The translations under genes and the position numbers were made by a program. A stretch of 64,000 nt of DNA from Streptomyces sp. NBC_00582 (GTDB lineage: Bacteria; Actinomycetota; Actinomycetes; Streptomycetales; Streptomycetaceae), in NCBI RefSeq assembly GCF_036345155.1, contig NZ_CP107772.1:1736001-1800000 (forward strand), read 5' to 3'. Below are positions 1 through 64,000 of this stretch, in pieces; positions within the stretch are counted from its first letter, which is position 1, and each line of letters starts with the position of its first letter. Under the pieces are notes generated by a model, which ran no database searches, was not told where the DNA came from, and saw only the letters and a list, made by a program, of their open reading frames with translations.

Positions 1-359
1 GCCGCGACCTCGGTCAGCCACAGGTCGTCGGGGGCGCTGCCGTCCGGGTCCCAGCGCAGGAGCCGCGGATCGAGGTCGGGGATCGCGCCGTACAGGGCGG
101 CACAGCCGAGGGCCACCGACCACAGCCGGGCGGCGAGCCCCTGCTGGGCCACGGAGGCGGCGATCCGCTCCTCGGGGGCCCGCAGCGCCCGGCTCACCTT
201 CCGGACGCGGAAAGTCAGGCCGTTCCCGTGAACATCCGATGACCGGTCGTCGTAGACCGCCGCGAGGGTCGGCAGCGGGCGCGGCGGTTCTCCGGCCGCG
301 CGTAGGAGGAAGAAGCCGCCGAGCGGGCGCAGCGCGGCGAGTTCGGGGTCGAGGTCCAC
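1..359 (-). CDS. FhuF-like (2Fe-2S) iron reductase family protein, partial
   Basis: The 3' part of the gene lies beyond the left edge; about 119 N-terminal residues are visible. The reading frame is open from a GTG at 359 to base 1. It contains RVRKVSRAL and a stretch around AARLWSVALGCAALYG typical of streptomycete FhuF-like proteins, which reduce ferric siderophore iron through a C-terminal Cys-rich 2Fe-2S site. That Cys motif would lie outside the window, so the family call rests on the N-terminal half only. The start is uncertain: no clear ribosome binding site is visible and a TTG lies 18 bases upstream in frame. Confidence 0.5.
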   Translation of the reverse strand, partial: MDLDPELAALRPLGGFFLLRAAGEPPRPLPTLAAVYDDRSSDVHGNGLTFRVRKVSRALRAPEERIAASVAQQGLAARLWSVALGCAALYGAIPDLDPRLLRWDPDGSAPDDLWLTEVA

Positions 360-398
360 GACGTGCAGTAGTACCAAGGGGGTCAGGGGCCGCGATCA

Positions 399-410
399 GG
401 GGGATCCCCC
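399..410. repeat. perfect 12-bp palindrome in the intergenic gap 360-586
   Basis: GGGGGATCCCCC lies between the divergent FhuF-like gene and the DMT permease. It could be an operator or chance. I see nothing else convincing in this 227-bp gap. Confidence 0.3.
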
Positions 411-586
411 ACACGTCACCCGTCTGAGGGAGGACCGTGGTCCCCTCGTACTCCATCGGCAGTAGGACCCATTGAGTGCTCAGGTACGACGACGGGAACA
501 GATCGACAAGGCATCGTGTTGGTCATGAAAGCCGACCGTTCGCCGCGCCGGGTCCCGAGCCCCGGCCTTACGCAGAGGAACAGCTC

Positions 587-2966
<2,380 letters not shown>

Positions 2967-3109
2967 TCAGGAGGGGCAAAAGTACGGGTCGTTCACAGCC
3001 GGTGACAAGACCGCAATCAGCCGCTCCGGGTGCACCCATGGACGCCGGAAACCCGTAAGGATGGGCCCCAGAACGAAACAGACGGGCACCACCCCTAGGA
3101 GCCAGCCCT

Positions 3110-4549
3110 ATGAGCACTACAGCGCAGATCGGTGTGACGGGACTCGCGGTCATGGGCCGCAATCTCGCCCGCAACTTCGCGCGCAACGGTTACACGGTGG
3201 CGCTGCACAACCGGACGGTGGCGCGCACCCACGCGCTGGTGGAGGAGTTCGGGGACGAGGGCACGTTCGTGGCGGCGGAGACCGCCAAGGACTTCGTGGC
3301 GGCGCTGGAACGGCCCCGCCGACTCGTGATCATGGTGAAGGCCGGTGAGCCGACCGACGCGGTGATCCAGGAGTTCGCTCCGCTCCTCGAACCCGGCGAC
3401 ATGATCATCGACGGCGGCAACGCGCACTTCGCGGACACCCGGCGCCGGGAGCGCGAACTGCGCGAGCAGGGCATCCACTTCGTCGGCACGGGCATCTCCG
3501 GCGGTGAGGAGGGCGCGCTGCACGGGCCGAGCATCATGCCCGGCGGCTCGCCGGAGTCGTACGGCTCGCTCGGACCGATGCTGGAGAGGATCTCCGCGAA
3601 GGCGGCGGACGGCGCGCCCTGTGTCACGCACGTCGGGCCGGACGGCGCCGGGCACTTCGTGAAGATGGTCCACAACGGCATCGAGTACGCCGACATGCAG
3701 CTGATCGGTGAGGCGTACCAGCTGCTGCGGGATGTCGCCGGGTACGCGCCGGCGCAGATCGCGGAGATCTTCCGCACCTGGAACCGGGGCCGTCTCGACT
3801 CGTACCTGATCGAGATCACGGCCGAGGTGCTGTCCCATGTGGACGCGGCGACCGGGAAGCCGTTCGTGGACGTCGTCGTGGACCAGGCGGAGCAGAAGGG
3901 TACGGGCCGCTGGACGGTCCAGATCGCCCTCGACCTGGGCGTGCCGGTGTCGGGCATCGCCGAGGCGGTCTTCGCGCGCTCGCTGTCCGGACACGCCGCG
4001 CTGCGGGAGGCGTCGCGGGGGCTGGCCGGACCGAAGGCGGCGCCGCTGGGCGAGGCGGAGGCGGCGGCTTTCGCCGACCGGGTGGAGCAGGCGCTGTACG
4101 CCTCGAAGATCGTGTCGTACACCCAGGGGTTCCACGAGGTCGCGGCGGGCAGCGAGGAGTACGGCTGGGACATCGACCTCGGCGCCGTCTCCGCGATCTG
4201 GCGGGGCGGGTGCATCATCAGGGCGGCGTTCCTGGACCGGATCCGGGCGGCGTACGACGCGCGGGCGGATCTGCCGAGTCTGCTGTCGGACGAGACGTTC
4301 GCCGCGGAGATCGGGGCCGCGCAGGACGACTGGCGTGAGGTGGTGGCGGCCGCCGTGCGGCAGGGGGTGCCGACGCCCGGGTTCGCGGCGGCGCTCGCGT
4401 ACTACGACGCGTTGCGTGCCGAGCGGTTGCCTGCGGCGCTCACGCAGGGGCAGCGGGACTTCTTCGGGGCGCACACGTATCGGAGGGTGGACCGGGAGGG
4501 GGCCTTCCACACGCTGTGGGGCGGGGACCGGTCGGAGGTGCACGCGTAG
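3110..4549 (+). CDS. gnd: 6-phosphogluconate dehydrogenase (NADP+, decarboxylating)
   Basis: 479 residues, the usual length of the dimeric enzyme. It oxidatively decarboxylates 6-phosphogluconate to ribulose 5-phosphate in the oxidative pentose phosphate pathway. Visible signatures are the N-terminal Rossmann start GLAVMGRNLARNFARNGY, IIDGGNAHFADT, the substrate loop GISGGEEGALHGPSIMPGG and KMVHNGIEYADMQLIGEAY with the catalytic Lys. The C-terminal helical domain is complete and ends near the usual basic tail. AGGAG sits at the right distance before the ATG. Confidence 0.97.
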   Translation: MSTTAQIGVTGLAVMGRNLARNFARNGYTVALHNRTVARTHALVEEFGDEGTFVAAETAKDFVAALERPRRLVIMVKAGEPTDAVIQEFAPLLEPGDMIIDGGNAHFADTRRRERELREQGIHFVGTGISGGEEGALHGPSIMPGGSPESYGSLGPMLERISAKAADGAPCVTHVGPDGAGHFVKMVHNGIEYADMQLIGEAYQLLRDVAGYAPAQIAEIFRTWNRGRLDSYLIEITAEVLSHVDAATGKPFVDVVVDQAEQKGTGRWTVQIALDLGVPVSGIAEAVFARSLSGHAALREASRGLAGPKAAPLGEAEAAAFADRVEQALYASKIVSYTQGFHEVAAGSEEYGWDIDLGAVSAIWRGGCIIRAAFLDRIRAAYDARADLPSLLSDETFAAEIGAAQDDWREVVAAAVRQGVPTPGFAAALAYYDALRAERLPAALTQGQRDFFGAHTYRRVDREGAFHTLWGGDRSEVHA

Positions 4550-4597
4550 CGCCTGCCGGCGGGGGGCCTTGGTGGGGTGCGGGTGGGTGGGGCTGGT

Positions 4598-4991
4598 CGC
4601 GCCGTTCCCCGCGCCCCTTCCAGGGCGGGTGCGGGACGGTGGGGGCTCCTCGCGCCGTTCCCCGCGCCCCTTCGAAGGCGGGTGCGGGACGGTGGGGGCT
4701 CCTCGCGCCGCTCCCCGCGCCCCTTCGAAGGCGGGTGCGGGACGGTGGGGGCTCCTCGCGCCGTTCCCCGCGCCCCTTCCAGGGAGGGTGCGGGACGGTG
4801 AGGGCTCCTCGCGCCGTTCCCCGCGCCCCTTCCAGGGCGGGTGCGGGACGGTGGGGGCTCCTCGCGCCGTTCCCCGCGCCCCTTCCAGGGCGGGTGCGGG
4901 ACGGTGGGGGCTCCTCGCGCCGCTCCCCGCGCCCCTTCCCGGGCGGGTGCGGGACGGTGGGGGCTCCTCGCGCCGTTCCCCGCGCCCCTGG
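4598..4991. repeat. tandem array of 53-bp repeats built on a common Streptomyces intergenic element
   Basis: Eight copies of a core reading CGCGCCGTTCCCCGCGCCCC begin at 4598, 4651, 4704, 4757, 4810, 4863, 4916 and 4969, always 53 bp apart. Each is followed by a GGGCGGGTGCGGGACGGTG-type spacer. Variants are few: TTCGAAGG in units 2-3, CAGGGAGG in unit 4, CCCGGGCGG in unit 7, and CTCC for TTCC in units 3 and 7. The first core follows GGCTGGT, as in the widespread single-copy element of streptomycetes. The array fills most of the 487-bp gap after gnd. Long open frames across it are repeat artefacts. Confidence 0.9.
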
Positions 4992-5036
4992 GGGTGTTGC
5001 GGTGGGCGGTGTTTGGAATGTGCCGCCCATGCGTTT

Positions 5037-5249
5037 CTATGTCAGCGGCGGGCCCGGTTCCGGGTTCGGGACGGGTTCCGGGCCTGGCGGGATCGGGGAC
5101 GGGGAGGGGTCCGGCGGTGGGCCCGGCATCGGGGGCGGCTGGGGAGCCGGTGGGGGTTCGGGGGCCGGCACCGGGGTGGGGAAGGGGTCCGGTGGGCCCG
5201 GGGGCGGTGTCGGTGTGGGCGGGGCGGGGTCGGGGGGTGGGGTGGTCAT
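5037..5249 (-). CDS. small proline-rich protein (hypothetical)
   Basis: 70 residues, over half of them Pro in runs alternating with acidic and small residues; no domain is recognisable. It could be genuine because the ATG is preceded at good spacing by GGAGGA and it is co-oriented with the GNAT and panD genes upstream. Low-complexity GC-rich DNA readily yields such ORFs, however, so it may be non-coding. No membrane segment or signal peptide is visible. Confidence 0.4.
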   Translation of the reverse strand: MTTPPPDPAPPTPTPPPGPPDPFPTPVPAPEPPPAPQPPPMPGPPPDPSPSPIPPGPEPVPNPEPGPPLT

Positions 5250-5351
5250 CGTGTCCTCCGGCCAGTCGTCAGGCTTGGCTCTGGACTACTCCCCCACGTA
5301 CCCGACGCCGCCCCGGACACTCACCCGGGTGGGCCCGTCCCGGGTGGGCGG

Positions 5352-5699
5352 TCAGAAGCGGCCGGGGTGGCTGCGCAGCCAGTCCTTCGCGGCCGTGAGC
5401 AGTGCCGGGTCGGCCGGCGGGGCCTCCTCCGGGTGGCGGGCGGCCCACTGCACGACGTACGGGCAGAGCGGGGCGACCGGAATGCCCTCGCGCGCGGCGA
5501 TGACGTACAGCTCGCGCGCGAGGGACCCCGCGATGCCCTTGCCCTCGTGGGCCGGCTCCACGATGGTGTGCACCGGGACGAGGGCGCGGGCGGGCGCCTC
5601 CAGGACGAAGTACTCGATGCGCCCCACGACCTCGCCCGCCCCGCCGAGGGCTTCGAGGCGGCCCGCCGCCCGGTCGTCGCGGATCTCGATGTCGCTCAT
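5352..5699 (-). CDS. GNAT-family N-acetyltransferase (short, YjdJ/Gcn5-related type)
   Basis: 115 residues. It matches the compact GNAT subfamily that opens with a short beta-hairpin (RLEALGGAGEVVGRIEYF). The acetyl-CoA loop region is VEPAHEGKGIAGSLARE (motif A, Q/RxxGxG/A-like), followed by a conserved LCPYVVQW segment and a HPE element. It probably acetylates a small amine or protein; the substrate is unknown. The start at 5699 has GGGAG five bases upstream; a GTG two codons earlier overlaps that site. It sits 47 bases downstream of panD on the same strand. Confidence 0.85.
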   Translation of the reverse strand: MSDIEIRDDRAAGRLEALGGAGEVVGRIEYFVLEAPARALVPVHTIVEPAHEGKGIAGSLARELYVIAAREGIPVAPLCPYVVQWAARHPEEAPPADPALLTAAKDWLRSHPGRF

Positions 5700-5746
5700 G
5701 GGCACTCCCGGTGCGATGGCTGCGGACGGTCCGGCCGACGCGTCGC

Positions 5747-6166
5747 TCAGACGGAGACCGCGTGCGGACTGCGCCGCTGGTCGGAGCCCGGAACCGGCTC
5801 CGACGGGTCGGCCCCGAGGGCCACGATCCGGTTGTCGCCGTCCACGTGCACGACCCGCGGCTTCAGCGCCCTCGCCTCGGCGTCGGTGACCTGAGCGTAA
5901 CTGATGATGATCACCAGATCTCGGGGGTGCACGAGATGGGCGGCGGCACCGTTGATCCCGACCACCCCCGAGCCACGCTCACCCTCGATGACGTACGTCT
6001 CCAGCCGGGCGCCGTTGGTGATGTCGACGATGTGGACCAGCTCACCGGGCAGCAGATCGGCGGCGTCCAGCAGGTCGGCGTCGATGGTCACGGATCCCAC
6101 GTAGTGCAGGTCGGCCTGGGTGACGGTGGCGCGGTGGATCTTGGACTTGAACAGAGTACGCAGCAT
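5747..6166 (-). CDS. panD: aspartate 1-decarboxylase (pyruvoyl-dependent)
   Basis: 139 residues, the normal proenzyme length. It decarboxylates L-aspartate to beta-alanine for pantothenate and CoA synthesis. The self-processing site Gly24-Ser25 is intact in YVGSVTID; cleavage there makes the catalytic pyruvoyl group. [20 protein letters not shown] is the canonical N-terminus and [15 protein letters not shown] the substrate-site region. The ATG at 6166 follows AGGAGT; the upstream in-frame extension to 6211 has no family similarity. The gene marks the left border of the defence-like island. Confidence 0.97.
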
Positions 6167-6340
6167 TTGGACTCCTGAAAGACGGCTCCCTGCCCGCTTA
6201 CTGCAGGTCAAGGGCGGTCTTCACTCTACTGGGCACCTCGGACGCCAAGACTGTGAGGTACATCGCTTCGCCATGTCAGCTCCCGCACAGGCGAATTCAG
6301 GGAGCGGCGCTCGCGTGGGAGGGCGTGCCACCATGGTCGA

Positions 6341-7291
6341 ATGACTGGTGCGCGGTTCCAGATCCTGGCACTTGACGGTGGTGGGCTGCGGGGGATCTTC
6401 TCGGCCGCAGTGCTCGCGGCGTTGGAGGAGGACGCGGGCGTGAGGGTGGTGGATCATTTCGATCTGATCGCCGGAACGTCGACGGGCGGAATCATCTCAC
6501 TCGGCCTCGGCCTCGGAATGCGGCCGCGCGAGATACTCGACTTCTACCTCAGGCTGGGGCCGCGCGTGTTCAAGAACATGATGGGGCTCCGCACGGCACG
6601 CCAGCTCGTCCGGGCGAAATACGCATCGGGCCCGTTGGAGTCGGCGCTGCGCGAGGTCTTCGGCGATCGGACCTTCGGGGAGAGTTCCAAGCGGCTCGTC
6701 ATCGCCTCGTACAACCTCGGCGCCGACGACGTCTATCTGTTCCGGACGGCGCACCATCCGAGGCTCGCGCGTGACTGGCGGGAGCACGCGTACGCCGTCG
6801 CCATGGCCACGGTTGCCGCGCCGACCTATCTGCCGGGATATCCGCTGTCCGGCACGCGACTGGTCGACGGCGGGCTCTGGGCCAACAATCCGTCGATGAT
6901 CGCGCTGGTCGAAGCGGTCGGAACCTGTGCGGTGCCTCTCGACGCGCTGCACGTGTTCAGTCTGGGCACGACCACCGAAGCCCGTCATCGCAGCCGTCGA
7001 CTCGACCGGGGCGGGATGGTGCAGTGGGGCCGCGATGCCGTCGACGTCATCTTGCGCGCGCAGTCGATCAGTGCGAACAACCAGGTGCATCACCTGACAT
7101 CGCCACAGCGGTTGCTGCGCCTGAACCCGGTCGTTCCTGCTGGACTCACGGCGTTGGACAAGGTGGACGCCGACGATCTGATCGGCTGGGCCTCGCACTT
7201 GAGCCGGTCGGCGGGGCCGCGATTCAGGGAATTCCTTGAGCACAGGGCACCACGATTCGCACCCTTCCACGGCTCGAACGGTGCGGCCTGA
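6341..7291 (+). CDS. patatin-like phospholipase, CapV-type
   Basis: 316 residues. The patatin fold spans about 6-220: oxyanion loop DGGGLRG at 12-18, nucleophile Ser47 in GTSTG and catalytic Asp176 in DGG give an intact Ser-Asp dyad. In CBASS antiphage systems such enzymes (CapV) are switched on by a cyclic nucleotide and destroy the cell membrane. That role is suggested here by a CD-NTase gene 535 bases downstream on the same strand. No signal peptide or membrane helix is seen, as expected for a cytosolic effector. The ATG at 6341 has no strong ribosome site. A housekeeping lipase role cannot be excluded. Confidence 0.85.
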   Translation: MTGARFQILALDGGGLRGIFSAAVLAALEEDAGVRVVDHFDLIAGTSTGGIISLGLGLGMRPREILDFYLRLGPRVFKNMMGLRTARQLVRAKYASGPLESALREVFGDRTFGESSKRLVIASYNLGADDVYLFRTAHHPRLARDWREHAYAVAMATVAAPTYLPGYPLSGTRLVDGGLWANNPSMIALVEAVGTCAVPLDALHVFSLGTTTEARHRSRRLDRGGMVQWGRDAVDVILRAQSISANNQVHHLTSPQRLLRLNPVVPAGLTALDKVDADDLIGWASHLSRSAGPRFREFLEHRAPRFAPFHGSNGAA

Positions 7292-7314
7292 GTGCGATAC
7301 ACAAAAGATGTGCG

Positions 7315-7761
7315 CTACGGGGAATGCGCCGGTCCGGCGCTCTCGGCCACAGGCACCACGCTCAAATGGTAGATGGCGCCGGTCTTGTCGGCATACAGAC
7401 TGAACACGCCCATCCGACTCACCCCGTTGATATGCCAGTAGGTGTCGTCGACCAACACCATGTGGTACACCTGGCTGTCGAGGTGCCCAGCGCTGCTCAG
7501 CAGCAATTGAGCCTTTTGCAGCACCTGAGGGGAATCCAACTGGGGCCTGTGAGCCGACATGATGCCGCTCTCCGCGATAAGATCGGCGATCTTTCCGAGG
7601 TTTTTCGGGGACACACTGCGCAGGCTGCCGACAGCCAGCCGCAGAACCTCGGATCTCAGTCCAAGGTCATCGGCGCCGTCGGCGACATGGTCGCCCATGT
7701 CATCGTCCACCTCCAGGTACAGTCCGCCCCCGCCCTGAAGCGGGAATCCCAGAAATCCCAT
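7315..7761 (-). CDS. unrecognised 148-aa protein inside the CBASS-like locus
   Basis: I do not recognise this protein. It has a Gly/Leu-rich N-terminus (FPLQGGGG), an acidic stretch (EVDDDMGDHVADGADD), a helical middle and a beta-rich C-terminal part around VYHMVLVDDTYWHINGVSR. It looks like a real soluble protein rather than a shadow of the opposite strand. It lies between the patatin and CD-NTase genes but on the other strand: convergent with the first, divergent from the second with only 65 bases for both promoters. The ATG start lacks a good ribosome site and may be wrong by some codons. Confidence 0.65.
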   Translation of the reverse strand: MGFLGFPLQGGGGLYLEVDDDMGDHVADGADDLGLRSEVLRLAVGSLRSVSPKNLGKIADLIAESGIMSAHRPQLDSPQVLQKAQLLLSSAGHLDSQVYHMVLVDDTYWHINGVSRMGVFSLYADKTGAIYHLSVVPVAESAGPAHSP

Positions 7762-7826
7762 ACGTCCATCATGACAGCACCCGGACTCAGAACGGCGCGT
7801 GTCCAGGAAAGCGACTCGGGGTTCAG

Positions 7827-8750
7827 GTGTGGCCGGTGACGGGGACCGACCTCCATGACTTCAGGACATTCCTCGAACGGCACGTCAACATCGACAGAGC
7901 GCGTCTTCGGAGGCTGGAGGAGACGGTTCAACGACTCCAAGCGGCACTTCGGCGGCACGCGGGGTTCCGCGAGACCGAACCTCTGTTCCTGCCCCAGGGC
8001 TCATGGGCGCAGCAGACGATCATCGCTCCAGGGCGCCGAACCGACTTCGACGCGGATCTCCTCGTTTCCCGGCGGCCCGAGCCCTCGTGGAGTGCGAGAC
8101 CGGCCGAGTACCTGTACTCGTTGCAGGCGATGGTGGCCGAGAGTCTCGGGAGCCGGCACTCCGTCCGGGTGAAGACACGATGCGTCGAGGTGTCGTTCGA
8201 AGACCACCACGTCGACCTCGTCCCCTATGTCCCGCGGCCCTTCACAGGCAGCCTGTCACCCGGCTCCATCGTGAATCGCGCCGAGAACCGATTCGAGCCG
8301 GTCGACCCCGATGGCTTCACCCGATGGTTCCTCGACCGCGACAGCGCGGCCGGCGGGCATCTGCGCCATGTCACACGGTTGTTGAAGTTCGCCCGCGACC
8401 GGGAATCCGGGCTCGAAGTCCCGTCGGTCATCCTGACGGTTCTGCTCGGTCGGCAGATACGTCGTGCGACCGCGGCAGGCGGCGGCTACATCGATCTCCC
8501 GACCGCGCTCCGCACTGTTCTCACCGACCTGGCCCACTGGCTCTCCCTACGGCCGACGCTTCCCGAGATCGCCGACCCCAGCTGCTCGAAGGCCGAGTTC
8601 GGACACCGCCTGAACGCGCATTCCTATGGACGACTGCGAAGCTGGATCGCCGAGTGCTCCTTTCTCGTCGAGTCCGCCTCCACCGCTCAGGACGACACCG
8701 AGCGGCTCCGGTGCTGGCGGCTGCTGTTCGGAGACGGGTTCGGCGAGTGA
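7827..8750 (+). CDS. CD-NTase (CBASS oligonucleotide cyclase, SMODS-type nucleotidyltransferase)
   Basis: 307 residues. The nucleotidyltransferase signature is complete: Gly58-Ser59 in LPQGSWAQQT, metal-binding Asp73 and Asp75 in TDFDADL, and the third acidic residue Asp130 in VDLVPYV. The downstream helix region NRFEPVDPDGFTRWF and RLLKFARD followed by SVILTVLLG matches CD-NTases that make cyclic di- or trinucleotide alarm signals in CBASS. The product nucleotide cannot be told from sequence. The likely receptor is the upstream CapV-like patatin. The GTG at 7827 is tentative; a second GTG three codons on is equally possible. Its end lies 13 bases from the end of the convergent TPR gene. Confidence 0.85.
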   Translation: MWPVTGTDLHDFRTFLERHVNIDRARLRRLEETVQRLQAALRRHAGFRETEPLFLPQGSWAQQTIIAPGRRTDFDADLLVSRRPEPSWSARPAEYLYSLQAMVAESLGSRHSVRVKTRCVEVSFEDHHVDLVPYVPRPFTGSLSPGSIVNRAENRFEPVDPDGFTRWFLDRDSAAGGHLRHVTRLLKFARDRESGLEVPSVILTVLLGRQIRRATAAGGGYIDLPTALRTVLTDLAHWLSLRPTLPEIADPSCSKAEFGHRLNAHSYGRLRSWIAECSFLVESASTAQDDTERLRCWRLLFGDGFGE

Positions 8751-8763
8751 GAGTTCCCTCGGT

Positions 8764-10110
8764 TCATTCCGAACGTCCGTGCTCTGTCAGAAGGCGTTCC
8801 AGCGCGACTGAGCCGTTCCGCAGGTGTGGTGGGCCGCCTCCGCCGACGGCGCGGAGTTCCTCACCGTCCTCCATGTACGCGGGGAGCCGAGCGGGCCAGC
8901 CGCAGTCGACCGTCGGCGGCACCACCGACGGCATCTCGGACGCGGCGCTGTCCAGGGAGGTGATGCCCCGAGGCAGCTCCATCCCCGGCCGCAGCGTCGT
9001 GGCGCGCATGGCTTCGATCAGTTCGGCGAGCAGAGCGCTGTCACCGGAACCCGCCGCAAGTTCGAGTGCTTTTCCGGCGGCCTGCTCGGTCGCGGTCCGC
9101 CACTCGGCGCGCGCCGTCACCTCCGGCAGCCCCCAGGTCATCGATCGCATGACGGCCCAGGCGGGAACGACGTAGGACAACGCCCGTTCTGGATCACCAC
9201 TCCAGCTGACACCGAGATTGTGAACGGCATGCGCCAGCGCCAACCACTGTCCTGTATGCCGGTAGGACTCAGCGGCGGCTTCGAACCTCTCGCGAGCCAG
9301 GGAAAGGTCGCCGCCATCAAGAGCCATGATCCCGAGTCCGAGCAGTGAGTCGGCGATCTCGTGCTCACGATGGGTGGCCCGGTAGCCCTCCATGGCCCGC
9401 CGGTACAACTCGGCGGCCTCCGTCGGATTGCCCGAGACCCGGGCGAGCTCTGCCAGATTGTGGTCGAGCTGCGCCCACTTCGACGCCACGCCAAGGCGCT
9501 CGTACGTCGCGCGGGACCGTGTGAGGCGCACGTGTGCCTCCGCATAACGCGCCAAAGCCTTCAGCGCCAAGCCCGCGTTCTCGTCGACTTCGGCCATCTT
9601 GACCAGAAGAACGTCCCCTGACAACTGCGCTCGATAGCCGTCCTCCGCCGCAGACAGGTGACGCAAAGCCGCACCGCACTGCCCGAGCCCGATCAGCACC
9701 GCCGCGATGTTCACCCTGCAGTCGGCGGCTCTGACCAGGTCGATGCCTTCGATGCCGAGCAGAGCGCGATAGTAGTACCACCGTGCCCGGTAGAGGTCGC
9801 TACGTGTGTAGGCCACATTGCCCAGGTACTGCTCGACGAGCGCGACGGCGTGAAAGCTGGAGATGGCCACATATTGGTCACGCGCGCTGTTGTACAGACG
9901 GTCGGCCTCTTCGAGCTCATTGCGCATCCAGCAGATGGTGGCGAGATTGCAGACGACGTCTGCGGCCCGCCCCTTGTCGTCGATGGACTCATAGAGCTGG
10001 AGGGCGCGACCGTAGGACTGCTCGGCACTGTCCAACCTGCCGTCCGTAAGTGCTCTGTTGCCCTGCTCGAGGAGCTCGTCGGCTGCTCGCCGGTCGGCAC
10101 CGCCACTCAT
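8764..10110 (-). CDS. tetratricopeptide-repeat protein, last gene of the TPR-CHAT-TPR operon
   Basis: 448 residues, mostly helical repeats of the TPR type from about 10 to 360. Clear units include AEQSYGRALQLYESIDDKGRAADVVCNLA, written here only in part, and AAELYRRAMEGYRAT. The last 90 residues lack repeats and end in a Pro/Gly-rich stretch and a short helix. No enzyme motif is seen; a scaffold or sensor role is inferred. The ATG is four bases after the stop of the CHAT gene with no strong ribosome site, suggesting translational coupling. It converges on the CD-NTase gene. Confidence 0.85.
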   Translation of the reverse strand: MSGGADRRAADELLEQGNRALTDGRLDSAEQSYGRALQLYESIDDKGRAADVVCNLATICWMRNELEEADRLYNSARDQYVAISSFHAVALVEQYLGNVAYTRSDLYRARWYYYRALLGIEGIDLVRAADCRVNIAAVLIGLGQCGAALRHLSAAEDGYRAQLSGDVLLVKMAEVDENAGLALKALARYAEAHVRLTRSRATYERLGVASKWAQLDHNLAELARVSGNPTEAAELYRRAMEGYRATHREHEIADSLLGLGIMALDGGDLSLARERFEAAAESYRHTGQWLALAHAVHNLGVSWSGDPERALSYVVPAWAVMRSMTWGLPEVTARAEWRTATEQAAGKALELAAGSGDSALLAELIEAMRATTLRPGMELPRGITSLDSAASEMPSVVPPTVDCGWPARLPAYMEDGEELRAVGGGGPPHLRNGSVALERLLTEHGRSE

Positions 10111-10114
10111 GTCG

Positions 10115-11617
10115 TCACCGCACGCTGTCCGGCAGAACGTAGGTGAGGAGGCACGCCCAGGTGAGGGGCGCGGCCTGGCGGAGATCCTCCATCCGGACGG
10201 ACGACCTCCATGCGGCGAGCTGTCGGCATTGCCAGGTGCGGATGGCGGCCACCGGGTCGGCACTGTCGTGGGCCCGGTCGACTGCCAGAGCCATGGCTGT
10301 CGTCGCACCCTCGCCTGGACGCACCGTGTCGCCGATGACATGGACGGACTGGTCGGTCGGACAGGTCCACCTCGTGGTCGTCACGACGCGTGCTCCGGCG
10401 TTGACCGCGGCCAGAGTGAGCCCGGCCTGCTCCACATAACGGCTGTCGTCGGCTTCGCACGCGATCAGAGCGACACGGCGAGGCATCGGCCACCGATTCG
10501 GCGCGTGCAACCAGACCCGCGCACTCAGCGCATGCGCATCCGCGAGGTCTTCCAGCACCCTGCCGTCGTCGGCGCGCAGCGGTTCCTGATCCGTGTCGGT
10601 CTGCGCGGCCGTACTGAAACGCAAGGCCGAGGTCGTCGGGGAGACGGCGTCGCCGCTCTCGACGTGCCCGAGGAACAGCACTCGTGTCCACTCACGCCGA
10701 TTCAGGAGCTCGCCGAACGTCTCGCGCGTACACGCGCGCGACACGGTCTCGTGCTCTCGGTCGGACGGGGCCGTCCAGGACGTCGGCAACCCCGCGGGGT
10801 AGATCGGCGGTGCGTCCTCGGCCTGGCCGTCAGCGGTGGGGTCGATGATCCGCAGCGCGGGCCCGCCGACGATCTCGGGCGCCGCCGGTCGCGCCAGATC
10901 CACGAGTGAGGCAGGGCTGAGCCCGCCCCGGATGAAGGCCACCTCCACCGCGCGGAGGTCGTCCTCGTCCCGCACGACGAGGAGTTCCCAGGGAATCCGG
11001 CCGAGGTCCGGTCCCGGTGCGATCACGAGGGTCGTCGCGGGGGTCTCCTGTGGCCCGAACGACGCCAGATACTCGCGCAGGACGGGAGGCAGGAGCAGCG
11101 CCCCCAGTTTTCCGAACAGGTCGCGATTGGCGGCGCGATCGACCAACGGGCCGTTCCAGGCACGTCGCTTCGCCTCGTTCCGCTCCGATCGCAGTCGCAC
11201 GGCGATTTCCAGGAGCCGCGCCACGGCTTCCACGTCATCCGGGTCGCCGCTGTCTCCTTGGGGTTCGCCCAACTGCTCATGCAGTTCTCTCACCCGTCGG
11301 TCGGTCTCCTCGGAAACGCTTCCGGGCAGCCCCGCGATCATGCGTCCGACGAGCGGATGTACCTCGTCCCAGTCAACGGCGCCGGCACTCAACAGGATCT
11401 GTGACACGCCGCTCCCACCGTCGGCGAGCCGCTCACCCCGTGATGGGTCCGGTGAAGTCGTCACCGTCCCCCACACGGCCGGACTGACGCGCGCCCGCAC
11501 CGCGGCGGCCGCCTCGACCGGGTCGGCCGAGCTGGAAACCGCGGTCGTCCACCAATACAGCTTCTCCCCGGCCCGCCAATATCCCAGCCACCAGACAGTC
11601 GATACTGTGGAGTGCAA
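10115..11617 (-). CDS. CHAT-domain caspase-like protease
   Basis: 500 residues. The C-terminal half (about 190-500) is a CHAT domain, a caspase/separase-clan peptidase fold: PGPDLGRIPWELL near its start, catalytic His318 in FLGHVESGD and nucleophile Cys387 in ALIACEADD, then the usual GARVVTTT strand. The N-terminal 180 residues are helical and unassigned. CHAT proteases act in bacterial immunity (the TPR-CHAT partner of type III-E CRISPR, SAVED-CHAT, gasdermin activators), so a proteolytic step is plausible here; the target is unknown. The start is a TTG with GGGGGA upstream; no ATG is available nearby. It lies 18 bases after the first TPR gene. Confidence 0.85.
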   Translation of the reverse strand: MHSTVSTVWWLGYWRAGEKLYWWTTAVSSSADPVEAAAAVRARVSPAVWGTVTTSPDPSRGERLADGGSGVSQILLSAGAVDWDEVHPLVGRMIAGLPGSVSEETDRRVRELHEQLGEPQGDSGDPDDVEAVARLLEIAVRLRSERNEAKRRAWNGPLVDRAANRDLFGKLGALLLPPVLREYLASFGPQETPATTLVIAPGPDLGRIPWELLVVRDEDDLRAVEVAFIRGGLSPASLVDLARPAAPEIVGGPALRIIDPTADGQAEDAPPIYPAGLPTSWTAPSDREHETVSRACTRETFGELLNRREWTRVLFLGHVESGDAVSPTTSALRFSTAAQTDTDQEPLRADDGRVLEDLADAHALSARVWLHAPNRWPMPRRVALIACEADDSRYVEQAGLTLAAVNAGARVVTTTRWTCPTDQSVHVIGDTVRPGEGATTAMALAVDRAHDSADPVAAIRTWQCRQLAAWRSSVRMEDLRQAAPLTWACLLTYVLPDSVR

Positions 11618-11635
11618 CGTCGGATCCCCCGATGG

Positions 11636-13429
11636 TCACGGCAACAGGACGTTCAGAACAGGGACTACCTCGGTCGAGAGTCTGATGCCGTTGCCGGGAC
11701 CGGTGTCGGTTTCCGACGCGGATTCCCGCACACCGAGGATGTGCCGCGCTCTCCGGATGAACGGTTCGAGCTCGGAGTGCGGAGCGCACTCCACCACCGC
11801 CGCAAAGGTCACGGGAAGCGACGACAGATCGTCGTCCTGGTCCGCGTCAGGCAGCTCAGGACGACCAGGATGCGCCAGATCCAGGCCACCGATCGCCCGC
11901 GCACGCTCGATCATCTCAGCAAGGAGGAGCGGCGTCCCGGACATGAGCCCGGCGTCGAACGCCGCGGCGGCGTGTCTGCCGATCTCCTCGCGCCACAGCG
12001 TCCGTTCCACCGGCGCACGGAACGTGAATCGCGCCGCCTCGAGAGCGATCCATGCCGAAATCACCCGGTCCCTGCGTTCCGAGGTGTCGCTCGGCCAGGT
12101 CAGACCCTCGTTGTGGAGGCACCTGGCCACGCGCGCCCAGAGCCCCAGTTCCCGGAAGCTGAGCTCCGCTTTCGCGTAACGTCGCCGTGCGTCCTCGAAA
12201 TTTTCGGTCGCCGCATCCACAATTCCCAGGTTCATATCGAGATCGGCGACGGCCAGGGGTTGTTTCAGCTTTTCGAACGACCTCTGTGCGGTGCTGTAGC
12301 AGGCGCGCGCCCTGTCCCATTCCTTCATGCCCGCATACGCGACGCCGAGATTCAGCTCGATACTCGCCGTTGTCAACTCGGTCGCATCGATCGCACCCGC
12401 CCGGGCGGCGAACAGTGTGTCGATCGCTTCGGACCATTCCTCCTGATCGCACTTGACGACACCGAGGTTGAGCCGGGTCTCGGTCACTTCACGGCTCAGT
12501 CCGTGCCTCTCATAGGTTTCGAGAGCCTCTCCATAGGCGGCGGCCGCACCGGCGTGGTTGCCGATCCGCCTTTCCACTGCCGCCATGCCGCACATGAGTC
12601 GCGCGCTCTCGAGCTCCATGTCCATGTCCGAGAACATGCGGTGGGCTCGGCGCATGAGCCGGAGGGCACGTGCGTAGCGGCCCGTCTGCATGAGGACATA
12701 GCCCTGATTGGTCAGCACGTCCGCGAGTTCGCGCGGCAACCGAAGCTCGCGGTAGATCGCCTCCGCCTCCTCGAGCAGTGAGCCGGCGGCGCTGTAGCGT
12801 CCGTGGCGAGCGAAGAGAGTCGCCAGGGTCGTGTCCGCGGCGGCAAGTCTGTGCGAGTTGTCGAGCGCTGCTGAATCGACGGGGTCCGCATCGCCTGTGT
12901 GCGCGGTTCCGGCGCTGAGGATGTCGGTCCGGAGCTCGGTCAGCAACCGCTCGGCTTCCGCGAGTTGACCGGATCGTTCGACCAACACCGCCATGTTCAA
13001 CCGTACGTCCAGCGCGGCCGGCAACTGCCCGTGCCGCTCGTACAACTCCTGGGCACGGCGATAGTGGTCGGCGGCCGCACGGAGTTCATTGAGGCGACGT
13101 GCCAGAATGCCGGCCGTCATCCGCACGTTCGCCTCATGTGTGTCGAAGGCCGTCTCGCCGTTACCGGGCGCCAGGTTGAGGGCTTCGTCAACGATCTCGC
13201 GGGCTTGCGCCAGATTGCCGCACCGCATCAGCGCCAGGCCCAGGTTGTGCAGGGCCGCGGATGTCTCAAGCCTCGCGCCGAGTGCGGAGAACCTCCTGGC
13301 CACATCCTGGAAGATCGCCGCGGCCTCGATGTGGCGGCCTTGTCGCAGAGCGTCGAGTCCTTTCGCGTTGTGCGCCGCCGCAACCGCGGCACGGTTGTCG
13401 CCGGAGTGAGAGCTCTGCGGATTCTCCAC
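11636..13429 (-). CDS. tetratricopeptide-repeat protein, first gene of the TPR-CHAT-TPR operon
   Basis: 597 residues of TPR-type helical repeats over most of the length (about 15-470), for instance AAAHNAKGLDALRQGRH, AEAIYRELRLPRELADV and YSTAQRSFEKLKQPLA. The C-terminal 120 residues are non-repeat helical. The open frame runs on to 13861, but the upstream part is a shadow of the AraC remnant. A GTG at 13429 starts the repeat protein. A TATCGT six bases before that GTG could be a -10 box for a leaderless transcript. It is likely a partner or sensor for the CHAT protease. Confidence 0.82.
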   Translation of the reverse strand: MENPQSSHSGDNRAAVAAAHNAKGLDALRQGRHIEAAAIFQDVARRFSALGARLETSAALHNLGLALMRCGNLAQAREIVDEALNLAPGNGETAFDTHEANVRMTAGILARRLNELRAAADHYRRAQELYERHGQLPAALDVRLNMAVLVERSGQLAEAERLLTELRTDILSAGTAHTGDADPVDSAALDNSHRLAAADTTLATLFARHGRYSAAGSLLEEAEAIYRELRLPRELADVLTNQGYVLMQTGRYARALRLMRRAHRMFSDMDMELESARLMCGMAAVERRIGNHAGAAAAYGEALETYERHGLSREVTETRLNLGVVKCDQEEWSEAIDTLFAARAGAIDATELTTASIELNLGVAYAGMKEWDRARACYSTAQRSFEKLKQPLAVADLDMNLGIVDAATENFEDARRRYAKAELSFRELGLWARVARCLHNEGLTWPSDTSERRDRVISAWIALEAARFTFRAPVERTLWREEIGRHAAAAFDAGLMSGTPLLLAEMIERARAIGGLDLAHPGRPELPDADQDDDLSSLPVTFAAVVECAPHSELEPFIRRARHILGVRESASETDTGPGNGIRLSTEVVPVLNVLLP

Positions 13430-13556
13430 AGGCCCACGATAGGCGAAAACCCAATCCGCTGACGGAGGTTGAGGGCTCGGCACAGGGAGGCCGACGGTGC
13501 GGCTTCTCCGCGCGGTGTCGCCCTTGTCCCTGGCCGGGGGTCGACGACGGTCCGGG

Positions 13557-13827
13557 GCCCCTCGGCGCGTCCCCGGACCCCGTTGCGGAAGTCGATCGGG
13601 GAACGGCCGGTGCGTCGCACGACGTACTTGCTGAACTGGGAGGGCGTGACGAAGCCGAGGCGGTCCGAGATCTGGGCGGCGGTCTCGTCGCCGTGCGCCG
13701 GCAGACGCTTCGCCTCCGGCACGACCCGGCGGTCGATGAACTCCTTCGCGCTGAGCCCGGAGGCAGCCAGGGTCGCCCGGGCGAGGGTGCGTCCCGAATG
13801 GCCGAGCATGTGGGCGTGCGCGGGCAC
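13557..13827 (-). pseudogene. AraC-family regulator remnant (C-terminal HTH domain)
   Basis: About 90 codons encode an AraC-type DNA-binding domain: GLSAKEFIDRRVVPEAKRLL-like helix one, then ISDRLGFVTPSQFSKYVVRRTG, the typical second helix-turn-helix. The sensor domain is missing, an in-frame stop precedes the fragment at about 13858-13860, and the frame runs without a proper stop into the TPR gene region. It is a 5'-truncated gene at the right edge of the defence-like island. Confidence 0.7.
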
Positions 13828-13879
13828 CCGCCCCTGACACGGCGTCGCCGGATCCGGTCACGGGCGGGCGTTCCGCGGC

Positions 13880-14563
13880 TCACCTCACGCGGCTGAGCCG
13901 GATCATGGCCCGGTACAGGGCCGTGGGGGCGGGGGCGTCGGCCAGCGGGGGCACGGGGGCGTCGGGGGCGGCGTAGGAGCGCAGCATGTGGCCGACGAGG
14001 CGGCGCCAGGTGTCGGGGGCGTCGTCGCCGGTGGCGGCGACGACGCCGGCGTTGGCCATGAGCAGGATGACCAGGTCCTCCGGGGTGAAGTCGTCGCGCA
14101 GCCGGCCGGTGGCCTTGGCGCGGTCGATGAGTTCGACGAAGCCGTCGTACGCCTCGGTGCGGCGGGCTTCCAGGGCCTTGGCGGCGGGGAAGGTCATGGT
14201 CAGGACGTCGGCGAAGCCCCGGTCGGCGGCCTGCATGGCGCAGACGGCCCGGAGGTAGCCGGCGAAGCCGTGCCAGGGGTCGGGGTCGGCGAGGGCTTCG
14301 GTGACGGCGGCGGCGTAGGCGTCCATACGGTCGGAGAAGACGGCGGTGACGAGGGCCTCGCGGGTGGCGAAGCGGCGGGCGAGGGTGGCCTTGCCGACGC
14401 CGGCCTCGCGGGCGACGGAGGCCATGGAGACGCCGAGCCCTTCGGTGGCGTAGAGGCGGCGGGCGGCGGCGAGGATGCGGTCGCGGTTGCGTTCGGCATC
14501 GGCGCGCAGTCCCGGTTCGGGTTGCCGACCTGGGTCTTCTGCGGGGACTGCGGATGCGCTCAT
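13880..14563 (-). CDS. TetR/AcrR-family transcriptional regulator
   Basis: 227 residues. The N-terminal HTH (about 22-70) reads RILAAARRLYATEGLGVSMA then VAREAGVGKATLARRF, a canonical TetR helix-turn-helix. The C-terminal ligand domain has the pattern of the streptomycete SbtR-like class (AGYLRAVCAMQAADRGFADV). It probably represses a nearby or unlinked efflux or metabolic gene; the ligand is unknown. The ATG follows GAGGGC. No divergent target gene is present: the neighbour on one side is the AraC remnant and on the other a broken glycosyltransferase. Confidence 0.9.
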   Translation of the reverse strand: MSASAVPAEDPGRQPEPGLRADAERNRDRILAAARRLYATEGLGVSMASVAREAGVGKATLARRFATREALVTAVFSDRMDAYAAAVTEALADPDPWHGFAGYLRAVCAMQAADRGFADVLTMTFPAAKALEARRTEAYDGFVELIDRAKATGRLRDDFTPEDLVILLMANAGVVAATGDDAPDTWRRLVGHMLRSYAAPDAPVPPLADAPAPTALYRAMIRLSRVR

Positions 14564-14572
14564 GCCCTCATC

Positions 14573-15448
14573 CTAGCGAACTGGTACGGGCGGCCCAGTT
14601 ACGGCGCTACCGTGGGGCGAGGGGAGCGGGTGCCTGTGGCCGACGTGCTGGACCGCCCGTCCCCGACCGCCGCCCTGGCGCAGGGCTGCCGTGTACACGT
14701 TCGCCGTCGCCGTCGCGGCCGTGGTCCAGCCGAAGCGTCCGGCGTGGCCGACCGCGGCCTCGCCCATGCGGGCGGAGCGGGCCGGGTCGTCGGCGAAGCG
14801 GGACAGCGCCCGCGCGTAGTCGGCCGGATCGTGCCCCGGTACGAGGACGCCGCTCACCCCGTCCCGTACCGCCACCGGCAGACCACCGACGTCGGCGGCG
14901 ATCACCGGGGTGCCGCAGGCCTGCGCCTCGACGGCCACCAGGCCGAAGGACTCGCTGTGGGACGGCATGACGAGGACGGACGCCGCCCGGTACCAGTCGG
15001 CGAGCCGGTCCTGCCCGACCGGCGGCCGGAACAGGACGACGTCCGCGACGCCGAGGCGGGCGGCCAGTGTCCGCAGGCTCTCGGGCCGGTCCCGACCGCT
15101 GCCGCTGGGGCCGCCGACGACCGGCACCACGAGCCGCTCCCGCAGGGAGGGCCGCTCCTGAAGCAGCCGGCCCACCGCGCGCAGCAGGACGTCCGGCGCC
15201 TTCAACGGCTGGACGCGGCCCACGAACAGGGGGATCAGGGCGTCCCGGGGCAGGCCGAGGCGGGCCCGGGCCGCGACCCGGCCGGCGGCGATTCCGCGGG
15301 CGTCGGGCCGGAAGCGCTCCAGGTCGACCCCGGGGTGGACGACGGCGACCCGGCCGGGTTCGGCGTCGTAGTGGTGGAGCAGTTCCCCCGCCTCCTTCTC
15401 GCAGTACACGCCGTCGCTCGGTGACCCGTTCCATGGGGTGTCGGTCAC
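14573..15448 (-). pseudogene. GT4 glycosyltransferase (MshA-like) lacking its N-terminal domain
   Basis: 291 codons. Only the nucleotide-sugar half of a GT-B enzyme is present: RVAVVHPGVDLERFRPD, FVGRVQPLKAPDVLLRA, LVMPSHSESFGLVAVEAQACGTPV (the EX7E region) and GGLPVAVRDGVSGVLVPGHDP. About 190 residues of the acceptor-binding N-domain are missing, replaced by the end of glyA. It opens at a GTG overlapping the glyA stop as GTGA, so a truncated product could be made by coupling. The tail after AALRQGGG is unlike the family. MshA makes the first mycothiol intermediate, but this copy should be inactive. Confidence 0.75.
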
Positions 15449-16704
15449 CGGCCGGGGTAGAGCGGGTGCTTGTCGGCGAGGGCCTTCACCCGGGCCTTGA
15501 GGGCTTCGGCGTCGTAGGACGGCTTCAGGGCCTCGGCGATGACGTCGGCGACCTCGGTGAAGTCCTCGGCGGTGAAGCCGCGGGTGGCAAGGGCCGGGGT
15601 GCCGATGCGCAGGCCGGAGGTGACCATCGGCGGGCGGGGGTCGTGGGGGACGGCGTTGCGGTTGACGGTGATGCCGACCTCGTGGAGCCGGTCCTCGGCC
15701 TGCTGTCCGTCCAGTGCGGAGGCGCGCAGGTCGACCAGGATCAGGTGGACGTCGGTGCCGCCGGAGAGGACGTCGATTCCGGCCTCGCGGGCGTCGGGGG
15801 CGGTGAGGCGCTCGGCGAGCAGGCGCGCGCCCTCGACCGTGCGGCGCTGGCGCTCCTTGAACTCCTCGCTCGCGGCGACCTTGAAGGAGACCGCCTTGGC
15901 CGCGATGACGTGCTCCAGGGGGCCGCCCTGGAAGCCGGGGAAGACCGAGGAGTTCAGCTTCTTGGCGAACTCCTTCCGGGCCAGGATGATCCCGCCGCGG
16001 GGGCCGCCGAGGGTCTTGTGGGTGGTGGAGGTGACCACGTCGGCGTACTCGACGGGGTTGGGGTGCAGGCCGGCGGCGACGAGGCCGGCGAAGTGCGCCA
16101 TGTCCACCCACAGGTAGGCCCCGGCCGCGTCCGCGATGCGGCGGAACTCGGCGAAGTCGAGCCGGCGGGGGTAGGCCGACCAGCCCGCGATGATGACCTT
16201 GGGGCGGTGTTCCAGGGCGAGTTTCTCCACCTCGGCCATGTCGACCAGGCCGGTCTCGGCGTCGACGTGGTAGGCGACCACGTGGAACTGCTTGCCGGAG
16301 AAGTTCAGCCGCATGCCGTGGGTGAGGTGGCCGCCGTGGGCGAGGTCCAGGCCGAGGACGGTGTCGCCGGGCTGGGCCAGGGCGAACAGGGCGGCCTGGT
16401 TGGCGGAGGCGCCGGAGTGGGGCTGGACGTTGGCGTACTCGGCGCCGAACAGGTCCTTGATCCGGTCGATCGCGATCTGCTCGGCCACGTCGACGTGCTC
16501 GCAGCCGCCGTAGTAGCGGCGGCCCGGGTAGCCCTCGGCGTACTTGTTGGTCAGGACCGAGCCCTGGGCCTCCATGACCGCGAGCGGAGCGAAGTTCTCC
16601 GAGGCGATCATCTCGAGGGTGGACTGCTGGCGGTGCAGCTCGGCGTCGACCGCGGCCGCGATCTCCGGGTCGAGCTCGTGCAGGGACTGGTGGAGCAGGG
16701 TCAT
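15445..16704 (-). CDS. glyA: serine hydroxymethyltransferase
   Basis: 419 residues, normal for bacterial SHMT. The PLP enzyme interconverts serine plus tetrahydrofolate with glycine plus methylene-tetrahydrofolate. Visible are [49 protein letters not shown] and the PLP lysine Lys230 in [14 protein letters not shown]. The ATG at 16704 has GAGGAAA upstream; the upstream extension to 16755 is discarded. The gene is divergent from an IclR regulator and shares its 243-bp promoter region. In streptomycetes this pair is linked to glycine/sarcosine metabolism. Its 3' end overlaps the truncated glycosyltransferase. Confidence 0.96.
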
Positions 16705-16730
16705 CGACGTTTCCTCGCTCGGGTCGAGGC

Positions 16731-16750
16731 GTTGTCTCACATGACACAAC
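16731..16750. promoter_or_regulatory. imperfect palindrome upstream of glyA, candidate IclR operator
   Basis: Arms GTTGT and ACAAC are ten bases apart, with 8 of 10 positions pairing over the full 20 bp, centred 36 bases before the glyA start. A second GTTATGCGCAAC element follows at 16758-16769. Both carry GTTG/CAAC half-sites like those at the IclR gene start, suggesting shared control by that regulator. Confidence 0.4.
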
Positions 16751-16935
16751 GACATCCGTTATGCGCAACATGGTTCGGGCGTCGGCCAGGGGTTGTCAAG
16801 AGGGCGGGAGAAGCGCGCCGAGGTCTTCCCTCGCCGAACGGCCGGTCCTAGGGTGCGGGGAGACGGTCGGCGTCAAGCGCCCGAACGGCCCCCGGTCGAG
16901 TCACTGTGGCCCCTCGCCGCAGATGGCCCAGTGCC

Positions 16936-16958
16936 TATAGTTGCGCCATGAGCAACTA
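16936..16958 (+). promoter_or_regulatory. probable leaderless promoter and autoregulatory operator of the IclR gene
   Basis: A -10 box TATAGT at 16936-16941 would place the transcript start on the ATG at 16948, so the mRNA is probably leaderless; indeed no ribosome site is visible. Overlapping it is a perfect 7-bp inverted repeat, TAGTTGC and GCAACTA separated by seven bases (16938-16958), spanning the start codon. A regulator bound there would block its own transcription. Confidence 0.5.
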
Positions 16959-17742
16959 CGCGGCAGAGGGCGCAACGGCCGGCGCGGTGAACGGCGTGCA
17001 GTCGGTCGACCGTGCCGTCAGCGTGCTGGAGATCCTCGCCCAGCGCGGCGAGGCCGGGGTCAGCGAGGTCGCCGCCGAGATCGACGTCCACAAGTCGACC
17101 GCGTTCCGCCTGCTCGGAGCGCTGGAGACGCGCGGCCTGGTCGAGCAGACGGCCGAGCGGGGCAAATACCGGCTCGGCTTCGGCCTCGTACGGCTGGCCG
17201 GTGCGGTGACGGGCCGGCTCGACATCACCCAGCAGGGCCGACAGGTGTGCGAGCGGCTCAGCGAGGAGATCGGCGAGACCGTCAACATCGCGGTCCTGCA
17301 GGAGCACTACGCCGTCAACCTCCATCAGGTACGCGGTCCCGGCGCGGTCGGTACGCACAACTGGGTGGGGCAGCTCACCCCGCTCCACGCCACGTCGAGC
17401 GGCAAGATCCTCCTCGCCCACCTGCCGGCCGGGGCGCGCACCGCCGTCCTCGGGGCGTCCGGACTGCGGAAGCTGACGGCGCACACCCTGACGGCCAGGA
17501 CGGAACTGGAGGAGAACCTCACCGAGGCACTGGAGCGGGGGTACGCCATGACGCTGGAGGAACTCGAGATCGGACTGCACGCCATGGCGGCGCCGATCCG
17601 TTCCCGCGACGGCGAGGTCATCGCCGCGCTGAGTGCCTCCGGCCCCGCGTACCGCTTCACCGAGGAACGCATCCACGCGCTCGCCCCCCGGCTGCTCGAG
17701 GGCGCGGAGGAGATCAGCCGCCGGATGGGCCACCTGGGCTGA
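16948..17742 (+). CDS. IclR-family transcriptional regulator
   Basis: 264 residues. The winged HTH lies at about 14-75 (SVDRAVSVLEILAQRGEAGVS, then HKSTAFRLLGALETRGLVEQ). The effector domain with LTPLHATSSGKILLA and a conserved LEELEIGLHAMAAPI segment spans about 90-255. Divergence from glyA and shared GTTGC half-sites point to control of glyA and its own gene; the ligand is probably a small carboxylate or amino acid. The family is common beside glycine/serine genes in streptomycetes. The ATG at 16948 is preferred over an upstream in-frame start because the promoter -10 box lies just before it. Confidence 0.92.
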   Translation: MSNYAAEGATAGAVNGVQSVDRAVSVLEILAQRGEAGVSEVAAEIDVHKSTAFRLLGALETRGLVEQTAERGKYRLGFGLVRLAGAVTGRLDITQQGRQVCERLSEEIGETVNIAVLQEHYAVNLHQVRGPGAVGTHNWVGQLTPLHATSSGKILLAHLPAGARTAVLGASGLRKLTAHTLTARTELEENLTEALERGYAMTLEELEIGLHAMAAPIRSRDGEVIAALSASGPAYRFTEERIHALAPRLLEGAEEISRRMGHLG

Positions 17743-17846
17743 GCCCGTCGGGGCGCCCTTCACGGAATGAACACGAAGCGAACACACCGTCGTCACCTTC
17801 GGTATGCTCCAGGCGCTCCATTCGCACCATTGAGGGGGGATTCCTC

Positions 17847-18347
17847 ATGCCCACGCGCATGCGTCACGTTCTGGCGACCGCGTCCATGGCGGGCGCGCTC
17901 GCCCTGTCGACCGCCGGTCCGGCGCAGGCCACCGAGTACGCGTCCGCGCTCAAGCTGAAGGGCGTGCAGTACGACGCGCCCGGCGCGGACTCCAACCGGT
18001 GCTCCGGCGGCAACACGAAGGACGAGTACCTGACGATCAAGAACTACTCCCGCACGGCGACGGTCAACCTCGAGGGGTACGTCGTCAAGGACGCCACGGG
18101 CAACAAGTTCACCTTCCCCGCGAGCCACCGGCTCGAGCCCGGTGACTATGTGAAGCTGCGCGGCGGCCGCGGCACCGACTCCGACGCGGGCAACGTCGTC
18201 TACCGCCAGAACTGCAACTTCATCTGGAACAACGACAAGGACACCGTCTACCTCGTCAAGCCCAACGGCTCACGGGCCGACGTGCACTCCTACACCAAGC
18301 GCGCGAACGACGCGGACGGCAACGGCTACATCAGCTTCCACGGCTGA
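17847..18347 (+). CDS. secreted lamin-tail-domain (LTD) protein
   Basis: 166 residues. A signal peptide (MPTRMRHVLATASMAGALAL, cleavage near AQA-TE at 29) is followed by one compact beta-sandwich of the lamin tail family: DEYLTIKNYSRTATVNLEGYVVKD, then the FPASHRLEPGDYVKLRGG turn and WNNDKDTVYLVKPNG. Two Cys (about 52 and 123) may form a disulfide. LTD domains occur in extracellular nucleases and wall proteins as binding modules; this one has no catalytic domain. A GAGGGGGGA ribosome site precedes the ATG. The gene stands alone and ends in a strong hairpin. Confidence 0.88.
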   Translation: MPTRMRHVLATASMAGALALSTAGPAQATEYASALKLKGVQYDAPGADSNRCSGGNTKDEYLTIKNYSRTATVNLEGYVVKDATGNKFTFPASHRLEPGDYVKLRGGRGTDSDAGNVVYRQNCNFIWNNDKDTVYLVKPNGSRADVHSYTKRANDADGNGYISFHG

Positions 18348-18351
18348 CGCC

Positions 18352-18398
18352 GAGGGGTCCCCGGAGCCGGGTCGGTGCGGCTCCGGGACCCCCCTCGG
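18352..18398. terminator. bidirectional hairpin terminator
   Basis: GAGGGGTCCCCGGAGCCG pairs with CGGCTCCGGGACCCC and flanking CTC across an 8-base loop, giving about 15 pairs with one bulged C. It lies between the convergent LTD gene and the broken sugar dehydrogenase. No U-tract follows, as is usual in streptomycetes. Confidence 0.75.
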
Positions 18399-18405
18399 AG
18401 CGTGG

Positions 18406-19114
18406 TCAGCCGAGGTCGATCCGGAGGATCCGGTCCTTGCCCTTGCCCGCCGCGTCGGTGGTGACCCACAAGGCCTTCCCGCCCGGGACCTTCACGACGT
18501 CCCTGAGCCGGCCGAAGCCGTTGGTGTAGTACGCGACCGGGGTGCCGGCCGTGGTACCGGCGACCGGGACACGCCACAGCCGCTTTCCGCGCAGCGCGCC
18601 GACGTACAGGGCGCCGTCGGCGTAGGTCAGCCCGCTCGGCACGCCCTTGGCCGGGTTCCAGGTGCGCGCGGGATCGGTCATACCGGCCTTCGAGCAGACA
18701 CCCTCGCAGGTGGGCCAGCCGTAGTTCCCGCCGGCCTTGACCAGGTTGAGTTCGTCAGTGGATCCGGTGGTCCCGGCTCCAGTCGGGCGACACGGCGATC
18801 CCCAGCAGGGCCTCCCCGCTGCCGGGGGCGGCGATGCGGGGCTCGGCAGGGACCCCGGTCCTCGCCCCCGACCGGGTGACCTCGAAGACCTTGAGCGTGC
18901 CCGATTCCGTCACCAGGGCCGTGCCGTCCGGCAGCCAGTCGACGCCCCAGGGGTTGGTCCAGCCGGACGAGACGGACCTGATGCCCGAGGGGCCGGTCCG
19001 CCCGGACGGAACGGCGGCACCGGTCCCGGCGGTCGCGAGCAGCAGCCCGGCGAGCACGGCCGCGGCCGGCGCCGTACGGGCCGCGGTCCCGCGGCGGGGT
19101 CCGTGCGCGGACAT
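18406..19114 (-). pseudogene. PQQ-dependent sugar dehydrogenase, internally deleted and frameshifted
   Basis: The N-terminal part (signal peptide, then SGWTNPWGVDWLPDGTALVTESG and LLGIAVSPDWSRDHRIH) reads to a stop at about 18750. The C-terminal part resumes in another frame from DELNLVKAGGNYGWP to the normal end KDRILRIDLG. Compared with the intact paralogue at 51795-52913, about 125 central residues, including the substrate and PQQ-site blades, are gone and the junction is out of frame. The gene starts five bases after the GH5 stop, so it was the second gene of that operon. Confidence 0.85.
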
Positions 19115-19119
19115 GACGG

Positions 19120-20154
19120 TCAGCCCCTGATCCGGTCGCGGACCCAGACACCGTTGGGCGAGAGCGAGGCGGTGCCGAACTTGCCGGTGCCGCAGGCGCC
19201 CTTCTTGAATACCGACAGATCCTTGTGGTTGTCCGACAGGCTCCAGTTCGTCCAGCCGATCTTCTTCTTGGCCATGAGGTCGACGAACTTCTGAGCCATG
19301 GGGTAGTCGGTGCCCCAGCCGTTCCACGAGGCGACGGCCCACTCGGTGACGAAGATGGGGAGCTTGTCCGAGGCGCGGTCCAGCAGCTTGAGGAACTGCT
19401 CCCGGCCCGCCGTCGCGTAGAAGTGGTAGGTGTACATGACGTTCTTGTCGCGCACGGGGTCCGCGATGACGAGCTTCTCGTTGGTCGCCTCGGCCGCGCC
19501 GAGCGTGGCCCAGCCGCGCGTCGGCACGAGGATCACGCTGCCGGGGGCGCGGGAGCGGATCACCGGCATGATCTTCTCGGCGTAGGCCTTGATGGTCGCC
19601 CAGCTCACGCCGTGCGGCTCGTTGGCGATCTCGTAGATCACGTTGTTCTTGTTCTTGTGCTTCTCGGCGATCGCCTTGAAGAAGGCACGCGCGCCCGCGA
19701 GGTCCTCGTGGGGATCGCCCGGGTGGATCGTGTGCCAGTCGACGATGACGTACATGCCGCGGGCGCTCGCCATGTCGACGAGTTTGCTGGCGAGTTCGGT
19801 GTACTTCTTCGGATCCGCGCGATACGCGCCCTCGCGGGCGTACGTCGACACGCGCAGCACACTGGCCTTCCAGTCGTTCGCGACGGCGTCCAGCGCGGCG
19901 CCGGTCAGGCACTGCGGGTACCACTGCGTGCCGTGGGTGCTCATACCGCGCAGCTGGACCGGTTTGCCGGCCTCGCCGCAGAGCTGGGTGCCGCAGACGT
20001 GGAGCTTGCCGTAGGTCTGTACGGGGGTCTTGGCCTTGGGGGCCGTCCCGGATCCCGCCGCGTGCGCCGGGCTCGCGGGGAGAAAGCCCACGGTGGCCGC
20101 GAGAGCCAGTGAGGTCCAGGCGACGCGGCGGGTGCGGGAATGCGTCGAGGGCAT
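19120..20154 (-). CDS. secreted glycoside hydrolase family 5 (cellulase-like)
   Basis: 344 residues. A signal peptide ends near SPAHAAG (33). The (beta/alpha)8 GH5 domain covers about 45-335: RGMSTHGTQWYPQ at strand one, RVSTYAREG, VIVDWHTIHPGDP, acid/base Glu179 in YEIANEP and nucleophile Glu271 in IFVTEWA. It should cut beta-1,4-glucans outside the cell. GGAGG lies before the ATG. It is divergent from a cellulose-synthase-like gene, so it may trim or release the polymer made there, a common arrangement around bacterial glucan synthases, as well as acting on plant cellulose. Confidence 0.93.
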   Translation of the reverse strand: MPSTHSRTRRVAWTSLALAATVGFLPASPAHAAGSGTAPKAKTPVQTYGKLHVCGTQLCGEAGKPVQLRGMSTHGTQWYPQCLTGAALDAVANDWKASVLRVSTYAREGAYRADPKKYTELASKLVDMASARGMYVIVDWHTIHPGDPHEDLAGARAFFKAIAEKHKNKNNVIYEIANEPHGVSWATIKAYAEKIMPVIRSRAPGSVILVPTRGWATLGAAEATNEKLVIADPVRDKNVMYTYHFYATAGREQFLKLLDRASDKLPIFVTEWAVASWNGWGTDYPMAQKFVDLMAKKKIGWTNWSLSDNHKDLSVFKKGACGTGKFGTASLSPNGVWVRDRIRG

Positions 20155-20483
20155 GTGTGCCTCCAGTTCCTAGGATGGGGACCAAAGGCAAATATGACGA
20201 TAAGACAGCTCATGGGTGAGGGACCGTCACCGCGATTCGTCCGGGCCCCGGACAAGGTTCACCCGAGTGCGGACACGAGGCGCTCTTCCCGCTTCCCGCA
20301 CCCCGAGAGGCCCCCCGGATCGCGACTCCTCGGCCTCTTCGCAGGGTGCCACTCCGGCGCATCCTTCCTTCGAGCGAGCGGTGCAGCAATCAGCCCAGCC
20401 GCAGGCGCAGGTCACACCCTCCGTGGCTAGTGGTTGGAGATGACCGGCCCCATTCAAGGAGCACACCTTTCAAGGAGCACACC
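20155..20483. other. 329-bp divergent intergenic region between GH5 and GT2 genes
   Basis: It must hold the promoters of both genes. Near the GH5 side is an AT-rich patch (CAAATATGACGATAAGACAG at 20190-20209) that could supply a minus-strand -10 box. The GT2 side ends in a duplicated ribosome site. I see no riboswitch or RNA gene. Confidence 0.5.
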
Positions 20484-20485
20484 TT
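20453..20485 (+). repeat. exact 16-bp tandem duplication carrying the ribosome site of the GT2 gene
   Basis: TTCAAGGAGCACACCTT occurs at 20453-20469 and again at 20469-20485, sharing one T. Each copy contains AAGGAG; only the second is followed by an in-frame start (TTG at 20484). Confidence 0.85.
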
Positions 20486-22139
20486 GAGCCTGGATTCCTT
20501 TGACCTCGCACTGGAGACCGACCGCCCACAGCCCGCCCCGCGTATAACCCCCCGGTCCGCACAGCAAGCCGGCGGCGTGCTCCCCGCGCCCCCGGACGAC
20601 GAGGAGAAGTACTCCTACGCGAGGCGTCACCTCTGGGTCCTCACCGGCGCCTCGCTCATCAGCATGGGCTGCCTCGTCTACAGCCAGTTCCGGCTGATCC
20701 AGTCGTCGCCCTGGCTGTTCGTCCTGCTGCCGTGCCTGGTCTTCAGCATCCTTTATTACGTCGCCTCGCTGCGGGTGAACGGCTTCACTCCCGACTTCGA
20801 TCTGAAGGCCCACCGCGAACTGGTCGGAGCCTGGCGCCCCACGACGTATCCGACGGTCGCCGTCTTCCTTCCGGTGTGCGGAGAGCCCGTCGACGTCCTG
20901 GAGAACACCTGGACGCATGTACGCCGGCTCGCCGACCGCTATCCCGGCAGAGCCACCGCCTACGTACTGGACGACTCCGCCTCTCCCGAACTCGCCGCCA
21001 TGGCGGAGGAGTTCGGTTTTGAATACGGAAGCAGGCCCAATCGGGGCTGGTTCAAGAAGGCGGGCAATCTGCATTACGGGCTCGGTATCTCCGACGAGGA
21101 GTACATCCTCATCCTGGACGCCGACTTCGCCCCGCGGGCGGATCTGCTGGAGGAACTCCTGCCGTACATGGAACGCGATCCGAAGACCGGGATCGTCCAG
21201 TCACCGCAGTACTTCCGCGTGGCCCGGCGTCAGACGTGGATCGAGCGCGGCGCGGGTTCCGTGCAGGAGTTGTTCTACCGGGCGATCCAGGTCTCCCGGC
21301 AGCGTCACGGCGGCGCGATCTGCGTGGGCAGTTGCGCGGTGTACCGGCGGGCGGCCCTGAAGGCCAACGGCGGTACGACGCTGATCGAGCACTCGGAGGA
21401 CGTCCACACGGGCTTCGACCTCGGGCGCCTCGGCTGGGGACTGCGCTATGTGCCGATCCCCCTCGCCACCGGCAACTGCCCCGACAACGTCAGCGCGTTC
21501 TACCACCAGCAGTACCGCTGGTGCTCGGGATCCATGAGCCTGCTGGGCAGCGGGAAGTTCTGGAGCGCCAAGCTCCCGCTCTCCACGCGGCTCTGCTACT
21601 TCTCCGGCTTCCTCTACTACATCCACACCGCCGTCTTCACGTTCGTGGCGCCCCTGCTGCCGATCGTCCTGCTGGTGGTCATGCCGGAGAAACTCAAGGT
21701 CGACTACATGCTGCTGGTCCTGCCCAGCGTGGTCTACACCCTGCTGGTCTTCCCGCTGTGGCACCGGTGCCCCTACCGGATCGAGGCGTGGGCCGTACGG
21801 CTGCTCTACGGCTGGGCACATCTTTTCGCCATCTGGGACATCGCCCGGGGCAGGCGCCAGGCCTGGCGGCCCACGGGCTCGGCGGCCGCGGGCCGCAACA
21901 CCAACCGGCGCCTCCACGTGGGCGTCCGGGTCTGGAACGGCGGCACGGCACTGCTGTGGGTGGGCGTCGCGGCCTATCGCATGGCCACGCTGTACCCGCC
22001 GGACTTCGCCCTGGTGACGGCCTCCGGCCTGTTCTACGCCGTGGTCGTGGGCCGTGTCCTCGTGCCGCACCGCAGCCCCCGAAAGGCGCCGGTCACCCGG
22101 GTCGCGCCCCGACGGCTGGAACCCGCGGAGAGCCACTGA
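20484..22139 (+). CDS. cellulose-synthase-like glycosyltransferase family 2 (BcsA/CslA-like)
   Basis: 551 residues. Two N-terminal membrane helices (about 50-95) precede a processive GT2 domain: PVCGEPVDVLENTW, LDDSASP, the DxD-like DADFAP, the acceptor Asp in HSEDVHTGFDL and the QxxRW motif in QQYRWCSGSMS. Several helices follow from about 365 to 540. It should polymerise UDP-glucose and extrude a beta-glucan; no PilZ c-di-GMP domain is visible. The start is a TTG with AAGGAG at good spacing, in a duplicated segment. The divergent GH5 gene is the likely partner; glxA, found beside cslA in S. coelicolor, is absent here. Confidence 0.92.
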   Translation: MSLDSFDLALETDRPQPAPRITPRSAQQAGGVLPAPPDDEEKYSYARRHLWVLTGASLISMGCLVYSQFRLIQSSPWLFVLLPCLVFSILYYVASLRVNGFTPDFDLKAHRELVGAWRPTTYPTVAVFLPVCGEPVDVLENTWTHVRRLADRYPGRATAYVLDDSASPELAAMAEEFGFEYGSRPNRGWFKKAGNLHYGLGISDEEYILILDADFAPRADLLEELLPYMERDPKTGIVQSPQYFRVARRQTWIERGAGSVQELFYRAIQVSRQRHGGAICVGSCAVYRRAALKANGGTTLIEHSEDVHTGFDLGRLGWGLRYVPIPLATGNCPDNVSAFYHQQYRWCSGSMSLLGSGKFWSAKLPLSTRLCYFSGFLYYIHTAVFTFVAPLLPIVLLVVMPEKLKVDYMLLVLPSVVYTLLVFPLWHRCPYRIEAWAVRLLYGWAHLFAIWDIARGRRQAWRPTGSAAAGRNTNRRLHVGVRVWNGGTALLWVGVAAYRMATLYPPDFALVTASGLFYAVVVGRVLVPHRSPRKAPVTRVAPRRLEPAESH

Positions 22140-22312
22140 GCACCGCGCTCGCCCCGAACGAGGTCCTCGCAGCCCGGCCGACGCGGCTGCGGGGGCCTCG
22201 TTCGCTTCGTAAGTAACGGGCAAGACTTGCCCTCGAACACTTGTGGGCATTTGGGGCGGCGCCCCATGATTGGCCGGATCCCGCCCGTACCGCGAGCACG
22301 CAGGAGCCTCAG

Positions 22313-23842
22313 GTGGCCGCTGGTCAGATACTTTCCGAGCCGGCCGGTGTGCCGGCGGCAGCCCTGGCCGAACGGAAGAAACTGCGCAAGCACTTCGGCC
22401 GCTTCGACATCCTCTTCTTCCTCCTGTGCACCATCGTCGGGGTGGACACCATCGGCACGGTGGCCTCCTCCGGCGCCGAGGCGTTCACCTGGCTCATCGT
22501 GCTGGCCGTCGTGTTCTTCGTGCCGTCCGCGCTGCTGATCGCCGAACTCGGGGCCGCGTTCCCCGACGAGGGCGGCCCCTACATCTGGACCAGCCGGGCC
22601 TTCGGCCGTCTCGCGGGAGCCGTCAACAACTTCCTGTACTGGATCACCAACCCGGTGTGGCTCGGCGGCACCCTCTCGGTGTCCGCCGTCACCGCCTTCA
22701 CCACGTTCTTCAACGACGGCAGGGACCTGAGCACGCCCGCCTTCTACGTCTTCACCCTCGCGTTCGTCTGGGTGGGTGTGCTCGCCGCGATCCTCTCCTT
22801 CGACGTCGGCAAATGGATCCCCACCATCGGCGCCTGGAGCCGTTTCGTCCTCCTCGGCCTGTTCACCGTCACCGTCGTGATCTACGGCGTCCGGCACGGC
22901 CTGCACGGCTTCGGGCTCGGCGACTTCTCCCCGACGTACGCCGGATTCGTCGCCCTGGTGCCCGTCCTGATGTTCAACTACGTCGGCTTCGAGCTGCCGA
23001 ACACCGCGGGCGACGAGATGACCGACGCCCAGCGGGACGTGCCCTTCGCCATCTTCCGCAGCGCGATCCTCGCCGTCCTGCTCTACGCGCTGCCGATCCT
23101 CGGCATCCTGCTCGTCCTGCCGGTCAAGGCCGTCACCGGCCTCGGCGGGTTCATCGACGCGATCCGCCAGGTCTTCACCGTCTACGGCGGCTCCGTCGCC
23201 GGCGACGGCACCGCCACGCTCAGCGGCGCCGGCAGCGTGCTCGGGGACCTCGCCGCGATCCTGTTCATCCTCACGGTGCTGTCCTCGGGCGTCACCTGGG
23301 TCATGGGCTCCGACCGCGCCCTCGCCGTCTCCGGATACGACGGCGCGGCACCCCGCTTCCTCGGCGTCATCTCCAGCCGCTTCGGCACCCCGGTCCGGGT
23401 CAACGTCCTCAGCGGACTCGTCTCCACCGTGGTCCTGGTCCTGGCCCACGAACTGACCGACGGCAGCGCCGCCAAGCTCTTCGGCGCCGTCCTCGGCCTC
23501 GCCGTCTCCACCACCCTCGTCAGCTATCTCGGCATCTTCCCCGCCCTCGCGGTCCTGCGCCGCAAGGCCCCGGACACCCCCCGCCCCTACCGGGCACCCC
23601 TCCCCCGCACGATCAGCACCGTGCTCACCCTCCTCGTCCTGTTCGCGAGCGTTCAGCTGATCGCCCCCGGCCTCGGCGACCACTGGTTCGGCGCCGACTA
23701 CGCCCCGGACGGCTGGACCCACGCCGAACGCTGGAAGTACCTCCTCACCGAGGCCGTCCCGCTGGCCGGCTTCATGCTCCTCGGCGTGCTCTTCTGGGTC
23801 CTGGGCAGGCCGACCCGCACCGCGGCCGCCGCCGGGAAGTGA
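22313..23842 (+). CDS. APC-superfamily amino acid permease
   Basis: 509 residues with about twelve membrane helices from residue 30 on. The first helix pair reads FGRFDILFFLLCTIVGVDTIGTVASSGAEAF, the unwound-helix region typical of glutamate/GABA-type APC permeases, followed by GGPYIWTSRAFGRL. A Gly/Asp-rich external loop near residues 290-320 and a hydrophilic loop near 455-480 are noted. The start is a GTG with AGGAG seven bases upstream. It stands alone; substrate unknown. Confidence 0.88.
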   Translation: MAAGQILSEPAGVPAAALAERKKLRKHFGRFDILFFLLCTIVGVDTIGTVASSGAEAFTWLIVLAVVFFVPSALLIAELGAAFPDEGGPYIWTSRAFGRLAGAVNNFLYWITNPVWLGGTLSVSAVTAFTTFFNDGRDLSTPAFYVFTLAFVWVGVLAAILSFDVGKWIPTIGAWSRFVLLGLFTVTVVIYGVRHGLHGFGLGDFSPTYAGFVALVPVLMFNYVGFELPNTAGDEMTDAQRDVPFAIFRSAILAVLLYALPILGILLVLPVKAVTGLGGFIDAIRQVFTVYGGSVAGDGTATLSGAGSVLGDLAAILFILTVLSSGVTWVMGSDRALAVSGYDGAAPRFLGVISSRFGTPVRVNVLSGLVSTVVLVLAHELTDGSAAKLFGAVLGLAVSTTLVSYLGIFPALAVLRRKAPDTPRPYRAPLPRTISTVLTLLVLFASVQLIAPGLGDHWFGADYAPDGWTHAERWKYLLTEAVPLAGFMLLGVLFWVLGRPTRTAAAAGK

Positions 23843-23942
23843 CCCACGGCGGCGGTGACGTGCCCCTTCCCCGGGGTACTCGGCGACCTGGCCGGGCAGC
23901 ACCCGGTGGTCGTCGACAGGCCGCGAGCGCCGGAGGGACACC

Positions 23943-24470
23943 ATGAGCACGACAGCGCAGGGCCAGGAGCGGCGGAAGATCCTGGACGTCTACCTCAACG
24001 ACCACCTGGCCGGCGCGACCGCCGGCGCCGAGCTGGCCCGGCGCATGGTCCAGGAGCACGGCGACTCGCCGTACGGGGACGACCTGCGACGGCTGGCCAC
24101 GGAGATCGCCCAGGACCGACGGTCCCTGCTGGGGGTCCTGGCCGACCTCGGGATGCCGGTGAGGCACTACAAGGTGTACGGCGCGTGGCTGGGCGAGAAG
24201 GTCGCCCGGCTGAAGCCCAACGGACGCCTGGTGCGCCGCTCCGGCCTCACGGTGCTGGTCGAGCTGGAGGCCCTGCGGGTCGGGGTGCAGGGCAAGGCGA
24301 TGGTGTGGCGCGCCCTGCAGCGCGCCGCCGCCCGCGAGCCCCGGCTGGAGCCCGAACGGCTGCGGGAGCTGCTGGAACGGGCCGAACAGCAGCTCAGGAC
24401 CGTGGACGAACTGCACCACGAGGCGGCGACGGCCCTGCTGGCCACCCCCTCGGTGACGACCTCCGTGTGA
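23943..24470 (+). CDS. conserved actinobacterial helical protein (hypothetical)
   Basis: 175 residues with no signal peptide or membrane segment. It looks like a ferritin-like four-helix bundle: helix one ILDVYLNDHLAGATAGAEL, helix two with DLRRLATEIAQDRRSLLG, a conserved linker PVRHYKVYGAWLGEKVARLKPN and two C-terminal helices. Similar proteins are widespread in Streptomyces with no known function. Metal-binding residues of true ferritins are not evident. It lies 100 bases downstream of the permease gene on the same strand but with its own spacing and a GGAGGG site. Confidence 0.8.
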   Translation: MSTTAQGQERRKILDVYLNDHLAGATAGAELARRMVQEHGDSPYGDDLRRLATEIAQDRRSLLGVLADLGMPVRHYKVYGAWLGEKVARLKPNGRLVRRSGLTVLVELEALRVGVQGKAMVWRALQRAAAREPRLEPERLRELLERAEQQLRTVDELHHEAATALLATPSVTTSV

Positions 24471-24505
24471 CGGCCGCAGTCCGCCCTGTGGGCCGGGGCC
24501 CCGCT

Positions 24506-24522
24506 CATCCACGGTGTGGATG
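24506..24522. promoter_or_regulatory. LysR-type operator candidate upstream of the MFS gene
   Basis: Perfect inverted repeat CATCCA-N5-TGGATG, matching the LysR consensus T-N11-A. The same half-sites with the same spacer occur at 26973-26989 beside the LysR gene. It lies 183 bases before the MFS start, in a 235-bp gap with no other notable element. Confidence 0.6.
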
Positions 24523-24705
24523 GCCCGGATACGGGATTCGGATCACGCGGAGGATGGCGGCCCGGCCCGTCGAGCGCCCATAGTCGTCCCGACCGCACGC
24601 CGCTGTCGGGACCAGCCGCAGGTGTGCGGCCGTCCGCAGCATGCCGCGCGATCCCCGCACCTGTGACCGGCATGCCCGCTCCCGTACACCGTCCCTGGAG
24701 TCGCC

Positions 24706-25962
24706 ATGCCCGGTTCCGCCCCGCCGCCGTCCCCCGTCGCGGTCGACGACGCCGCTCCCTCCCCCGTCGCCGTGTCGGGCCCGGCCCATCTGCTGCGGGT
24801 GACCCTGCTGATGGCGGGCAGTTGTCTGCCGATCCTGGGGGCGGTGCTGATCGCCCCTGTACTGCCGAAGATGCAGGACCACTTCGCCTCGGTCCCGGGG
24901 GCCGAGGCGCTGGTGCCGCTCGCGCTGACCGTCCCGGCGCTGTCACTGGCGCTGCTGGCCCCCTTCGCCGGGGTGCTCGTGGACCGGCTGGGCCGCAAAC
25001 GGCTGCTGATCGTGGCGACGGTCCTGTACGCCGCGTTCGGCACGGCCCCGCTCTGGCTGCGGTCGCTGGGCGGCATCATCGCCAGCCGCGCCCTGGTCGG
25101 GGTCGCCGAGGCCGCCGTCATGACCTGCTGCACCACCCTGATCGGCGACTACTACAGCGGTCGGCGGCGGGTGAAGTACCTCGCGCTGCAGACCATGTGC
25201 GCCTCGGCGTCGGCCACCGTGTTCTTCGTGATCGGCGGGGCCGCCGGGTCGGCGGGCTGGCGGGTGCCGTTCTGGGTGTACGCCGTGAGCCTGGTCCTCG
25301 CTCCGCTGATGGCCTCGGCGCTGCCCGGCCCCACGACCGGTACCGAGGCGGCGAGGACGCGGGCGGAGACGCCCGGGCGCACCTTCCCCTGGCGCCGGCT
25401 GGCGGGCGTCTGCGCCCTGACCTTCTTCGGGGCGATGGTCTTCTACACCGTCCCGGTGGAGATGTCGTACCTGCTGGACGACCTCGGGGTGGAGAACTCC
25501 GGGGTGATCGGTCTGGCCACCGCGATCGCCAGTGCCGCCACCGTGGGCGGGGCGATCACCTTCGCCCGCCTGAAGCGCTCCCCCGACCCGCTGCTGCCGG
25601 CCGTGCTCGCCCTGTGCGCGGTCGGCTTCGGCGTGATGTTCCTCGCCGGGAACGCCCCGCTGCTGGTCGTCGGCGCGGTCGTCAACTGCGTGGGCACCGG
25701 CATGCTGCTGCCCGCCCTGCTCACCAGCGCGATGTCCCGTCTGTCCTTCGAGGACCGCGGCCGCGGCACCGGTCTGTGGATGGCGGCGTTCTTCGGCGGC
25801 GAGTTCGTCTGCCCGCTGGTGCTCCTGGCGGGTGAGGCGGCGGTGGGCAGTCTCGCGGCGGCGGTGGGCACGCTGGGCCTGGCGTCCGCCCTGGTCGCGG
25901 CGGCCCTGTGGGCCACCGCACGAAGCCGCGACCGAGCAGCCGGCCTGACGGCGATCCCCTAG
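24706..25962 (+). CDS. MFS transporter
   Basis: 418 residues, about twelve membrane helices. The signature loop 2-3 motif is APFAGVLVDRLGRKRLLIV, and the first helix contains LPILGAVLIAPVLPKMQDHF, a pattern of the CynX/drug and aromatic-acid transporters. The central loop (about 205-225) separates two six-helix halves. A LysR operator-like site upstream that also occurs at the LysR/monooxygenase gap suggests it moves the aromatic or carboxylate ligand of that regulator. This is an inference. The ATG follows CTGGAGT. Confidence 0.85.
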   Translation: MPGSAPPPSPVAVDDAAPSPVAVSGPAHLLRVTLLMAGSCLPILGAVLIAPVLPKMQDHFASVPGAEALVPLALTVPALSLALLAPFAGVLVDRLGRKRLLIVATVLYAAFGTAPLWLRSLGGIIASRALVGVAEAAVMTCCTTLIGDYYSGRRRVKYLALQTMCASASATVFFVIGGAAGSAGWRVPFWVYAVSLVLAPLMASALPGPTTGTEAARTRAETPGRTFPWRRLAGVCALTFFGAMVFYTVPVEMSYLLDDLGVENSGVIGLATAIASAATVGGAITFARLKRSPDPLLPAVLALCAVGFGVMFLAGNAPLLVVGAVVNCVGTGMLLPALLTSAMSRLSFEDRGRGTGLWMAAFFGGEFVCPLVLLAGEAAVGSLAAAVGTLGLASALVAAALWATARSRDRAAGLTAIP

Positions 25963-25990
25963 GGGCGCGGGGCACCGCGCGAGAAACCAC
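25956..25990. repeat. single copy of the common intergenic element, overlapping a stop codon
   Basis: CCCCTAGGGGCGCGGGGC followed by ACCGCGCGAGAAACCAC is the reverse complement, with three changes, of the core repeated in the 4.6-kb array. It overlaps the MFS stop codon and lies between convergent genes, where it may act as a terminator. Confidence 0.6.
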
Positions 25991-26035
25991 GGCGGACCCG
26001 CACCCGCGTGACGGCCCGTCGGGGCACGGCACGGC

Positions 26036-26944
26036 TCACGCCTCGATCAAGGTCGCCCCCACCTCGGCGCTCTTCCGGCGCAGCCAGATGTGCGCCGCGT
26101 CCTGCGCGTGCACCGGATGCCACCACAACGCCTCCTGCACCGGAACGGCCTCGAAGGGACACGGCAGCACCCGCACCGCGGCCGCCCGCACCGCCTTGCG
26201 GGCCAGCCGTTCCTGGATCATGGCGACCCGCCGGGTGCCCTCGACCATGTGGGGCAGCAGTTGGAAGGTCTGTACGGAGACCTCCACCCGGGGGCTGATG
26301 CCGAGCATGCTGAGCTGCCGGGCGACCGGTGCGTCGTAGGGCCGCTGGTAGACCGCCCAGGGCAGCCGGGCGAGGTGGTCGAGGGTGAGTGCGTGGCCGA
26401 CCTCGGGGTTGTCGTCGGCCACCAGGCAGAGCCAGCGGTCCTGGTGGAGGTCGACGGCCGGGAAGCCGTCGATGACTCCGTGCGGCAGCAGCAGTCCGTC
26501 GACGGTGCTGAGCGCGGTCGCGGTGTTCTCCACGACCCCGGGCGCCGGGTGCTGGAAGGTGAACCGGATGCCGGGTGCCTCCTGGTGCACGGCCCGGGCG
26601 AGCGCGGCACCGAACACGGCCGCTCCGTAGTCCGAGGCGAGCAGGGTGAACTCCCGGCTCTCGGCGGCCGGTTCGAAGTCGGCCTGGCTGGAGAACACCC
26701 GCTCCAGCAGATCGCACGCGGTCGCGCTGCGGTCCCGCAGGGCGACCCCCAGCGGGGTCAGCTCATAGGCGTTGCCCGTACGGGCCAGCAATTCGTCGTC
26801 GAAGTGCCGCCGCAGACGCGCCAGCGCCGCGCTCATCGCGGGCTGGCTCAGGCCGATGCGCTCGCCGGCCCGTGTCACATTGCGCTCCTCCAGCAGGGCG
26901 CGCAGGGCGACTACGAGGTTGAGATCGAGTCGGGACAGGTTCAC
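26036..26944 (-). CDS. LysR-family transcriptional regulator (NodD-like)
   Basis: 302 residues. The N-terminal winged HTH reads LSRLDLNLVVALRALLEERNVTRAGERIGLSQPAMSAALARLR in overlapping parts at 3-60, and the substrate-binding domain spans about 90-295. The subfamily controls aromatic degradation genes in many actinomycetes. It is divergent from a truncated FAD monooxygenase. A CATCCA-N5-TGGATG site lies between them and an identical one lies before the MFS gene. The GTG at 26944 is chosen because AGGTGG precedes it; an in-frame GTG at 26956 lacks a ribosome site. Confidence 0.9.
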   Translation of the reverse strand: MNLSRLDLNLVVALRALLEERNVTRAGERIGLSQPAMSAALARLRRHFDDELLARTGNAYELTPLGVALRDRSATACDLLERVFSSQADFEPAAESREFTLLASDYGAAVFGAALARAVHQEAPGIRFTFQHPAPGVVENTATALSTVDGLLLPHGVIDGFPAVDLHQDRWLCLVADDNPEVGHALTLDHLARLPWAVYQRPYDAPVARQLSMLGISPRVEVSVQTFQLLPHMVEGTRRVAMIQERLARKAVRAAAVRVLPCPFEAVPVQEALWWHPVHAQDAAHIWLRRKSAEVGATLIEA

Positions 26945-26972
26945 CGGGGGCACCACCTAGGGAACGACGAGC

Positions 26973-26989
26973 CATCCATGTCGTGGATG
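26973..26989. promoter_or_regulatory. LysR-type operator in the LysR/monooxygenase divergent gap
   Basis: Perfect CATCCA-N5-TGGATG, containing T-N11-A, 29 bases upstream of the LysR start codon. It is the autoregulatory position expected for this family and matches the site at 24506-24522. Confidence 0.65.
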
Positions 26990-27114
26990 CGGCAGATCCA
27001 CAGGATTGATTTCCGTGATTCTCCGATCACGGTCACAGTAGACCGCACCCCAGCAGGAGGAAATCTCGGCGTTCGCCGCGCGACGCCACGGCCCTACCCG
27101 AGAGGTATCCCGAC

Positions 27115-27487
27115 ATGCCCGAGAGAATCAAGCACTCCGTCCTGGTCATGGGCGGCGGCACCTCCGGAAGCGCCCTGACCGTGCTGTTGCGCCGGGCCGG
27201 TATCGCCGTCGACCTGGTCGAGGCGAGCCCGGACCGGAAGGCCTCCGCCGGCTCCGGCATCACCCTCCAGGGCAACGCCCTGCGCGTGCTGCGCGAGGTC
27301 GGTGTGCTGGCGGACGTCGAGAAGGACGGGTACGCCGCCGAGGGGGTCGCCGTCCTCGCCCCCGACGGCACCGTGCTCCACGCCCACGAGGAACTCCGGA
27401 CCGGCGGCGACGACCTGCCCGCCCACATCGGCATGGGAATCGTTCAACGACGTCGACCCCGGTGTCTTCGTCGCGCCGCCGGTCTGA
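27115..27487 (+). pseudogene. FAD-dependent monooxygenase, N-terminal fragment only
   Basis: About 110 codons of an aromatic-ring hydroxylase start are intact: LVMGGGTSGSALTVLLRRAG (FAD dinucleotide fold), DLVEASPDRKASAGSGITLQGNALRVL and a domain edge at DDLPAHIGMGIVQR. About 270 residues, including the second FAD motif GD and the substrate domain, are missing. Near 27437 the sequence joins something else: in the next frame a short tail ESFNDVDPGVFVAPPV ends at 27487 and resembles a gene end I cannot assign. A deletion fusing two genes is the simplest reading. The LysR gene beside it may have lost its target enzyme. Confidence 0.75.
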
Positions 27488-27552
27488 TGCCGCGCGGGAA
27501 GGGCGGGCGGTGGCCGAGGTCCCCGCCCGCGCTTCGCGCGTGCCGCGGTCCG

Positions 27553-27966
27553 CTACGACAGCGGCATGACCGTGCGGTAGGCGAACACCGCGACCGTCGC
27601 GACCACGACGTGCATCAGCAGGAGCGCCACCACGCCGATCACGCCGCCGGCGCCGAAGAGCAGGAAGTCGGGGACGAAGGAGACGACGACAAGGATCGGG
27701 ACCAGCCGACGGACGAGGGCCGCGGGGTCCTTGGACACCTTGCGGACGACGGCCCAGCCGAGCGCGCCGGCGACGGTCCCGACGGCGGTCAGGAAGATGT
27801 AGGAACCCGGCTCGAGCGGCTGGAAGTCGTCCGGCGCGCCCAGGGCCAGGGCGGCGAGCGCGAGCACCGCGTCCGCGACGGACGCCACCACGACGGCGGC
27901 GATCACCCCGGCCACGACGACGAGCGGACCTCGGCGGGCGGCGGCGGCTTCGGAGGCAACAGACAT
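27553..27966 (-). CDS. DUF6069-type four-helix membrane protein
   Basis: 137 residues with four membrane helices: VVVAGVIAAVVVASVADAVL, YIFLTAVGTVAGALGWAVV, LVPILVVVSFVPDFLLFG and a last one containing LLMHVVVATVAVFAY. The pattern and the MH motif in the last helix match DUF6069 proteins of actinomycetes, whose function is unknown. The ATG at 27966 starts the family region; the 19-residue upstream extension overlaps an operator-like palindrome. A paired TTGAA/TCAAG element upstream suggests control by a MarR- or TetR-type repressor encoded elsewhere. Confidence 0.75.
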   Translation of the reverse strand: MSVASEAAAARRGPLVVVAGVIAAVVVASVADAVLALAALALGAPDDFQPLEPGSYIFLTAVGTVAGALGWAVVRKVSKDPAALVRRLVPILVVVSFVPDFLLFGAGGVIGVVALLLMHVVVATVAVFAYRTVMPLS

Positions 27967-28005
27967 GGGGCACCCCAGGGGGACGGATCCTGCGGATCGC
28001 GAAAC

Positions 28006-28060
28006 GCTTGAACTCTCAAGCACACCTCCACCCTCCCCGAATGTGTTTGAAGTTTCAAGC
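28006..28060. promoter_or_regulatory. two TTGAA/TCAAG palindromes upstream of the DUF6069 gene
   Basis: GCTTGAACTCTCAAGC (28006-28021) and GTTTGAAGTTTCAAGC (28045-28060) share the form TTGAAnTnTCAAGC and lie 39 bp apart, close to the four-turn spacing expected for a cooperatively bound repressor. A degenerate copy (TTGAAACCTAAAG) precedes the oxidoreductase gene at about 29306. Confidence 0.5.
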
Positions 28061-28080
28061 CCGTGTGCGACGGTCTTTTG

Positions 28081-28116
28081 AAGGTGACCTCGAAGGTGAC
28101 CTCGAAGGTGACTTCG
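28081..28116. repeat. three 12-bp tandem repeats
   Basis: AAGGTGACCTCG is repeated at 28081, 28093 and 28105 (third copy ACTTCG), in the non-coding gap after the oxidoreductase stop. No function is evident. Confidence 0.85.
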
Positions 28117-28149
28117 AAGGCGGGAAGAGGGCGTGGAGGGGTTCCGGCC

Positions 28150-29256
28150 TCAGGCCGCCGTGTAGCCGAGCTGGCGCCGCATGAACGGGGTCATGAGGGT
28201 CTTCGCCTTGGCGATGGTGGTGGTCCGGGTGCCGAGGACCGCGGTGTCACCGCCCGGCACGGGCACGACGGTCACCCCGTCGGAGGGGCCGAAGGGCACG
28301 ATGAGCGGGGTGCGGTGGACCGCCCGGTAGAAGCGCGTCTTCTTGCTGTGCCGGCCCGAACTGCGCAGATAGGCGCCGATGTTGTGGGCGGCGGTCTCCG
28401 CCTGGGACAGGGCGGCGGGGGTGACCTTGAGCTCGCCGACGTCGTTCACGTCCCCGACCGCGAACACGTCCGGCCGCCCCACGACCCGGAGCATCTTGTC
28501 GACCTTGACGTGCCCGGTGCCGTTGAGCCAGTCGCCGTGCCCGGCCAGGCGCAGCCAGAGCGTGTTGGGGGTGGTGCCGGTCGCCCAGAAGGAGAGGTCG
28601 GCGGCGAGGACGGCGCCGCGGGCGTCGCGATAGGTGCCGAAGTCGTTCCCGGGGGAGATGAAGGACTCCAGCCGCACCTCCACATCGTGGGACTCCAGCC
28701 AGGCGCGGGCCCTGCGACCGGCGCGGGCGCTGCCCGTCGAGGTCAGCAGCTCCGGCCCGGAATGGGCGAGGGTGACCCGGGCGTCCGGGCGGGCCAGCCG
28801 GATCTCGGCGCCGAGTTCGACCCCGGAGGGCCCGCCGCCGACGACGAGGACGTGCTCGGCCACGGCGATCTTCCGCTGGTACTGACCGAACACCCTGGCC
28901 GCCTCCTCGGCGGTGCCGCCGCTGAAACGGGCCGGTTCGGGGTAGTCGGCCCCGGTGGCGATCACCAGGACGTCGTACGGCAGCCGCTCGCCCGCCGCGA
29001 GGACGACCTCCCGAGCGACCGGGTCGATCCGGACCGCCTTGCCCACGACCACCCGGCCGTGCCGCAGCAGGCGGTCGTAGGGGATGAAGGGGGTCACCGT
29101 CCACTCCGGGCGCACACCGGCGCGGAGCGAGGCGATGCGATGGAAGAAGACCTCCTTGCGGTCCACGAGTGTGACGTTCACCGTCGCGTCCAGGCGCTTC
29201 GCCAGACGGACGCCCGCGTAACCGCCGCCTATCACCACTACGTTGCCGTCTCGCAC
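28150..29256 (-). CDS. NAD(P)/FAD-dependent oxidoreductase (type II NADH dehydrogenase / AIF-like)
   Basis: 368 residues. FAD site VVVIGGGYAGVRLAKRL at the N-terminus, ATG motif VIATGADYPEP, a second dinucleotide fold VLVVGGGPSGVELGAEI for NAD(P)H, and the FAD-ribityl motif FAVGDVNDV near residue 270. This is the NDH-2/FSP1-like layout; the C-terminal amphipathic region could bind membrane. It probably passes electrons from NAD(P)H to a quinone. The GTG at 29256 has AGGAGA at ideal spacing. The upstream TTGAA half-palindrome hints at co-regulation with the DUF6069 gene. Confidence 0.88.
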   Translation of the reverse strand: MRDGNVVVIGGGYAGVRLAKRLDATVNVTLVDRKEVFFHRIASLRAGVRPEWTVTPFIPYDRLLRHGRVVVGKAVRIDPVAREVVLAAGERLPYDVLVIATGADYPEPARFSGGTAEEAARVFGQYQRKIAVAEHVLVVGGGPSGVELGAEIRLARPDARVTLAHSGPELLTSTGSARAGRRARAWLESHDVEVRLESFISPGNDFGTYRDARGAVLAADLSFWATGTTPNTLWLRLAGHGDWLNGTGHVKVDKMLRVVGRPDVFAVGDVNDVGELKVTPAALSQAETAAHNIGAYLRSSGRHSKKTRFYRAVHRTPLIVPFGPSDGVTVVPVPGGDTAVLGTRTTTIAKAKTLMTPFMRRQLGYTAA

Positions 29257-29374
29257 AACGGGTCTCCTGTGCTGCGTGGGGGGAATGAGCGCGAGCGTAG
29301 CCCCTTGAAACCTAAAGCACTTGGGGAGTTCGTGAAGGTTCGGTGAAGAGGTGCCGAGCCGTACGGCAGCTGTA

Positions 29375-30406
29375 TCAGGCCGCCGTCCCCGGAACCGGCC
29401 CACTGGTCCCCCGTACCACCAACCGGGGATCCAACACCGCCTCCCGCCGGGGGAGTTCGGGACTCTCCAGCCGCTCCATGGCGAACCGCACGGCACGCTC
29501 CGCCATCAGCACCGCGTCCTGCCGGACGGTGGTCAGACCGATCGGCATCAGATGGGAGAGGTGGCTGTCGTCGTAGCCGACGACGGACACATCCCGCGGC
29601 ACCTCCACACCGGCCCGCGCCAGGGACATCAACACCCCCATGGCACAGCGGTCGTTGCCCGCGAGGACCGCCGTCGGCAGCGGCAGCCCCCGGTCACGCT
29701 CCGCGAGCAGCAGCAGACCGGTCTCGATGCCCGACCGCTCGGTGTGCTCGCCGGGGATGACCCGCACCTCGGACGCCAGCCCGTGCCGGCGCATCGCCGC
29801 CCGGTAGGCACGCCGCCGGTCGACCGAACCGGGCCCACGGCCGCCGTCGATGTGCACGATCCGCCGGTGCCCCAGCCCGACGAGGTGGTCCATGGCCTGC
29901 CGTACACCCTCCCCCTCGGCGGAGTGCACGAAGTCGGCGCGCGCCCGGGGCGCCCCGCGGCCCACCGACACGGTGGCCACCCGCCGCCCCAGCTCGTCGA
30001 GATCGACGGCTCCCGCCTCGGAGCCGAGCACGATCAGCGCCTCGCAGCGGTGCCCGAGCAGCGCCTCCACGGCCTGGGCCTCGCTGCGCCCTTCGGCGGC
30101 GGCGGAGAGGAGCACGTCGTAGCCGAGCCGTTCCGCCTCCGGGTAGATCCCCTGGATGAGGTCCTTGTGGAAGGTCTGCTGCACGGCGAACATCACGCCG
30201 AGGGTGCGGCTGCGCCCCCGCGCCAGCAGCCGGGCCGCGTTGTCGGGCCGGTAACCGATCTCGTCGGCGACCTTCAGCACCCGCTCCCGGGTCTCCTCGC
30301 TCGCCCCCGGCTGGTTGCGGAACACGATCGAGACGAGCGCCCGCGAGACACCGGCCTGCGCCGCCACGTCCGCCATCGTGGGCCGCCGCCCGCCCGAAGC
30401 ATCCAC
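29375..30406 (-). CDS. LacI-family repressor of the inositol cluster
   Basis: 343 residues. HTH at 10-60 (TMADVAAQAGVSRALVSIVFRNQPGAS) with a hinge helix ending NAARLLARGRSRTLGV, then a periplasmic-binding-protein-like sensor domain. It is divergent from iolC, with a LacI-type palindrome overlapping the iol promoter, so it very likely represses the operon until an inositol-derived ligand binds. In other bacteria this role is played by unrelated DeoR/RpiR/GntR types. The start is a GTG preceded by GGAGGG. Confidence 0.92.
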   Translation of the reverse strand: MDASGGRRPTMADVAAQAGVSRALVSIVFRNQPGASEETRERVLKVADEIGYRPDNAARLLARGRSRTLGVMFAVQQTFHKDLIQGIYPEAERLGYDVLLSAAAEGRSEAQAVEALLGHRCEALIVLGSEAGAVDLDELGRRVATVSVGRGAPRARADFVHSAEGEGVRQAMDHLVGLGHRRIVHIDGGRGPGSVDRRRAYRAAMRRHGLASEVRVIPGEHTERSGIETGLLLLAERDRGLPLPTAVLAGNDRCAMGVLMSLARAGVEVPRDVSVVGYDDSHLSHLMPIGLTTVRQDAVLMAERAVRFAMERLESPELPRREAVLDPRLVVRGTSGPVPGTAA

Positions 30407-30472
30407 CCGTGATCCGCCCTCCGACGGGGCCCACCTCGGCGGGCCCGCCTGAAATCCCCCGGCAACAAGCTA

Positions 30473-30524
30473 TTGACATGACATTTGGACAGGGGTCATC
30501 GTACTGGCACTAGAGCGCGCTAGT
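30473..30524 (+). promoter_or_regulatory. iol operon promoter with LacI-type operator
   Basis: A -35 box TTGACA (30473-30478) and a weak -10 at about 30497-30502 (CATCGT, 18-bp spacing) are followed by ACTAGAGCGCGCTAGT (30509-30524), a palindrome with one mismatch per arm and the central GCGC typical of LacI operators. A partial second copy TAGAGCGCG follows directly. Binding there would block transcription initiation. Confidence 0.6.
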
Positions 30525-30589
30525 AGAGCGCGACAGGAACTCCTTCCCCGATAGCTCCCCGGTGGTTCCGGAGCGAAAGGACACCAAGC

Positions 30590-31546
30590 GTGATGTCGTT
30601 CGAAGTGCTGACCATGGGCCGGGTGGGAGTGGATGTGTATCCGCTCCAGACCGGGGTGGGGCTGGCCGAGGTCACCTCGTTCGGCAAGTACCTGGGCGGG
30701 AGCCCGACGAATGTCGCGGTGGCCGCGGCGCGGTACGGGCGTTCGGCGGCCGTGATCACGAAGACGGGCCGGGATCCGTTCGGTGCGTATGTGCGGGCGG
30801 CGCTGGCCGGGTACGGGGTCGACGCCCGGTATGTGGGGACCTCGGAGGTGGCGCCGACGCCGGTGACGTTCTGTGAGATCTTCCCGCCGGACGATTTCCC
30901 GCTGTACTTCTACCGCCTGCCGAAGGCCCCTGACCTGGACATCGCGGAGGGGGAGGTGGATCTGGGGGCGGTGCGCGCGGCGGCGGTCTTCTGGGTCACG
31001 GGGACGGGGCTGTGCGAGGAGCCGAGCCGGTCGGCGACGCTGGCGGCGCTTCAGGCGCGGGCCGGGGCCGGAGTGACGGTGTTCGATCTGGACTGGCGGC
31101 CGATGTTCTGGGGGGATCCGGCCGGGGCGCGGGCGCTGTACGCGGAGGCGTTGCGGCACAGCACGGTGGCGGTGGGCAATCTCGACGAGGTCGAGGTGGC
31201 GACGGGTGAGCGGGAGCCGTATGCGGCGGCGAAGGCGCTGCTGGCGGCGGGTGTGGAGCTGGCGGTGGTGAAGCAGGGCCCGCGTGGGGTGTTGGCGATG
31301 GGCCGGGACGGGGTCGCGGTGGAGGTGGCGCCGGTGCCGGTGGACGTGGTCAACGGACTCGGGGCCGGGGACGCGTTCGGGGGTGCGCTGTGTCATGGGC
31401 TGCTGTCGGGGTGGGATGTGCGGCGGACGGTGTCCTTCGCCAACGCCGCCGGGGCGATCGTCGCCGGGCGGCTGGCCTGTTCCGAGGCCATGCCGACCGA
31501 AGCCGAGGTCGACGCGAAGCTGGGTGAGGTGGCCCGTGCCGTCTGA
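30590..31546 (+). CDS. iolC: 5-dehydro-2-deoxygluconokinase
   Basis: 318 residues, PfkB/ribokinase fold. It phosphorylates 2-deoxy-5-keto-gluconate in myo-inositol breakdown. Signatures: MGRVGVDVYPLQTGVGL, GGSPTNVAVAAARYG, and the PfkB C-terminal motif NGLGAGDAFGGALCHGLL with catalytic Asp. The canonical family motif starts DTVNGTGAGD; here it is DVVNGLGAGD, a tolerated change. A GTG at 30590 (spacing 8 from AAGGA) or the ATG one codon later may start it. It is the first gene of the operon and overlaps the next by 11 bases. Confidence 0.93.
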   Translation: MMSFEVLTMGRVGVDVYPLQTGVGLAEVTSFGKYLGGSPTNVAVAAARYGRSAAVITKTGRDPFGAYVRAALAGYGVDARYVGTSEVAPTPVTFCEIFPPDDFPLYFYRLPKAPDLDIAEGEVDLGAVRAAAVFWVTGTGLCEEPSRSATLAALQARAGAGVTVFDLDWRPMFWGDPAGARALYAEALRHSTVAVGNLDEVEVATGEREPYAAAKALLAAGVELAVVKQGPRGVLAMGRDGVAVEVAPVPVDVVNGLGAGDAFGGALCHGLLSGWDVRRTVSFANAAGAIVAGRLACSEAMPTEAEVDAKLGEVARAV

Positions 31547-32408
31547 GAGGCTGAGCCGGATCGTGTCGGCCCGGGTGAACGATCCCGGTGCGGTCGCGGC
31601 TGCCGCCGCCCGCCGGGTGAGGGCGACCTCGCTGCTGGGAGAGCACGGCAGGGCGATGATCATCGCCGCCGACCATCCCGCCCGGGGCGCCAACGGCGTC
31701 GGCGGCGACCCGAACGCCATGGCGGATCGTTTCGAGCTGCTGGACCGCATGTGCGTCGCGCTCGAACGCCCGGGCGTGACAGGCGTGTTGGCCACCGCCG
31801 ACATCCTGGAAGACCTGCTGCTGCTCGGTGTGCTGGACGGCAAGAGCGTGTTCGGTTCGATGAACCGGGCGGGGCTCGCGGGGTCGGTGTTCGAGATCGA
31901 CGACCGGTTCACCGGGTACGACGCGCCCACGATCGCCGAGATGGGCTTCGACGGCGGCAAGATGCTCACCCGGATCGCCCTCGGCGACCCGGCCACGCCC
32001 TCCGTCCTGGAGAACACCGCCCACGCCGTGGACGCCCTCAACGACCGTCGACTCATCGCGATGGTGGAGCCGTTCATCTCGGTCTGGCAGGACGGGAGGA
32101 TCCGTAACGACCTGTCGACGGACGCGGTCGTCAAGTCGGTCACCATCGCCTCGGGCCTGGGCCGCCGCACCGCCTATACGTGGCTGAAGCTGCCCGTGGT
32201 CGACGGCATGGAACGTGTCCTCGCGGCCTCCACCCTGCCGGCGCTGCTGCTGGGCGGCGAGGTCAAGGACGCGGATGCCGCGTTCGCGTCCTGGGGCAAG
32301 GCGCTCAGGCAGCCGACCGCGCAGGGTCTGGTCGTGGGCCGCTCGCTGCTCTACCCCGCGGGCAAAGACGTCGCGGGCGCGGTGGACAAGGCGGTGAGCC
32401 TGCTGTGA
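31536..32408 (+). CDS. Cgl0159-type (beta/alpha)8 aldolase of inositol catabolism
   Basis: 290 residues, a class I aldolase-like TIM barrel of the DeoC/LacD relation: AMIIAADHPARGANGVGG at the first strand, SVFGSMNRAGLAG, GFDGGKMLTRI, MVEPFISVW and YTWLKLPVVDG with a candidate Schiff-base Lys, then LLLGGEV. In Corynebacterium the homologue sits in the iol cluster. It probably cleaves 6-phospho-5-keto-2-deoxygluconate into dihydroxyacetone phosphate and malonate semialdehyde, the IolJ step; no class II IolJ is present in this window. The GTG start lies inside the end of iolC with GAGGTGG upstream. Confidence 0.82.
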   Translation: MPSERLSRIVSARVNDPGAVAAAAARRVRATSLLGEHGRAMIIAADHPARGANGVGGDPNAMADRFELLDRMCVALERPGVTGVLATADILEDLLLLGVLDGKSVFGSMNRAGLAGSVFEIDDRFTGYDAPTIAEMGFDGGKMLTRIALGDPATPSVLENTAHAVDALNDRRLIAMVEPFISVWQDGRIRNDLSTDAVVKSVTIASGLGRRTAYTWLKLPVVDGMERVLAASTLPALLLGGEVKDADAAFASWGKALRQPTAQGLVVGRSLLYPAGKDVAGAVDKAVSLL

Positions 32409-33274
32409 CCGGCAGATACCACCTCCCGGCCGGTTCGGCGGCCGACGGCCCCTACGACCTCCTGGTCACCCCGGAGTCGGCGGGCTGGGGACACTCCGGC
32501 CTCAGGACCCTGTCCCTGGGACCGGGAGAGGCACACGCCCTCACCACGGACGACTGCGAGTTCCTGGTCCTGCCGCTGACGGGATCCTGCACCGTCACCG
32601 TCGCCGGTCGGAACTTCGAACTCGACGGTCGGCGGGACGTGTTCGCCTCGGTCACCGACTTCGCCTACCTCCCCAGCGAGTCGGAGGCCCTCATCAGCAG
32701 CGCGCAGGGAGGTCTGTTCGCGCTGCCCAACGCCCGTACCGGGCGGGGCTCACTCCCCGCCCGGTACGGGCGCAAGGAGGACGTCCCCGTCGAACTCCGG
32801 GGCGCCGGCGCGTGCTCGCGGCAGGTCAACAACTACTGCCTGCCCGGAACCTTCGACGCCGAACGGCTCCTGGTCTGTGAGGTGCTCACCCCTGGTGGGA
32901 ACTGGTCCTCCTACCCCCCTCACAAGCACGACCGGGCCCGGCCCGGCGAGGAGTCCGAGCTGGAGGAGATCTACTACTTCCAGATCGCCGACGGGAAGAA
33001 CGGCTTCGGCTACCAGCGGGTCCACGGCACCGAAGACCGGCCGATCGACGTACTCGCCGAGGTGCGCTCGGGCGACGCGGTGCTGATCCCCCACGGCTGG
33101 CACGGGCCGTCGGTCGCCGCGCCGGGCTACGACCTGTACTACCTCAACGTCATGGCCGGCCCGGGACAGGACCGTGCCTGGCTGATCTGCGACGACCCCG
33201 CGCACGGCTGGGTCCGCTCCACCTGGGACACCCAGGACGTGGACGACCGGCTGCCCTTCGGAGAACCCTCATGA
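32405..33274 (+). CDS. iolB: 5-deoxy-glucuronate isomerase
   Basis: 289 residues, a double cupin. It isomerises 5-deoxy-glucuronate to 2-deoxy-5-keto-gluconate, between IolD and IolC. Metal-binding residues are visible in the C-terminal cupin: YPPHKHDR, then an acidic LEEIYYFQI and later HGWHGPSVA. The start GTG overlaps the previous stop (GTGA) and the stop overlaps iolD (ATGA), so the genes are translationally coupled. Confidence 0.95.
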   Translation: MTGRYHLPAGSAADGPYDLLVTPESAGWGHSGLRTLSLGPGEAHALTTDDCEFLVLPLTGSCTVTVAGRNFELDGRRDVFASVTDFAYLPSESEALISSAQGGLFALPNARTGRGSLPARYGRKEDVPVELRGAGACSRQVNNYCLPGTFDAERLLVCEVLTPGGNWSSYPPHKHDRARPGEESELEEIYYFQIADGKNGFGYQRVHGTEDRPIDVLAEVRSGDAVLIPHGWHGPSVAAPGYDLYYLNVMAGPGQDRAWLICDDPAHGWVRSTWDTQDVDDRLPFGEPS

Positions 33275-35148
33275 ACACCGTACGACTGACCACCGCCCAG
33301 GCCCTGGTCCGCTTCCTCGCCGCCCAGTACAGCGAGCGCGACGGCCAGGAGCAGCGCCTGATCCCCGGTGTGTGGGGGATCTTCGGGCACGGCAACGTGG
33401 CCGGTATCGGCCAGGCACTGCTGCAGGCGGCCACGACCGGCGAGGCCGACCTGCCGTACTACCTGGCCCGCAACGAGCAGGGCATGGTCCACGCCTCCGT
33501 CGCCTACGCCAAGATGCGCGACCGGCTGGCGACCTTCGCCTGCACCGCCTCCACCGGGCCCGGCTCCACCAACATGATCACCGGCGCGGCGCTCGCCACC
33601 ACCAACCGCATCCCGGTCCTGCTGCTGCCCTCCGACATGTTCGCCACGAGGGCGGCCGACCCCGTCCTGCAACAGTTGGAGGACACCCGGGGCGGTGACG
33701 TCACGGTCAACGACACCTTCCGCGCGGTGTCGAAGTACTTCGACCGCGTCCAGCGCCCCGAGCAGCTGATCCCCGCCGCGCTGGCGGCGATGCGGGTGCT
33801 GACGGACCCGGTCGAGACCGGTGCCGTCACCCTCGCCCTGCCGCAGGACGTGCAGGCCGAGGCCCACGACTGGCCCATCGAGTTCTTCCGCCGCCGCGTC
33901 TGGCACGTGGGCCGCCCCGTGCCTGAACCGGCCGCCGTCGAGCGGGCCGTGCGCCTGCTGCGCAACGCCAGGAAGCCGCTGATCGTGGCCGGCGGCGGGG
34001 CCGTCTACTCCGGTGCGGAGACCGTGCTGCGGGCGTTCGCCGAGGGGACCGGGATCCCGGTCGCCGACACCCACGCCGGCAAGGGCGCGGTGCCGTGGGA
34101 CCACCCGTATGCGGTGGGCGGCATCGGCTCGACGGGGTCCCACGCGGCGAACGAGCTCGCGAAGGACGCCGACGTCGTCCTCGGTATCGGCACCCGGTAC
34201 TCCGATTTCACCACCGCCTCCCACACGGTGTTCGCCAACCCGGATGTCACCTTCGTCAACCTCAACGTCGCCCGTCTGGACGCGGTGAAGCACTCCGCCG
34301 AACCCCTCGTCGCCGACGCCCGCCTCGGCATCCAGGCCCTCGCGGCAGCCCTCACCGACTGGGAAGTCGCCCCCGGATACCGACGGCACACGCGTGAACT
34401 CATCGCCCGTACGCGGGAGATCGAGGAAGCCTGCTTCCACGTCGGTCACGGCCCGCTGCCCGCGCAGACCGAGATCCTCGGCGCTCTCAACGACGTCCTG
34501 GACGACCGGGCCGTGGTCATCAACGCGGCCGGTTCCATGCCCGGCGACCTGCAACAGCTCTGGCGTGCCCGCGACCCGAAGGCCTACCACGTCGAGTACG
34601 CCTACTCCTGCATGGGCTACGAGGTCGCCGCCGGCGTCGGCGCCAAGATGGCCGACCCCACCCGCGAGGTCGTCGTCCTGGTCGGTGACGGCTCGTATCT
34701 GATGATGGCCCAGGAGATCGTCACCATGGTCTCCGAAGGACTGAAGGTCGTCATCGTCCTCGTCCAGAACCACGGCTTCGCCTCCATCGGCGCCCTGTCC
34801 GAATCCCTCGGCTCCCAGCGCTTCGGCACCGCATACCGCTACCGCAACGGCGACTCCGGGCTCCTCGACGGCGGCGTCCTGCCCGTCGATCTCGCCGCCA
34901 ACGCCTCCTCCCTGGGCGCCGACGTCCTGCACGCCACCAGCGTCGAGGAGTTCCGCACGGCGATGGAGAAGGCCAAGGCCGCCACCCGCACCACGGTCGT
35001 GCACGTCGAGACCGACCTCTACGGCCCCCACCCACCCGGCCACGGCTGGTGGGACGTCCCGGTCAGCGAAGTCTCCGCCCTCGACACCACCCGCACCGCC
35101 CACGAGACCTACGCCGCCCACAAGCAAGCCCAGCGGCACTACCTCTGA
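33271..35148 (+). CDS. iolD: 3D-(3,5/4)-trihydroxycyclohexane-1,2-dione acylhydrolase
   Basis: 625 residues, thiamine-diphosphate-dependent, related to acetolactate synthase. It opens the ring of the trihydroxycyclohexanedione made from inosose. The N-terminal PYR domain has the GNEQ-like ARNEQGMVHASVAYAK and CTASTGPGSTNMITGAA. The C-terminal PP domain has the ThDP motif GDGSYLMMAQEIVTMVSEG ending in QNHGFASIG. The length is that of the family. An ATGA overlap couples it to iolB. Confidence 0.96.
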   Translation: MNTVRLTTAQALVRFLAAQYSERDGQEQRLIPGVWGIFGHGNVAGIGQALLQAATTGEADLPYYLARNEQGMVHASVAYAKMRDRLATFACTASTGPGSTNMITGAALATTNRIPVLLLPSDMFATRAADPVLQQLEDTRGGDVTVNDTFRAVSKYFDRVQRPEQLIPAALAAMRVLTDPVETGAVTLALPQDVQAEAHDWPIEFFRRRVWHVGRPVPEPAAVERAVRLLRNARKPLIVAGGGAVYSGAETVLRAFAEGTGIPVADTHAGKGAVPWDHPYAVGGIGSTGSHAANELAKDADVVLGIGTRYSDFTTASHTVFANPDVTFVNLNVARLDAVKHSAEPLVADARLGIQALAAALTDWEVAPGYRRHTRELIARTREIEEACFHVGHGPLPAQTEILGALNDVLDDRAVVINAAGSMPGDLQQLWRARDPKAYHVEYAYSCMGYEVAAGVGAKMADPTREVVVLVGDGSYLMMAQEIVTMVSEGLKVVIVLVQNHGFASIGALSESLGSQRFGTAYRYRNGDSGLLDGGVLPVDLAANASSLGADVLHATSVEEFRTAMEKAKAATRTTVVHVETDLYGPHPPGHGWWDVPVSEVSALDTTRTAHETYAAHKQAQRHYL

Positions 35149-35161
35149 GAAGGACCCTCAC

Positions 35162-36652
35162 GTGACAACCATCCCCCACTGGATCAACGGCGCCGCCGTC
35201 CCCGGCACGGACACCCAGCCCGTCTTCAACCCCGCCACCGGCGCGGTGCGGGCCCAGGTCGTCCTCGGCGGCGGCGCGGAGGTCGACGCCGCCGTCCAGG
35301 CCGCCACCGCCGCGTTCGCGTCGTGGTCGGAGTCGTCGCTGACGCAGCGCACCCAGGTCATGTTCGCCTTCCGCCAACTCCTCCTCGACCACGAGGAGGA
35401 ACTCGGCCGGATCATCTCCGCCGAACACGGCAAGACCATCGACGACGCGCGCGGCGAGATCACCCGCGGCCGCGAGGTCGTCGAATACGTCTGCGGTCTC
35501 GGCGACGTCCTCAAGGGCTCCTACTCCGACCAGGTCTCCCGCGGCATAGACGTGCACAACTTCCGTCAGCCCCTCGGCGTCGTCGCCGGCATCACCCCCT
35601 TCAACTTCCCCGCCATGGTGCCCCTGTGGATGCACCCCATCGCCATCGCCACGGGCAACACCTTCATCCTCAAGCCGTCCGAGCGCGACCCGTCAGCAGC
35701 GAATTTCGTCGCCCAGCTCTACCAGAGGGCCGGCCTCCCCGACGGCGTCTTCAACGTCGTCCACGGCGGCAAGGAAGCCGTCGACGCCATCCTCACCCAC
35801 CCCGGCGTCGAAGCCGTCTCCTTCGTCGGCTCCACACCCATCGCCACCTACGTCCACCAACAGGCCACCGCCCACGGCAAACGCGTCCAAGCCCTCGGCG
35901 GCGCCAAGAACCACGCCGTCGTCCTCCCCGACGCCGACCTCGAATTCGCCGCCAATCACATCACCGCAGGCGCCTACGGCTCCGCAGGCGAACGCTGCAT
36001 GGCCCTCTCCGTCACCATCGCCGTCGGCGACACAGCCGACCGACTCATCGACATCCTCACCCGCAAGGCCAACGACGTGCACGTCGGCCCCGGCGACACC
36101 CCCGGCACCGACATGGGCCCCCTGATCACCAAAGCCGCACAAGAACGCGTCGAGAACGCCGTCGGCACCGCGGCAGTCCAGGGCGCCACCATCGTCGTCG
36201 ACGGCCGCGGCCTGAAGATCGAAGGCCACGAGAACGGCTTCTTCACCGGCCCGTCCCTGCTCGACCACGTCACCCCCGACATGGACGCCTACAAGGACGA
36301 GCTGTTCGGCCCCGTCCTGGCGATCCTGCGCGTCGACACCCTCGACGAAGCCATCGACGTCATCAACGCCAACCCCTACGGCAACGGCACCGCCCTCTTC
36401 ACCGGCTCCGGCGAAGCCGCCCGCCGATTCCAGCGCCGCATCAAGGTCGGCATGATCGGCATCAACGTGCCGGTGCCGGTCCCGATGTCCTACTACTCCT
36501 TCGGCGGCTGGAAGGACTCCCTCATCGGCGACCACCCCATCCACGGCCCCGAAGGCATCCGCTTCTGCACCCGCCCCAAGGTCGTCACCACCCGCTGGCC
36601 CCGAACCAGCCACCAGATCACCGCAGGCTTCACCTTCCCCACCTCCAGCTGA
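35162..36652 (+). CDS. iolA: CoA-acylating (methyl)malonate-semialdehyde dehydrogenase
   Basis: 496 residues, aldehyde dehydrogenase superfamily. It converts malonate semialdehyde to acetyl-CoA (or methylmalonate semialdehyde to propionyl-CoA), the last iol step. Catalytic Cys279 lies in GSAGERCMA; the NAD-binding strand is GVVAGITPFNFPAMVPLWM and KPSERDPS, and the glycine motif FVGSTPIATYV. The usual general-base Glu of hydrolytic ALDHs (ELGG) is replaced by ALGGAKN, as in CoA-dependent members. The GTG start is 13 bases after iolD, with GAGAAGGA upstream. Confidence 0.95.
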   Translation: MTTIPHWINGAAVPGTDTQPVFNPATGAVRAQVVLGGGAEVDAAVQAATAAFASWSESSLTQRTQVMFAFRQLLLDHEEELGRIISAEHGKTIDDARGEITRGREVVEYVCGLGDVLKGSYSDQVSRGIDVHNFRQPLGVVAGITPFNFPAMVPLWMHPIAIATGNTFILKPSERDPSAANFVAQLYQRAGLPDGVFNVVHGGKEAVDAILTHPGVEAVSFVGSTPIATYVHQQATAHGKRVQALGGAKNHAVVLPDADLEFAANHITAGAYGSAGERCMALSVTIAVGDTADRLIDILTRKANDVHVGPGDTPGTDMGPLITKAAQERVENAVGTAAVQGATIVVDGRGLKIEGHENGFFTGPSLLDHVTPDMDAYKDELFGPVLAILRVDTLDEAIDVINANPYGNGTALFTGSGEAARRFQRRIKVGMIGINVPVPVPMSYYSFGGWKDSLIGDHPIHGPEGIRFCTRPKVVTTRWPRTSHQITAGFTFPTSS

Positions 36653-36680
36653 CATCCCCGACTCTCCCCGAGGAGAAGCC

Positions 36681-37631
36681 ATGGCAACGGCGCCATCCCC
36701 GCTCCGTACCACCGCAGGCAACCTCTGCCTGGGCTCGGCCCCCGACTCCTGGGGCATCTGGTTCCCCGAGGACGAGCACCAGGTCCCGTACACCCGCTTC
36801 CTCGACGAGCTGAAGCAGGCCGGCTACGAGTGGTTCGAGCTCGGCCCGTACGGCTACCTTCCCACCGACCCCCGGCGCCTCAAGGAGGAGCTGGACGCGC
36901 GCGGGCTGAAGGTGTCCGGCGGGACCGCCTTCGGCGCGCTGCACCGCCCGGAGGCCTGGGACGAGATGCTCGCCCACGTCCGGCAGGTCGCCACGCTGAC
37001 CGCCGCCGCGGGCGCCCACCACCTGGTGCTCATCCCGCCGATGTACCGGGACGAGAAGACCGGTGCGTTCACCGAGTCGCCCGAGCTGACCGCCGTACAG
37101 TGGGCGGGCTTCGGCCGGGCCGCCGACCGGCTGGGCACGCTGCTCCTCGAGGAGTACGACGTCCGGCTCGTGATCCATCCGCACGCGGACAGCCACATCC
37201 AGACGCAGCCCGAGATCGAGCGGCTGCTCAACGAGTCGGACTCCCGGTACACCAATCTGTGCCTGGACACCGGCCATGTGGCCTACGGCGGCGGGGACAA
37301 CCTCGATCTGATCCGCCGGTTCGGCGAGCGCGTCGGGTATGTGCACATCAAGCAGATGGATCCGGCCGTCCTCGCCCAGGTCGCCGCCGAGGACCTGTCG
37401 TTCGGTGAGGCCGTCAAGCGGGGCGTGTGCGTGTCGCCGCCCGCCGGGGTGCCGAACCCGGCCGAAGTGGTCGCCGAACTGGCCGCGTTGGACGCCGAGT
37501 TGTTCGTGATCGTCGAGCAGGACCTGTACCCGTGCGCGCCCGAGGTGCCGCTGCCCATCGCGGTCGGCACCCGTGAGCACCTCGCCGGCTGCGGTCTGAG
37601 CGGGACCCGACGCCCGAACCTCGACCGGTAG
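36681..37631 (+). CDS. IolE/IolI-like TIM-barrel protein (probable inosose dehydratase)
   Basis: 316 residues, AP-endonuclease-2 / xylose-isomerase-like barrel. LGSAPDSWGIWFPED at strand one, HHLVLIPPMY, RLVIHPHADSHIQT, LCLDTGHVAYGGGD (metal ligand region) and YVHIKQMD give the divalent-metal site. No other gene in the cluster supplies the IolE dehydration of 2-keto-myo-inositol, so that role is the best guess. An inosose isomerase (IolI) or a keto-sugar epimerase is also possible. It starts 28 bases after iolA with GAGGAG upstream. Confidence 0.8.
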   Translation: MATAPSPLRTTAGNLCLGSAPDSWGIWFPEDEHQVPYTRFLDELKQAGYEWFELGPYGYLPTDPRRLKEELDARGLKVSGGTAFGALHRPEAWDEMLAHVRQVATLTAAAGAHHLVLIPPMYRDEKTGAFTESPELTAVQWAGFGRAADRLGTLLLEEYDVRLVIHPHADSHIQTQPEIERLLNESDSRYTNLCLDTGHVAYGGGDNLDLIRRFGERVGYVHIKQMDPAVLAQVAAEDLSFGEAVKRGVCVSPPAGVPNPAEVVAELAALDAELFVIVEQDLYPCAPEVPLPIAVGTREHLAGCGLSGTRRPNLDR

Positions 37632-37642
37632 GAGGACGGCCC

Positions 37643-39067
37643 ATGAACGTCAGGGACGACGCGCTTCAGGTCCCCGCCCTCACCACCGACGCACCCTCGC
37701 CCGCCGTGTCGCGGAGGCTGCGGGTCATCACGGTCGTCGCCACCTTCGGCGGACTGCTCTTCGGCTACGACACCGGCGTCATCAACGGCGCCCTGCCCTA
37801 CATGACCGAGGACCTCGGTCTGACCCCGGTCACCGAGGGCATGGTCACCAGTTCGCTGCTGCTGGGTGCCGCGCTCGGCGCGGTGACCGGCGGGCGGCTG
37901 TCGGACGCGCGGGGCAGGCGCCGTACGATCCTCACCCTCGCGGTGCTGTTCTTCGTCGGCGCGCTGGGCTGCACGCTCGCGCCGACGACGGCGGTCATGG
38001 TCGTGGCCCGGTTCGTGCTGGGCCTCGCGGTCGGTGGCGCGTCGGTGACGGTGCCGGTGTATCTCGCCGAGGTGTCCCCCGCGGAGCGGCGCGGCGCGCT
38101 GGTCACCCGCAACGAACTGATGGTCGTCAGCGGGCAGTTGCTGGCCTTCACGTCCAACGCGGTCATCGCGAACGTCGGCGGTGGGTCCGGCGGGGTGTGG
38201 CGGTGGATGCTGGTGATCGCCACGGTCCCGGCCGTGGTGCTGTGGTTCGGCATGCTGGTCATGCCGGAGAGCCCGCGCTGGCTGGCCTCGCAGAGCCGTT
38301 TCTCGGAGGCTCTGGAGGTGCTGAGGCAGGTCCGTTCGCAGCAGCGGGCCGAGGCCGAGCTGAGCGAGGTGTCCGCGCTCGCCGTCAAGGACGAGCAGGA
38401 GAAGCTGGGCGGCTGGCAGGACATCAAGTCGGTGCCCTGGGTGCGGAAGTTGGTGTTCGTCGGCTTCGGCATCGCGATCGTGCAGCAGATCACCGGCGTC
38501 AACACGATCATGTACTACGGCACGCAGATCCTCACCGACGCCGGTTTCGCCTCGGACAGCGCGCTGACGGCGAACATCGCCAACGGTGTGATCTCGGTGC
38601 TGGCCACCTTCGTCGGGATCTGGCTGCTCGGGCGGGTCAACCGCCGTCCGATGCTGATGGTCGGTCAGATCGGCACCACGGCTGCCCTGTTGTTCATCGG
38701 GGTGTTCTCGCTGGTGCTGCCCGCCGGGGACGGCCGGGCGTACGCGGTGCTCGCGATGACGGTCACGTTCCTCGCCTTCCAGCAGGGCGCGATCTCGCCG
38801 GTGACCTGGCTGATGCTGTCGGAGATCTTCCCGATGCGGATGCGCGGCTTCGGCATGGGCGTGGCCGCCGTGGTGCTGTGGCTGACCAACTTCGTGATCG
38901 GTCTGGTCTTCCCGTCCCTGGTGGACGGGATCGGGATCTCCAACACGTTCTTCCTGTTCGTGGTGGCGGGGATCTTCTCGCTCACCTTCGTCAAGCACTA
39001 CGTCCCCGAGACCAGGGGACGCACCCTCGAAACCCTCGAAGCCGAACTCCGGGCGCGCTTCTCCTGA
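37643..39067 (+). CDS. MFS sugar porter, probable myo-inositol/H+ symporter (IolT-like)
   Basis: 474 residues, twelve helices. Sugar porter signatures are complete: FGGLLFGYDTGVINGALPY in helix one, GGRLSDARGRRRTI after helix two, PVYLAEVSPAERRGALVTRNEL, PESPRWLASQSR, QQITGVNTIMYYG in helix seven and the C-terminal PETRGRTLETLE. Position inside the iol operon marks inositol as the likely substrate. AGGAGGA precedes the ATG. A second uptake route, an ABC importer, is encoded just downstream. Confidence 0.92.
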   Translation: MNVRDDALQVPALTTDAPSPAVSRRLRVITVVATFGGLLFGYDTGVINGALPYMTEDLGLTPVTEGMVTSSLLLGAALGAVTGGRLSDARGRRRTILTLAVLFFVGALGCTLAPTTAVMVVARFVLGLAVGGASVTVPVYLAEVSPAERRGALVTRNELMVVSGQLLAFTSNAVIANVGGGSGGVWRWMLVIATVPAVVLWFGMLVMPESPRWLASQSRFSEALEVLRQVRSQQRAEAELSEVSALAVKDEQEKLGGWQDIKSVPWVRKLVFVGFGIAIVQQITGVNTIMYYGTQILTDAGFASDSALTANIANGVISVLATFVGIWLLGRVNRRPMLMVGQIGTTAALLFIGVFSLVLPAGDGRAYAVLAMTVTFLAFQQGAISPVTWLMLSEIFPMRMRGFGMGVAAVVLWLTNFVIGLVFPSLVDGIGISNTFFLFVVAGIFSLTFVKHYVPETRGRTLETLEAELRARFS

Positions 39068-39084
39068 CCCCTGAAGGAATGACC

Positions 39085-40101
39085 ATGACCGTACGCGTAG
39101 GAGTGATCGGCGCGGGCTGGATCGGCAAGGAGCACATCCGTCGGCTCACCGAGACCGTCACCGGCGCCCGGGTGACCGCGGTCACCGACATCGACGCGGC
39201 CCGCGCCGCGGAGGCGGCGGCTCCGGTCGGCGCCCGGGTGCTTCCCGACGGCGCGGCCGTGATCGCGGCGGACGACGTCGACGCCGTCCTCGTCACCTCG
39301 TGGGGACCGACCCACGCCGAGCACGTCCTCGACGCCATCGCGGCCGGCAAGCCCGTGTTCTGCGAGAAGCCCCTCGCCACCACCGCCGAGGACTGCCTCA
39401 AGATCATCGAAGCCGAGACCGCCCACGGCCGCCGGCTCGTCCAGGTCGGCTTCATGCGCCGCTACGACGCCGGCTACCGGCAGATGAAGCAGGTCATCGA
39501 CTCCGGCCGGATCGGCGAGCCCCTGATCGTGCACTGCGCCCACCGCAACCCGACCGTCCCGCAGTCGTACACCTCCCCGATGGCCGCTGTGGACACGGCG
39601 GTGCACGAGGTGGACGTGCTGCGCTGGCTGCTGGACGACGAGATCGTCTCCGCCCAGGTGGTCGCGCCGCGGTCGACGAGCAAGCGGTTCGAGCATCTGA
39701 AGGACCCGCAGATCATGCTGTTCGAGACCGCCAAGGGCGTCCGTATCGACCTGGAGGTGTTCGTCAACTGCCAGTACGGCTACGACATCCAGTGCGAGAC
39801 GGTCGGCGAGGAGGGCCTGGTCCGGCTGCCCGACCCGGCCTCGGTCGCCGTACGCCACGCCGGACAGCAGACGACCACGGTCCTCACCGACTGGGTCGGC
39901 CGCTTCGCGGACGCCTTCGACACCGAGTTCCGCGAGTGGATCGCGAACCTGGCGGTCGGTGCCGAGCCCACCGGGCCCTCCGCCTGGGACGGCTACGCCG
40001 CCACCGTCATCACCGCCGCGACCGTCGAGGCCCTGGAGTCGGGCCGCGTCGTCGCCACCGATCTCAAGCCCCGCCCCACCCTCTACGGAGGCACCGCGTG
40101 A
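39085..40101 (+). CDS. iolG: inositol 2-dehydrogenase (Gfo/Idh/MocA family)
   Basis: 338 residues. NAD-binding start VRVGVIGAGWIGKEHIRRL, CEKPLATTAEDC with the family EKP motif (Lys catalytic), then VGFMRRYDAGYRQMK and the DTAVHEVDVLRWLL motif with the catalytic Asp/His pair. It oxidises myo-inositol to inosose, the first catabolic step. The second ATG (39085) is chosen because GAAGGA lies six bases before it; the ATG at 39079 touches that site. The stop overlaps the next start as GTGA. Confidence 0.93.
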   Translation: MTVRVGVIGAGWIGKEHIRRLTETVTGARVTAVTDIDAARAAEAAAPVGARVLPDGAAVIAADDVDAVLVTSWGPTHAEHVLDAIAAGKPVFCEKPLATTAEDCLKIIEAETAHGRRLVQVGFMRRYDAGYRQMKQVIDSGRIGEPLIVHCAHRNPTVPQSYTSPMAAVDTAVHEVDVLRWLLDDEIVSAQVVAPRSTSKRFEHLKDPQIMLFETAKGVRIDLEVFVNCQYGYDIQCETVGEEGLVRLPDPASVAVRHAGQQTTTVLTDWVGRFADAFDTEFREWIANLAVGAEPTGPSAWDGYAATVITAATVEALESGRVVATDLKPRPTLYGGTA

Positions 40102-40964
40102 AAATCGCCCTCGACCCGTACATGTTCCGCGCCCTGCCGATCGACGACATGGTGCGCACGGTCGCCGAACTGGGCTACGAGTACATCGAGTTGTCGCCGC
40201 GTGACGACTTCATGCCGTTCTTCCTGCATCCGCGGGCGGACGACGAGCGCGTCCAGGAGCTCAAGAACTCCCTGCGCACGCACGGGGTACGACTGTCCTC
40301 GGTGCTGCCGCTGTACAAGTGGTCCTCGCCGGACGAGACCGAGCGGCAGGCCGCCGTCCGCTACTGGAAGCGCATGATCGAGATCACGGCCGCTCTCGAA
40401 TGCCCGCTCATGAACAGTGAGTTCAACGGCCGGCCCGAGAAGGCCGCCGAGAGCGAGGCCGCGTTCTGGCGCTCCCTCGAGGAACTCCTCCCGCTGTTCG
40501 AGCGCGAGGGCATCGCGCTGAACCTGGAGGCGCACCCGGACGACTTCTGCGAGGAGAACAACCCCGCCGTCGATCTCGTCCGGGCGGTCGACAAGCCGTG
40601 GGTGAACTATCTTTACTGCGCGCCGCATTCCTTCCATCTCTCGGGCGCGGACCCGACGGCGGACATCGCGGCGATGATGCGCTACGCCGGCGACAAGCTC
40701 CAGCACGTGCACATCGCGGACTCCTTCAACCACAAGGGCTCCTCCGGGCTGCGCTACATCCTCAATCCGCCCGGCACGACCGCGCGGATCCATCAGCACC
40801 TCGACATCGGTCAGGGCGAGGTGGACTGGGACGCGTTCTTCGGGACGCTGCGCGAGCTGGACTTCGACGGGGTCGCCACGGCCTGTGTCTTCGCCTGGGA
40901 GGAGCGCGCCCACGAGTCCTCCACATTCATGCTCGACCGCATCACCAAGGAACTCGCCGTCTGA
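40098..40964 (+). CDS. IolH/IolI-like sugar phosphate isomerase/epimerase
   Basis: 288 residues, another TIM-barrel of the AP-endonuclease-2 family: IALDPYMFRALPIDDMVRTVAELGYEYIELS, then CPLMNSEFNGRPE, LNLEAHPDDFCEEN and QHVHIADSFNHKG with likely metal ligands. The H-ADSFNHK region is typical of IolH-like members. It might interconvert inosose isomers, widening the range of inositols used. It is the last gene of the operon, coupled to iolG by a 4-base overlap, and is followed by a hairpin. Confidence 0.82.
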   Translation: MKIALDPYMFRALPIDDMVRTVAELGYEYIELSPRDDFMPFFLHPRADDERVQELKNSLRTHGVRLSSVLPLYKWSSPDETERQAAVRYWKRMIEITAALECPLMNSEFNGRPEKAAESEAAFWRSLEELLPLFEREGIALNLEAHPDDFCEENNPAVDLVRAVDKPWVNYLYCAPHSFHLSGADPTADIAAMMRYAGDKLQHVHIADSFNHKGSSGLRYILNPPGTTARIHQHLDIGQGEVDWDAFFGTLRELDFDGVATACVFAWEERAHESSTFMLDRITKELAV

Positions 40965-41017
40965 GCGAATCACCGTCCGAGCAATAAATGAATTAATTCG
41001 AAAATAGCGAAGAAAGA

Positions 41018-41058
41018 GCCTTGCCGAGCGCTGTGCGCGACCCGGCAGGGCCCTTTCC
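41018..41058 (+). terminator. terminator at the end of the iol operon
   Basis: GCCTTGCCG pairs with CGGCAGGGC (9 pairs, one G-U) around a 16-base loop that can pair further, followed by CCTTTCC. It lies in the unusually AT-rich 305-bp gap between the operon and the ABC importer genes. Confidence 0.6.
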
Positions 41059-41143
41059 GCTGCCCAAAAACACCCTCCCCACCAGTCAGAACGACCTACA
41101 GATCACGTGACCTTTTCGTTGGAATTCCACGTGCGCCACCGTA

Positions 41144-41172
41144 TTGACACCCCCCTCCGGAAAGGCGCTAAT
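41144..41172 (+). promoter_or_regulatory. promoter of the inositol ABC importer operon
   Basis: A perfect -35 TTGACA (41144-41149) and GCTAAT (41167-41172, 17-bp spacing) form a strong vegetative-type promoter 98 bases before the lipoprotein start. The long leader suggests room for regulation. The rest of the gap 40965-41269 holds an AT-rich stretch and the terminator. Confidence 0.6.
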
Positions 41173-41269
41173 TTTCGCCAACGAGGTCGCCGACCGCATC
41201 GCATCGCGGCGAATTCAGGACCTCATCTCATTCCGCGCCGTTCTGATTCCTCATAAGAGAGGTAGGACC

Positions 41270-42301
41270 ATGTCGCACTCCGCTCACTCCCCCCGAAGAG
41301 CCCGCTGGATCGCCGTCGTCCCCGCGCTGGCCCTGCTCGCCGTCGGCTGTTCCGGGGGCTCCGGCGACACCGCGTCCGCCTCGGCCAAGGGCACCGCGCT
41401 CTCGTCGGGTCTCGGCAGCAAGGCGAAGGACCGCAAGGTCACCTTCCTGCTCCCGCAGGATCCGGGCGACCCGTTCTGGACGACCATCGCCCAGGGCGCC
41501 AAGGACGCCGCCCAGTTGCTCAACCTGGACCTCAACCTCCAGACCAGCTCGGGCGACCAGGCGAAGTACAACGACCTGATCGGCAGCGCGGTCGCCGACA
41601 AGCCGGCGGCGCTGGCCGTCGTCCTCGACGACCCGAACAAGTACACCGAGAACGTCTGCGCGGCCCAGAAGGCGGGCATCCCGGTGATGAGCTACAACAT
41701 CACCCAGGAGGGCACGGTCGGCGCGTGCACCCTCGGGTTCGTCGGCCAGGACTTCGAGGAGGTCGGCTACCTGCTGGGCAAGCGCCTGCTCGCCCACAAC
41801 CCCGACATCGGCAAGGGCGACACCGTCCTCACCCCGGTCGAGTTCCCCGACCAGGTCTACGCCGTCCAGCGGCACGCCGGCGTCGAGCGGGCGCTGAAGG
41901 AGGCGGGGGCCAGGACGGAGATCCTGGGCACCGGCATCGAGGACTCCGCCGCGCTCGACAAGATCACCCAGTACCTGCTCGGTCACAAGGACACCGCCGC
42001 GATCGTCCCGCTGGGCGGCACCCCGCACCGCAACGTCGTCAAGGCCATGGAGGACGCCGGGGTGAAGGTGCCGGTCGTCGGCTTCGACCTGGCGCCGCAG
42101 ATCGTGAGCGGCATCGAGTCCGGCGCCATCGACGCCGCGGCCGACCAGCAGGGCTATGTGCAGGGCTTCCAGACCGTCATGGAGCTGGGTCTGAAGCTGG
42201 ACTTCGGTCTCAGCCCGGCCAGCATCAACTCCGGGGGCAGCGGCCTGGTCGACAAGGCCAACGTCGGCATCGCCAAGGAGCTCGCGGGCAAGGTCCGCTG
42301 A
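41270..42301 (+). CDS. sugar ABC transporter substrate-binding lipoprotein (ribose/inositol type)
   Basis: 343 residues. Signal peptide with lipobox LLAVGC-SG, so the mature protein is membrane-anchored outside the cell. The periplasmic binding protein type 1 fold begins KVTFLLPQDPGDPFWTTIAQGAKDAAQ and has the hinge motif VPVVGFDLAPQIVSGIESG and DQQGYVQGFQTV. With the permease and ATPase downstream and the adjacent iol genes, it probably binds myo-inositol or a related cyclitol. AGAGGTAGGA precedes the ATG. Confidence 0.92.
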   Translation: MSHSAHSPRRARWIAVVPALALLAVGCSGGSGDTASASAKGTALSSGLGSKAKDRKVTFLLPQDPGDPFWTTIAQGAKDAAQLLNLDLNLQTSSGDQAKYNDLIGSAVADKPAALAVVLDDPNKYTENVCAAQKAGIPVMSYNITQEGTVGACTLGFVGQDFEEVGYLLGKRLLAHNPDIGKGDTVLTPVEFPDQVYAVQRHAGVERALKEAGARTEILGTGIEDSAALDKITQYLLGHKDTAAIVPLGGTPHRNVVKAMEDAGVKVPVVGFDLAPQIVSGIESGAIDAAADQQGYVQGFQTVMELGLKLDFGLSPASINSGGSGLVDKANVGIAKELAGKVR

Positions 42302-42417
42302 CCACCCCGTCGGCACCCACCTGCACCACATCTCCCGCCGACGATTCGGCCCGGGGCGGCCGGGCACCATCCCGGCCCGCCGCTCCGCCCACCCCACTTC
42401 AGGAAGGCAGTACGACC

Positions 42418-43530
42418 ATGAGCGAGCGCAGCGGTCAGGTGACCGCGGGGAGCGTCCCGGCGGCAGGGGGCGCCGTCACGGACCCGGACACCACGACCAC
42501 GGGCGTGGCCGCCCGGAAGCGGACTCTCGCGGACTCCGCCCCCGTCTCCACCTCCGACCGGCTGGCCGAGCGCCTGCGCCAGATCCGCGGGCGCGGCGCG
42601 CTGGAGATCGGCCTGGTCTTCGTCCTGGTGCAGCTCGGCTGCGTCATCTCCTACCTGGTGGACCCGGTGGGCTTCCCCTACCTGGAGAAGTCGAACTTCA
42701 ACGTCCTCAGTCAGAGCATCCCGGTGCTGGCGATCCTGGCCATCGGGGCCGGCATCCTGATCATCGCCGGTGAGTTCGATCTGTCGCTGGGCGCGAACTT
42801 CACCTTCTGCGCGCTGGTGTTCACCCGCTGGTACTCCGACGGGTCGAGCGCCTGGACCGCGACCGGCATGGCCCTGCTGACCGGTGTCGCGATCGCCCTG
42901 CTCAACGCGCTGCTCGTCACCAAGGCCAAGATCCCCTCCTTCATCGTGACGCTCGGCATGATGCTCTTCTGGGAGGGCGCGGCGCTCTTCTACAACGGCA
43001 CCACGGCCGCGCTGATGATCCCGAGCGACACCGTGAAGCAGGTGTTCACCGCCGACCTCGGCTTCTTCCGCGGTCAGGCGCTGTGGATGGTCGGCGTCGG
43101 GGTGGTGTTCTGGCTGCTGGTGCACCGCCACCGGCTCGGCAACCATGTCTTCGCCGTCGGAGGCAACCCCGCCGCCGCCCGTGCCATCTCGATCAACCCC
43201 GACCGGGTCAAGATCATCGCGTTCGGCGTCCTCGGGGTGTGCGTGGCGCTCGCCGCCGTCCTGACCGCCGTACGTACCGGTTCGGTGCAGCCGGGCACCG
43301 GCCGGGGCATGGAGCTGAAGGCGATCGCGGCCGCGGTCGTCGGCGGGGTCGCGCTGTCCGGCGGCCGGGGCAGCGTCCTCGGCATGGTGCTCGGCGCGGC
43401 ACTCATCCTCACCGTGCAGGACATCCTGCTGCTCGGTGGTGCGCCCGGCTTCTATCTGGACCTGTTCGTCGGTCTGATCATCGTCGCCGCGGCCTTCTTC
43501 AACCGACTGATCGAGGGGAAGGCGAAGTGA
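42418..43530 (+). CDS. sugar ABC transporter permease (RbsC/IatP type)
   Basis: 370 residues with a 60-residue hydrophilic N-terminus and about ten helices. The conserved family region IIAGEFDLSLGANFTF matches the RbsC motif (GGIDLSVG) and the C-terminal VVGGVALSGGRGSVLGMVLGAALI is the coupling-loop motif. It forms the membrane channel of the inositol-type importer. AGGAAGG lies upstream of the ATG; the stop overlaps the next start. Confidence 0.92.
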   Translation: MSERSGQVTAGSVPAAGGAVTDPDTTTTGVAARKRTLADSAPVSTSDRLAERLRQIRGRGALEIGLVFVLVQLGCVISYLVDPVGFPYLEKSNFNVLSQSIPVLAILAIGAGILIIAGEFDLSLGANFTFCALVFTRWYSDGSSAWTATGMALLTGVAIALLNALLVTKAKIPSFIVTLGMMLFWEGAALFYNGTTAALMIPSDTVKQVFTADLGFFRGQALWMVGVGVVFWLLVHRHRLGNHVFAVGGNPAAARAISINPDRVKIIAFGVLGVCVALAAVLTAVRTGSVQPGTGRGMELKAIAAAVVGGVALSGGRGSVLGMVLGAALILTVQDILLLGGAPGFYLDLFVGLIIVAAAFFNRLIEGKAK

Positions 43531-44381
43531 GCGCCGCCGAGCCCACCACCGGAAACGGAGCACCCATGTCCCCCACCGCCACCGCGGAAGCCACGGAACA
43601 GGCCACGGGCGAGGTCCTGCTGGAGCTGTCCGGCATCACCAAGCGGTACGGAGCCAACACCGTCCTCGACGACGTGGGTTTCCGGATCCACCAGGGTGAG
43701 GTGGTCGGTCTGCTCGGTGACAACGGCGCCGGCAAGTCGACCCTGGTCAAGACGATGTCCGGGGTGGTCGTCGCCGACGAGGGCGACTACCTCTGGCGCG
43801 GCGAGAGGCTGACCACGCTCAACCGGCAGGAGACCGAGAGGCGCGGCGTCGAGACGATCTTCCAGGACTCCGCGCTGGTGCCGTCCATGACGATCACCCG
43901 CAACATCTTCATGGGCCGGGAACTCACCAACGCGCTCGGGCTGTTGAGGCTGAGGAAGATGGACGAGATCGCCGCGCGGATCCTCGACAGCGTGGTGACC
44001 ATCGAGGGCATCAAGAGCCCGCGTCAACTGGTCGGTTCGCTCTCCGGCGGACAGCAGCAGGCGGTGGCGATCGCCCGCGCGGTGCACTTCAAGCGCAGTC
44101 TGCTGATCCTGGACGAGCCGACCAGCGCGCTGGCGGTGCGGGCGACCGAGGCGCTGCTGAACTACCTGCTGCGGCTGAAGCGGGAGGGCGTGAGTTCGGT
44201 GCTGGTCACGCACAACCTGCACCACGCGTTCCAGATCTGCGACCGGCACATCGTGATGAACCACGGCCGCAAGATCCTCGACGCGCGGCGTGAGGACACC
44301 AGCGTCGAGGAGCTCACGGCGGCGGTCGTCGAGGGCCCCGAGGGGCTGCGCCGCTTCCGCGAGGGCAAGCCCCTCGCCTGA
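43527..44381 (+). CDS. sugar ABC transporter ATP-binding protein, single ABC cassette
   Basis: 284 residues with one nucleotide-binding domain: Walker A GDNGAGKST, signature LSGGQQQAVAIARAV, Walker B LLILDEPTSAL, H-loop VTHNLH. RbsA-type importers normally fuse two such domains; here one is present, so a homodimer is expected. The GTG at 43527 overlaps the permease stop as GTGA and has GAGGGGAAGG before it; an ATG at 43566 with CGGAG is an equally good start. A hairpin follows the gene. Confidence 0.9.
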   Translation: MSAAEPTTGNGAPMSPTATAEATEQATGEVLLELSGITKRYGANTVLDDVGFRIHQGEVVGLLGDNGAGKSTLVKTMSGVVVADEGDYLWRGERLTTLNRQETERRGVETIFQDSALVPSMTITRNIFMGRELTNALGLLRLRKMDEIAARILDSVVTIEGIKSPRQLVGSLSGGQQQAVAIARAVHFKRSLLILDEPTSALAVRATEALLNYLLRLKREGVSSVLVTHNLHHAFQICDRHIVMNHGRKILDARREDTSVEELTAAVVEGPEGLRRFREGKPLA

Positions 44382-44405
44382 CCGGCGGCGCCCGCACGCC
44401 GACGG

Positions 44406-44439
44406 GGCCGGACCCGCCGCAGGAGAGACGGGTCCGGCC
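44406..44439. terminator. bidirectional hairpin between convergent genes
   Basis: GGCCGGACCC and GGGTCCGGCC form a perfect 10-bp stem with a 14-base loop, between the ABC ATPase and the convergent permease gene; TTCGG follows. Confidence 0.75.
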
Positions 44440-44458
44440 TTCGGTCGCGGGGCGGGTG

Positions 44459-45889
44459 CTACGACGTCGACGAGGTCGCGGCGTCGTGCGTGCCGGCCCG
44501 GCCGAGGCGCTGGCGGACCACCGCCACGACCACCACGCCGATGGCCACCAGGGTGGAGAGGACGACCTGGTCACGGCCGCCGCCGTCGGCGGTGTCGGTG
44601 AGCATGTAGCCGAGGACGAAGGTGATCAGGGCGATGGTGGCCCAGGTGAGGTAGGGGTAGAGCCACATCCTGACGACCAGCTTCTCGGGCGCCTCGCGCT
44701 GGATGATCCTGCGCATCCGCAGCTGGGAGAAGCAGATCACGAGCCAGACGAACAGGGCGATGGCGCCGGAGGAGTTGAGGAGGAACTGGAAGACGGTGTC
44801 GGGCCAGAGGTAGTTGAAGGCGACGGCGACGAATCCGAAGACGACCGAGGCCAGGATGGCCGCGCGCGGCACCCCTCGGTCCGTGGTCGTGCCGAACGAG
44901 GCGGGGGCGTCGCTGCGGCGGCCGAGGGAGAACGCCATGCGTGAGGCGGTGTACAGGCCGGAGTTGAGGCAGGACAGCACCGAGGTCAGCACGATCGCGT
45001 TCATGATCTGGGCGGCGTGCGGGATGCCGATGGAGCTGAGGGCGGCGACGTACGAGCCGTCCTTGAGGATCGCCGGGTCGTCCCAGCGCAGCAGGGAGAC
45101 CACGATCAGGATGGAGCCGAGGTAGAACACGGCGATCCGCCAGATCACGCTGTTGGTGGCCTTGGTGACCGCGCCGCGCGGGTCCGCGGTCTCACCGGCG
45201 GCGAGGGTGACGATCTCGCTGCCCATGAAGGAGAAGACGACCATCAGGACACCGGTGAGGATCGCGCCGGGGCCGTTGGGCAGGAAGCCGCCGTGCGCGG
45301 TGAGGTTGGAGAAGCCGGACGCCGGGTGGTCGGAGCCGGGCAGCAGGCCGAAGATCGCCAGGGCGCCGATCACGATGAACGCGCCGATCGCGACGACCTT
45401 GATGCCGGCGAACCAGAACTCGAACTCGCCGTAGGAGCTCACCGAGACCAGGTTGGTGGCCGTCAGGACGACCATGACGATCAGGGCCCAGCCCCATTGG
45501 GGGACCGCGGGGATCCAGCCGGCGAGGATCTTGGCGCCGGCGGTGGCCTCGACCGCGAGGACGACGACCCAGAAGAACCAGTAGAGCCAGCCGATGGTGA
45601 ACCCGGCCCAGCGGCCGAGTGCCCGGTCCGCGTAGGCCGAGAAGGAACCGGAGGTGGGGTTGGCCGCCGCCATCTCGCCGAGCATCCGCATCACGAGGAC
45701 GACGAGGACGCCGACGAGGGCGTAGGAGATCAGGATGCCGGGGCCGGCGGCGGCGATGCCGGAGCCGGAGCCGACGAACAGACCGGCGCCGATGACGCCG
45801 CCGATCGCGATCATCGACAGGTGGCGGTTCTTGAGACCGGCCTTCAGACCGGGCTCTGCGGGAGGCGCTTCGGGGAGGGTTGTGGTCAT
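44459..45889 (-). CDS. amino acid permease, AAT family (GabP-like)
   Basis: 476 residues, twelve helices. The AAT consensus is strong: LKNRHLSMIAIGGVIGAGLFVGSGSGIAAAGPG at 18-50 and GFTIGWLYWFFWVVVLAVEATAGAKI, then FMGSEIVTLAAGETADPR. It is a proton symporter, most like GABA/branched or aromatic amino acid permeases. It is divergent from a GntR regulator across 187 bp that contain AT-rich sequence with likely promoters at 45945-46010. That regulator may control it. Confidence 0.92.
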   Translation of the reverse strand: MTTTLPEAPPAEPGLKAGLKNRHLSMIAIGGVIGAGLFVGSGSGIAAAGPGILISYALVGVLVVLVMRMLGEMAAANPTSGSFSAYADRALGRWAGFTIGWLYWFFWVVVLAVEATAGAKILAGWIPAVPQWGWALIVMVVLTATNLVSVSSYGEFEFWFAGIKVVAIGAFIVIGALAIFGLLPGSDHPASGFSNLTAHGGFLPNGPGAILTGVLMVVFSFMGSEIVTLAAGETADPRGAVTKATNSVIWRIAVFYLGSILIVVSLLRWDDPAILKDGSYVAALSSIGIPHAAQIMNAIVLTSVLSCLNSGLYTASRMAFSLGRRSDAPASFGTTTDRGVPRAAILASVVFGFVAVAFNYLWPDTVFQFLLNSSGAIALFVWLVICFSQLRMRRIIQREAPEKLVVRMWLYPYLTWATIALITFVLGYMLTDTADGGGRDQVVLSTLVAIGVVVVAVVRQRLGRAGTHDAATSSTS

Positions 45890-46064
45890 CTCGACATCCG
45901 GGGGAGGAGGGGACGGGCTGTCGAGGCGGGAAATTAGTTCACCACGATCGAAAAGAACAAGACTTGTTTAAGTGTTCACCTTGCTCTATTTTTCAGGCAA
46001 CCGTGGAACCGCCTCTTCCGGGAGCCCTCCGTGCACCACGCCGTGACCCCGCTCAGCAGGCAGT

Positions 46065-46079
46065 TAGGGTGGCGCCGTG
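46065..46079 (+). promoter_or_regulatory. candidate leaderless promoter of the GntR-family regulator
   Basis: TAGGGT at 46065-46070 lies six bases before the GTG at 46077, with GTGACC 16 bp further upstream as a weak -35. No ribosome site precedes the start, consistent with a transcript beginning at the GTG. Confidence 0.4.
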
Positions 46080-46775
46080 GTGAATCCAGCGGGCAAGTTC
46101 GGGCCCTACGGCGGCGGGGACACCCGCCTGCGCTCCGGTGGGAGTCAGACGGGGTCGGACCTGGTCCGCTCCCGGGTCGCGCTGCGGGTACGCCTGAAGT
46201 CCGTGGCACCGGGTGACCGGCTGCCGGACGCGGGTGTCCTCGCCGAGGAACTCGGGATCGGTGAGATCACCGTGCGCCGCGCACTGGAGGGGATGTGCCA
46301 GGACGGCCTGCTCGACCGGCGGCGGGGCCGGGCCGGCGGCACCTTCGTCGCCCCGGACTGGGACACCGTCGTCGCCCTGATGCACGACGCCGAGGAGGCC
46401 GCCGCTCTGGACTCCTTCCATCTGCTGCTGGAGTGCGGACTGGTCTCGCACGGCGCGGGCGAGGTCCCGGACGACGCGCTCGACGGGCTGCGGTCACTGG
46501 TCGCGGAGATGGACCTGGCCGAGGACCCGGCCCGGCTGGTCGAACTGGAGACCCGCTTCCACCTCGACCTCGCCGAGCTGCTCGGCGGCACCGGGATCCG
46601 CGAGTTCGCCGCCGATCTGCTCGGCCGCCAGTGCCTGCTCCTGCCCGCCCCGGGCCCCGACGTCGTACGGGCCCGCAACCGCTGTCACACCGACCTGCTC
46701 ACCGAACTCGGCCGCGGCGCGATGGACCCGGCCGTACGCGCCGTGAAGGAACACCACCAGGTCCGCCCGGCCTGA
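46077..46775 (+). CDS. GntR/FadR-family transcriptional regulator
   Basis: 232 residues. The winged HTH lies at about 27-95 (VRLKSVAPGDRLPDAGVLAEELGIGEITVRRALEGMCQDGLLDRRRG in parts). A shorter FadR-like helical C-domain follows, containing LVELETRFHLDLAELLGGTGIREF, whose Glu/His residues usually hold a metal. It probably controls the APC permease 59 bases downstream, the divergent permease, or both. Two tandem GTG codons open the frame; the first is used. Confidence 0.88.
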   Translation: MVNPAGKFGPYGGGDTRLRSGGSQTGSDLVRSRVALRVRLKSVAPGDRLPDAGVLAEELGIGEITVRRALEGMCQDGLLDRRRGRAGGTFVAPDWDTVVALMHDAEEAAALDSFHLLLECGLVSHGAGEVPDDALDGLRSLVAEMDLAEDPARLVELETRFHLDLAELLGGTGIREFAADLLGRQCLLLPAPGPDVVRARNRCHTDLLTELGRGAMDPAVRAVKEHHQVRPA

Positions 46776-46834
46776 CGGCCGGCGCCCGTCGTCGCCTCCC
46801 TCGCACCGCCCCCGTCCCCGAAGGAGCAGTCGCC

Positions 46835-48307
46835 ATGTCCGACCCCGGAGCCGTCGGCCCGCCGCCGATGTCGGGCCCCGCCGGCGGAACGCCCCAGCGC
46901 CTGCGCGGCGGTGTGCTCGGCATGGCGGACATCGCCGCCGCCACCATGGCCAACGTCGGCCCGGCCATGAGCTTCTTCTTCGGCTTCGCCTTCCTCGCCA
47001 CCACCGCGGGCGTCGCCTCCCCGCTCACCATCGCCGCCGCGGGCGTCGCCGTCGCGCTGCTCGGCAACACGCTCGCCGAGTTCTCCCGGGCGCACCCCTC
47101 CGCGGGCAGCTTCATCACCTTCGTCGGCAAGACCTTCGGGCCCGTCAGCGCCGTGACCACCGCGCTGCTCGCCGGGCTCGGCTACATCATCGCGATGGCC
47201 TCCGTGATCGCGATCTCCGGCGGGTTCGTGCAGATCACCCTGCACCACTACACCGGCATCGACCTGCCGTGGATCCTGTGGACGCTGCTGCTGACCGGGG
47301 TGTCGGTGGTGCTGATGCTGCGCGGGATCGTGGTCTCCACCAAATGGGCCGGTTATTTCTTCGGCGTGGAGATGCTGGTGCTGGTCGTCGTCTCCGTGGC
47401 GGCACTCGTCGAGCACCGCGGCGAGCTGTCCGCCGCCCCGTTCCTGCCCGGCCATCTGCGCCACGGCCTCAGCGGTCTCGCGGCCGGCTTCCCGCTCGCG
47501 GTGTACCTGTTCATCGGCTGGGAGAACTCCGCCGCGCTGGCCGAGGAGACGGAGAACCCGCGGCGCAACGTCGGACGCGCCGTGCTCTCCTCCGTCGCGA
47601 TCATGACAGTGAGCTACATCCTCTTCTCCTACGCCACCGTCACCGGCTTCGGCTACGACACGGCCGCGCTCGGCGACTCCCCCATCCCGTTCATCGACGT
47701 CGCCCGGCACACCCTCGGCGCGCTGGCGTTCCTCGCCTACGTCGGCGGGCTGACCTCGACCCTCGGTGTGCTGATCGCCGGCATCAACTCACAGGCGCGG
47801 CTGATCTTCAACGCCGGACGGGAGGGGCTGCTGCCGTCCTTCTTCGGCTACGTCCACCCGACGCGTCGTACGCCCAACAACGCGATCGTCACCTTCGCCG
47901 TCACCTCGCTGCTGATCATCGGCGGCTGGGGGCTCGGGCATCTGCTCGGGCGCGACGGCGGCCGGATGGACCCGGTGGTCTTCTTCACCGAGTCCTCCAG
48001 CCTGGGCGCGCTGCTGATCCTGCTGGTGTACCTCGCCTCCAACATCGCCCTGCCGCTGTACTACCGCCGCTACCGGCCGCAGGAGTTCCGGACCGTACGG
48101 CATCTGGTGCTGCCGGCGGTGGGGGCGCTGGCGATCCTGGTTCCGCTGTACTACCTCGCCAAGCCGGGACAGCCGGCGCCGTACAGCTGGTTTCCGTATG
48201 TGGCGCTGGTGGCGCTCGTGGCCTCCGTCGGTTACGCCACGGTGTTGGTGCGGCGGGATCCCACGTTGGCGGAGCGGGTGGGGTCGGTAGTCGCGGACGT
48301 GGAGTAG
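46835..48307 (+). CDS. APC-superfamily permease
   Basis: 490 residues, about twelve helices. The first reads LGMADIAAATMANVGPAMSFFFGFAFLA and later YLFIGWENSAALAEETENPRRNVGRAV, a pattern of the ethanolamine/putrescine-type APC members. GRDGGRMDPVVFF marks an external loop. Substrate unknown; the adjacent FadR-type regulator suggests control by a carboxylate or amine. AAGGAG lies before the ATG. Confidence 0.88.
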   Translation: MSDPGAVGPPPMSGPAGGTPQRLRGGVLGMADIAAATMANVGPAMSFFFGFAFLATTAGVASPLTIAAAGVAVALLGNTLAEFSRAHPSAGSFITFVGKTFGPVSAVTTALLAGLGYIIAMASVIAISGGFVQITLHHYTGIDLPWILWTLLLTGVSVVLMLRGIVVSTKWAGYFFGVEMLVLVVVSVAALVEHRGELSAAPFLPGHLRHGLSGLAAGFPLAVYLFIGWENSAALAEETENPRRNVGRAVLSSVAIMTVSYILFSYATVTGFGYDTAALGDSPIPFIDVARHTLGALAFLAYVGGLTSTLGVLIAGINSQARLIFNAGREGLLPSFFGYVHPTRRTPNNAIVTFAVTSLLIIGGWGLGHLLGRDGGRMDPVVFFTESSSLGALLILLVYLASNIALPLYYRRYRPQEFRTVRHLVLPAVGALAILVPLYYLAKPGQPAPYSWFPYVALVALVASVGYATVLVRRDPTLAERVGSVVADVE

Positions 48308-48342
48308 CCCCGCGCCCCTGAGGTCGCGCGGCTCACCCTCGC

Positions 48343-49461
48343 TCAGACGGCGCCCGGAGTCGGTTGTCGGGGACGGCGGTAGAGGTAGGGCGGCGGGGCA
48401 GAGGCCGTACCGGGATCGGTCAGGGTGCGCAGGAGAGGGTGGTCCGGGGACAGGGCGCAGGCCGGGTCCGTGCGGGTCGGGTCGCCGGTGAGGGCGTGGG
48501 CCTGGCAGCGGCAGCCGCCGAAGTCCTCCTCGCGGCGGGGGCAGGTGTTGCAGGGGCCCGTGATCGGCCAGGCGGTGCCCCGGTAGCGGGTGAAGGCGGG
48601 CGAGGCGTCCCAGATCCAGGCGAGCGGGTGGTCCCGCACGTTGGGCGGGCCGAGGTCCGGCAGGGAGGCGGCGGCCGGGCAGGGCAGCACGGTGCCGTCG
48701 GGGGTGACGGTGAGGGAGACCGCTCCCCAGCCGCCCATACAGGGCTTGGCGACCCCGTCGAAGTAGTCGGGGACGACCCAGACGAGGTCGATGCGGCCGG
48801 CGAGCCGCTCGCGCCGGTGCTCGACGGTCTCCCGGGCGCGGGCGAGCTGCTCACGGGTCGGCAGCAGCGCCGCCCGGTTCAGCAGGCCCCAGCCGTAGAA
48901 CTGGGTGTTGGCCAGCTCGACGCGATCCGCCCCCCAGGCCTCGCCCAGGTCGATGAGCTCGCCCACGGAGTCGAGGTTGTCGCGGTGCAGGACGACGTTG
49001 AGGCCGAGGGGCAGCCCGGCCCGGCGCACCAGGGCCGCGGCCCGCTCCTTCGCGGCGAAGGCGGACGGACGCCCGGCGATGCGGTCGTTGGCCCGGGCGT
49101 CGGAGTGCTGCACCGAGAGCTGCACGCTGCGCAGACCCGCCTCGCACAGCGCTGTCAGCCGGGCCTCGTCCAGGCCGGTGCCGCTGGTGACCAGCTGGGT
49201 GTAGATCCCGGCGGCCTCGGCGGCGGCGACGATCCGCTCCAGGTCGGCACGGAGCAGCGGCTCGCCACCGGAGAGATGGGTGTGGACGACGCCCAGGGCG
49301 GCGGCCTGCCGCAGGACGTCCGTCCACTCGTCGGCGCTCAGCTCGCCCGAGCGGCGGGCCAGTTCGACCGGGTTGGAGCAGTACGGGCAGTGCAGCGGGC
49401 AGGCGTGGGTGAGTTCCGCGAGCAGCGCCCAGGGGCGGGCCGGCGGCGCGTCGGCGGTCAT
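48343..49461 (-). CDS. pqqE: PqqA peptide cyclase (radical SAM)
   Basis: 372 residues. Radical SAM cluster Cys21-x3-Cys25-x2-Cys28 in HACPLHCPYC, SGGEPLLR SAM-binding loop, and a C-terminal SPASM Cys set (KPCMGGWG, LPCPAAAS, CNTCPRREEDFGGCRCQA). It links the Glu and Tyr side chains of PqqA as the first step of PQQ synthesis, with PqqD as peptide chaperone. The start overlaps the pqqD stop by four bases (ATGA). The Pro-rich tail after residue 340 is not conserved. Confidence 0.95.
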   Translation of the reverse strand: MTADAPPARPWALLAELTHACPLHCPYCSNPVELARRSGELSADEWTDVLRQAAALGVVHTHLSGGEPLLRADLERIVAAAEAAGIYTQLVTSGTGLDEARLTALCEAGLRSVQLSVQHSDARANDRIAGRPSAFAAKERAAALVRRAGLPLGLNVVLHRDNLDSVGELIDLGEAWGADRVELANTQFYGWGLLNRAALLPTREQLARARETVEHRRERLAGRIDLVWVVPDYFDGVAKPCMGGWGAVSLTVTPDGTVLPCPAAASLPDLGPPNVRDHPLAWIWDASPAFTRYRGTAWPITGPCNTCPRREEDFGGCRCQAHALTGDPTRTDPACALSPDHPLLRTLTDPGTASAPPPYLYRRPRQPTPGAV

Positions 49462-49730
49462 CTGAGCCAGCCCTCCCCGCGCAGCCGGTCGAGGAAGACG
49501 GGCACCTCGGCGGCCACCGGGGCGCCCGGGAAGCGCGCGGCCAGTTCACCGACGATCGAGGGCACGGTACGCGTTCCGTCGCACAGGCCGACGATCTGAG
49601 CCGCGTTGCCTTCGAGGACGACGACCCGTTCGGGCAGGACCAGCAGGTCCGCGCCCCGCACCGGGTCGTGCCGCAGCATCAGCGCCGGGGCGAGGGAGGG
49701 ACGCCACGCGGCGTCGGCCACGACCGTCAT
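49458..49730 (-). CDS. pqqD: PQQ biosynthesis peptide chaperone
   Basis: 90 residues, the family length. It binds PqqA and presents it to PqqE. Visible: SLAPALMLRHDPVRGADLLVLPERVVVLEGNAAQIVGLCDG (winged-helix RRE fold, partly quoted) and FLDRLRGEGWL at the C-terminus. It overlaps pqqC upstream and pqqE downstream by four bases each, so the three proteins should be made in proportion. Confidence 0.94.
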   Translation of the reverse strand: MTVVADAAWRPSLAPALMLRHDPVRGADLLVLPERVVVLEGNAAQIVGLCDGTRTVPSIVGELAARFPGAPVAAEVPVFLDRLRGEGWLR

Positions 49731-50629
49731 GCCCGCACCCGCCAGGGCCGCGGGTCCCGCTGCGCCGCCCCGTCGTCGTCCGTCCCGCCGGCGGGCCCCG
49801 GCCGGCCGTCGTCGGCGGTGCCCCGCCGCCACGGCCGGCTGTCCGTCTCAGGGCGCTCGTCGTGCAGGGGGCGCTCCCGCCGTACGGGGTCCTCCTGCTG
49901 GACCGCGTCGAGCAGGGCCCACAGCACCTCGCACTTGAAGGTGAGGGCGGCCAGGGCCCGCTGCTGGTCCTCGCGGGTGCGGGCCCAGTCCAGGACGAGG
50001 GCGAGGGCCTCGGTGCTGTCGCGCCGGCCCTGGTCGACGCGGTTACGGAAGTAGGCGAGGCCCTCGGGATCGATCCAGGAGTAGTGGCGTTCGAAGGCGT
50101 CGATGCGCGTCCGCATCAGCTCGGGCGCGGTGAGCTCGGTGAGCGAGGCCGCGACGGACTCCAGCGGCGGCCGCAGCCGGCAGAAGTTGACGTACCCCTC
50201 GACCGCGAGCCGTACCCCCGGCAGGACGGTGTCGCCGGTCAGCAGGGCGCGGCGGTCCAGGCCGGCCGCCTCACCGAGCCGCAGCCAGCGCTCGATGCCG
50301 CCCTCCCCCTCCGCGCGGCCGTCGTGGTCCTCGATGCGCCGCAGCCACAGCCGGCGCAGCTCCGGGGAGTCCAGCTTGGCGGTGATGAGCGCGTCCTTGA
50401 CGGGGATGTGGCGCTGGTAGTGGAAGCGGTTGGCGATCCAGGCCCGCACCTCCTCGGGGCTCAGGTCGCCCTCGTGCATCCGGACGTTGAAGGGGTGCCG
50501 GTCGTGATAGCGCTCCTGGGCCACCGCGCGCAGCCGGTCCTCGAACGCGGTGGGGCTCCAGGGTTCGCCGGCGGGGCTCCCGGCGTCGGCCGAGGAGGTC
50601 GCGGGGCGGGGGGCGAGGGTCGTGGTCAC
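49727..50629 (-). CDS. pqqC: pyrroloquinoline-quinone synthase
   Basis: 300 residues. It performs the final eight-electron oxidation and ring closure to PQQ without a metal. The helical-bundle core (about 25-245) carries YHDRHPFNVRMHEGDLSPEEVRAWIANRFHYQ with active-site His/Tyr/Arg, DHDGRAEGEGGIERWLRLGEA and SWIDPEGLAYFRNR, each in the expected order. The normal protein is about 250 residues: here a charged, Arg/Asp-rich tail of about 50 residues is added. The GTG start overlaps the pqqB stop (GTGA). Confidence 0.95.
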   Translation of the reverse strand: MTTTLAPRPATSSADAGSPAGEPWSPTAFEDRLRAVAQERYHDRHPFNVRMHEGDLSPEEVRAWIANRFHYQRHIPVKDALITAKLDSPELRRLWLRRIEDHDGRAEGEGGIERWLRLGEAAGLDRRALLTGDTVLPGVRLAVEGYVNFCRLRPPLESVAASLTELTAPELMRTRIDAFERHYSWIDPEGLAYFRNRVDQGRRDSTEALALVLDWARTREDQQRALAALTFKCEVLWALLDAVQQEDPVRRERPLHDERPETDSRPWRRGTADDGRPGPAGGTDDDGAAQRDPRPWRVRA

Positions 50630-51525
50630 AGCTCGATCACCAACTCGTCGTCGGCCACCTCGATTCCCAGCCGGGCGAGCCGCTTGTGCTGCGCCGCGCC
50701 GGGATCGACGAGGGGGTTCGTGTTGTTGAGGTGCGTGTAGTAGCAGCGGGCGGACAGCGTGGCGAGGACGGCCGCGGTGCCGTCCGGGCCGTCGATGGGC
50801 AGATGGCCCATGCCGGTGGCGGTGCGGGAGGAGATGCCGGTGCGGCGGGGTTCCTCCTCGTCCCAGAAGGTGCCGTCGACGATCACGCAGTCGGCCTCGG
50901 CGGCGGCCCGGTGCAGGGCCTCGGACCAGACCGCGACGGCGGGGGCGTAGAGCGCCGTACGGCCGGTGGCGGGTTCGTACAGGCGCAGCGCGACGACCCA
51001 GGCCTCGTCCTCGGGGGCGTCGGCGGCGTAGCGGGGGCGCTTGGCGGACACGGGTACGGCGGTGATCCGCAGGCCCTCGTCGGGCGGGCCGAGGGAGCGC
51101 GCGCCGTGGCGGGCCAACTCCCGCCAGGTCAGGGCGGTGTAGGGGCCGAGGACCTCGCCGAGGCGGAGGCGGTCCTCCAGGGCGTGGCGGACCGGGGCCG
51201 TGGCGTGGATCTCCAGGGCGTCCGCCTCGCGCAGGCGTGCGATGCCGAGGGTGTGGTCGAGTTCGGCGTCGGTGAGGACGACTCCGGCGATCGGTGTCTG
51301 CCGGGGGCCGGGCCCGGGGTGGAGCGCCGGGTGCGCCTCGATCTGGTCGCCGAGGTCGGGGGTGGCGTTGACGAGGTACCAGCGGCCCTCGTCCGTGCGG
51401 ACCGCGAGGGAGGCGTGCCGGCGGCGGCGCTCGGGATGCGCGCGTGCCCCGGAGCACCCGGGGCACGCGCAGTTCCACTGCGGGATGCCGCCGCCGGCCG
51501 CCGTGCCGAGCAGCTGCAGCAGCAC
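50626..51525 (-). CDS. pqqB: PQQ biosynthesis hydroxylase (metallo-beta-lactamase fold)
   Basis: 299 residues. The N-terminus LLGTAAGGGIPQWNCACPGCSGAR carries the Cys pair typical of PqqB, NATPDLGDQIEAHPALHP follows, and the metal-site region VVLTDAELDHTLGI replaces the HxHxDH of other members with the PqqB variant. YYTHLNNTNPLVDP provides further ligands. It hydroxylates the crosslinked Glu-Tyr intermediate. The GTG start is nine bases after pqqA. Confidence 0.94.
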   Translation of the reverse strand: MLLQLLGTAAGGGIPQWNCACPGCSGARAHPERRRRHASLAVRTDEGRWYLVNATPDLGDQIEAHPALHPGPGPRQTPIAGVVLTDAELDHTLGIARLREADALEIHATAPVRHALEDRLRLGEVLGPYTALTWRELARHGARSLGPPDEGLRITAVPVSAKRPRYAADAPEDEAWVVALRLYEPATGRTALYAPAVAVWSEALHRAAAEADCVIVDGTFWDEEEPRRTGISSRTATGMGHLPIDGPDGTAAVLATLSARCYYTHLNNTNPLVDPGAAQHKRLARLGIEVADDELVIEL

Positions 51526-51534
51526 GGCGGCGGG

Positions 51535-51675
51535 CTAGCGGGCCGCGAGGGAGTAGGCGGTGACCTCGAGGGCGGTGTCGACGACCGTGTAGCCGGGCGT
51601 CCGCCAGACGCTCGTGTCGGCCGTCGCGCCGGTGGTCGCGGCCCGCTGCTCCGCCCGCTCGGTGGTGTCGTTCAT
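51535..51675 (-). CDS. pqqA: PQQ precursor peptide
   Basis: 46 residues, too short for routine ORF calling. The C-terminal half contains the substrate motif Glu-x3-Tyr in LEVTAYSLAAR, whose Glu and Tyr become the PQQ skeleton. The N-terminal leader is Thr/Ala-rich. The ATG follows AAAGGAAGG. It leads the pqqABCDE operon on the minus strand. The 119-bp gap upstream contains a TCACCGGTGA palindrome at 51778-51787 and the end of the sugar dehydrogenase gene. Confidence 0.93.
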   Translation of the reverse strand: MNDTTERAEQRAATTGATADTSVWRTPGYTVVDTALEVTAYSLAAR

Positions 51676-51794
51676 GGTGCGTACCTTCCTTTCGCTGGGG
51701 TTGGGTTCACCCCTCGGTGAGGGGAGCCTGGGGGTCCGGGGAAGGTGTGTTCCCGAGGGTGACCTCGAGGACGGGCGTCACCGGTGATCGCGTC

Positions 51795-52913
51795 TCATTT
51801 CACGGTGACCTTGAGGATGCGGTCCTTGTTGTCGCCGCCGTCGGTCGTGCCGACCCACAGCTCGTCCTTGCCGGGCACCTTGGCGAGGGCCCGCAGCCGG
51901 CCGTAACTGCCGTTGTAGTACGACTTCCCGGCCCCGACCGCCTTGCCGGTGCCGTCGATCGGCAGGGCCCACAGCCGCTGGCCGAGCAGCGTCGTGACGT
52001 AGACGACGTCCTTCTTGACGGCGATCTGGGCGGGGACACCGCCCTGGTCCGGGTGCCAGACCTTCTTGGGGTTGGTCATGCCGGCCTTGGAGCAGGAGCC
52101 CTCGCAGCTCGGCCAGCCGTAGTTGCGGCCCGGCTCCACGAGGTTGAGCTCGTCCCAGGTGTTCTCGCCGATCTCGGTCTCCCAGAGCCGGCCGCGGCTG
52201 TCCCAGGCGAGGCCCTGCGGGTTGCGGTGGCCGAGGCTGTAGACACGGGTGCCGAACGGGTTGCCGGGCGCCGCGGCGCCGCTCTTGGTGAGGCGCAGGA
52301 CCTTGCCGTTGAGGGAGTTCTTGTCCTGGGCGAGATTGCGCTTGAGGGCGTCGCCGACGCTGACGTACAGATAGCCGTCGGGTCCGAACGCGATCTTTCC
52401 GCCGTTGTGGTCGCCGCCCCGGGTGATACCGCCGAGGACGACCTTGTAGTCGCGCAGCGCGCTGCCGTCGAAGTGCATCCGGACGACCCGGATCTCGGAG
52501 GCGGCCGTGTGGACGAAGAAGACGTCCTGGTCGGTGGTGCCGTTCCAGGTCGGCGAGGGGGCGACGCCGAGCAGGCCGCCCTTGCCTCCGCTCGGCGAGG
52601 GGGGCACGGTGTTGGGCACGGTGCCCACCTTCTTCTTGGTGCCGTCGCTCGACTGGAGCCAGACGGCGGCCGTGAAGCGCTCGGTCACCAGGGCCCTCTT
52701 CCCGTCGGGCAGGAAGGTGATGCCCCAGGGCCTGGTCCAGTTGCGGGACAGGACGGTGACGCCCGTCGGTGCCGCCCGGGTGCCTCCCTCGGGGTCGGCC
52801 GCGGCCGGCGACGCGGGCTGCAGCAGGCAGGCGCCGAGGACAGCGGTGACGGCGGCGATCGCGGCCCGGCCGCGCCGGACTCGATGCGGCACCGGTTGCG
52901 CCAGACGTGACAT
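51795..52913 (-). CDS. secreted PQQ-dependent sugar dehydrogenase
   Basis: 372 residues. Signal peptide (hydrophobic core AAIAAVTAVLGACLL, cleavage near PAAADPE), then a six-bladed propeller of the soluble glucose/sorbosone dehydrogenase family: NWTRPWGITFLPDGKRALVTERF, GGDHNGGKIAFGPDGYLYVSVGD, YSLGHRNPQGLAWDSRGRLWETEIGENTWDELNLV (in part) and NYGWPSCEGSC. It oxidises sugars outside the cell with PQQ as cofactor. It lies directly upstream of pqqABCDE on the same strand, so enzyme and cofactor are probably co-regulated. AGGAAGG precedes the ATG. A broken paralogue is at 18.4-19.1 kb. Confidence 0.92.
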   Translation of the reverse strand: MSRLAQPVPHRVRRGRAAIAAVTAVLGACLLQPASPAAADPEGGTRAAPTGVTVLSRNWTRPWGITFLPDGKRALVTERFTAAVWLQSSDGTKKKVGTVPNTVPPSPSGGKGGLLGVAPSPTWNGTTDQDVFFVHTAASEIRVVRMHFDGSALRDYKVVLGGITRGGDHNGGKIAFGPDGYLYVSVGDALKRNLAQDKNSLNGKVLRLTKSGAAAPGNPFGTRVYSLGHRNPQGLAWDSRGRLWETEIGENTWDELNLVEPGRNYGWPSCEGSCSKAGMTNPKKVWHPDQGGVPAQIAVKKDVVYVTTLLGQRLWALPIDGTGKAVGAGKSYYNGSYGRLRALAKVPGKDELWVGTTDGGDNKDRILKVTVK

Positions 52914-53216
52914 TCCGAAGCCTTCCTGTCGTGAGGGGGTGACCGGCCGCATGAAGAGAGGGGATGCGCCGCCGCGTCGGAGAACGGAGATACGGGGAGC
53001 GCCTGCCGGGGTGCGGCGCGGGGACTCCCTCAAGGAGTATCGGGGCCTGTTTTCCGCGCGGGCCACCGGAGATCGTCCATCCTGCTGACGGCCCGGGCGG
53101 CCGGGTGAGTCCGGGGCGAATACGTAGCCGGATACGTGGTTCTACGGAGGTGGCCGCCCTCGGAGGCCGTCTACGTTCGGTGTGTCGAACGTCGTGAGCC
53201 GTGTTGAGGGGACCGA
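52914..53216. promoter_or_regulatory. 303-bp divergent regulatory region with TACGTA boxes and an inverted repeat
   Basis: It separates the PQQ dehydrogenase from the lipoprotein/kinase operon. TACGTA (53121-53126) and TACGT (53133-53137) lie 12 bp apart; the same box occurs twice, 13 bp apart, upstream of the LAL regulator. A perfect inverted repeat ACGTTCG-N6-CGAACGT occupies 53173-53192, 25 bases before the lipoprotein start. These are candidate operators. Confidence 0.5.
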
Positions 53217-54050
53217 GTGCGAGGAAACGCCCGAGGCGTGCGGGGCAGGGGGGTGAGCCTGCTGCTGGCCGGGGGTCTGCTGGCCGGATGCTCGGCCCAG
53301 GGGACGGACACCGGCGCTTCCGGCGGGAGCGGTTCACCCTCGGCGGGAGCCACGGGCCGTAGCGCGGCCGGTGCCACGGCGACCCCCTCGGCCGGCGCTA
53401 CCCCCGCGTCCACCGTCTTCACCCCCGACGCCTCGCTGGTCCCCCGGACCTCCGGGGACGGCGCGGTCCTGGCCGACTCCGTGGTGCTCGCCCCCGCCGA
53501 CTGGGGCCGGGGGTTCGCCGCCCGGAAGCCGGCCGCGAGCACCCCGGGCACCTGGGCCGTGCTCGACGACGACTGCCGTTGGGAGCGGGAGAAAACGCCC
53601 CCCGGAGTGCTGGCCTCCTCGTCGCGCTACAGCCGGCTCCCGGCCGGCGACGGCAAGGGCGCGGTGCAGGTGACCGCGGCGGTCACCGTGCACGCCTCCG
53701 TCCTCGGCGCCGACGAACAGCTCAGTACCACCCTCGAGGAGGTGCTGCGCTGCCCGGACCAGCAGCCCCGCGCCAACGAGCGGATCACCGGCCTGAATTC
53801 ACTCGGCACCCCTTTCGGCACGCGTGAGCAGGAGTACGCCGACGACTCCGTCCTGGAGGCCGGCCAGTACGTCGAGAACGGCGGCGCCGCCCAGCCGTAC
53901 CGGTGGATGGTCGCCCGGCTCGGCACGGTCGTCGCGGCCGTCTCCGTGACCGGGGCGAAGGGCAACACCGAGCAGGAACTGAACCAACTGGGCGCCGACG
54001 CCCTGGCGAAGATGCTGGAGCGGATCCAGCAGCGGTTGAAGGGGAAGTGA
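53217..54050 (+). CDS. lipoprotein of unknown function, first gene of the receptor-kinase operon
   Basis: 277 residues. Signal peptide with lipobox LLAGC-SA (Cys25), then a Gly/Ser/Ala/Thr-rich tether to about residue 70. A globular domain follows with DDDCRWEREKTPPGVLASSSRYS and a second Cys in VLRCPDQQP, perhaps a disulfide. I recognise no family. The stop overlaps the ATG of the first kinase (TGATG), so the lipoprotein is probably an external partner of the kinase's binding domain. Start GTG with TTGAGGGG upstream. Confidence 0.85.
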   Translation: MRGNARGVRGRGVSLLLAGGLLAGCSAQGTDTGASGGSGSPSAGATGRSAAGATATPSAGATPASTVFTPDASLVPRTSGDGAVLADSVVLAPADWGRGFAARKPAASTPGTWAVLDDDCRWEREKTPPGVLASSSRYSRLPAGDGKGAVQVTAAVTVHASVLGADEQLSTTLEEVLRCPDQQPRANERITGLNSLGTPFGTREQEYADDSVLEAGQYVENGGAAQPYRWMVARLGTVVAAVSVTGAKGNTEQELNQLGADALAKMLERIQQRLKGK

Positions 54051-56413
54051 TGGAGCCGCTGCGTACCTCCGACCCCGCCCGGCTGGCGGGCTACCGGCTG
54101 CTCGGGCGGCTCGGCGCGGGCGGCATGGGAGTGGTGTACCTGGGCCGTTCGGCCGGTGGCACGCTGGTCGCGCTGAAGGTGATCCAGGCCGAGTACGCCG
54201 AGGACCCCGGCTTCCGGGAGCGGTTCCGGCGCGAGGCGGACACGGCCCGCCGGACGAGCAGTCCGTGGGTGGCGCCCCTGGTGGACGCCGATCCCGAGGC
54301 GGAACAGCCGTGGCTGGCGACCGCGTTCGTCCCGGGGCCCTCGCTCGCCGAGGCCGTCGCCGCGCACGGACCGCTGCCGGCGGGGACGCTGCGGGTGCTG
54401 GGGGCACGGCTCGCCGAGGCGCTGGGGGAGCTGCACACGGCGGGGCTGGTGCACCGGGACGTCAAGCCGGGCAATGTGCTGCTCGCGCTGGACGGGCCGC
54501 GGCTGATCGACTTCGGGGTGGCCCGCGATCCCGAGGACACCTCGCTCACCTCGACCGGTGTCGTGGTCGGCACTCCGGGCTTCCTCTCCCCCGAACAGGC
54601 GCGGGGCGCCCGGGAGTCGGGGACGGCGGGGGACGTCTTCTCGCTCGGCTGTGTGCTGGCGTACGCGGCGACCGGCCGCCCCCCGTTCGGCACCGGCTCG
54701 CTCGACGCGCTGCTGTACCGCACGGCGCACGACGCGCCCGACCTGGAGGGTGTCCCGGAGGAACTCGCCGAGATCGTGGGCGGCTGTCTGGAGAAGGACC
54801 CCGAGCGGCGGCCCTCGGCCGAGACGCTGGCGCACTCCCTGTCGTCCGCGCCCGCCGGGCTTCCCGAGGGGGAGGGGGCCGCTGCTTCCGCTTCGCCGCC
54901 CGATCCGCGTGAGGCGCTGCGGGCGGTGCGGCCCGAGGCGGCGGACCGGCCCGCCGGGCCCCACCCGGTGCCCGAGGACGCCGCTCCCGAGGACGAGGCT
55001 CTCCAGGACTCCGCTCCCCAGGACGAGGTCCCCGGGGACGAGGGCTGGCTTCCCGAGCCGTTGGTCCGGCTCATCGCCGAGCGGTCGGCGGCGGGGCTGG
55101 CGCTGCCGGGCATCGACGACACCGAGATCGACGCCTCGGACGCGACGGTGCCCTCCCCCTCCGCGCCGGCGCCTCAGGAACGGAGGGTCGGCCGGCGCCG
55201 CCTCCTGCTGCTGGCCGGGGGTGCGGCGGCGCTGGCGGCCGGAGGGGGCGCACTGGCGGCCTGGGGGACACCCTTCGGCGGGGGCGGGGGCGGCGGAGCG
55301 GCCTCCGGTGCGACGCCGTCGGACAGCATGCCGCTGTACACCATCGGGCTGCACGCCGATCTGAGCGGTGATCAGAAGGCGGTCGGGCGGGCTCAGGAGC
55401 GGGGGCTGCGGCTCGCGGTCGACGAGTTCAACGCCCGGGGGGACGCACGGTTCGCGCTGGCCGTGCGGACGGTGGACGACGGCGGTGATCCGGCGAGGGC
55501 GCCCGAGGTGGCGAAGAAGCTCGTCGCGGACCGGACCGTCCTGGCCGTGGTGGGTCCCACCACGGACACCACCGCGCTGGCGTCGCTGGCGACCTACGAC
55601 GCCGCGTCGCTGCCCCTGATCGCGGTGTCGCCCGGCGCGACGGTGCTGGACGTGATGGGCAGCCGGTCCTTCCTCCATGCCAGGGTCACCGACACGATCC
55701 TGCCGTTCTACCTCAACGCGTATCTGCGCGGCACCGCCAAGTCGCGCACGATCGGGATCGTCGACGACCGGGCGGCGGACACCTACGGCTGGGAGATCAG
55801 CAGCACGCTCAGCCGGATCCTGCGCGACGACCGGCAGCCGGCCGTGCCGAAGGTGGTCAGCGCGCTGCGGACCGACTTCGCGCCGACCCTGGACGCCCTG
55901 CTCGACGGGGGCGCCGACTCGGTGGTCTTCGCCGGCTACCACGACCGGGCCGCGCTGCTGGCCCGGGAACTGACCCGCCGTGACTTCCCCGGAGCACGGG
56001 CCGGCGCCCAGGGGGTGCTCGACGCCCGGTTCCTGTCCGCCGCCGGGGACGCGGCCGAGGGCTGGGCGATCGTCGCGCCCGTCATGGACGCCGCCGTGGC
56101 CCCCGAGGCGAAGGCGTTCGCCACCGCGTACCGCAAGCGGTTCGACGCGGAACCCGAGCGGTACTCCGTCGAGACCTACGACGTGGCGCAGCTGGTGTCG
56201 CGGACCCTGGGCTCGCTGGCCGTCGGGCGCCGCACCCGGGCGGAGCTGACGACGGCGCTGCGCGCGGCCACGTACGAGGGCATCAGCCGCAACCTCGCGT
56301 TCGACCGGACGACCGGGGCGCTGGTCGTCGACGGCAGCGGGGTATACCTGTGGAAGGTCACCGGCGGCCGGTTCGCGTACCAGGGCGTGGCGCCGTACCA
56401 GGTCGCCACCTGA
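54050..56413 (+). CDS. receptor Ser/Thr kinase fused to an extracellular substrate-binding-protein domain (copy 1)
   Basis: 787 residues. The kinase domain spans about 15-265: LGRLGAGGMGVVYLG, ALKVI (Lys), HRDVKPGN, DFGVA, SPEQA and the usual C-lobe, so all catalytic residues are present. An acidic Pro-rich linker reaches about 375, then one membrane helix (LLLLAGGAAALAAGGGALAA). Outside the cell about 350 residues form a type 1 periplasmic binding fold of the branched-chain amino acid class: IGLHADLSGDQKAVGRAQERGLRLAV, VVGPTTDTTALAS, IGIVDD. It probably senses a small ligand and signals by phosphorylation. It begins inside the lipoprotein stop. Confidence 0.93.
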   Translation: MEPLRTSDPARLAGYRLLGRLGAGGMGVVYLGRSAGGTLVALKVIQAEYAEDPGFRERFRREADTARRTSSPWVAPLVDADPEAEQPWLATAFVPGPSLAEAVAAHGPLPAGTLRVLGARLAEALGELHTAGLVHRDVKPGNVLLALDGPRLIDFGVARDPEDTSLTSTGVVVGTPGFLSPEQARGARESGTAGDVFSLGCVLAYAATGRPPFGTGSLDALLYRTAHDAPDLEGVPEELAEIVGGCLEKDPERRPSAETLAHSLSSAPAGLPEGEGAAASASPPDPREALRAVRPEAADRPAGPHPVPEDAAPEDEALQDSAPQDEVPGDEGWLPEPLVRLIAERSAAGLALPGIDDTEIDASDATVPSPSAPAPQERRVGRRRLLLLAGGAAALAAGGGALAAWGTPFGGGGGGGAASGATPSDSMPLYTIGLHADLSGDQKAVGRAQERGLRLAVDEFNARGDARFALAVRTVDDGGDPARAPEVAKKLVADRTVLAVVGPTTDTTALASLATYDAASLPLIAVSPGATVLDVMGSRSFLHARVTDTILPFYLNAYLRGTAKSRTIGIVDDRAADTYGWEISSTLSRILRDDRQPAVPKVVSALRTDFAPTLDALLDGGADSVVFAGYHDRAALLARELTRRDFPGARAGAQGVLDARFLSAAGDAAEGWAIVAPVMDAAVAPEAKAFATAYRKRFDAEPERYSVETYDVAQLVSRTLGSLAVGRRTRAELTTALRAATYEGISRNLAFDRTTGALVVDGSGVYLWKVTGGRFAYQGVAPYQVAT

Positions 56414-56423
56414 GGGGGCGTCG

Positions 56424-58640
56424 ATGGAGCCGTTGCGCGGCGCCGACCCGGCCGGGGTCGGGGGCTACCGGCTGCTGCGCCGGCTGGGCGCGGGCGGCAT
56501 GGGCGTGGTGTACCTGGCCCGCTCCAGGGGCGGTGCCCTGGCGGCGCTGAAGGTGATCCGCGCCGGGTACGCCGACGACCCCGGCTTCCGGGCCCGTTTC
56601 CGGCGCGAGGTGGAGACGGCGGGCCGGGTCACGAGCCCCTGGGTGGTGCCGCTCCTCGAAGCGGACCCGGACGCGTCCTCGCCCTGGCTGGCCACGGCGT
56701 TCGTGCCCGGTCCCTCGCTGGCGGAGGCGGTCGAGGAGTGCGGGCCACTGCCCGAGGCGACGGTCCGTGTCCTCGGGGCCCGGCTCGCCGAGGCGCTGGA
56801 CGCGGTGCACGGGGCGGGGCTGGTGCACCGGGACGTCAAGCCGGGCAATGTGCTGCTGGCGGTCGACGGGCCCCGGATGATCGACTTCGGTATCGCGCGG
56901 ATGCCGGAGGACACCGCCCTCACCGCCAGCGGCATGGTGGTCGGCTCGCCCGGGTTCCTCTCCCCCGAGCAGGCCCGGGGCCGGGGGCGGGAGATCGGGC
57001 CGGCCAGTGACGTCTTCTCGCTCGGCTGTCTGCTGGCGTACGCCGTGACCGGTGAGCGTCCCTTCGGCTCGGGCTCCGCCGCCGAGGCGCTGATGCGTAC
57101 GGTCCACGACGAGCCGGACCTGAACGGCGTACCGGAACCGCTGCTTCCGCTGCTGCGCGCCTGCCTGACGAAGGAGGCGAGCGCCCGTCCGGGAGTGACG
57201 GACGTCCTGCGGGGGTTGGAGGGGGCCGGGCCGGGCGGCGGGGTGTGGTTGCCGGAGTCGTCGACCCGGGTGATCGCCCGGCGTTCGGCCGCCGTTCTCG
57301 CCCTGCCCGAGGTGTCGGCGACGGAGGTGCCGGAGGCGCCGGCCGCGGGTGGCGGTGCGACGACGGCGGCGGGTGACCGGCTCGGTGGGGCGACGGCTGC
57401 GGGCGGAGGGGCGGGTTCCGGTGGGAGGGCCGCCCGGCGGCGGTTCCTGGTGCTGGGGACGGCCGCCGGGGTGCTGGCCGCGACCGGAACGGCGGCCTGG
57501 TGGACGGCCGGACGCCCCGGCCGGAGCGCGGGCCGGGGCGGCTCCACCCCGCTGCCGCGTCTGACGCTCGCTCTGCAGGCCGACCTCGGCGGGAGCGGCC
57601 GTACGACGGGCCGCGCCCAGGAGAACGGGGTCCGGCTCGCCGTCGACCGGCTCAACTCCCTCACCGGCCGCACCTTCGAGCTGTCGCTCCAGGTGCACGA
57701 CGACAAGGGCGGCACGGCTCTGGCGCGGCAGATCGCCCGGCGGCTCGCGGCCGACGAGCGGGTCCGCGCCGTGATCGGACCGAGCAGCGACGCCTGTGCG
57801 AAGGCCACCCTCGCCGTCTACCAGGAGGCGCTGCTGCCGATGGTGTCGGTGTCGGTCGGCCTCGACGACGTCCCCGCCGCCACGTACCGGGTGTACGCCG
57901 CCACCCGCCCCAACGACGCGACCCTCGCGGCGCCGCTCGTGGCGTATCTCGTGCGCACCGTCGGGGCCCGCCGGACGGTGCTGGTCGACGACGAGGCGGA
58001 GGGCGACTTCAGTTGGCGCGTCTGCTCGGGGGTCGCCGAGGCCCTGGGCTCGGGCCGCACCGCGATCCGGCGGACCCTCTCGGCCGACGCCGGCACGGAC
58101 CGGGCGTTCCGTGCCGTCGCCGAGGCGGTGACGGCGGCCGGCGCGGACGCGGTGGTGTTCGGCGGAGGGTACGCGCGCGCCGCGGCGCTGGCCCGTGCGC
58201 TGCGCTCCGCCGGCTTCTCCGGCGCCCGGCTGGCCACCCAGCGCGCCTGCGACCCCCGTTTCCTGAGCTCGGCGGGGGACGCCGCCGACGGCTGGGTCTT
58301 CGCCACCGCGTATCTCGACCCGACCGAGGTGACGGCCGCGCGGTCCTTCGTCACCGCCTACCGCGCCCGCTTCGGCGCCACCCCGCCGCCGTACTCCGCC
58401 GAGGCCTACGACGCGACCCTGTTCCTCGCCCGCGCCCTGACCTCGCTGGGTGCGGACCGTGCCGAACGGGGCGCGATCGTGGGCCGGTTGCGCGAGACGG
58501 ACTACCGGGGGATCACCAAACGGCTGCACTACACGGGGACGAGCACCCGGTACACCATGGACGCCCTGTACCTGTTCCGGGCCTCCAAGGGCGCCTTGCG
58601 CTTCCTCGGGCAGTACGACGACGCCACCGCCACGGCCTGA
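56424..58640 (+). CDS. receptor Ser/Thr kinase fused to an extracellular substrate-binding-protein domain (copy 2)
   Basis: 738 residues, same layout as the gene ten bases upstream. Kinase (about 12-265): LRRLGAGGMGVVYLA, ALKVI, VHRDVKPGN, DFGIA, SPEQA. A shorter linker leads to one membrane helix (FLVLGTAAGVLAATGTAAWW). The binding-protein domain follows: LTLALQADLGGSGRTTGRAQENGVRLAV, VIGPSSDACAKATLAVYQ, then YSAEAYDATLFLARAL. The kinase halves are much more alike than the sensor halves, suggesting tandem duplication followed by change of ligand. Heterodimer formation is an open possibility. Confidence 0.93.
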   Translation: MEPLRGADPAGVGGYRLLRRLGAGGMGVVYLARSRGGALAALKVIRAGYADDPGFRARFRREVETAGRVTSPWVVPLLEADPDASSPWLATAFVPGPSLAEAVEECGPLPEATVRVLGARLAEALDAVHGAGLVHRDVKPGNVLLAVDGPRMIDFGIARMPEDTALTASGMVVGSPGFLSPEQARGRGREIGPASDVFSLGCLLAYAVTGERPFGSGSAAEALMRTVHDEPDLNGVPEPLLPLLRACLTKEASARPGVTDVLRGLEGAGPGGGVWLPESSTRVIARRSAAVLALPEVSATEVPEAPAAGGGATTAAGDRLGGATAAGGGAGSGGRAARRRFLVLGTAAGVLAATGTAAWWTAGRPGRSAGRGGSTPLPRLTLALQADLGGSGRTTGRAQENGVRLAVDRLNSLTGRTFELSLQVHDDKGGTALARQIARRLAADERVRAVIGPSSDACAKATLAVYQEALLPMVSVSVGLDDVPAATYRVYAATRPNDATLAAPLVAYLVRTVGARRTVLVDDEAEGDFSWRVCSGVAEALGSGRTAIRRTLSADAGTDRAFRAVAEAVTAAGADAVVFGGGYARAAALARALRSAGFSGARLATQRACDPRFLSSAGDAADGWVFATAYLDPTEVTAARSFVTAYRARFGATPPPYSAEAYDATLFLARALTSLGADRAERGAIVGRLRETDYRGITKRLHYTGTSTRYTMDALYLFRASKGALRFLGQYDDATATA

Positions 58641-58652
58641 GCGGGCGGTGGG

Positions 58653-61505
58653 TCAGCCGCTGAACGCGGGGCCCGACGTGCGGGCCGCGATCAGCGCCGC
58701 CAGGGCGGCCCGCGAGGAGACTCCCGTCTTGCGGTAGATCCGTGAGACATGGGTCTCGACGGTGCGCCGGCTCAGACAGAGACGGTCGGCGATCGCGGGA
58801 CTGGTGAGGCCCTCGGCGACGAGAGCGGCGATCTCTTGCTCGCGGGCGGTGAGTTCGGCGAGCCGCCGCTCGGGGCCGTCGACGGCGTCGGCCACGGCGG
58901 GTCCGATCGCGTCGGCGAGGCCGGTCAGCATCGCGGACCCGCCGGCGGCGGCGAGCCGGCGCCCCCGCTGCCAGGCGGCCCGCCCCCGCCGGGGGCCGTC
59001 CGGGTCCGCCGCCAGCAGCGGGGCGCCCAGGAGCAGGGAGAACGCCTCCCAGAACTGCGCGCCGCTGCGGGCGCTCTCCTCGGCCGCCGCCAGGAACAGG
59101 TCCCCCGCCGCCGCGGCGTCGCCGAGGCCGAGGGGGATGTGGGCGGCGCTGCGCATCGCCGAGGCCCGCTGCACCGGCAGGTCCAGCCGCTCGGCCTCCT
59201 CACGCGCCCGCAGGGCCCACTCCTTCGCCTCGTCCACCTCACCGACGGCGACGGCCGAGGTCACCAGGACCTCCAGGAACAGCGGCCGCATCGAGGGCTG
59301 GAGCCGGCGCAGGCCCGGGCCGCCGGCCTGGAGGACCGCCTCGCGGGCGCGGGCCGGATCGCCCGCGGTGAGCGCCGCGTAGCCGAGCACGCAGCGGGCG
59401 ACGGACGCCCACCAGTTGACGCCCGACCCGGCCGCCACGACCGCCTCCTCGGCCACCGCGAGGGGCCGTGGATCGCCGGGCGGACAGGCGGCCACCACCG
59501 CGTGGGCCTTGGTGGCGAGGACGAAGGCGAGCAGTTCGTCGCTGCCTATGCCGCGGGCGATGTCCTCGGCCTCGTCCGCCAGTTCGACGGCCGACACGGG
59601 CCGGCAGATCTGGATGTGCACATGGGCCTTGCACAGCAGCAGATGGGGCAGGAGGTGGAGTTGGCCGGTGCGGCGGGCGACGGCCAGGCCCCGGTCGGCG
59701 TGCCGCTCGGCGTCCGCGAAGCGCTCCAGGAACGCCTCGGCCCAGCCCAGCCGGGCCAGTTGCTCGCACAGGCCGGTGAGGTCGTCGTCCGGCAGCGAGT
59801 CGACGAGGGCGGCGGCCTGCCGGGCGTAGCCGTCGGCCTCGGTGGTCTCGCCCTCGTAGGCCTCCCCCAGCGCGGCGACGGCCAGCGCGCCGGCGACGCC
59901 CACCTCGTCCCCGAGGGAGCGGGCCACCGCGAGGGTGCGGGCCACCTCGGCGCGCACGGTCGGGTACGAGGTGTCGTGCGGTGCCGAGGAGCCCAGTTCC
60001 AGGCCGAGCGCCACCTGGTCGGCCGGTGAGGGCGCCGGGTCGTCGCGGTGCAGTTCGCGGCGGAGCAGGGCCACCGCCTCGGAGTAGCGGCCCAGATGGC
60101 GTTCCGTCACGGCGCACAGCACGACGGCGGACGCCCGCGACCCGGTGGCCTCCTCCCCGGCCGGGTCGGGCAGGGCGATCACCTGGTGCAGCAGGTCGCG
60201 GCTCTCCCGGAGCCGGCCGCAGGCGCCGAGGGCGCGGGCCCGCCGCAGCGTCAGTTCACGGCGTCGGACCGCGTGGTCCGGGGTGTGCGGAAGGTGCCGG
60301 AGCACCACCCCCAGCCAGTGCGCGCAGCTCGCGGGGGCGGTGTCCGCGGCCTGTTCCGCGGCCTGGATCAGGACGGCCGCCGTCTCGGGGTCCCAGCCGG
60401 ACAGGGAGCGCTCGGCGTGGTGGGCCCGTTCGGCGGGCGGGGCGCCGGCGCGGGCGAGCGCGGCGGCGGCGAGCCGGTGGGTCTCGGTGCGCCGCCAGGG
60501 GTCGGTGCCCTCGTGCACCAGGCTGCGCAGCACGGGGTGGCGCAGGGCCAGCCGTCCGTGCGCTCCGGCGCGGAGCAGGTCGCGGCGGGTCAGCTCGGCG
60601 AGGTCGGCGGCCAGGTCGGCCGGTGCGCGGCCGGTGACCGCGGCGAGCAGGGCGGGGGTGGCGTGGTCGCCGAGTGCGGCCACCACCTCGACCAGCCGGC
60701 GCTGCGCCGGGCCGAGCGGGGTCAGTTCGTCCAGCAGCAGCGCGCCGAGTCCGGTCGTGGACAGCCGGTTCACCCGGGCGCCCTCACGGTGCGCCTGGAG
60801 GAGGGCCAGCAGACAGAGCGGGTTGCCCTCGCTGGCGGCGAAGAGCCGTACGGCCTCCTCGTGGTCGAGGCCGGGGGTGAGCCGCGCGAGGCAACTGCGC
60901 TCGTCCAGCGGCCCGAGGACCGTCCGGCGCACCGCCCCGGTGTCGGTGCCGCGCACGAGGGACGCGGTCAGCGGGGCGGGGCTCTGGCGCTCCCTGCGGG
61001 CGACGGCCAGGAGGACCCGGGCGCGCGGGGGGTGGCGTACGAGATGGTCGAGGAGTTCCAGGGAGGCGGCGTCCGCCCAGTGCAGATCGTCGAGGACCAT
61101 CACCAGCGGTGCGGTGGCGGCGTGGGCCAGCAGGGCGGCCGTGGCGCGGTGCAGGCCGAAGCGGTCGGCGTGGTGGGCGGCGCCGGTCAGCACCGGGGCG
61201 ACCGCGGCAGCGGCGGGGAAGGAGTCCCGGACGGCCGGGTCGAGGTCGGCGAAGGCGTCGGTGAACGGCTGGAAGGGCAGGTGCCGTTCGTACTCCGTGG
61301 CCCGGCCGCGCAGGACCGTCGCTCCGCCGCGGGCCGCGCGCCGGCACAGTTCGTGGGCGAGGCGGCTCTTGCCGATGCCGGCCTCGCCGCTGATGTCGAG
61401 CACCGCCGGGCGGCCCCGCGCGTCCGCCGCGAGGTCGGCCAGCAGCCGGTCGAGCAGGCCGAGTTCGGCGTCCCTGCCGATCAGCGGCATCCGTTCCGTC
61501 GTCAT
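58653..61505 (-). CDS. LAL-type LuxR-family regulator (AAA ATPase + TPR-like + HTH)
   Basis: 950 residues. An N-terminal STAND/AAA module has Walker A GEAGIGKSRLA and Walker B VMVLDDLHWAD, with LIGRDAELGLLDRLL at the start. A long helical repeat region runs from about 350 to 880, and a LuxR HTH at the C-terminus reads LTAREQEIAALVAEGLTSPAIADRLCLSRRTVETHV in part. Large ATP-dependent activators of this class switch on catabolic or secondary-metabolite genes. It converges with the receptor-kinase operon 12 bases away. GGGGAG precedes the ATG. Confidence 0.93.
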   Translation of the reverse strand: MTTERMPLIGRDAELGLLDRLLADLAADARGRPAVLDISGEAGIGKSRLAHELCRRAARGGATVLRGRATEYERHLPFQPFTDAFADLDPAVRDSFPAAAAVAPVLTGAAHHADRFGLHRATAALLAHAATAPLVMVLDDLHWADAASLELLDHLVRHPPRARVLLAVARRERQSPAPLTASLVRGTDTGAVRRTVLGPLDERSCLARLTPGLDHEEAVRLFAASEGNPLCLLALLQAHREGARVNRLSTTGLGALLLDELTPLGPAQRRLVEVVAALGDHATPALLAAVTGRAPADLAADLAELTRRDLLRAGAHGRLALRHPVLRSLVHEGTDPWRRTETHRLAAAALARAGAPPAERAHHAERSLSGWDPETAAVLIQAAEQAADTAPASCAHWLGVVLRHLPHTPDHAVRRRELTLRRARALGACGRLRESRDLLHQVIALPDPAGEEATGSRASAVVLCAVTERHLGRYSEAVALLRRELHRDDPAPSPADQVALGLELGSSAPHDTSYPTVRAEVARTLAVARSLGDEVGVAGALAVAALGEAYEGETTEADGYARQAAALVDSLPDDDLTGLCEQLARLGWAEAFLERFADAERHADRGLAVARRTGQLHLLPHLLLCKAHVHIQICRPVSAVELADEAEDIARGIGSDELLAFVLATKAHAVVAACPPGDPRPLAVAEEAVVAAGSGVNWWASVARCVLGYAALTAGDPARAREAVLQAGGPGLRRLQPSMRPLFLEVLVTSAVAVGEVDEAKEWALRAREEAERLDLPVQRASAMRSAAHIPLGLGDAAAAGDLFLAAAEESARSGAQFWEAFSLLLGAPLLAADPDGPRRGRAAWQRGRRLAAAGGSAMLTGLADAIGPAVADAVDGPERRLAELTAREQEIAALVAEGLTSPAIADRLCLSRRTVETHVSRIYRKTGVSSRAALAALIAARTSGPAFSG

Positions 61506-61573
61506 CTCCCCGCCCCCTGCGCCCCGTCCTGCTGATCATCCTGCCGTACGCCACTGACAGCGCGGGCGGGGAA

Positions 61574-61595
61574 CCTACGTAGGCGATCTACGTAA
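61574..61595. promoter_or_regulatory. paired TACGTA palindromes between the LAL and DUF6585 genes
   Basis: CCTACGTAGG (61574-61583, perfect) and CTACGTAA (61588-61595) are 13 bp apart centre to centre in the divergent promoter region. The same box pair precedes the lipoprotein/kinase operon. TACGTA-type sites suit a LuxR/NarL HTH, so the LAL protein is a candidate binder. Confidence 0.45.
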
Positions 61596-61638
61596 CACCA
61601 CGGATGCCGCCGCCCGACACGGCTCGAAAGGTGTCCTC

Positions 61639-62373
61639 ATGACCACACCCGTCCCCTCTCCCGAGGTCTCCGAACTGGCCGCCCGCCACGGGCTGGGCCC
61701 GCCGCTGGCCGTGTTCGCGCCGAAGCGGATGAGCCGGTGGATGTTCGCCGTCCACCTCTTCAACACCTTCTACCTGTCGCTGCTCTTCCTCCTCCCCGGG
61801 GTGCTGTACTACTGGTGGCAGGCCCGCCACCACCCCGGCTTCAGCCGGCGGCAGTCCCGTAAACGGCTCCATCTGTTCGAGCGGGGGCTGGTGGTGGACC
61901 CGCCGGTCGGCAGCGGTGCGGTCGTCCTGCGCTGGGACTCCCTGCGACTCCAGCAGGACATCACCCAGCTGGTCATCAACGGCCGCCCCGCCCCCACCCG
62001 GTACGCCTACACGGCGAGCGTGCCGGGCCAGGGGTCCGTACGGATCACCGAGTTCTACGAGGGCCCCGACGTCTGGGGCCCCTTCCTGCAGGAGGCCGTC
62101 CTCACGGCCCAGGGCCCGGCGGTGCTGAAGACGCTCCAGGACGGCGGGACGGTCTCCTTCGGGGTGCTCGACCTCTCCCGCGCCGGGCTGTCCACCCCGA
62201 AGAAGGGCCGGCTCCCCTGGGCGGAGGTCCAGGAGGTCCGGGTCTCGGGAGGCCTGGTCCTCATCACGCGGTCCGGCGATTCCGCCCGCTGGTCCCACCA
62301 TGCCGTCAAGGACGTCGTCAACCTCCATCTGTTCCTGGCCGCGGTCGCGGCCCTGCGCGGAGAATCCGCCTAG
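61639..62373 (+). CDS. DUF6585 membrane-associated protein
   Basis: 244 residues. A short hydrophilic N-terminus is followed by one or two hydrophobic segments (FAVHLFNTFYLSLLFLLPGVLYYWW, in part), then a soluble beta-rich domain with HLFERGLVVDPP and VVLRWDSLRLQQDITQ. It ends KKGRLPWAEVQEVRVSGG and a helix. This is the layout of DUF6585 proteins, widespread in Streptomyces, with PH-like halves and no known role. It is divergent from the LAL regulator over 133 bp and its stop overlaps the convergent ABC exporter by four bases. Confidence 0.8.
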   Translation: MTTPVPSPEVSELAARHGLGPPLAVFAPKRMSRWMFAVHLFNTFYLSLLFLLPGVLYYWWQARHHPGFSRRQSRKRLHLFERGLVVDPPVGSGAVVLRWDSLRLQQDITQLVINGRPAPTRYAYTASVPGQGSVRITEFYEGPDVWGPFLQEAVLTAQGPAVLKTLQDGGTVSFGVLDLSRAGLSTPKKGRLPWAEVQEVRVSGGLVLITRSGDSARWSHHAVKDVVNLHLFLAAVAALRGESA

Positions 62374-64000
62374 GCGACCGGCTCCGGCTCGGGTTCCTGC
62401 TCGGGCGCCGGCTCCTCGAACTGGGTGCGGTAGAGCTCCGCGTAGCGTCCGCCCGCCGCGAGGAGGGTCTCGTGGGTGCCCTGTTCCACGATCCGTCCGG
62501 ACTCGACCACGAGGATGAGGTCGGCGGCGCGCACGGTGGACAGGCGGTGGGCGATGACGACGGCGGTGCGGCCGGCCAGTGCCTCGGTGAGGGCCTCCTG
62601 GACGGCCGCCTCGGAGGTGTTGTCGAGGTGGGCGGTGGCCTCGTCGAGGACGACGACCTGCTGGCGGGCGAGCAGGAGCCGGGCGATGGTCATGCGCTGG
62701 CGTTCGCCGCCGGAGAGCCGGTAGCCGCGTTCGCCGACGACGGTGTCGAGGCCGTCGGGCAGGGAGCGCACGAGGCCGTCGAGGCGGGCGCGGAGCAGCG
62801 CGTCCCACAGGTCGTCCACGGTGGCGTCGGGCCGGGCGAGGAGCAGGTTGGCGCGGACCGTGTCGTGGAAGAGGTGGCCGTCCTGGGTGACCATGCCGAG
62901 GGTGGCCCGCAGGGAGCCGGCGCTCAGGTCGCGGACGTCGACGCCGCCGATGCGGACGGCGCCGCCGTCGACGTCGTACAGGCGCGGCAGGAGCTGGGCG
63001 ATCGTCGACTTCCCGGCGCCCGAGGAGCCGACGAGCGCGACCGTCTGTCCGGGTTCGGCGCGGAAGGACACGCCGTGCAGGACCTCGTCGCCGCCGCGGG
63101 TGTCGAGGGTGGCGACCTCCTCCAGGGAGGCGAGGGAGACCTTGTCGGCGGACGGGTAGCCGAAGCGGACGTCGTCGAACTCGACGGACACCGGTCCCTC
63201 GGCGATGTCGCGGGCGTCCGGCTTCTCCTCAATGAGCGGTGTCAGGTCGAGCACCTCGAAGACCCGCTCGAAGCTGACCAGGGCGCTCATCACTTCGACG
63301 CGCGCCCCGGCGAGCGCGGTGAGCGGCGCGTACAGGCGGGTGAGCAGGAGCGCGAGGGCGACAACGGCGCCCGGTTCCAGGGTGCCGTCGAGGGCGAGCC
63401 GGCCGCCGAGGCCGTAGACGAGGGCGAGGGCGAGCGCGGAGACGAGGGTCAGGGAGGTGAGGAAGACCGACTGGGCGGTGGCGGTGCGCACGCCGATGTC
63501 CCGGACGCGGGCGGCGCGGGCGGCGAACTCGGCCGACTCCTCCTCGGGGCGCCCGAACAGCTTGACCAGGGTGGCGCCGGGTGCGGAGAACCGCTCGGTC
63601 ATCCTGGTGCCCATCGCGGCGTTGAGCGTGGCCGCCTCGCGCTGCATCCCGGCCATCCGGCGGCCCATGCGCCGGGCCGGGATCACGAACACCGGGAGCA
63701 GGGCCAGCGCCAGCAGGGTGACCTGCCAGGACAGGGTGAGCATGACGGCGAGCGTCAGCACCAGGGTGACCAGGTTGGACACCACGCCGGAGAGGGTGTT
63801 GCTGAAGGCGCGCTGGGCGCCGATCACGTCGTTGTTGAGTCGGGAGACGAGCGCCCCCGTACGAGTACGTGTGAAGAACGCGACCGGCATTTTCTGCACA
63901 TGATCGAACACGGCCGTGCGCAGATCGAGGATGAGTCCCTCCCCGAGCGTCGCCGACAGCCTCCTGCCCAGGATGCCCAGCGCCGCCTCCAGGACCGCGA
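62370..64000 (-). CDS. ABC exporter, fused membrane and ATPase domains, partial
   Basis: The C-terminal 543 residues are visible; the frame stays open to the right edge, so the start is outside. The transmembrane exporter domain includes FFTRTRTGALVSRLNNDV, and ALVSFERVFEVLDL leads into the nucleotide-binding domain: Walker A GSSGAGKST, Q-loop MVTQDGHLFHDT, signature LSGGERQRMTIARLLL, Walker B VVVLDEATAHLD, H-loop IAHRLST. The Glu/Pro-rich tail is short. It is a half-transporter that acts as a dimer, exporting a drug, lipid or peptide; the substrate is unknown. Confidence 0.92.
   Translation of the reverse strand, partial: AVLEAALGILGRRLSATLGEGLILDLRTAVFDHVQKMPVAFFTRTRTGALVSRLNNDVIGAQRAFSNTLSGVVSNLVTLVLTLAVMLTLSWQVTLLALALLPVFVIPARRMGRRMAGMQREAATLNAAMGTRMTERFSAPGATLVKLFGRPEEESAEFAARAARVRDIGVRTATAQSVFLTSLTLVSALALALVYGLGGRLALDGTLEPGAVVALALLLTRLYAPLTALAGARVEVMSALVSFERVFEVLDLTPLIEEKPDARDIAEGPVSVEFDDVRFGYPSADKVSLASLEEVATLDTRGGDEVLHGVSFRAEPGQTVALVGSSGAGKSTIAQLLPRLYDVDGGAVRIGGVDVRDLSAGSLRATLGMVTQDGHLFHDTVRANLLLARPDATVDDLWDALLRARLDGLVRSLPDGLDTVVGERGYRLSGGERQRMTIARLLLARQQVVVLDEATAHLDNTSEAAVQEALTEALAGRTAVVIAHRLSTVRAADLILVVESGRIVEQGTHETLLAAGGRYAELYRTQFEEPAPEQEPEPEPVA

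What the first reader, a model, noticed from the sequence alone, without database searches (positions are those of the whole stretch)
6341..13429. CBASS-like cyclase and patatin beside a TPR-CHAT protease-TPR operon: possible new composite defence system
The sequence shows a patatin with intact Ser47/Asp176, a CD-NTase with a complete G-S and D-x-D motif, and on the other strand an operon of TPR, CHAT (His318/Cys387) and TPR genes, all packed between panD and a broken regulator. CapV with a CD-NTase is a known minimal CBASS, and CHAT/TPR proteases are known immune effectors in other systems. I am not aware of a described CBASS class with a TPR-CHAT-TPR module. Inference: the protease could be a second effector, an ancillary regulator of the cyclase, or an independent neighbour in a defence island.
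Basis: partly seen in the sequence, partly recalled or inferred. Interest (0 to 1): 0.75.

Follow-up and report, generated by a model that had tools for sequence, protein, structure and literature searches.

The report
CBASS linked to split caspase-like protease
A soil bacterium carries, in one apparently foreign block, a known two-gene antiviral alarm (a signal-making enzyme and a membrane-cutting enzyme) next to a rare three-gene caspase-like protease, and the signal-making enzyme and the protease turn up together in two other lineages, hinting at an alarm system with a protease arm.

Summary
Patatin plus CD-NTase is an ordinary minimal type I CBASS. The CHAT protein models as the pseudo-caspase plus caspase unit of Csx29/separase without its TPR half, so the operon looks like a split TPR-CHAT protease. 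The family is rare: 23 hits in a 5.8-billion-protein search, one locus in a pattern scan of 84,980 species. Co-occurrence is clade-specific: in two other lineages CHAT and CD-NTase lie on one contig, with parallel divergence; patatin and TPR genes could not be checked there. Farther out they are apart: a Geodermatophilus has the operon and no SMODS gene, and 15 CD-NTase relatives lack CHAT, patatin and TPR neighbours. The simplest reading is a portable protease module that joined a minimal CBASS and stayed. Functional coupling is plausible, not shown. New variant of a known kind.

The parts
5747..6166 (-). panD (aspartate 1-decarboxylase): conserved left neighbour; synteny with relatives ends just upstream of it
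Evidence: Match at E <= 1e-20 in 54 of 61 genus genomes. In the 29 best relatives' places for which loci were given, homology to the window ends at 6215-6271 in 26 and at 6165-6181 in 3.
6341..7291 (+). CapV-like patatin phospholipase, CBASS effector (316 aa)
   Evidence: Pfam PF01734 E 1.5e-30; NCBIfam NF041079 over its cut-off; closest solved chains 9wn1, 9wn0, 9kh6, 9kh7, E 4e-43 to 5e-42, named 'Patatin' or 'CBASS cGAMP-activated phospholipase'; Ser47/Asp176
7315..7761 (-). Orphan gene, 148 aa, between patatin and CD-NTase on the strand of the protease operon
   Evidence: GC3 0.779; homologues in two other Streptomyces records, one with the locus tag next to that of the S. europaeiscabiei CD-NTase; weak match to a small gene beside the Geodermatophilus operon; model too poor to interpret (pLDDT 47.7)
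7827..8750 (+). CD-NTase (SMODS), CBASS cyclase (307 aa)
   Evidence: SMODS E 1.7e-17; PADLOC cyclase E 5.7e-82; G-S, D-x-D, third Asp; the only SMODS match in the genome
8764..10110 (-). TPR-B, second TPR subunit (448 aa from the ATG at 10110)
   Evidence: TPR_12 E 2.2e-18; Geodermatophilus counterpart 38% identical, same gene order
10115..11617 (-). Stand-alone CHAT protease (about 500 aa), Csx29/separase-like, His318/Cys387
11636..13429 (-). TPR-A, first TPR subunit (597 aa from the GTG at 13429)
   Evidence: TPR_12 E 6.5e-29; Geodermatophilus counterpart 41% identical
13468..13830 (-). AraC-family HTH fragment without N-terminal part, at the right edge of the block
   Evidence: HTH_18 E 1.3e-15; in-frame stop shortly upstream; GC3 0.884, like the flanking genes

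Best explanation
The 7.1-kb block is one acquired defence locus made of two modules that are inherited together in this clade. Module 1 is a complete minimal type I CBASS: on infection the CD-NTase makes a cyclic nucleotide that switches on the CapV-like phospholipase, which degrades the membrane (inferred from family membership). Module 2 is a split separase-like protease: the CHAT subunit carries the pseudo-caspase and caspase domains, and the two TPR subunits stand in for the TPR half that is fused to CHAT in Csx29. The most likely working (inferred) is that the TPR subunits hold CHAT inactive until they meet an infection cue, after which CHAT cuts a specific partner protein. The likeliest substrate is the small orphan encoded between patatin and cyclase, or the cyclase or patatin itself, so that proteolysis sets the threshold of, or adds a second arm to, the CBASS response. 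Shown here: the genes, their intact catalytic motifs, the predicted CHAT fold, the compositionally uniform block, and co-occurrence of CHAT and CD-NTase in two other lineages. Not shown: defence or protease activity, the substrate, any cross-talk, or that patatin and TPR genes accompany them in those lineages.
For: Family assignments. CHAT fold equals the CHAT half of Csx29 and of separases. Gene order TPR-A, CHAT, TPR-B conserved in Geodermatophilus at 38-49% identity. Same longest-contig length for CHAT and CD-NTase homologues in two lineages: 11,915,655 (S. europaeiscabiei; CHAT 85%, CD-NTase 83%, orphan 71%) and 1,170,358 (CHAT 56%, CD-NTase 58%) (recomputed). Parallel identities: window to S. 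europaeiscabiei 85.2 (CHAT) and 82.6 (CD-NTase); window to P0008 / P0032 66.5 and 61.6; P0008-P0021 79.9 (82.7 over the first 300 residues) and P0032-P0033 84.8. The six genes share GC3 0.78-0.82, the six named flanking genes 0.88-0.97. In S. europaeiscabiei the orphan (OHO28_38775) and the CD-NTase (OHO28_38770) bear neighbouring locus tags. Precedent: TPR-gated Csx29 makes a single cut in Csx30 (PMC10028731, passages read).
Against: Geodermatophilus sp. DF01-2 carries the operon and has no CD-NTase match with the window's protein and no SMODS match, where the same search finds the window's own and 3 of 14 control genomes; so the protease does not need this CBASS there. 15 of 15 CD-NTase places at 36-41% lack the other genes in the flanks fetched. 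The modules are convergently transcribed. A shared 11.9-Mb or 1.17-Mb contig shows one genome, not adjacency. On the 1.17-Mb contig the CHAT frame stops at 325 aa, before the catalytic residues, and no orphan was found there. A third orphan homologue (Streptomyces sp. NPDC054829, 80,411-bp contig) shares no contig length with the CHAT or CD-NTase lists, though clustering at 90% could hide partners. By global alignment the Geodermatophilus CHAT (52.9%) is not far below P0021 (58.1%), so the clade border is soft. No nucleotide-sensing domain seen in CHAT or TPR proteins.
Confidence: 0.5

Rival explanations
1. Two independent defence modules share one acquired island: a type I CBASS and a separate TPR-CHAT-TPR protease system, inherited together only because they travel on the same DNA.
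For: Operon without a SMODS gene in Geodermatophilus; CD-NTase relatives without it; convergent transcription; the site upstream of panD is variable in 10 of 10 relatives examined at length.
Against: CHAT and CD-NTase have stayed in one genome down to 56-58% identity, in a CHAT family with a full-length match in 1 of 392 genus genomes; the orphan sits inside the CBASS pair and is next to the CD-NTase by locus tag in a second species.
Confidence: 0.37
2. The protease is a second CBASS effector switched on directly by the cyclic nucleotide, as I recall it for SAVED-CHAT in type III CRISPR.
Against: No SAVED or other nucleotide-sensing domain matched in the three proteins; CHAT residues 5-497 are accounted for by pseudo-caspase and caspase domains; the operon exists without a SMODS gene.
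Confidence: 0.08
3. The TPR-CHAT-TPR module is not defence but a signalling or developmental protease of actinomycetes that happens to lie beside CBASS.
Against: Very patchy distribution (full-length in 1 of 392 genus genomes, 1 of 112 genomes of the Geodermatophilus family) and atypical GC3 fit an accessory gene better.
Confidence: 0.05

Closest known systems
Type I CBASS with CapV phospholipase
   Same: CD-NTase plus one patatin effector, both with intact active-site motifs; patatin over the NCBIfam CBASS lipase cut-off
   Different: An opposite-strand orphan between the two genes and an adjacent three-gene protease module; no Cap2/Cap3 or HORMA/TRIP13-type gene among the frames scanned
Csx29 (TPR-CHAT) of Craspase, type III-E CRISPR
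   Different: CHAT and TPR are separate genes, with two TPR genes; no Cas gene among the frames scanned next to it; no sequence match to any solved chain
Separase
   Different: Bacterial, split over three genes, far smaller
SAVED-CHAT protease
   Different: No SAVED sensor domain found; two TPR subunits instead
VMAP-type conflict systems with Trypco1
   Same: The orphan has a faint Trypco1-like N-terminus (E 0.084 in one of three homologues); Trypco genes accompany trypsin-like peptidases in those systems (PMC7159879, passages read)
   Different: Match not clearly above shuffles; the peptidase here is CHAT, not trypsin-like

Membership tests
Type I CBASS | CD-NTase with G-S and D-x-D catalytic motif | tested here: met
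Type I CBASS | One effector gene with the CD-NTase, here a CapV-type phospholipase with Ser/Asp dyad | tested here: met
   NF041079 247.8 bits against 200. The orphan gene lies between the two.
Type I CBASS | No ancillary genes of type II (Cap2/Cap3) or type III (HORMA/TRIP13) in the locus | tested here: met
   none among the six genes of the block or the 10 flanking frames scanned; the rest of the genome was not searched
Type I CBASS | Cyclic nucleotide activates the effector and protects from phage | not testable with these tools
   needs biochemistry and plaque assays
TPR-CHAT protease (Csx29/separase group) | Pseudo-caspase plus active caspase fold | tested here: met
TPR-CHAT protease (Csx29/separase group) | Catalytic His and Cys | tested here: met
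   H318 and C387 in the 90%-conserved list of 17 rows; the truncated P0021 lacks that part
TPR-CHAT protease (Csx29/separase group) | TPR domain fused to CHAT in one chain | tested here: not met
   TPR are two separate genes here and in Geodermatophilus
SAVED-CHAT | SAVED nucleotide-sensing domain | tested here: not met
   no such match in the Pfam scan of CHAT and TPR proteins; CHAT residues 5-497 align to caspase-type domains
Trypco1 (orphan gene) | Match to PF19493 over its cut-off | tested here: inconclusive
   13.9 bits against 24.6 in one of three homologues; hhalign probability 29, and scores at the level of shuffles
Conserved CBASS + TPR-CHAT-TPR composite | CHAT and CD-NTase co-occur in other lineages of the clade | tested here: met
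   shared contig in 2 lineages; a further pair, P0008/P0032, undecided
Conserved CBASS + TPR-CHAT-TPR composite | All parts adjacent in other lineages | tested here: inconclusive
   only orphan and CD-NTase adjacency seen, by locus tag in one species; patatin and TPR genes not looked for there

The most novel reading that the evidence does not exclude
A CBASS variant with a proteolytic arm: a split separase-like protease (TPR-A, CHAT, TPR-B) and its small substrate or inhibitor, encoded between cyclase and effector, license or amplify cyclic-nucleotide abortive infection, so that one locus joins cGAS-like signalling with caspase-like proteolysis.
Probability: 0.3. Interest if true: 0.82.

Novelty: new variant of a known kind. 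Interest (0 to 1): 0.58.

Why it matters
CBASS regulation is known through ubiquitin-like (Cap2/Cap3) and HORMA/TRIP13 partners; a protease partner would be a new layer and a bacterial parallel to the meeting of cGAS-type signalling with caspases in animals. The split TPR-CHAT-TPR architecture is itself a compact way to study how TPR subunits gate separase-like proteases, and it occurs without CBASS, so the two parts can be tested apart.

Tried and rejected
Trypco1 membership of the orphan: looked for because the N-terminus resembles it. One of three homologues matched at E 0.084. A profile from 13 of the 14 Trypco1 places (L068, with the same score as L065, left out) gave hhalign probability 29; with hmmsearch P0151 scored 7.3 bits against 6.8 for the best of 800 shuffles, P0152 6.1 bits, below or level with three shuffles, and P0002 itself was not in the rows printed. 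Not claimed.

Orphan versus the small gene upstream of the Geodermatophilus operon: hhalign E 1.2e-4, probability 56, 22% identity; 7.6 bits against 4.0 for the best of 200 shuffles; that gene itself shows no Trypco1. A lead, not a result. The second small Geodermatophilus gene has only a match at E 0.084.

Structure of the orphan: pLDDT 47.7, no fold match at E <= 0.001. CHAT against sequences of solved structures: no match up to E 0.1. PADLOC: no match for CHAT or TPR-A; TPR-B touches PDC-S39 at E 3.3e-4, 17.5 bits, through TPR repeats. Promoter and terminator scan of the block: none found.

Right border: five relatives with TetR orthologs at 78-85% share no neighbouring gene with the window in 18-19 kb, apart from further TetR copies and a 62% match at the edge of L119; no border repeats of 14 nt or more within either border stretch (each was searched for itself, not against the other) and no tRNA in 1-25000. 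So the right border rests on GC3 and the AraC fragment. A crude list of long frames over the whole window, not checked for being genes, has GC3 from 0.65 to 0.97, so low GC3 alone is no proof of origin.

Wider sampling for the CHAT family: genus 31 of 392 at E <= 1e-10, of which only the window's own is full length, the other 30 genomes giving partial matches at 31-47% identity; relatives 1 of 150; class 4 of 394 at E <= 1e-30, only the window's own below 1e-50; family 1 of 365; family of the Geodermatophilus 1 of 112; draws overlap. Viral contigs: 14 pattern matches, none confirmed. Phages: none. Plasmids: 9 records, partial matches below 36% identity.

The neighbour test used stop-to-stop frames of 70 aa or more and E < 1e-3; the CD-NTase was found in all 15 places, but there was no positive control for patatin, CHAT or TPR, and several contigs end near the gene.

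The contigs of P0008 (14,304 bp) and P0032 (9,249 bp) could not be read. Contig lengths were compared for 23 CHAT clusters and 119 CD-NTase clusters (120 listed of 188 found, one without a length).
Full report
What is there. The window lies at 1,736,001-1,800,000 of contig C1 of an 11.1-Mb genome. Between panD and an AraC fragment at 13468-13830 lie six genes: patatin (+), a 148-aa orphan (-), CD-NTase (+), then convergently TPR-B, CHAT and TPR-A (-). Domain scans confirm patatin, SMODS/DncV-like NTase, CHAT and TPR. PADLOC assigns patatin and CD-NTase, and NCBIfam the patatin, to CBASS; the nearest solved chains of the patatin are named 'Patatin' or 'CBASS cGAMP-activated phospholipase', those of the CD-NTase are CD-NTases and cyclic nucleotide synthases at E 1e-7 or weaker.

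One block. GC3 is 0.78-0.82 in the six genes and 0.88-0.97 in panD, GNAT, 6PGD, the AraC fragment, TetR and SHMT. In the 29 relatives' panD loci at hand, nucleotide homology to the window ends at 6215-6271 in 26 and at 6165-6181 in 3. In 10 of 10 longer loci nothing upstream of panD is shared with the window in matches over 150 bases, and little among the relatives, apart from L153 and L156, which share sequence from about 12 kb on. So this is a variable site. The right edge is less certain.

Co-occurrence. Searches give for each protein cluster the length of its longest contig. Two lengths occur in both lists (recomputed): 11,915,655 (S. europaeiscabiei: CHAT 85%, CD-NTase 83%; also the orphan at 71%) and 1,170,358 (CHAT 56%, CD-NTase 58%). 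The CD-NTase and orphan of S. europaeiscabiei bear neighbouring locus tags, OHO28_38770 and OHO28_38775. A further pair, P0008 (CHAT, 14,304-bp contig) and P0032 (CD-NTase, 9,249-bp contig), cannot be decided, but P0008 is to P0021 about what P0032 is to P0033 (79.9, or 82.7 over 300 residues, against 84.8% identity). Below these, by local alignment, the next CD-NTases are at 45% or less and the next CHATs at 48% or less; by global alignment the Geodermatophilus CHAT is at 52.9% against 58.1% for P0021, a narrower gap. Of the other 21 CHAT clusters none shares a contig length with the 119 CD-NTase lengths compared (188 CD-NTases found, 120 listed). A full-length CHAT match is rare in the genus (1 of 392) and CD-NTase relatives occur in 15 of 392 genomes, the window's own included, so repeated independent assembly is unlikely; joint inheritance is the simple reading. 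A shared contig is not adjacency, and patatin and TPR genes were not looked for in those lineages.

Against a general class. The Geodermatophilus genome has no match to the window's CD-NTase and none to the SMODS family, in a search that finds the window's own gene and rings in 3 of 14 control genomes; its contigs may be incomplete. All 15 CD-NTase places found in 14 other genus genomes, with 8 to 19 kb fetched around each, lack a CHAT, TPR-A, TPR-B, orphan or patatin match at E < 1e-3; several lie near contig ends. So even the patatin pairing is not shared by these CD-NTases. On the 1.17-Mb contig the CHAT frame ends at 325 aa, before the catalytic part: a decayed gene or an assembly error; it was not mended. 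A third orphan homologue, in Streptomyces sp. NPDC054829, shares no contig length with the CHAT or CD-NTase lists, though partners could hide in 90% clusters.

How it probably works. CBASS arm: the cyclase senses infection, its product activates the phospholipase, the membrane fails (established CBASS knowledge; definition of type I read in PMC10419184, passages). Protease arm: TPR-gated CHAT makes specific cuts. The orphan is the best candidate for substrate or regulator because it lies inside the CBASS pair, on the protease strand, is next to the cyclase by locus tag in a second species, is less conserved than its neighbours (70% against 83-85%), and has a faintly similar counterpart beside the Geodermatophilus operon. 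These are inferences. No nucleotide sensor is visible in the protease proteins, so direct activation by the cyclic nucleotide is disfavoured.

Literature. Searches for 'CHAT protease' + CBASS + TPR (1 paper), three of CHAT domain, patatin, SMODS, TPR (4 papers), CBASS + protease + CHAT + caspase, TPR-CHAT, CBASS + ancillary + type I CBASS + CapV, CBASS + Streptomyces + CHAT and 'CHAT domain' + CBASS (none) showed no title or abstract start describing such a locus. Apart from passages of PMC10028731, PMC10419184 and PMC7159879 only listings were seen; subscription papers and preprints are not in the library.

Verdict. The coupling is a testable hypothesis.

Noticed in passing
window 6165-6271 and loci L150-L159: The stretch directly upstream of panD is a variable site: 10 of 10 relatives examined share nothing there with the window. 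Of 10 coding-like frames sampled from 9 of these loci, two (L151, L158) have an MZB (MrfA Zn-binding) domain; the others match TetR_N, aminotransferase, AzlC, ABC transporter, ferric reductase, DUF7379, SpoIIE and phosphoesterase families.
   Followed up: partly
L047:643-1068 (-) and L047:5933-6400 (+): Two small genes flank the Geodermatophilus TPR-CHAT-TPR operon; the first resembles the window orphan faintly, the second has no significant family.
   Followed up: partly
L052:4935-12359, L053:4925-12010, L054:1-9032: Rhodococcus plasmids carry another CHAT arrangement: two uncharacterised proteins of about 440-540 aa followed by a stand-alone CHAT, with TPR genes on the opposite strand in two and upstream on the same strand in the third, and an NYN-domain gene nearby in all three (annotation; Pfam for the first two).
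   Followed up: partly
P0021 (1,170,358-bp contig): CHAT homologue whose frame ends at 325 aa before the catalytic residues while the CD-NTase on that contig keeps its motifs: possible decay of the protease arm or an assembly error.
   Followed up: no
window 4575-4989: Tandem array, period 53, 7.8 copies, 95% matches, just right of the 6PGD gene.
   Followed up: partly
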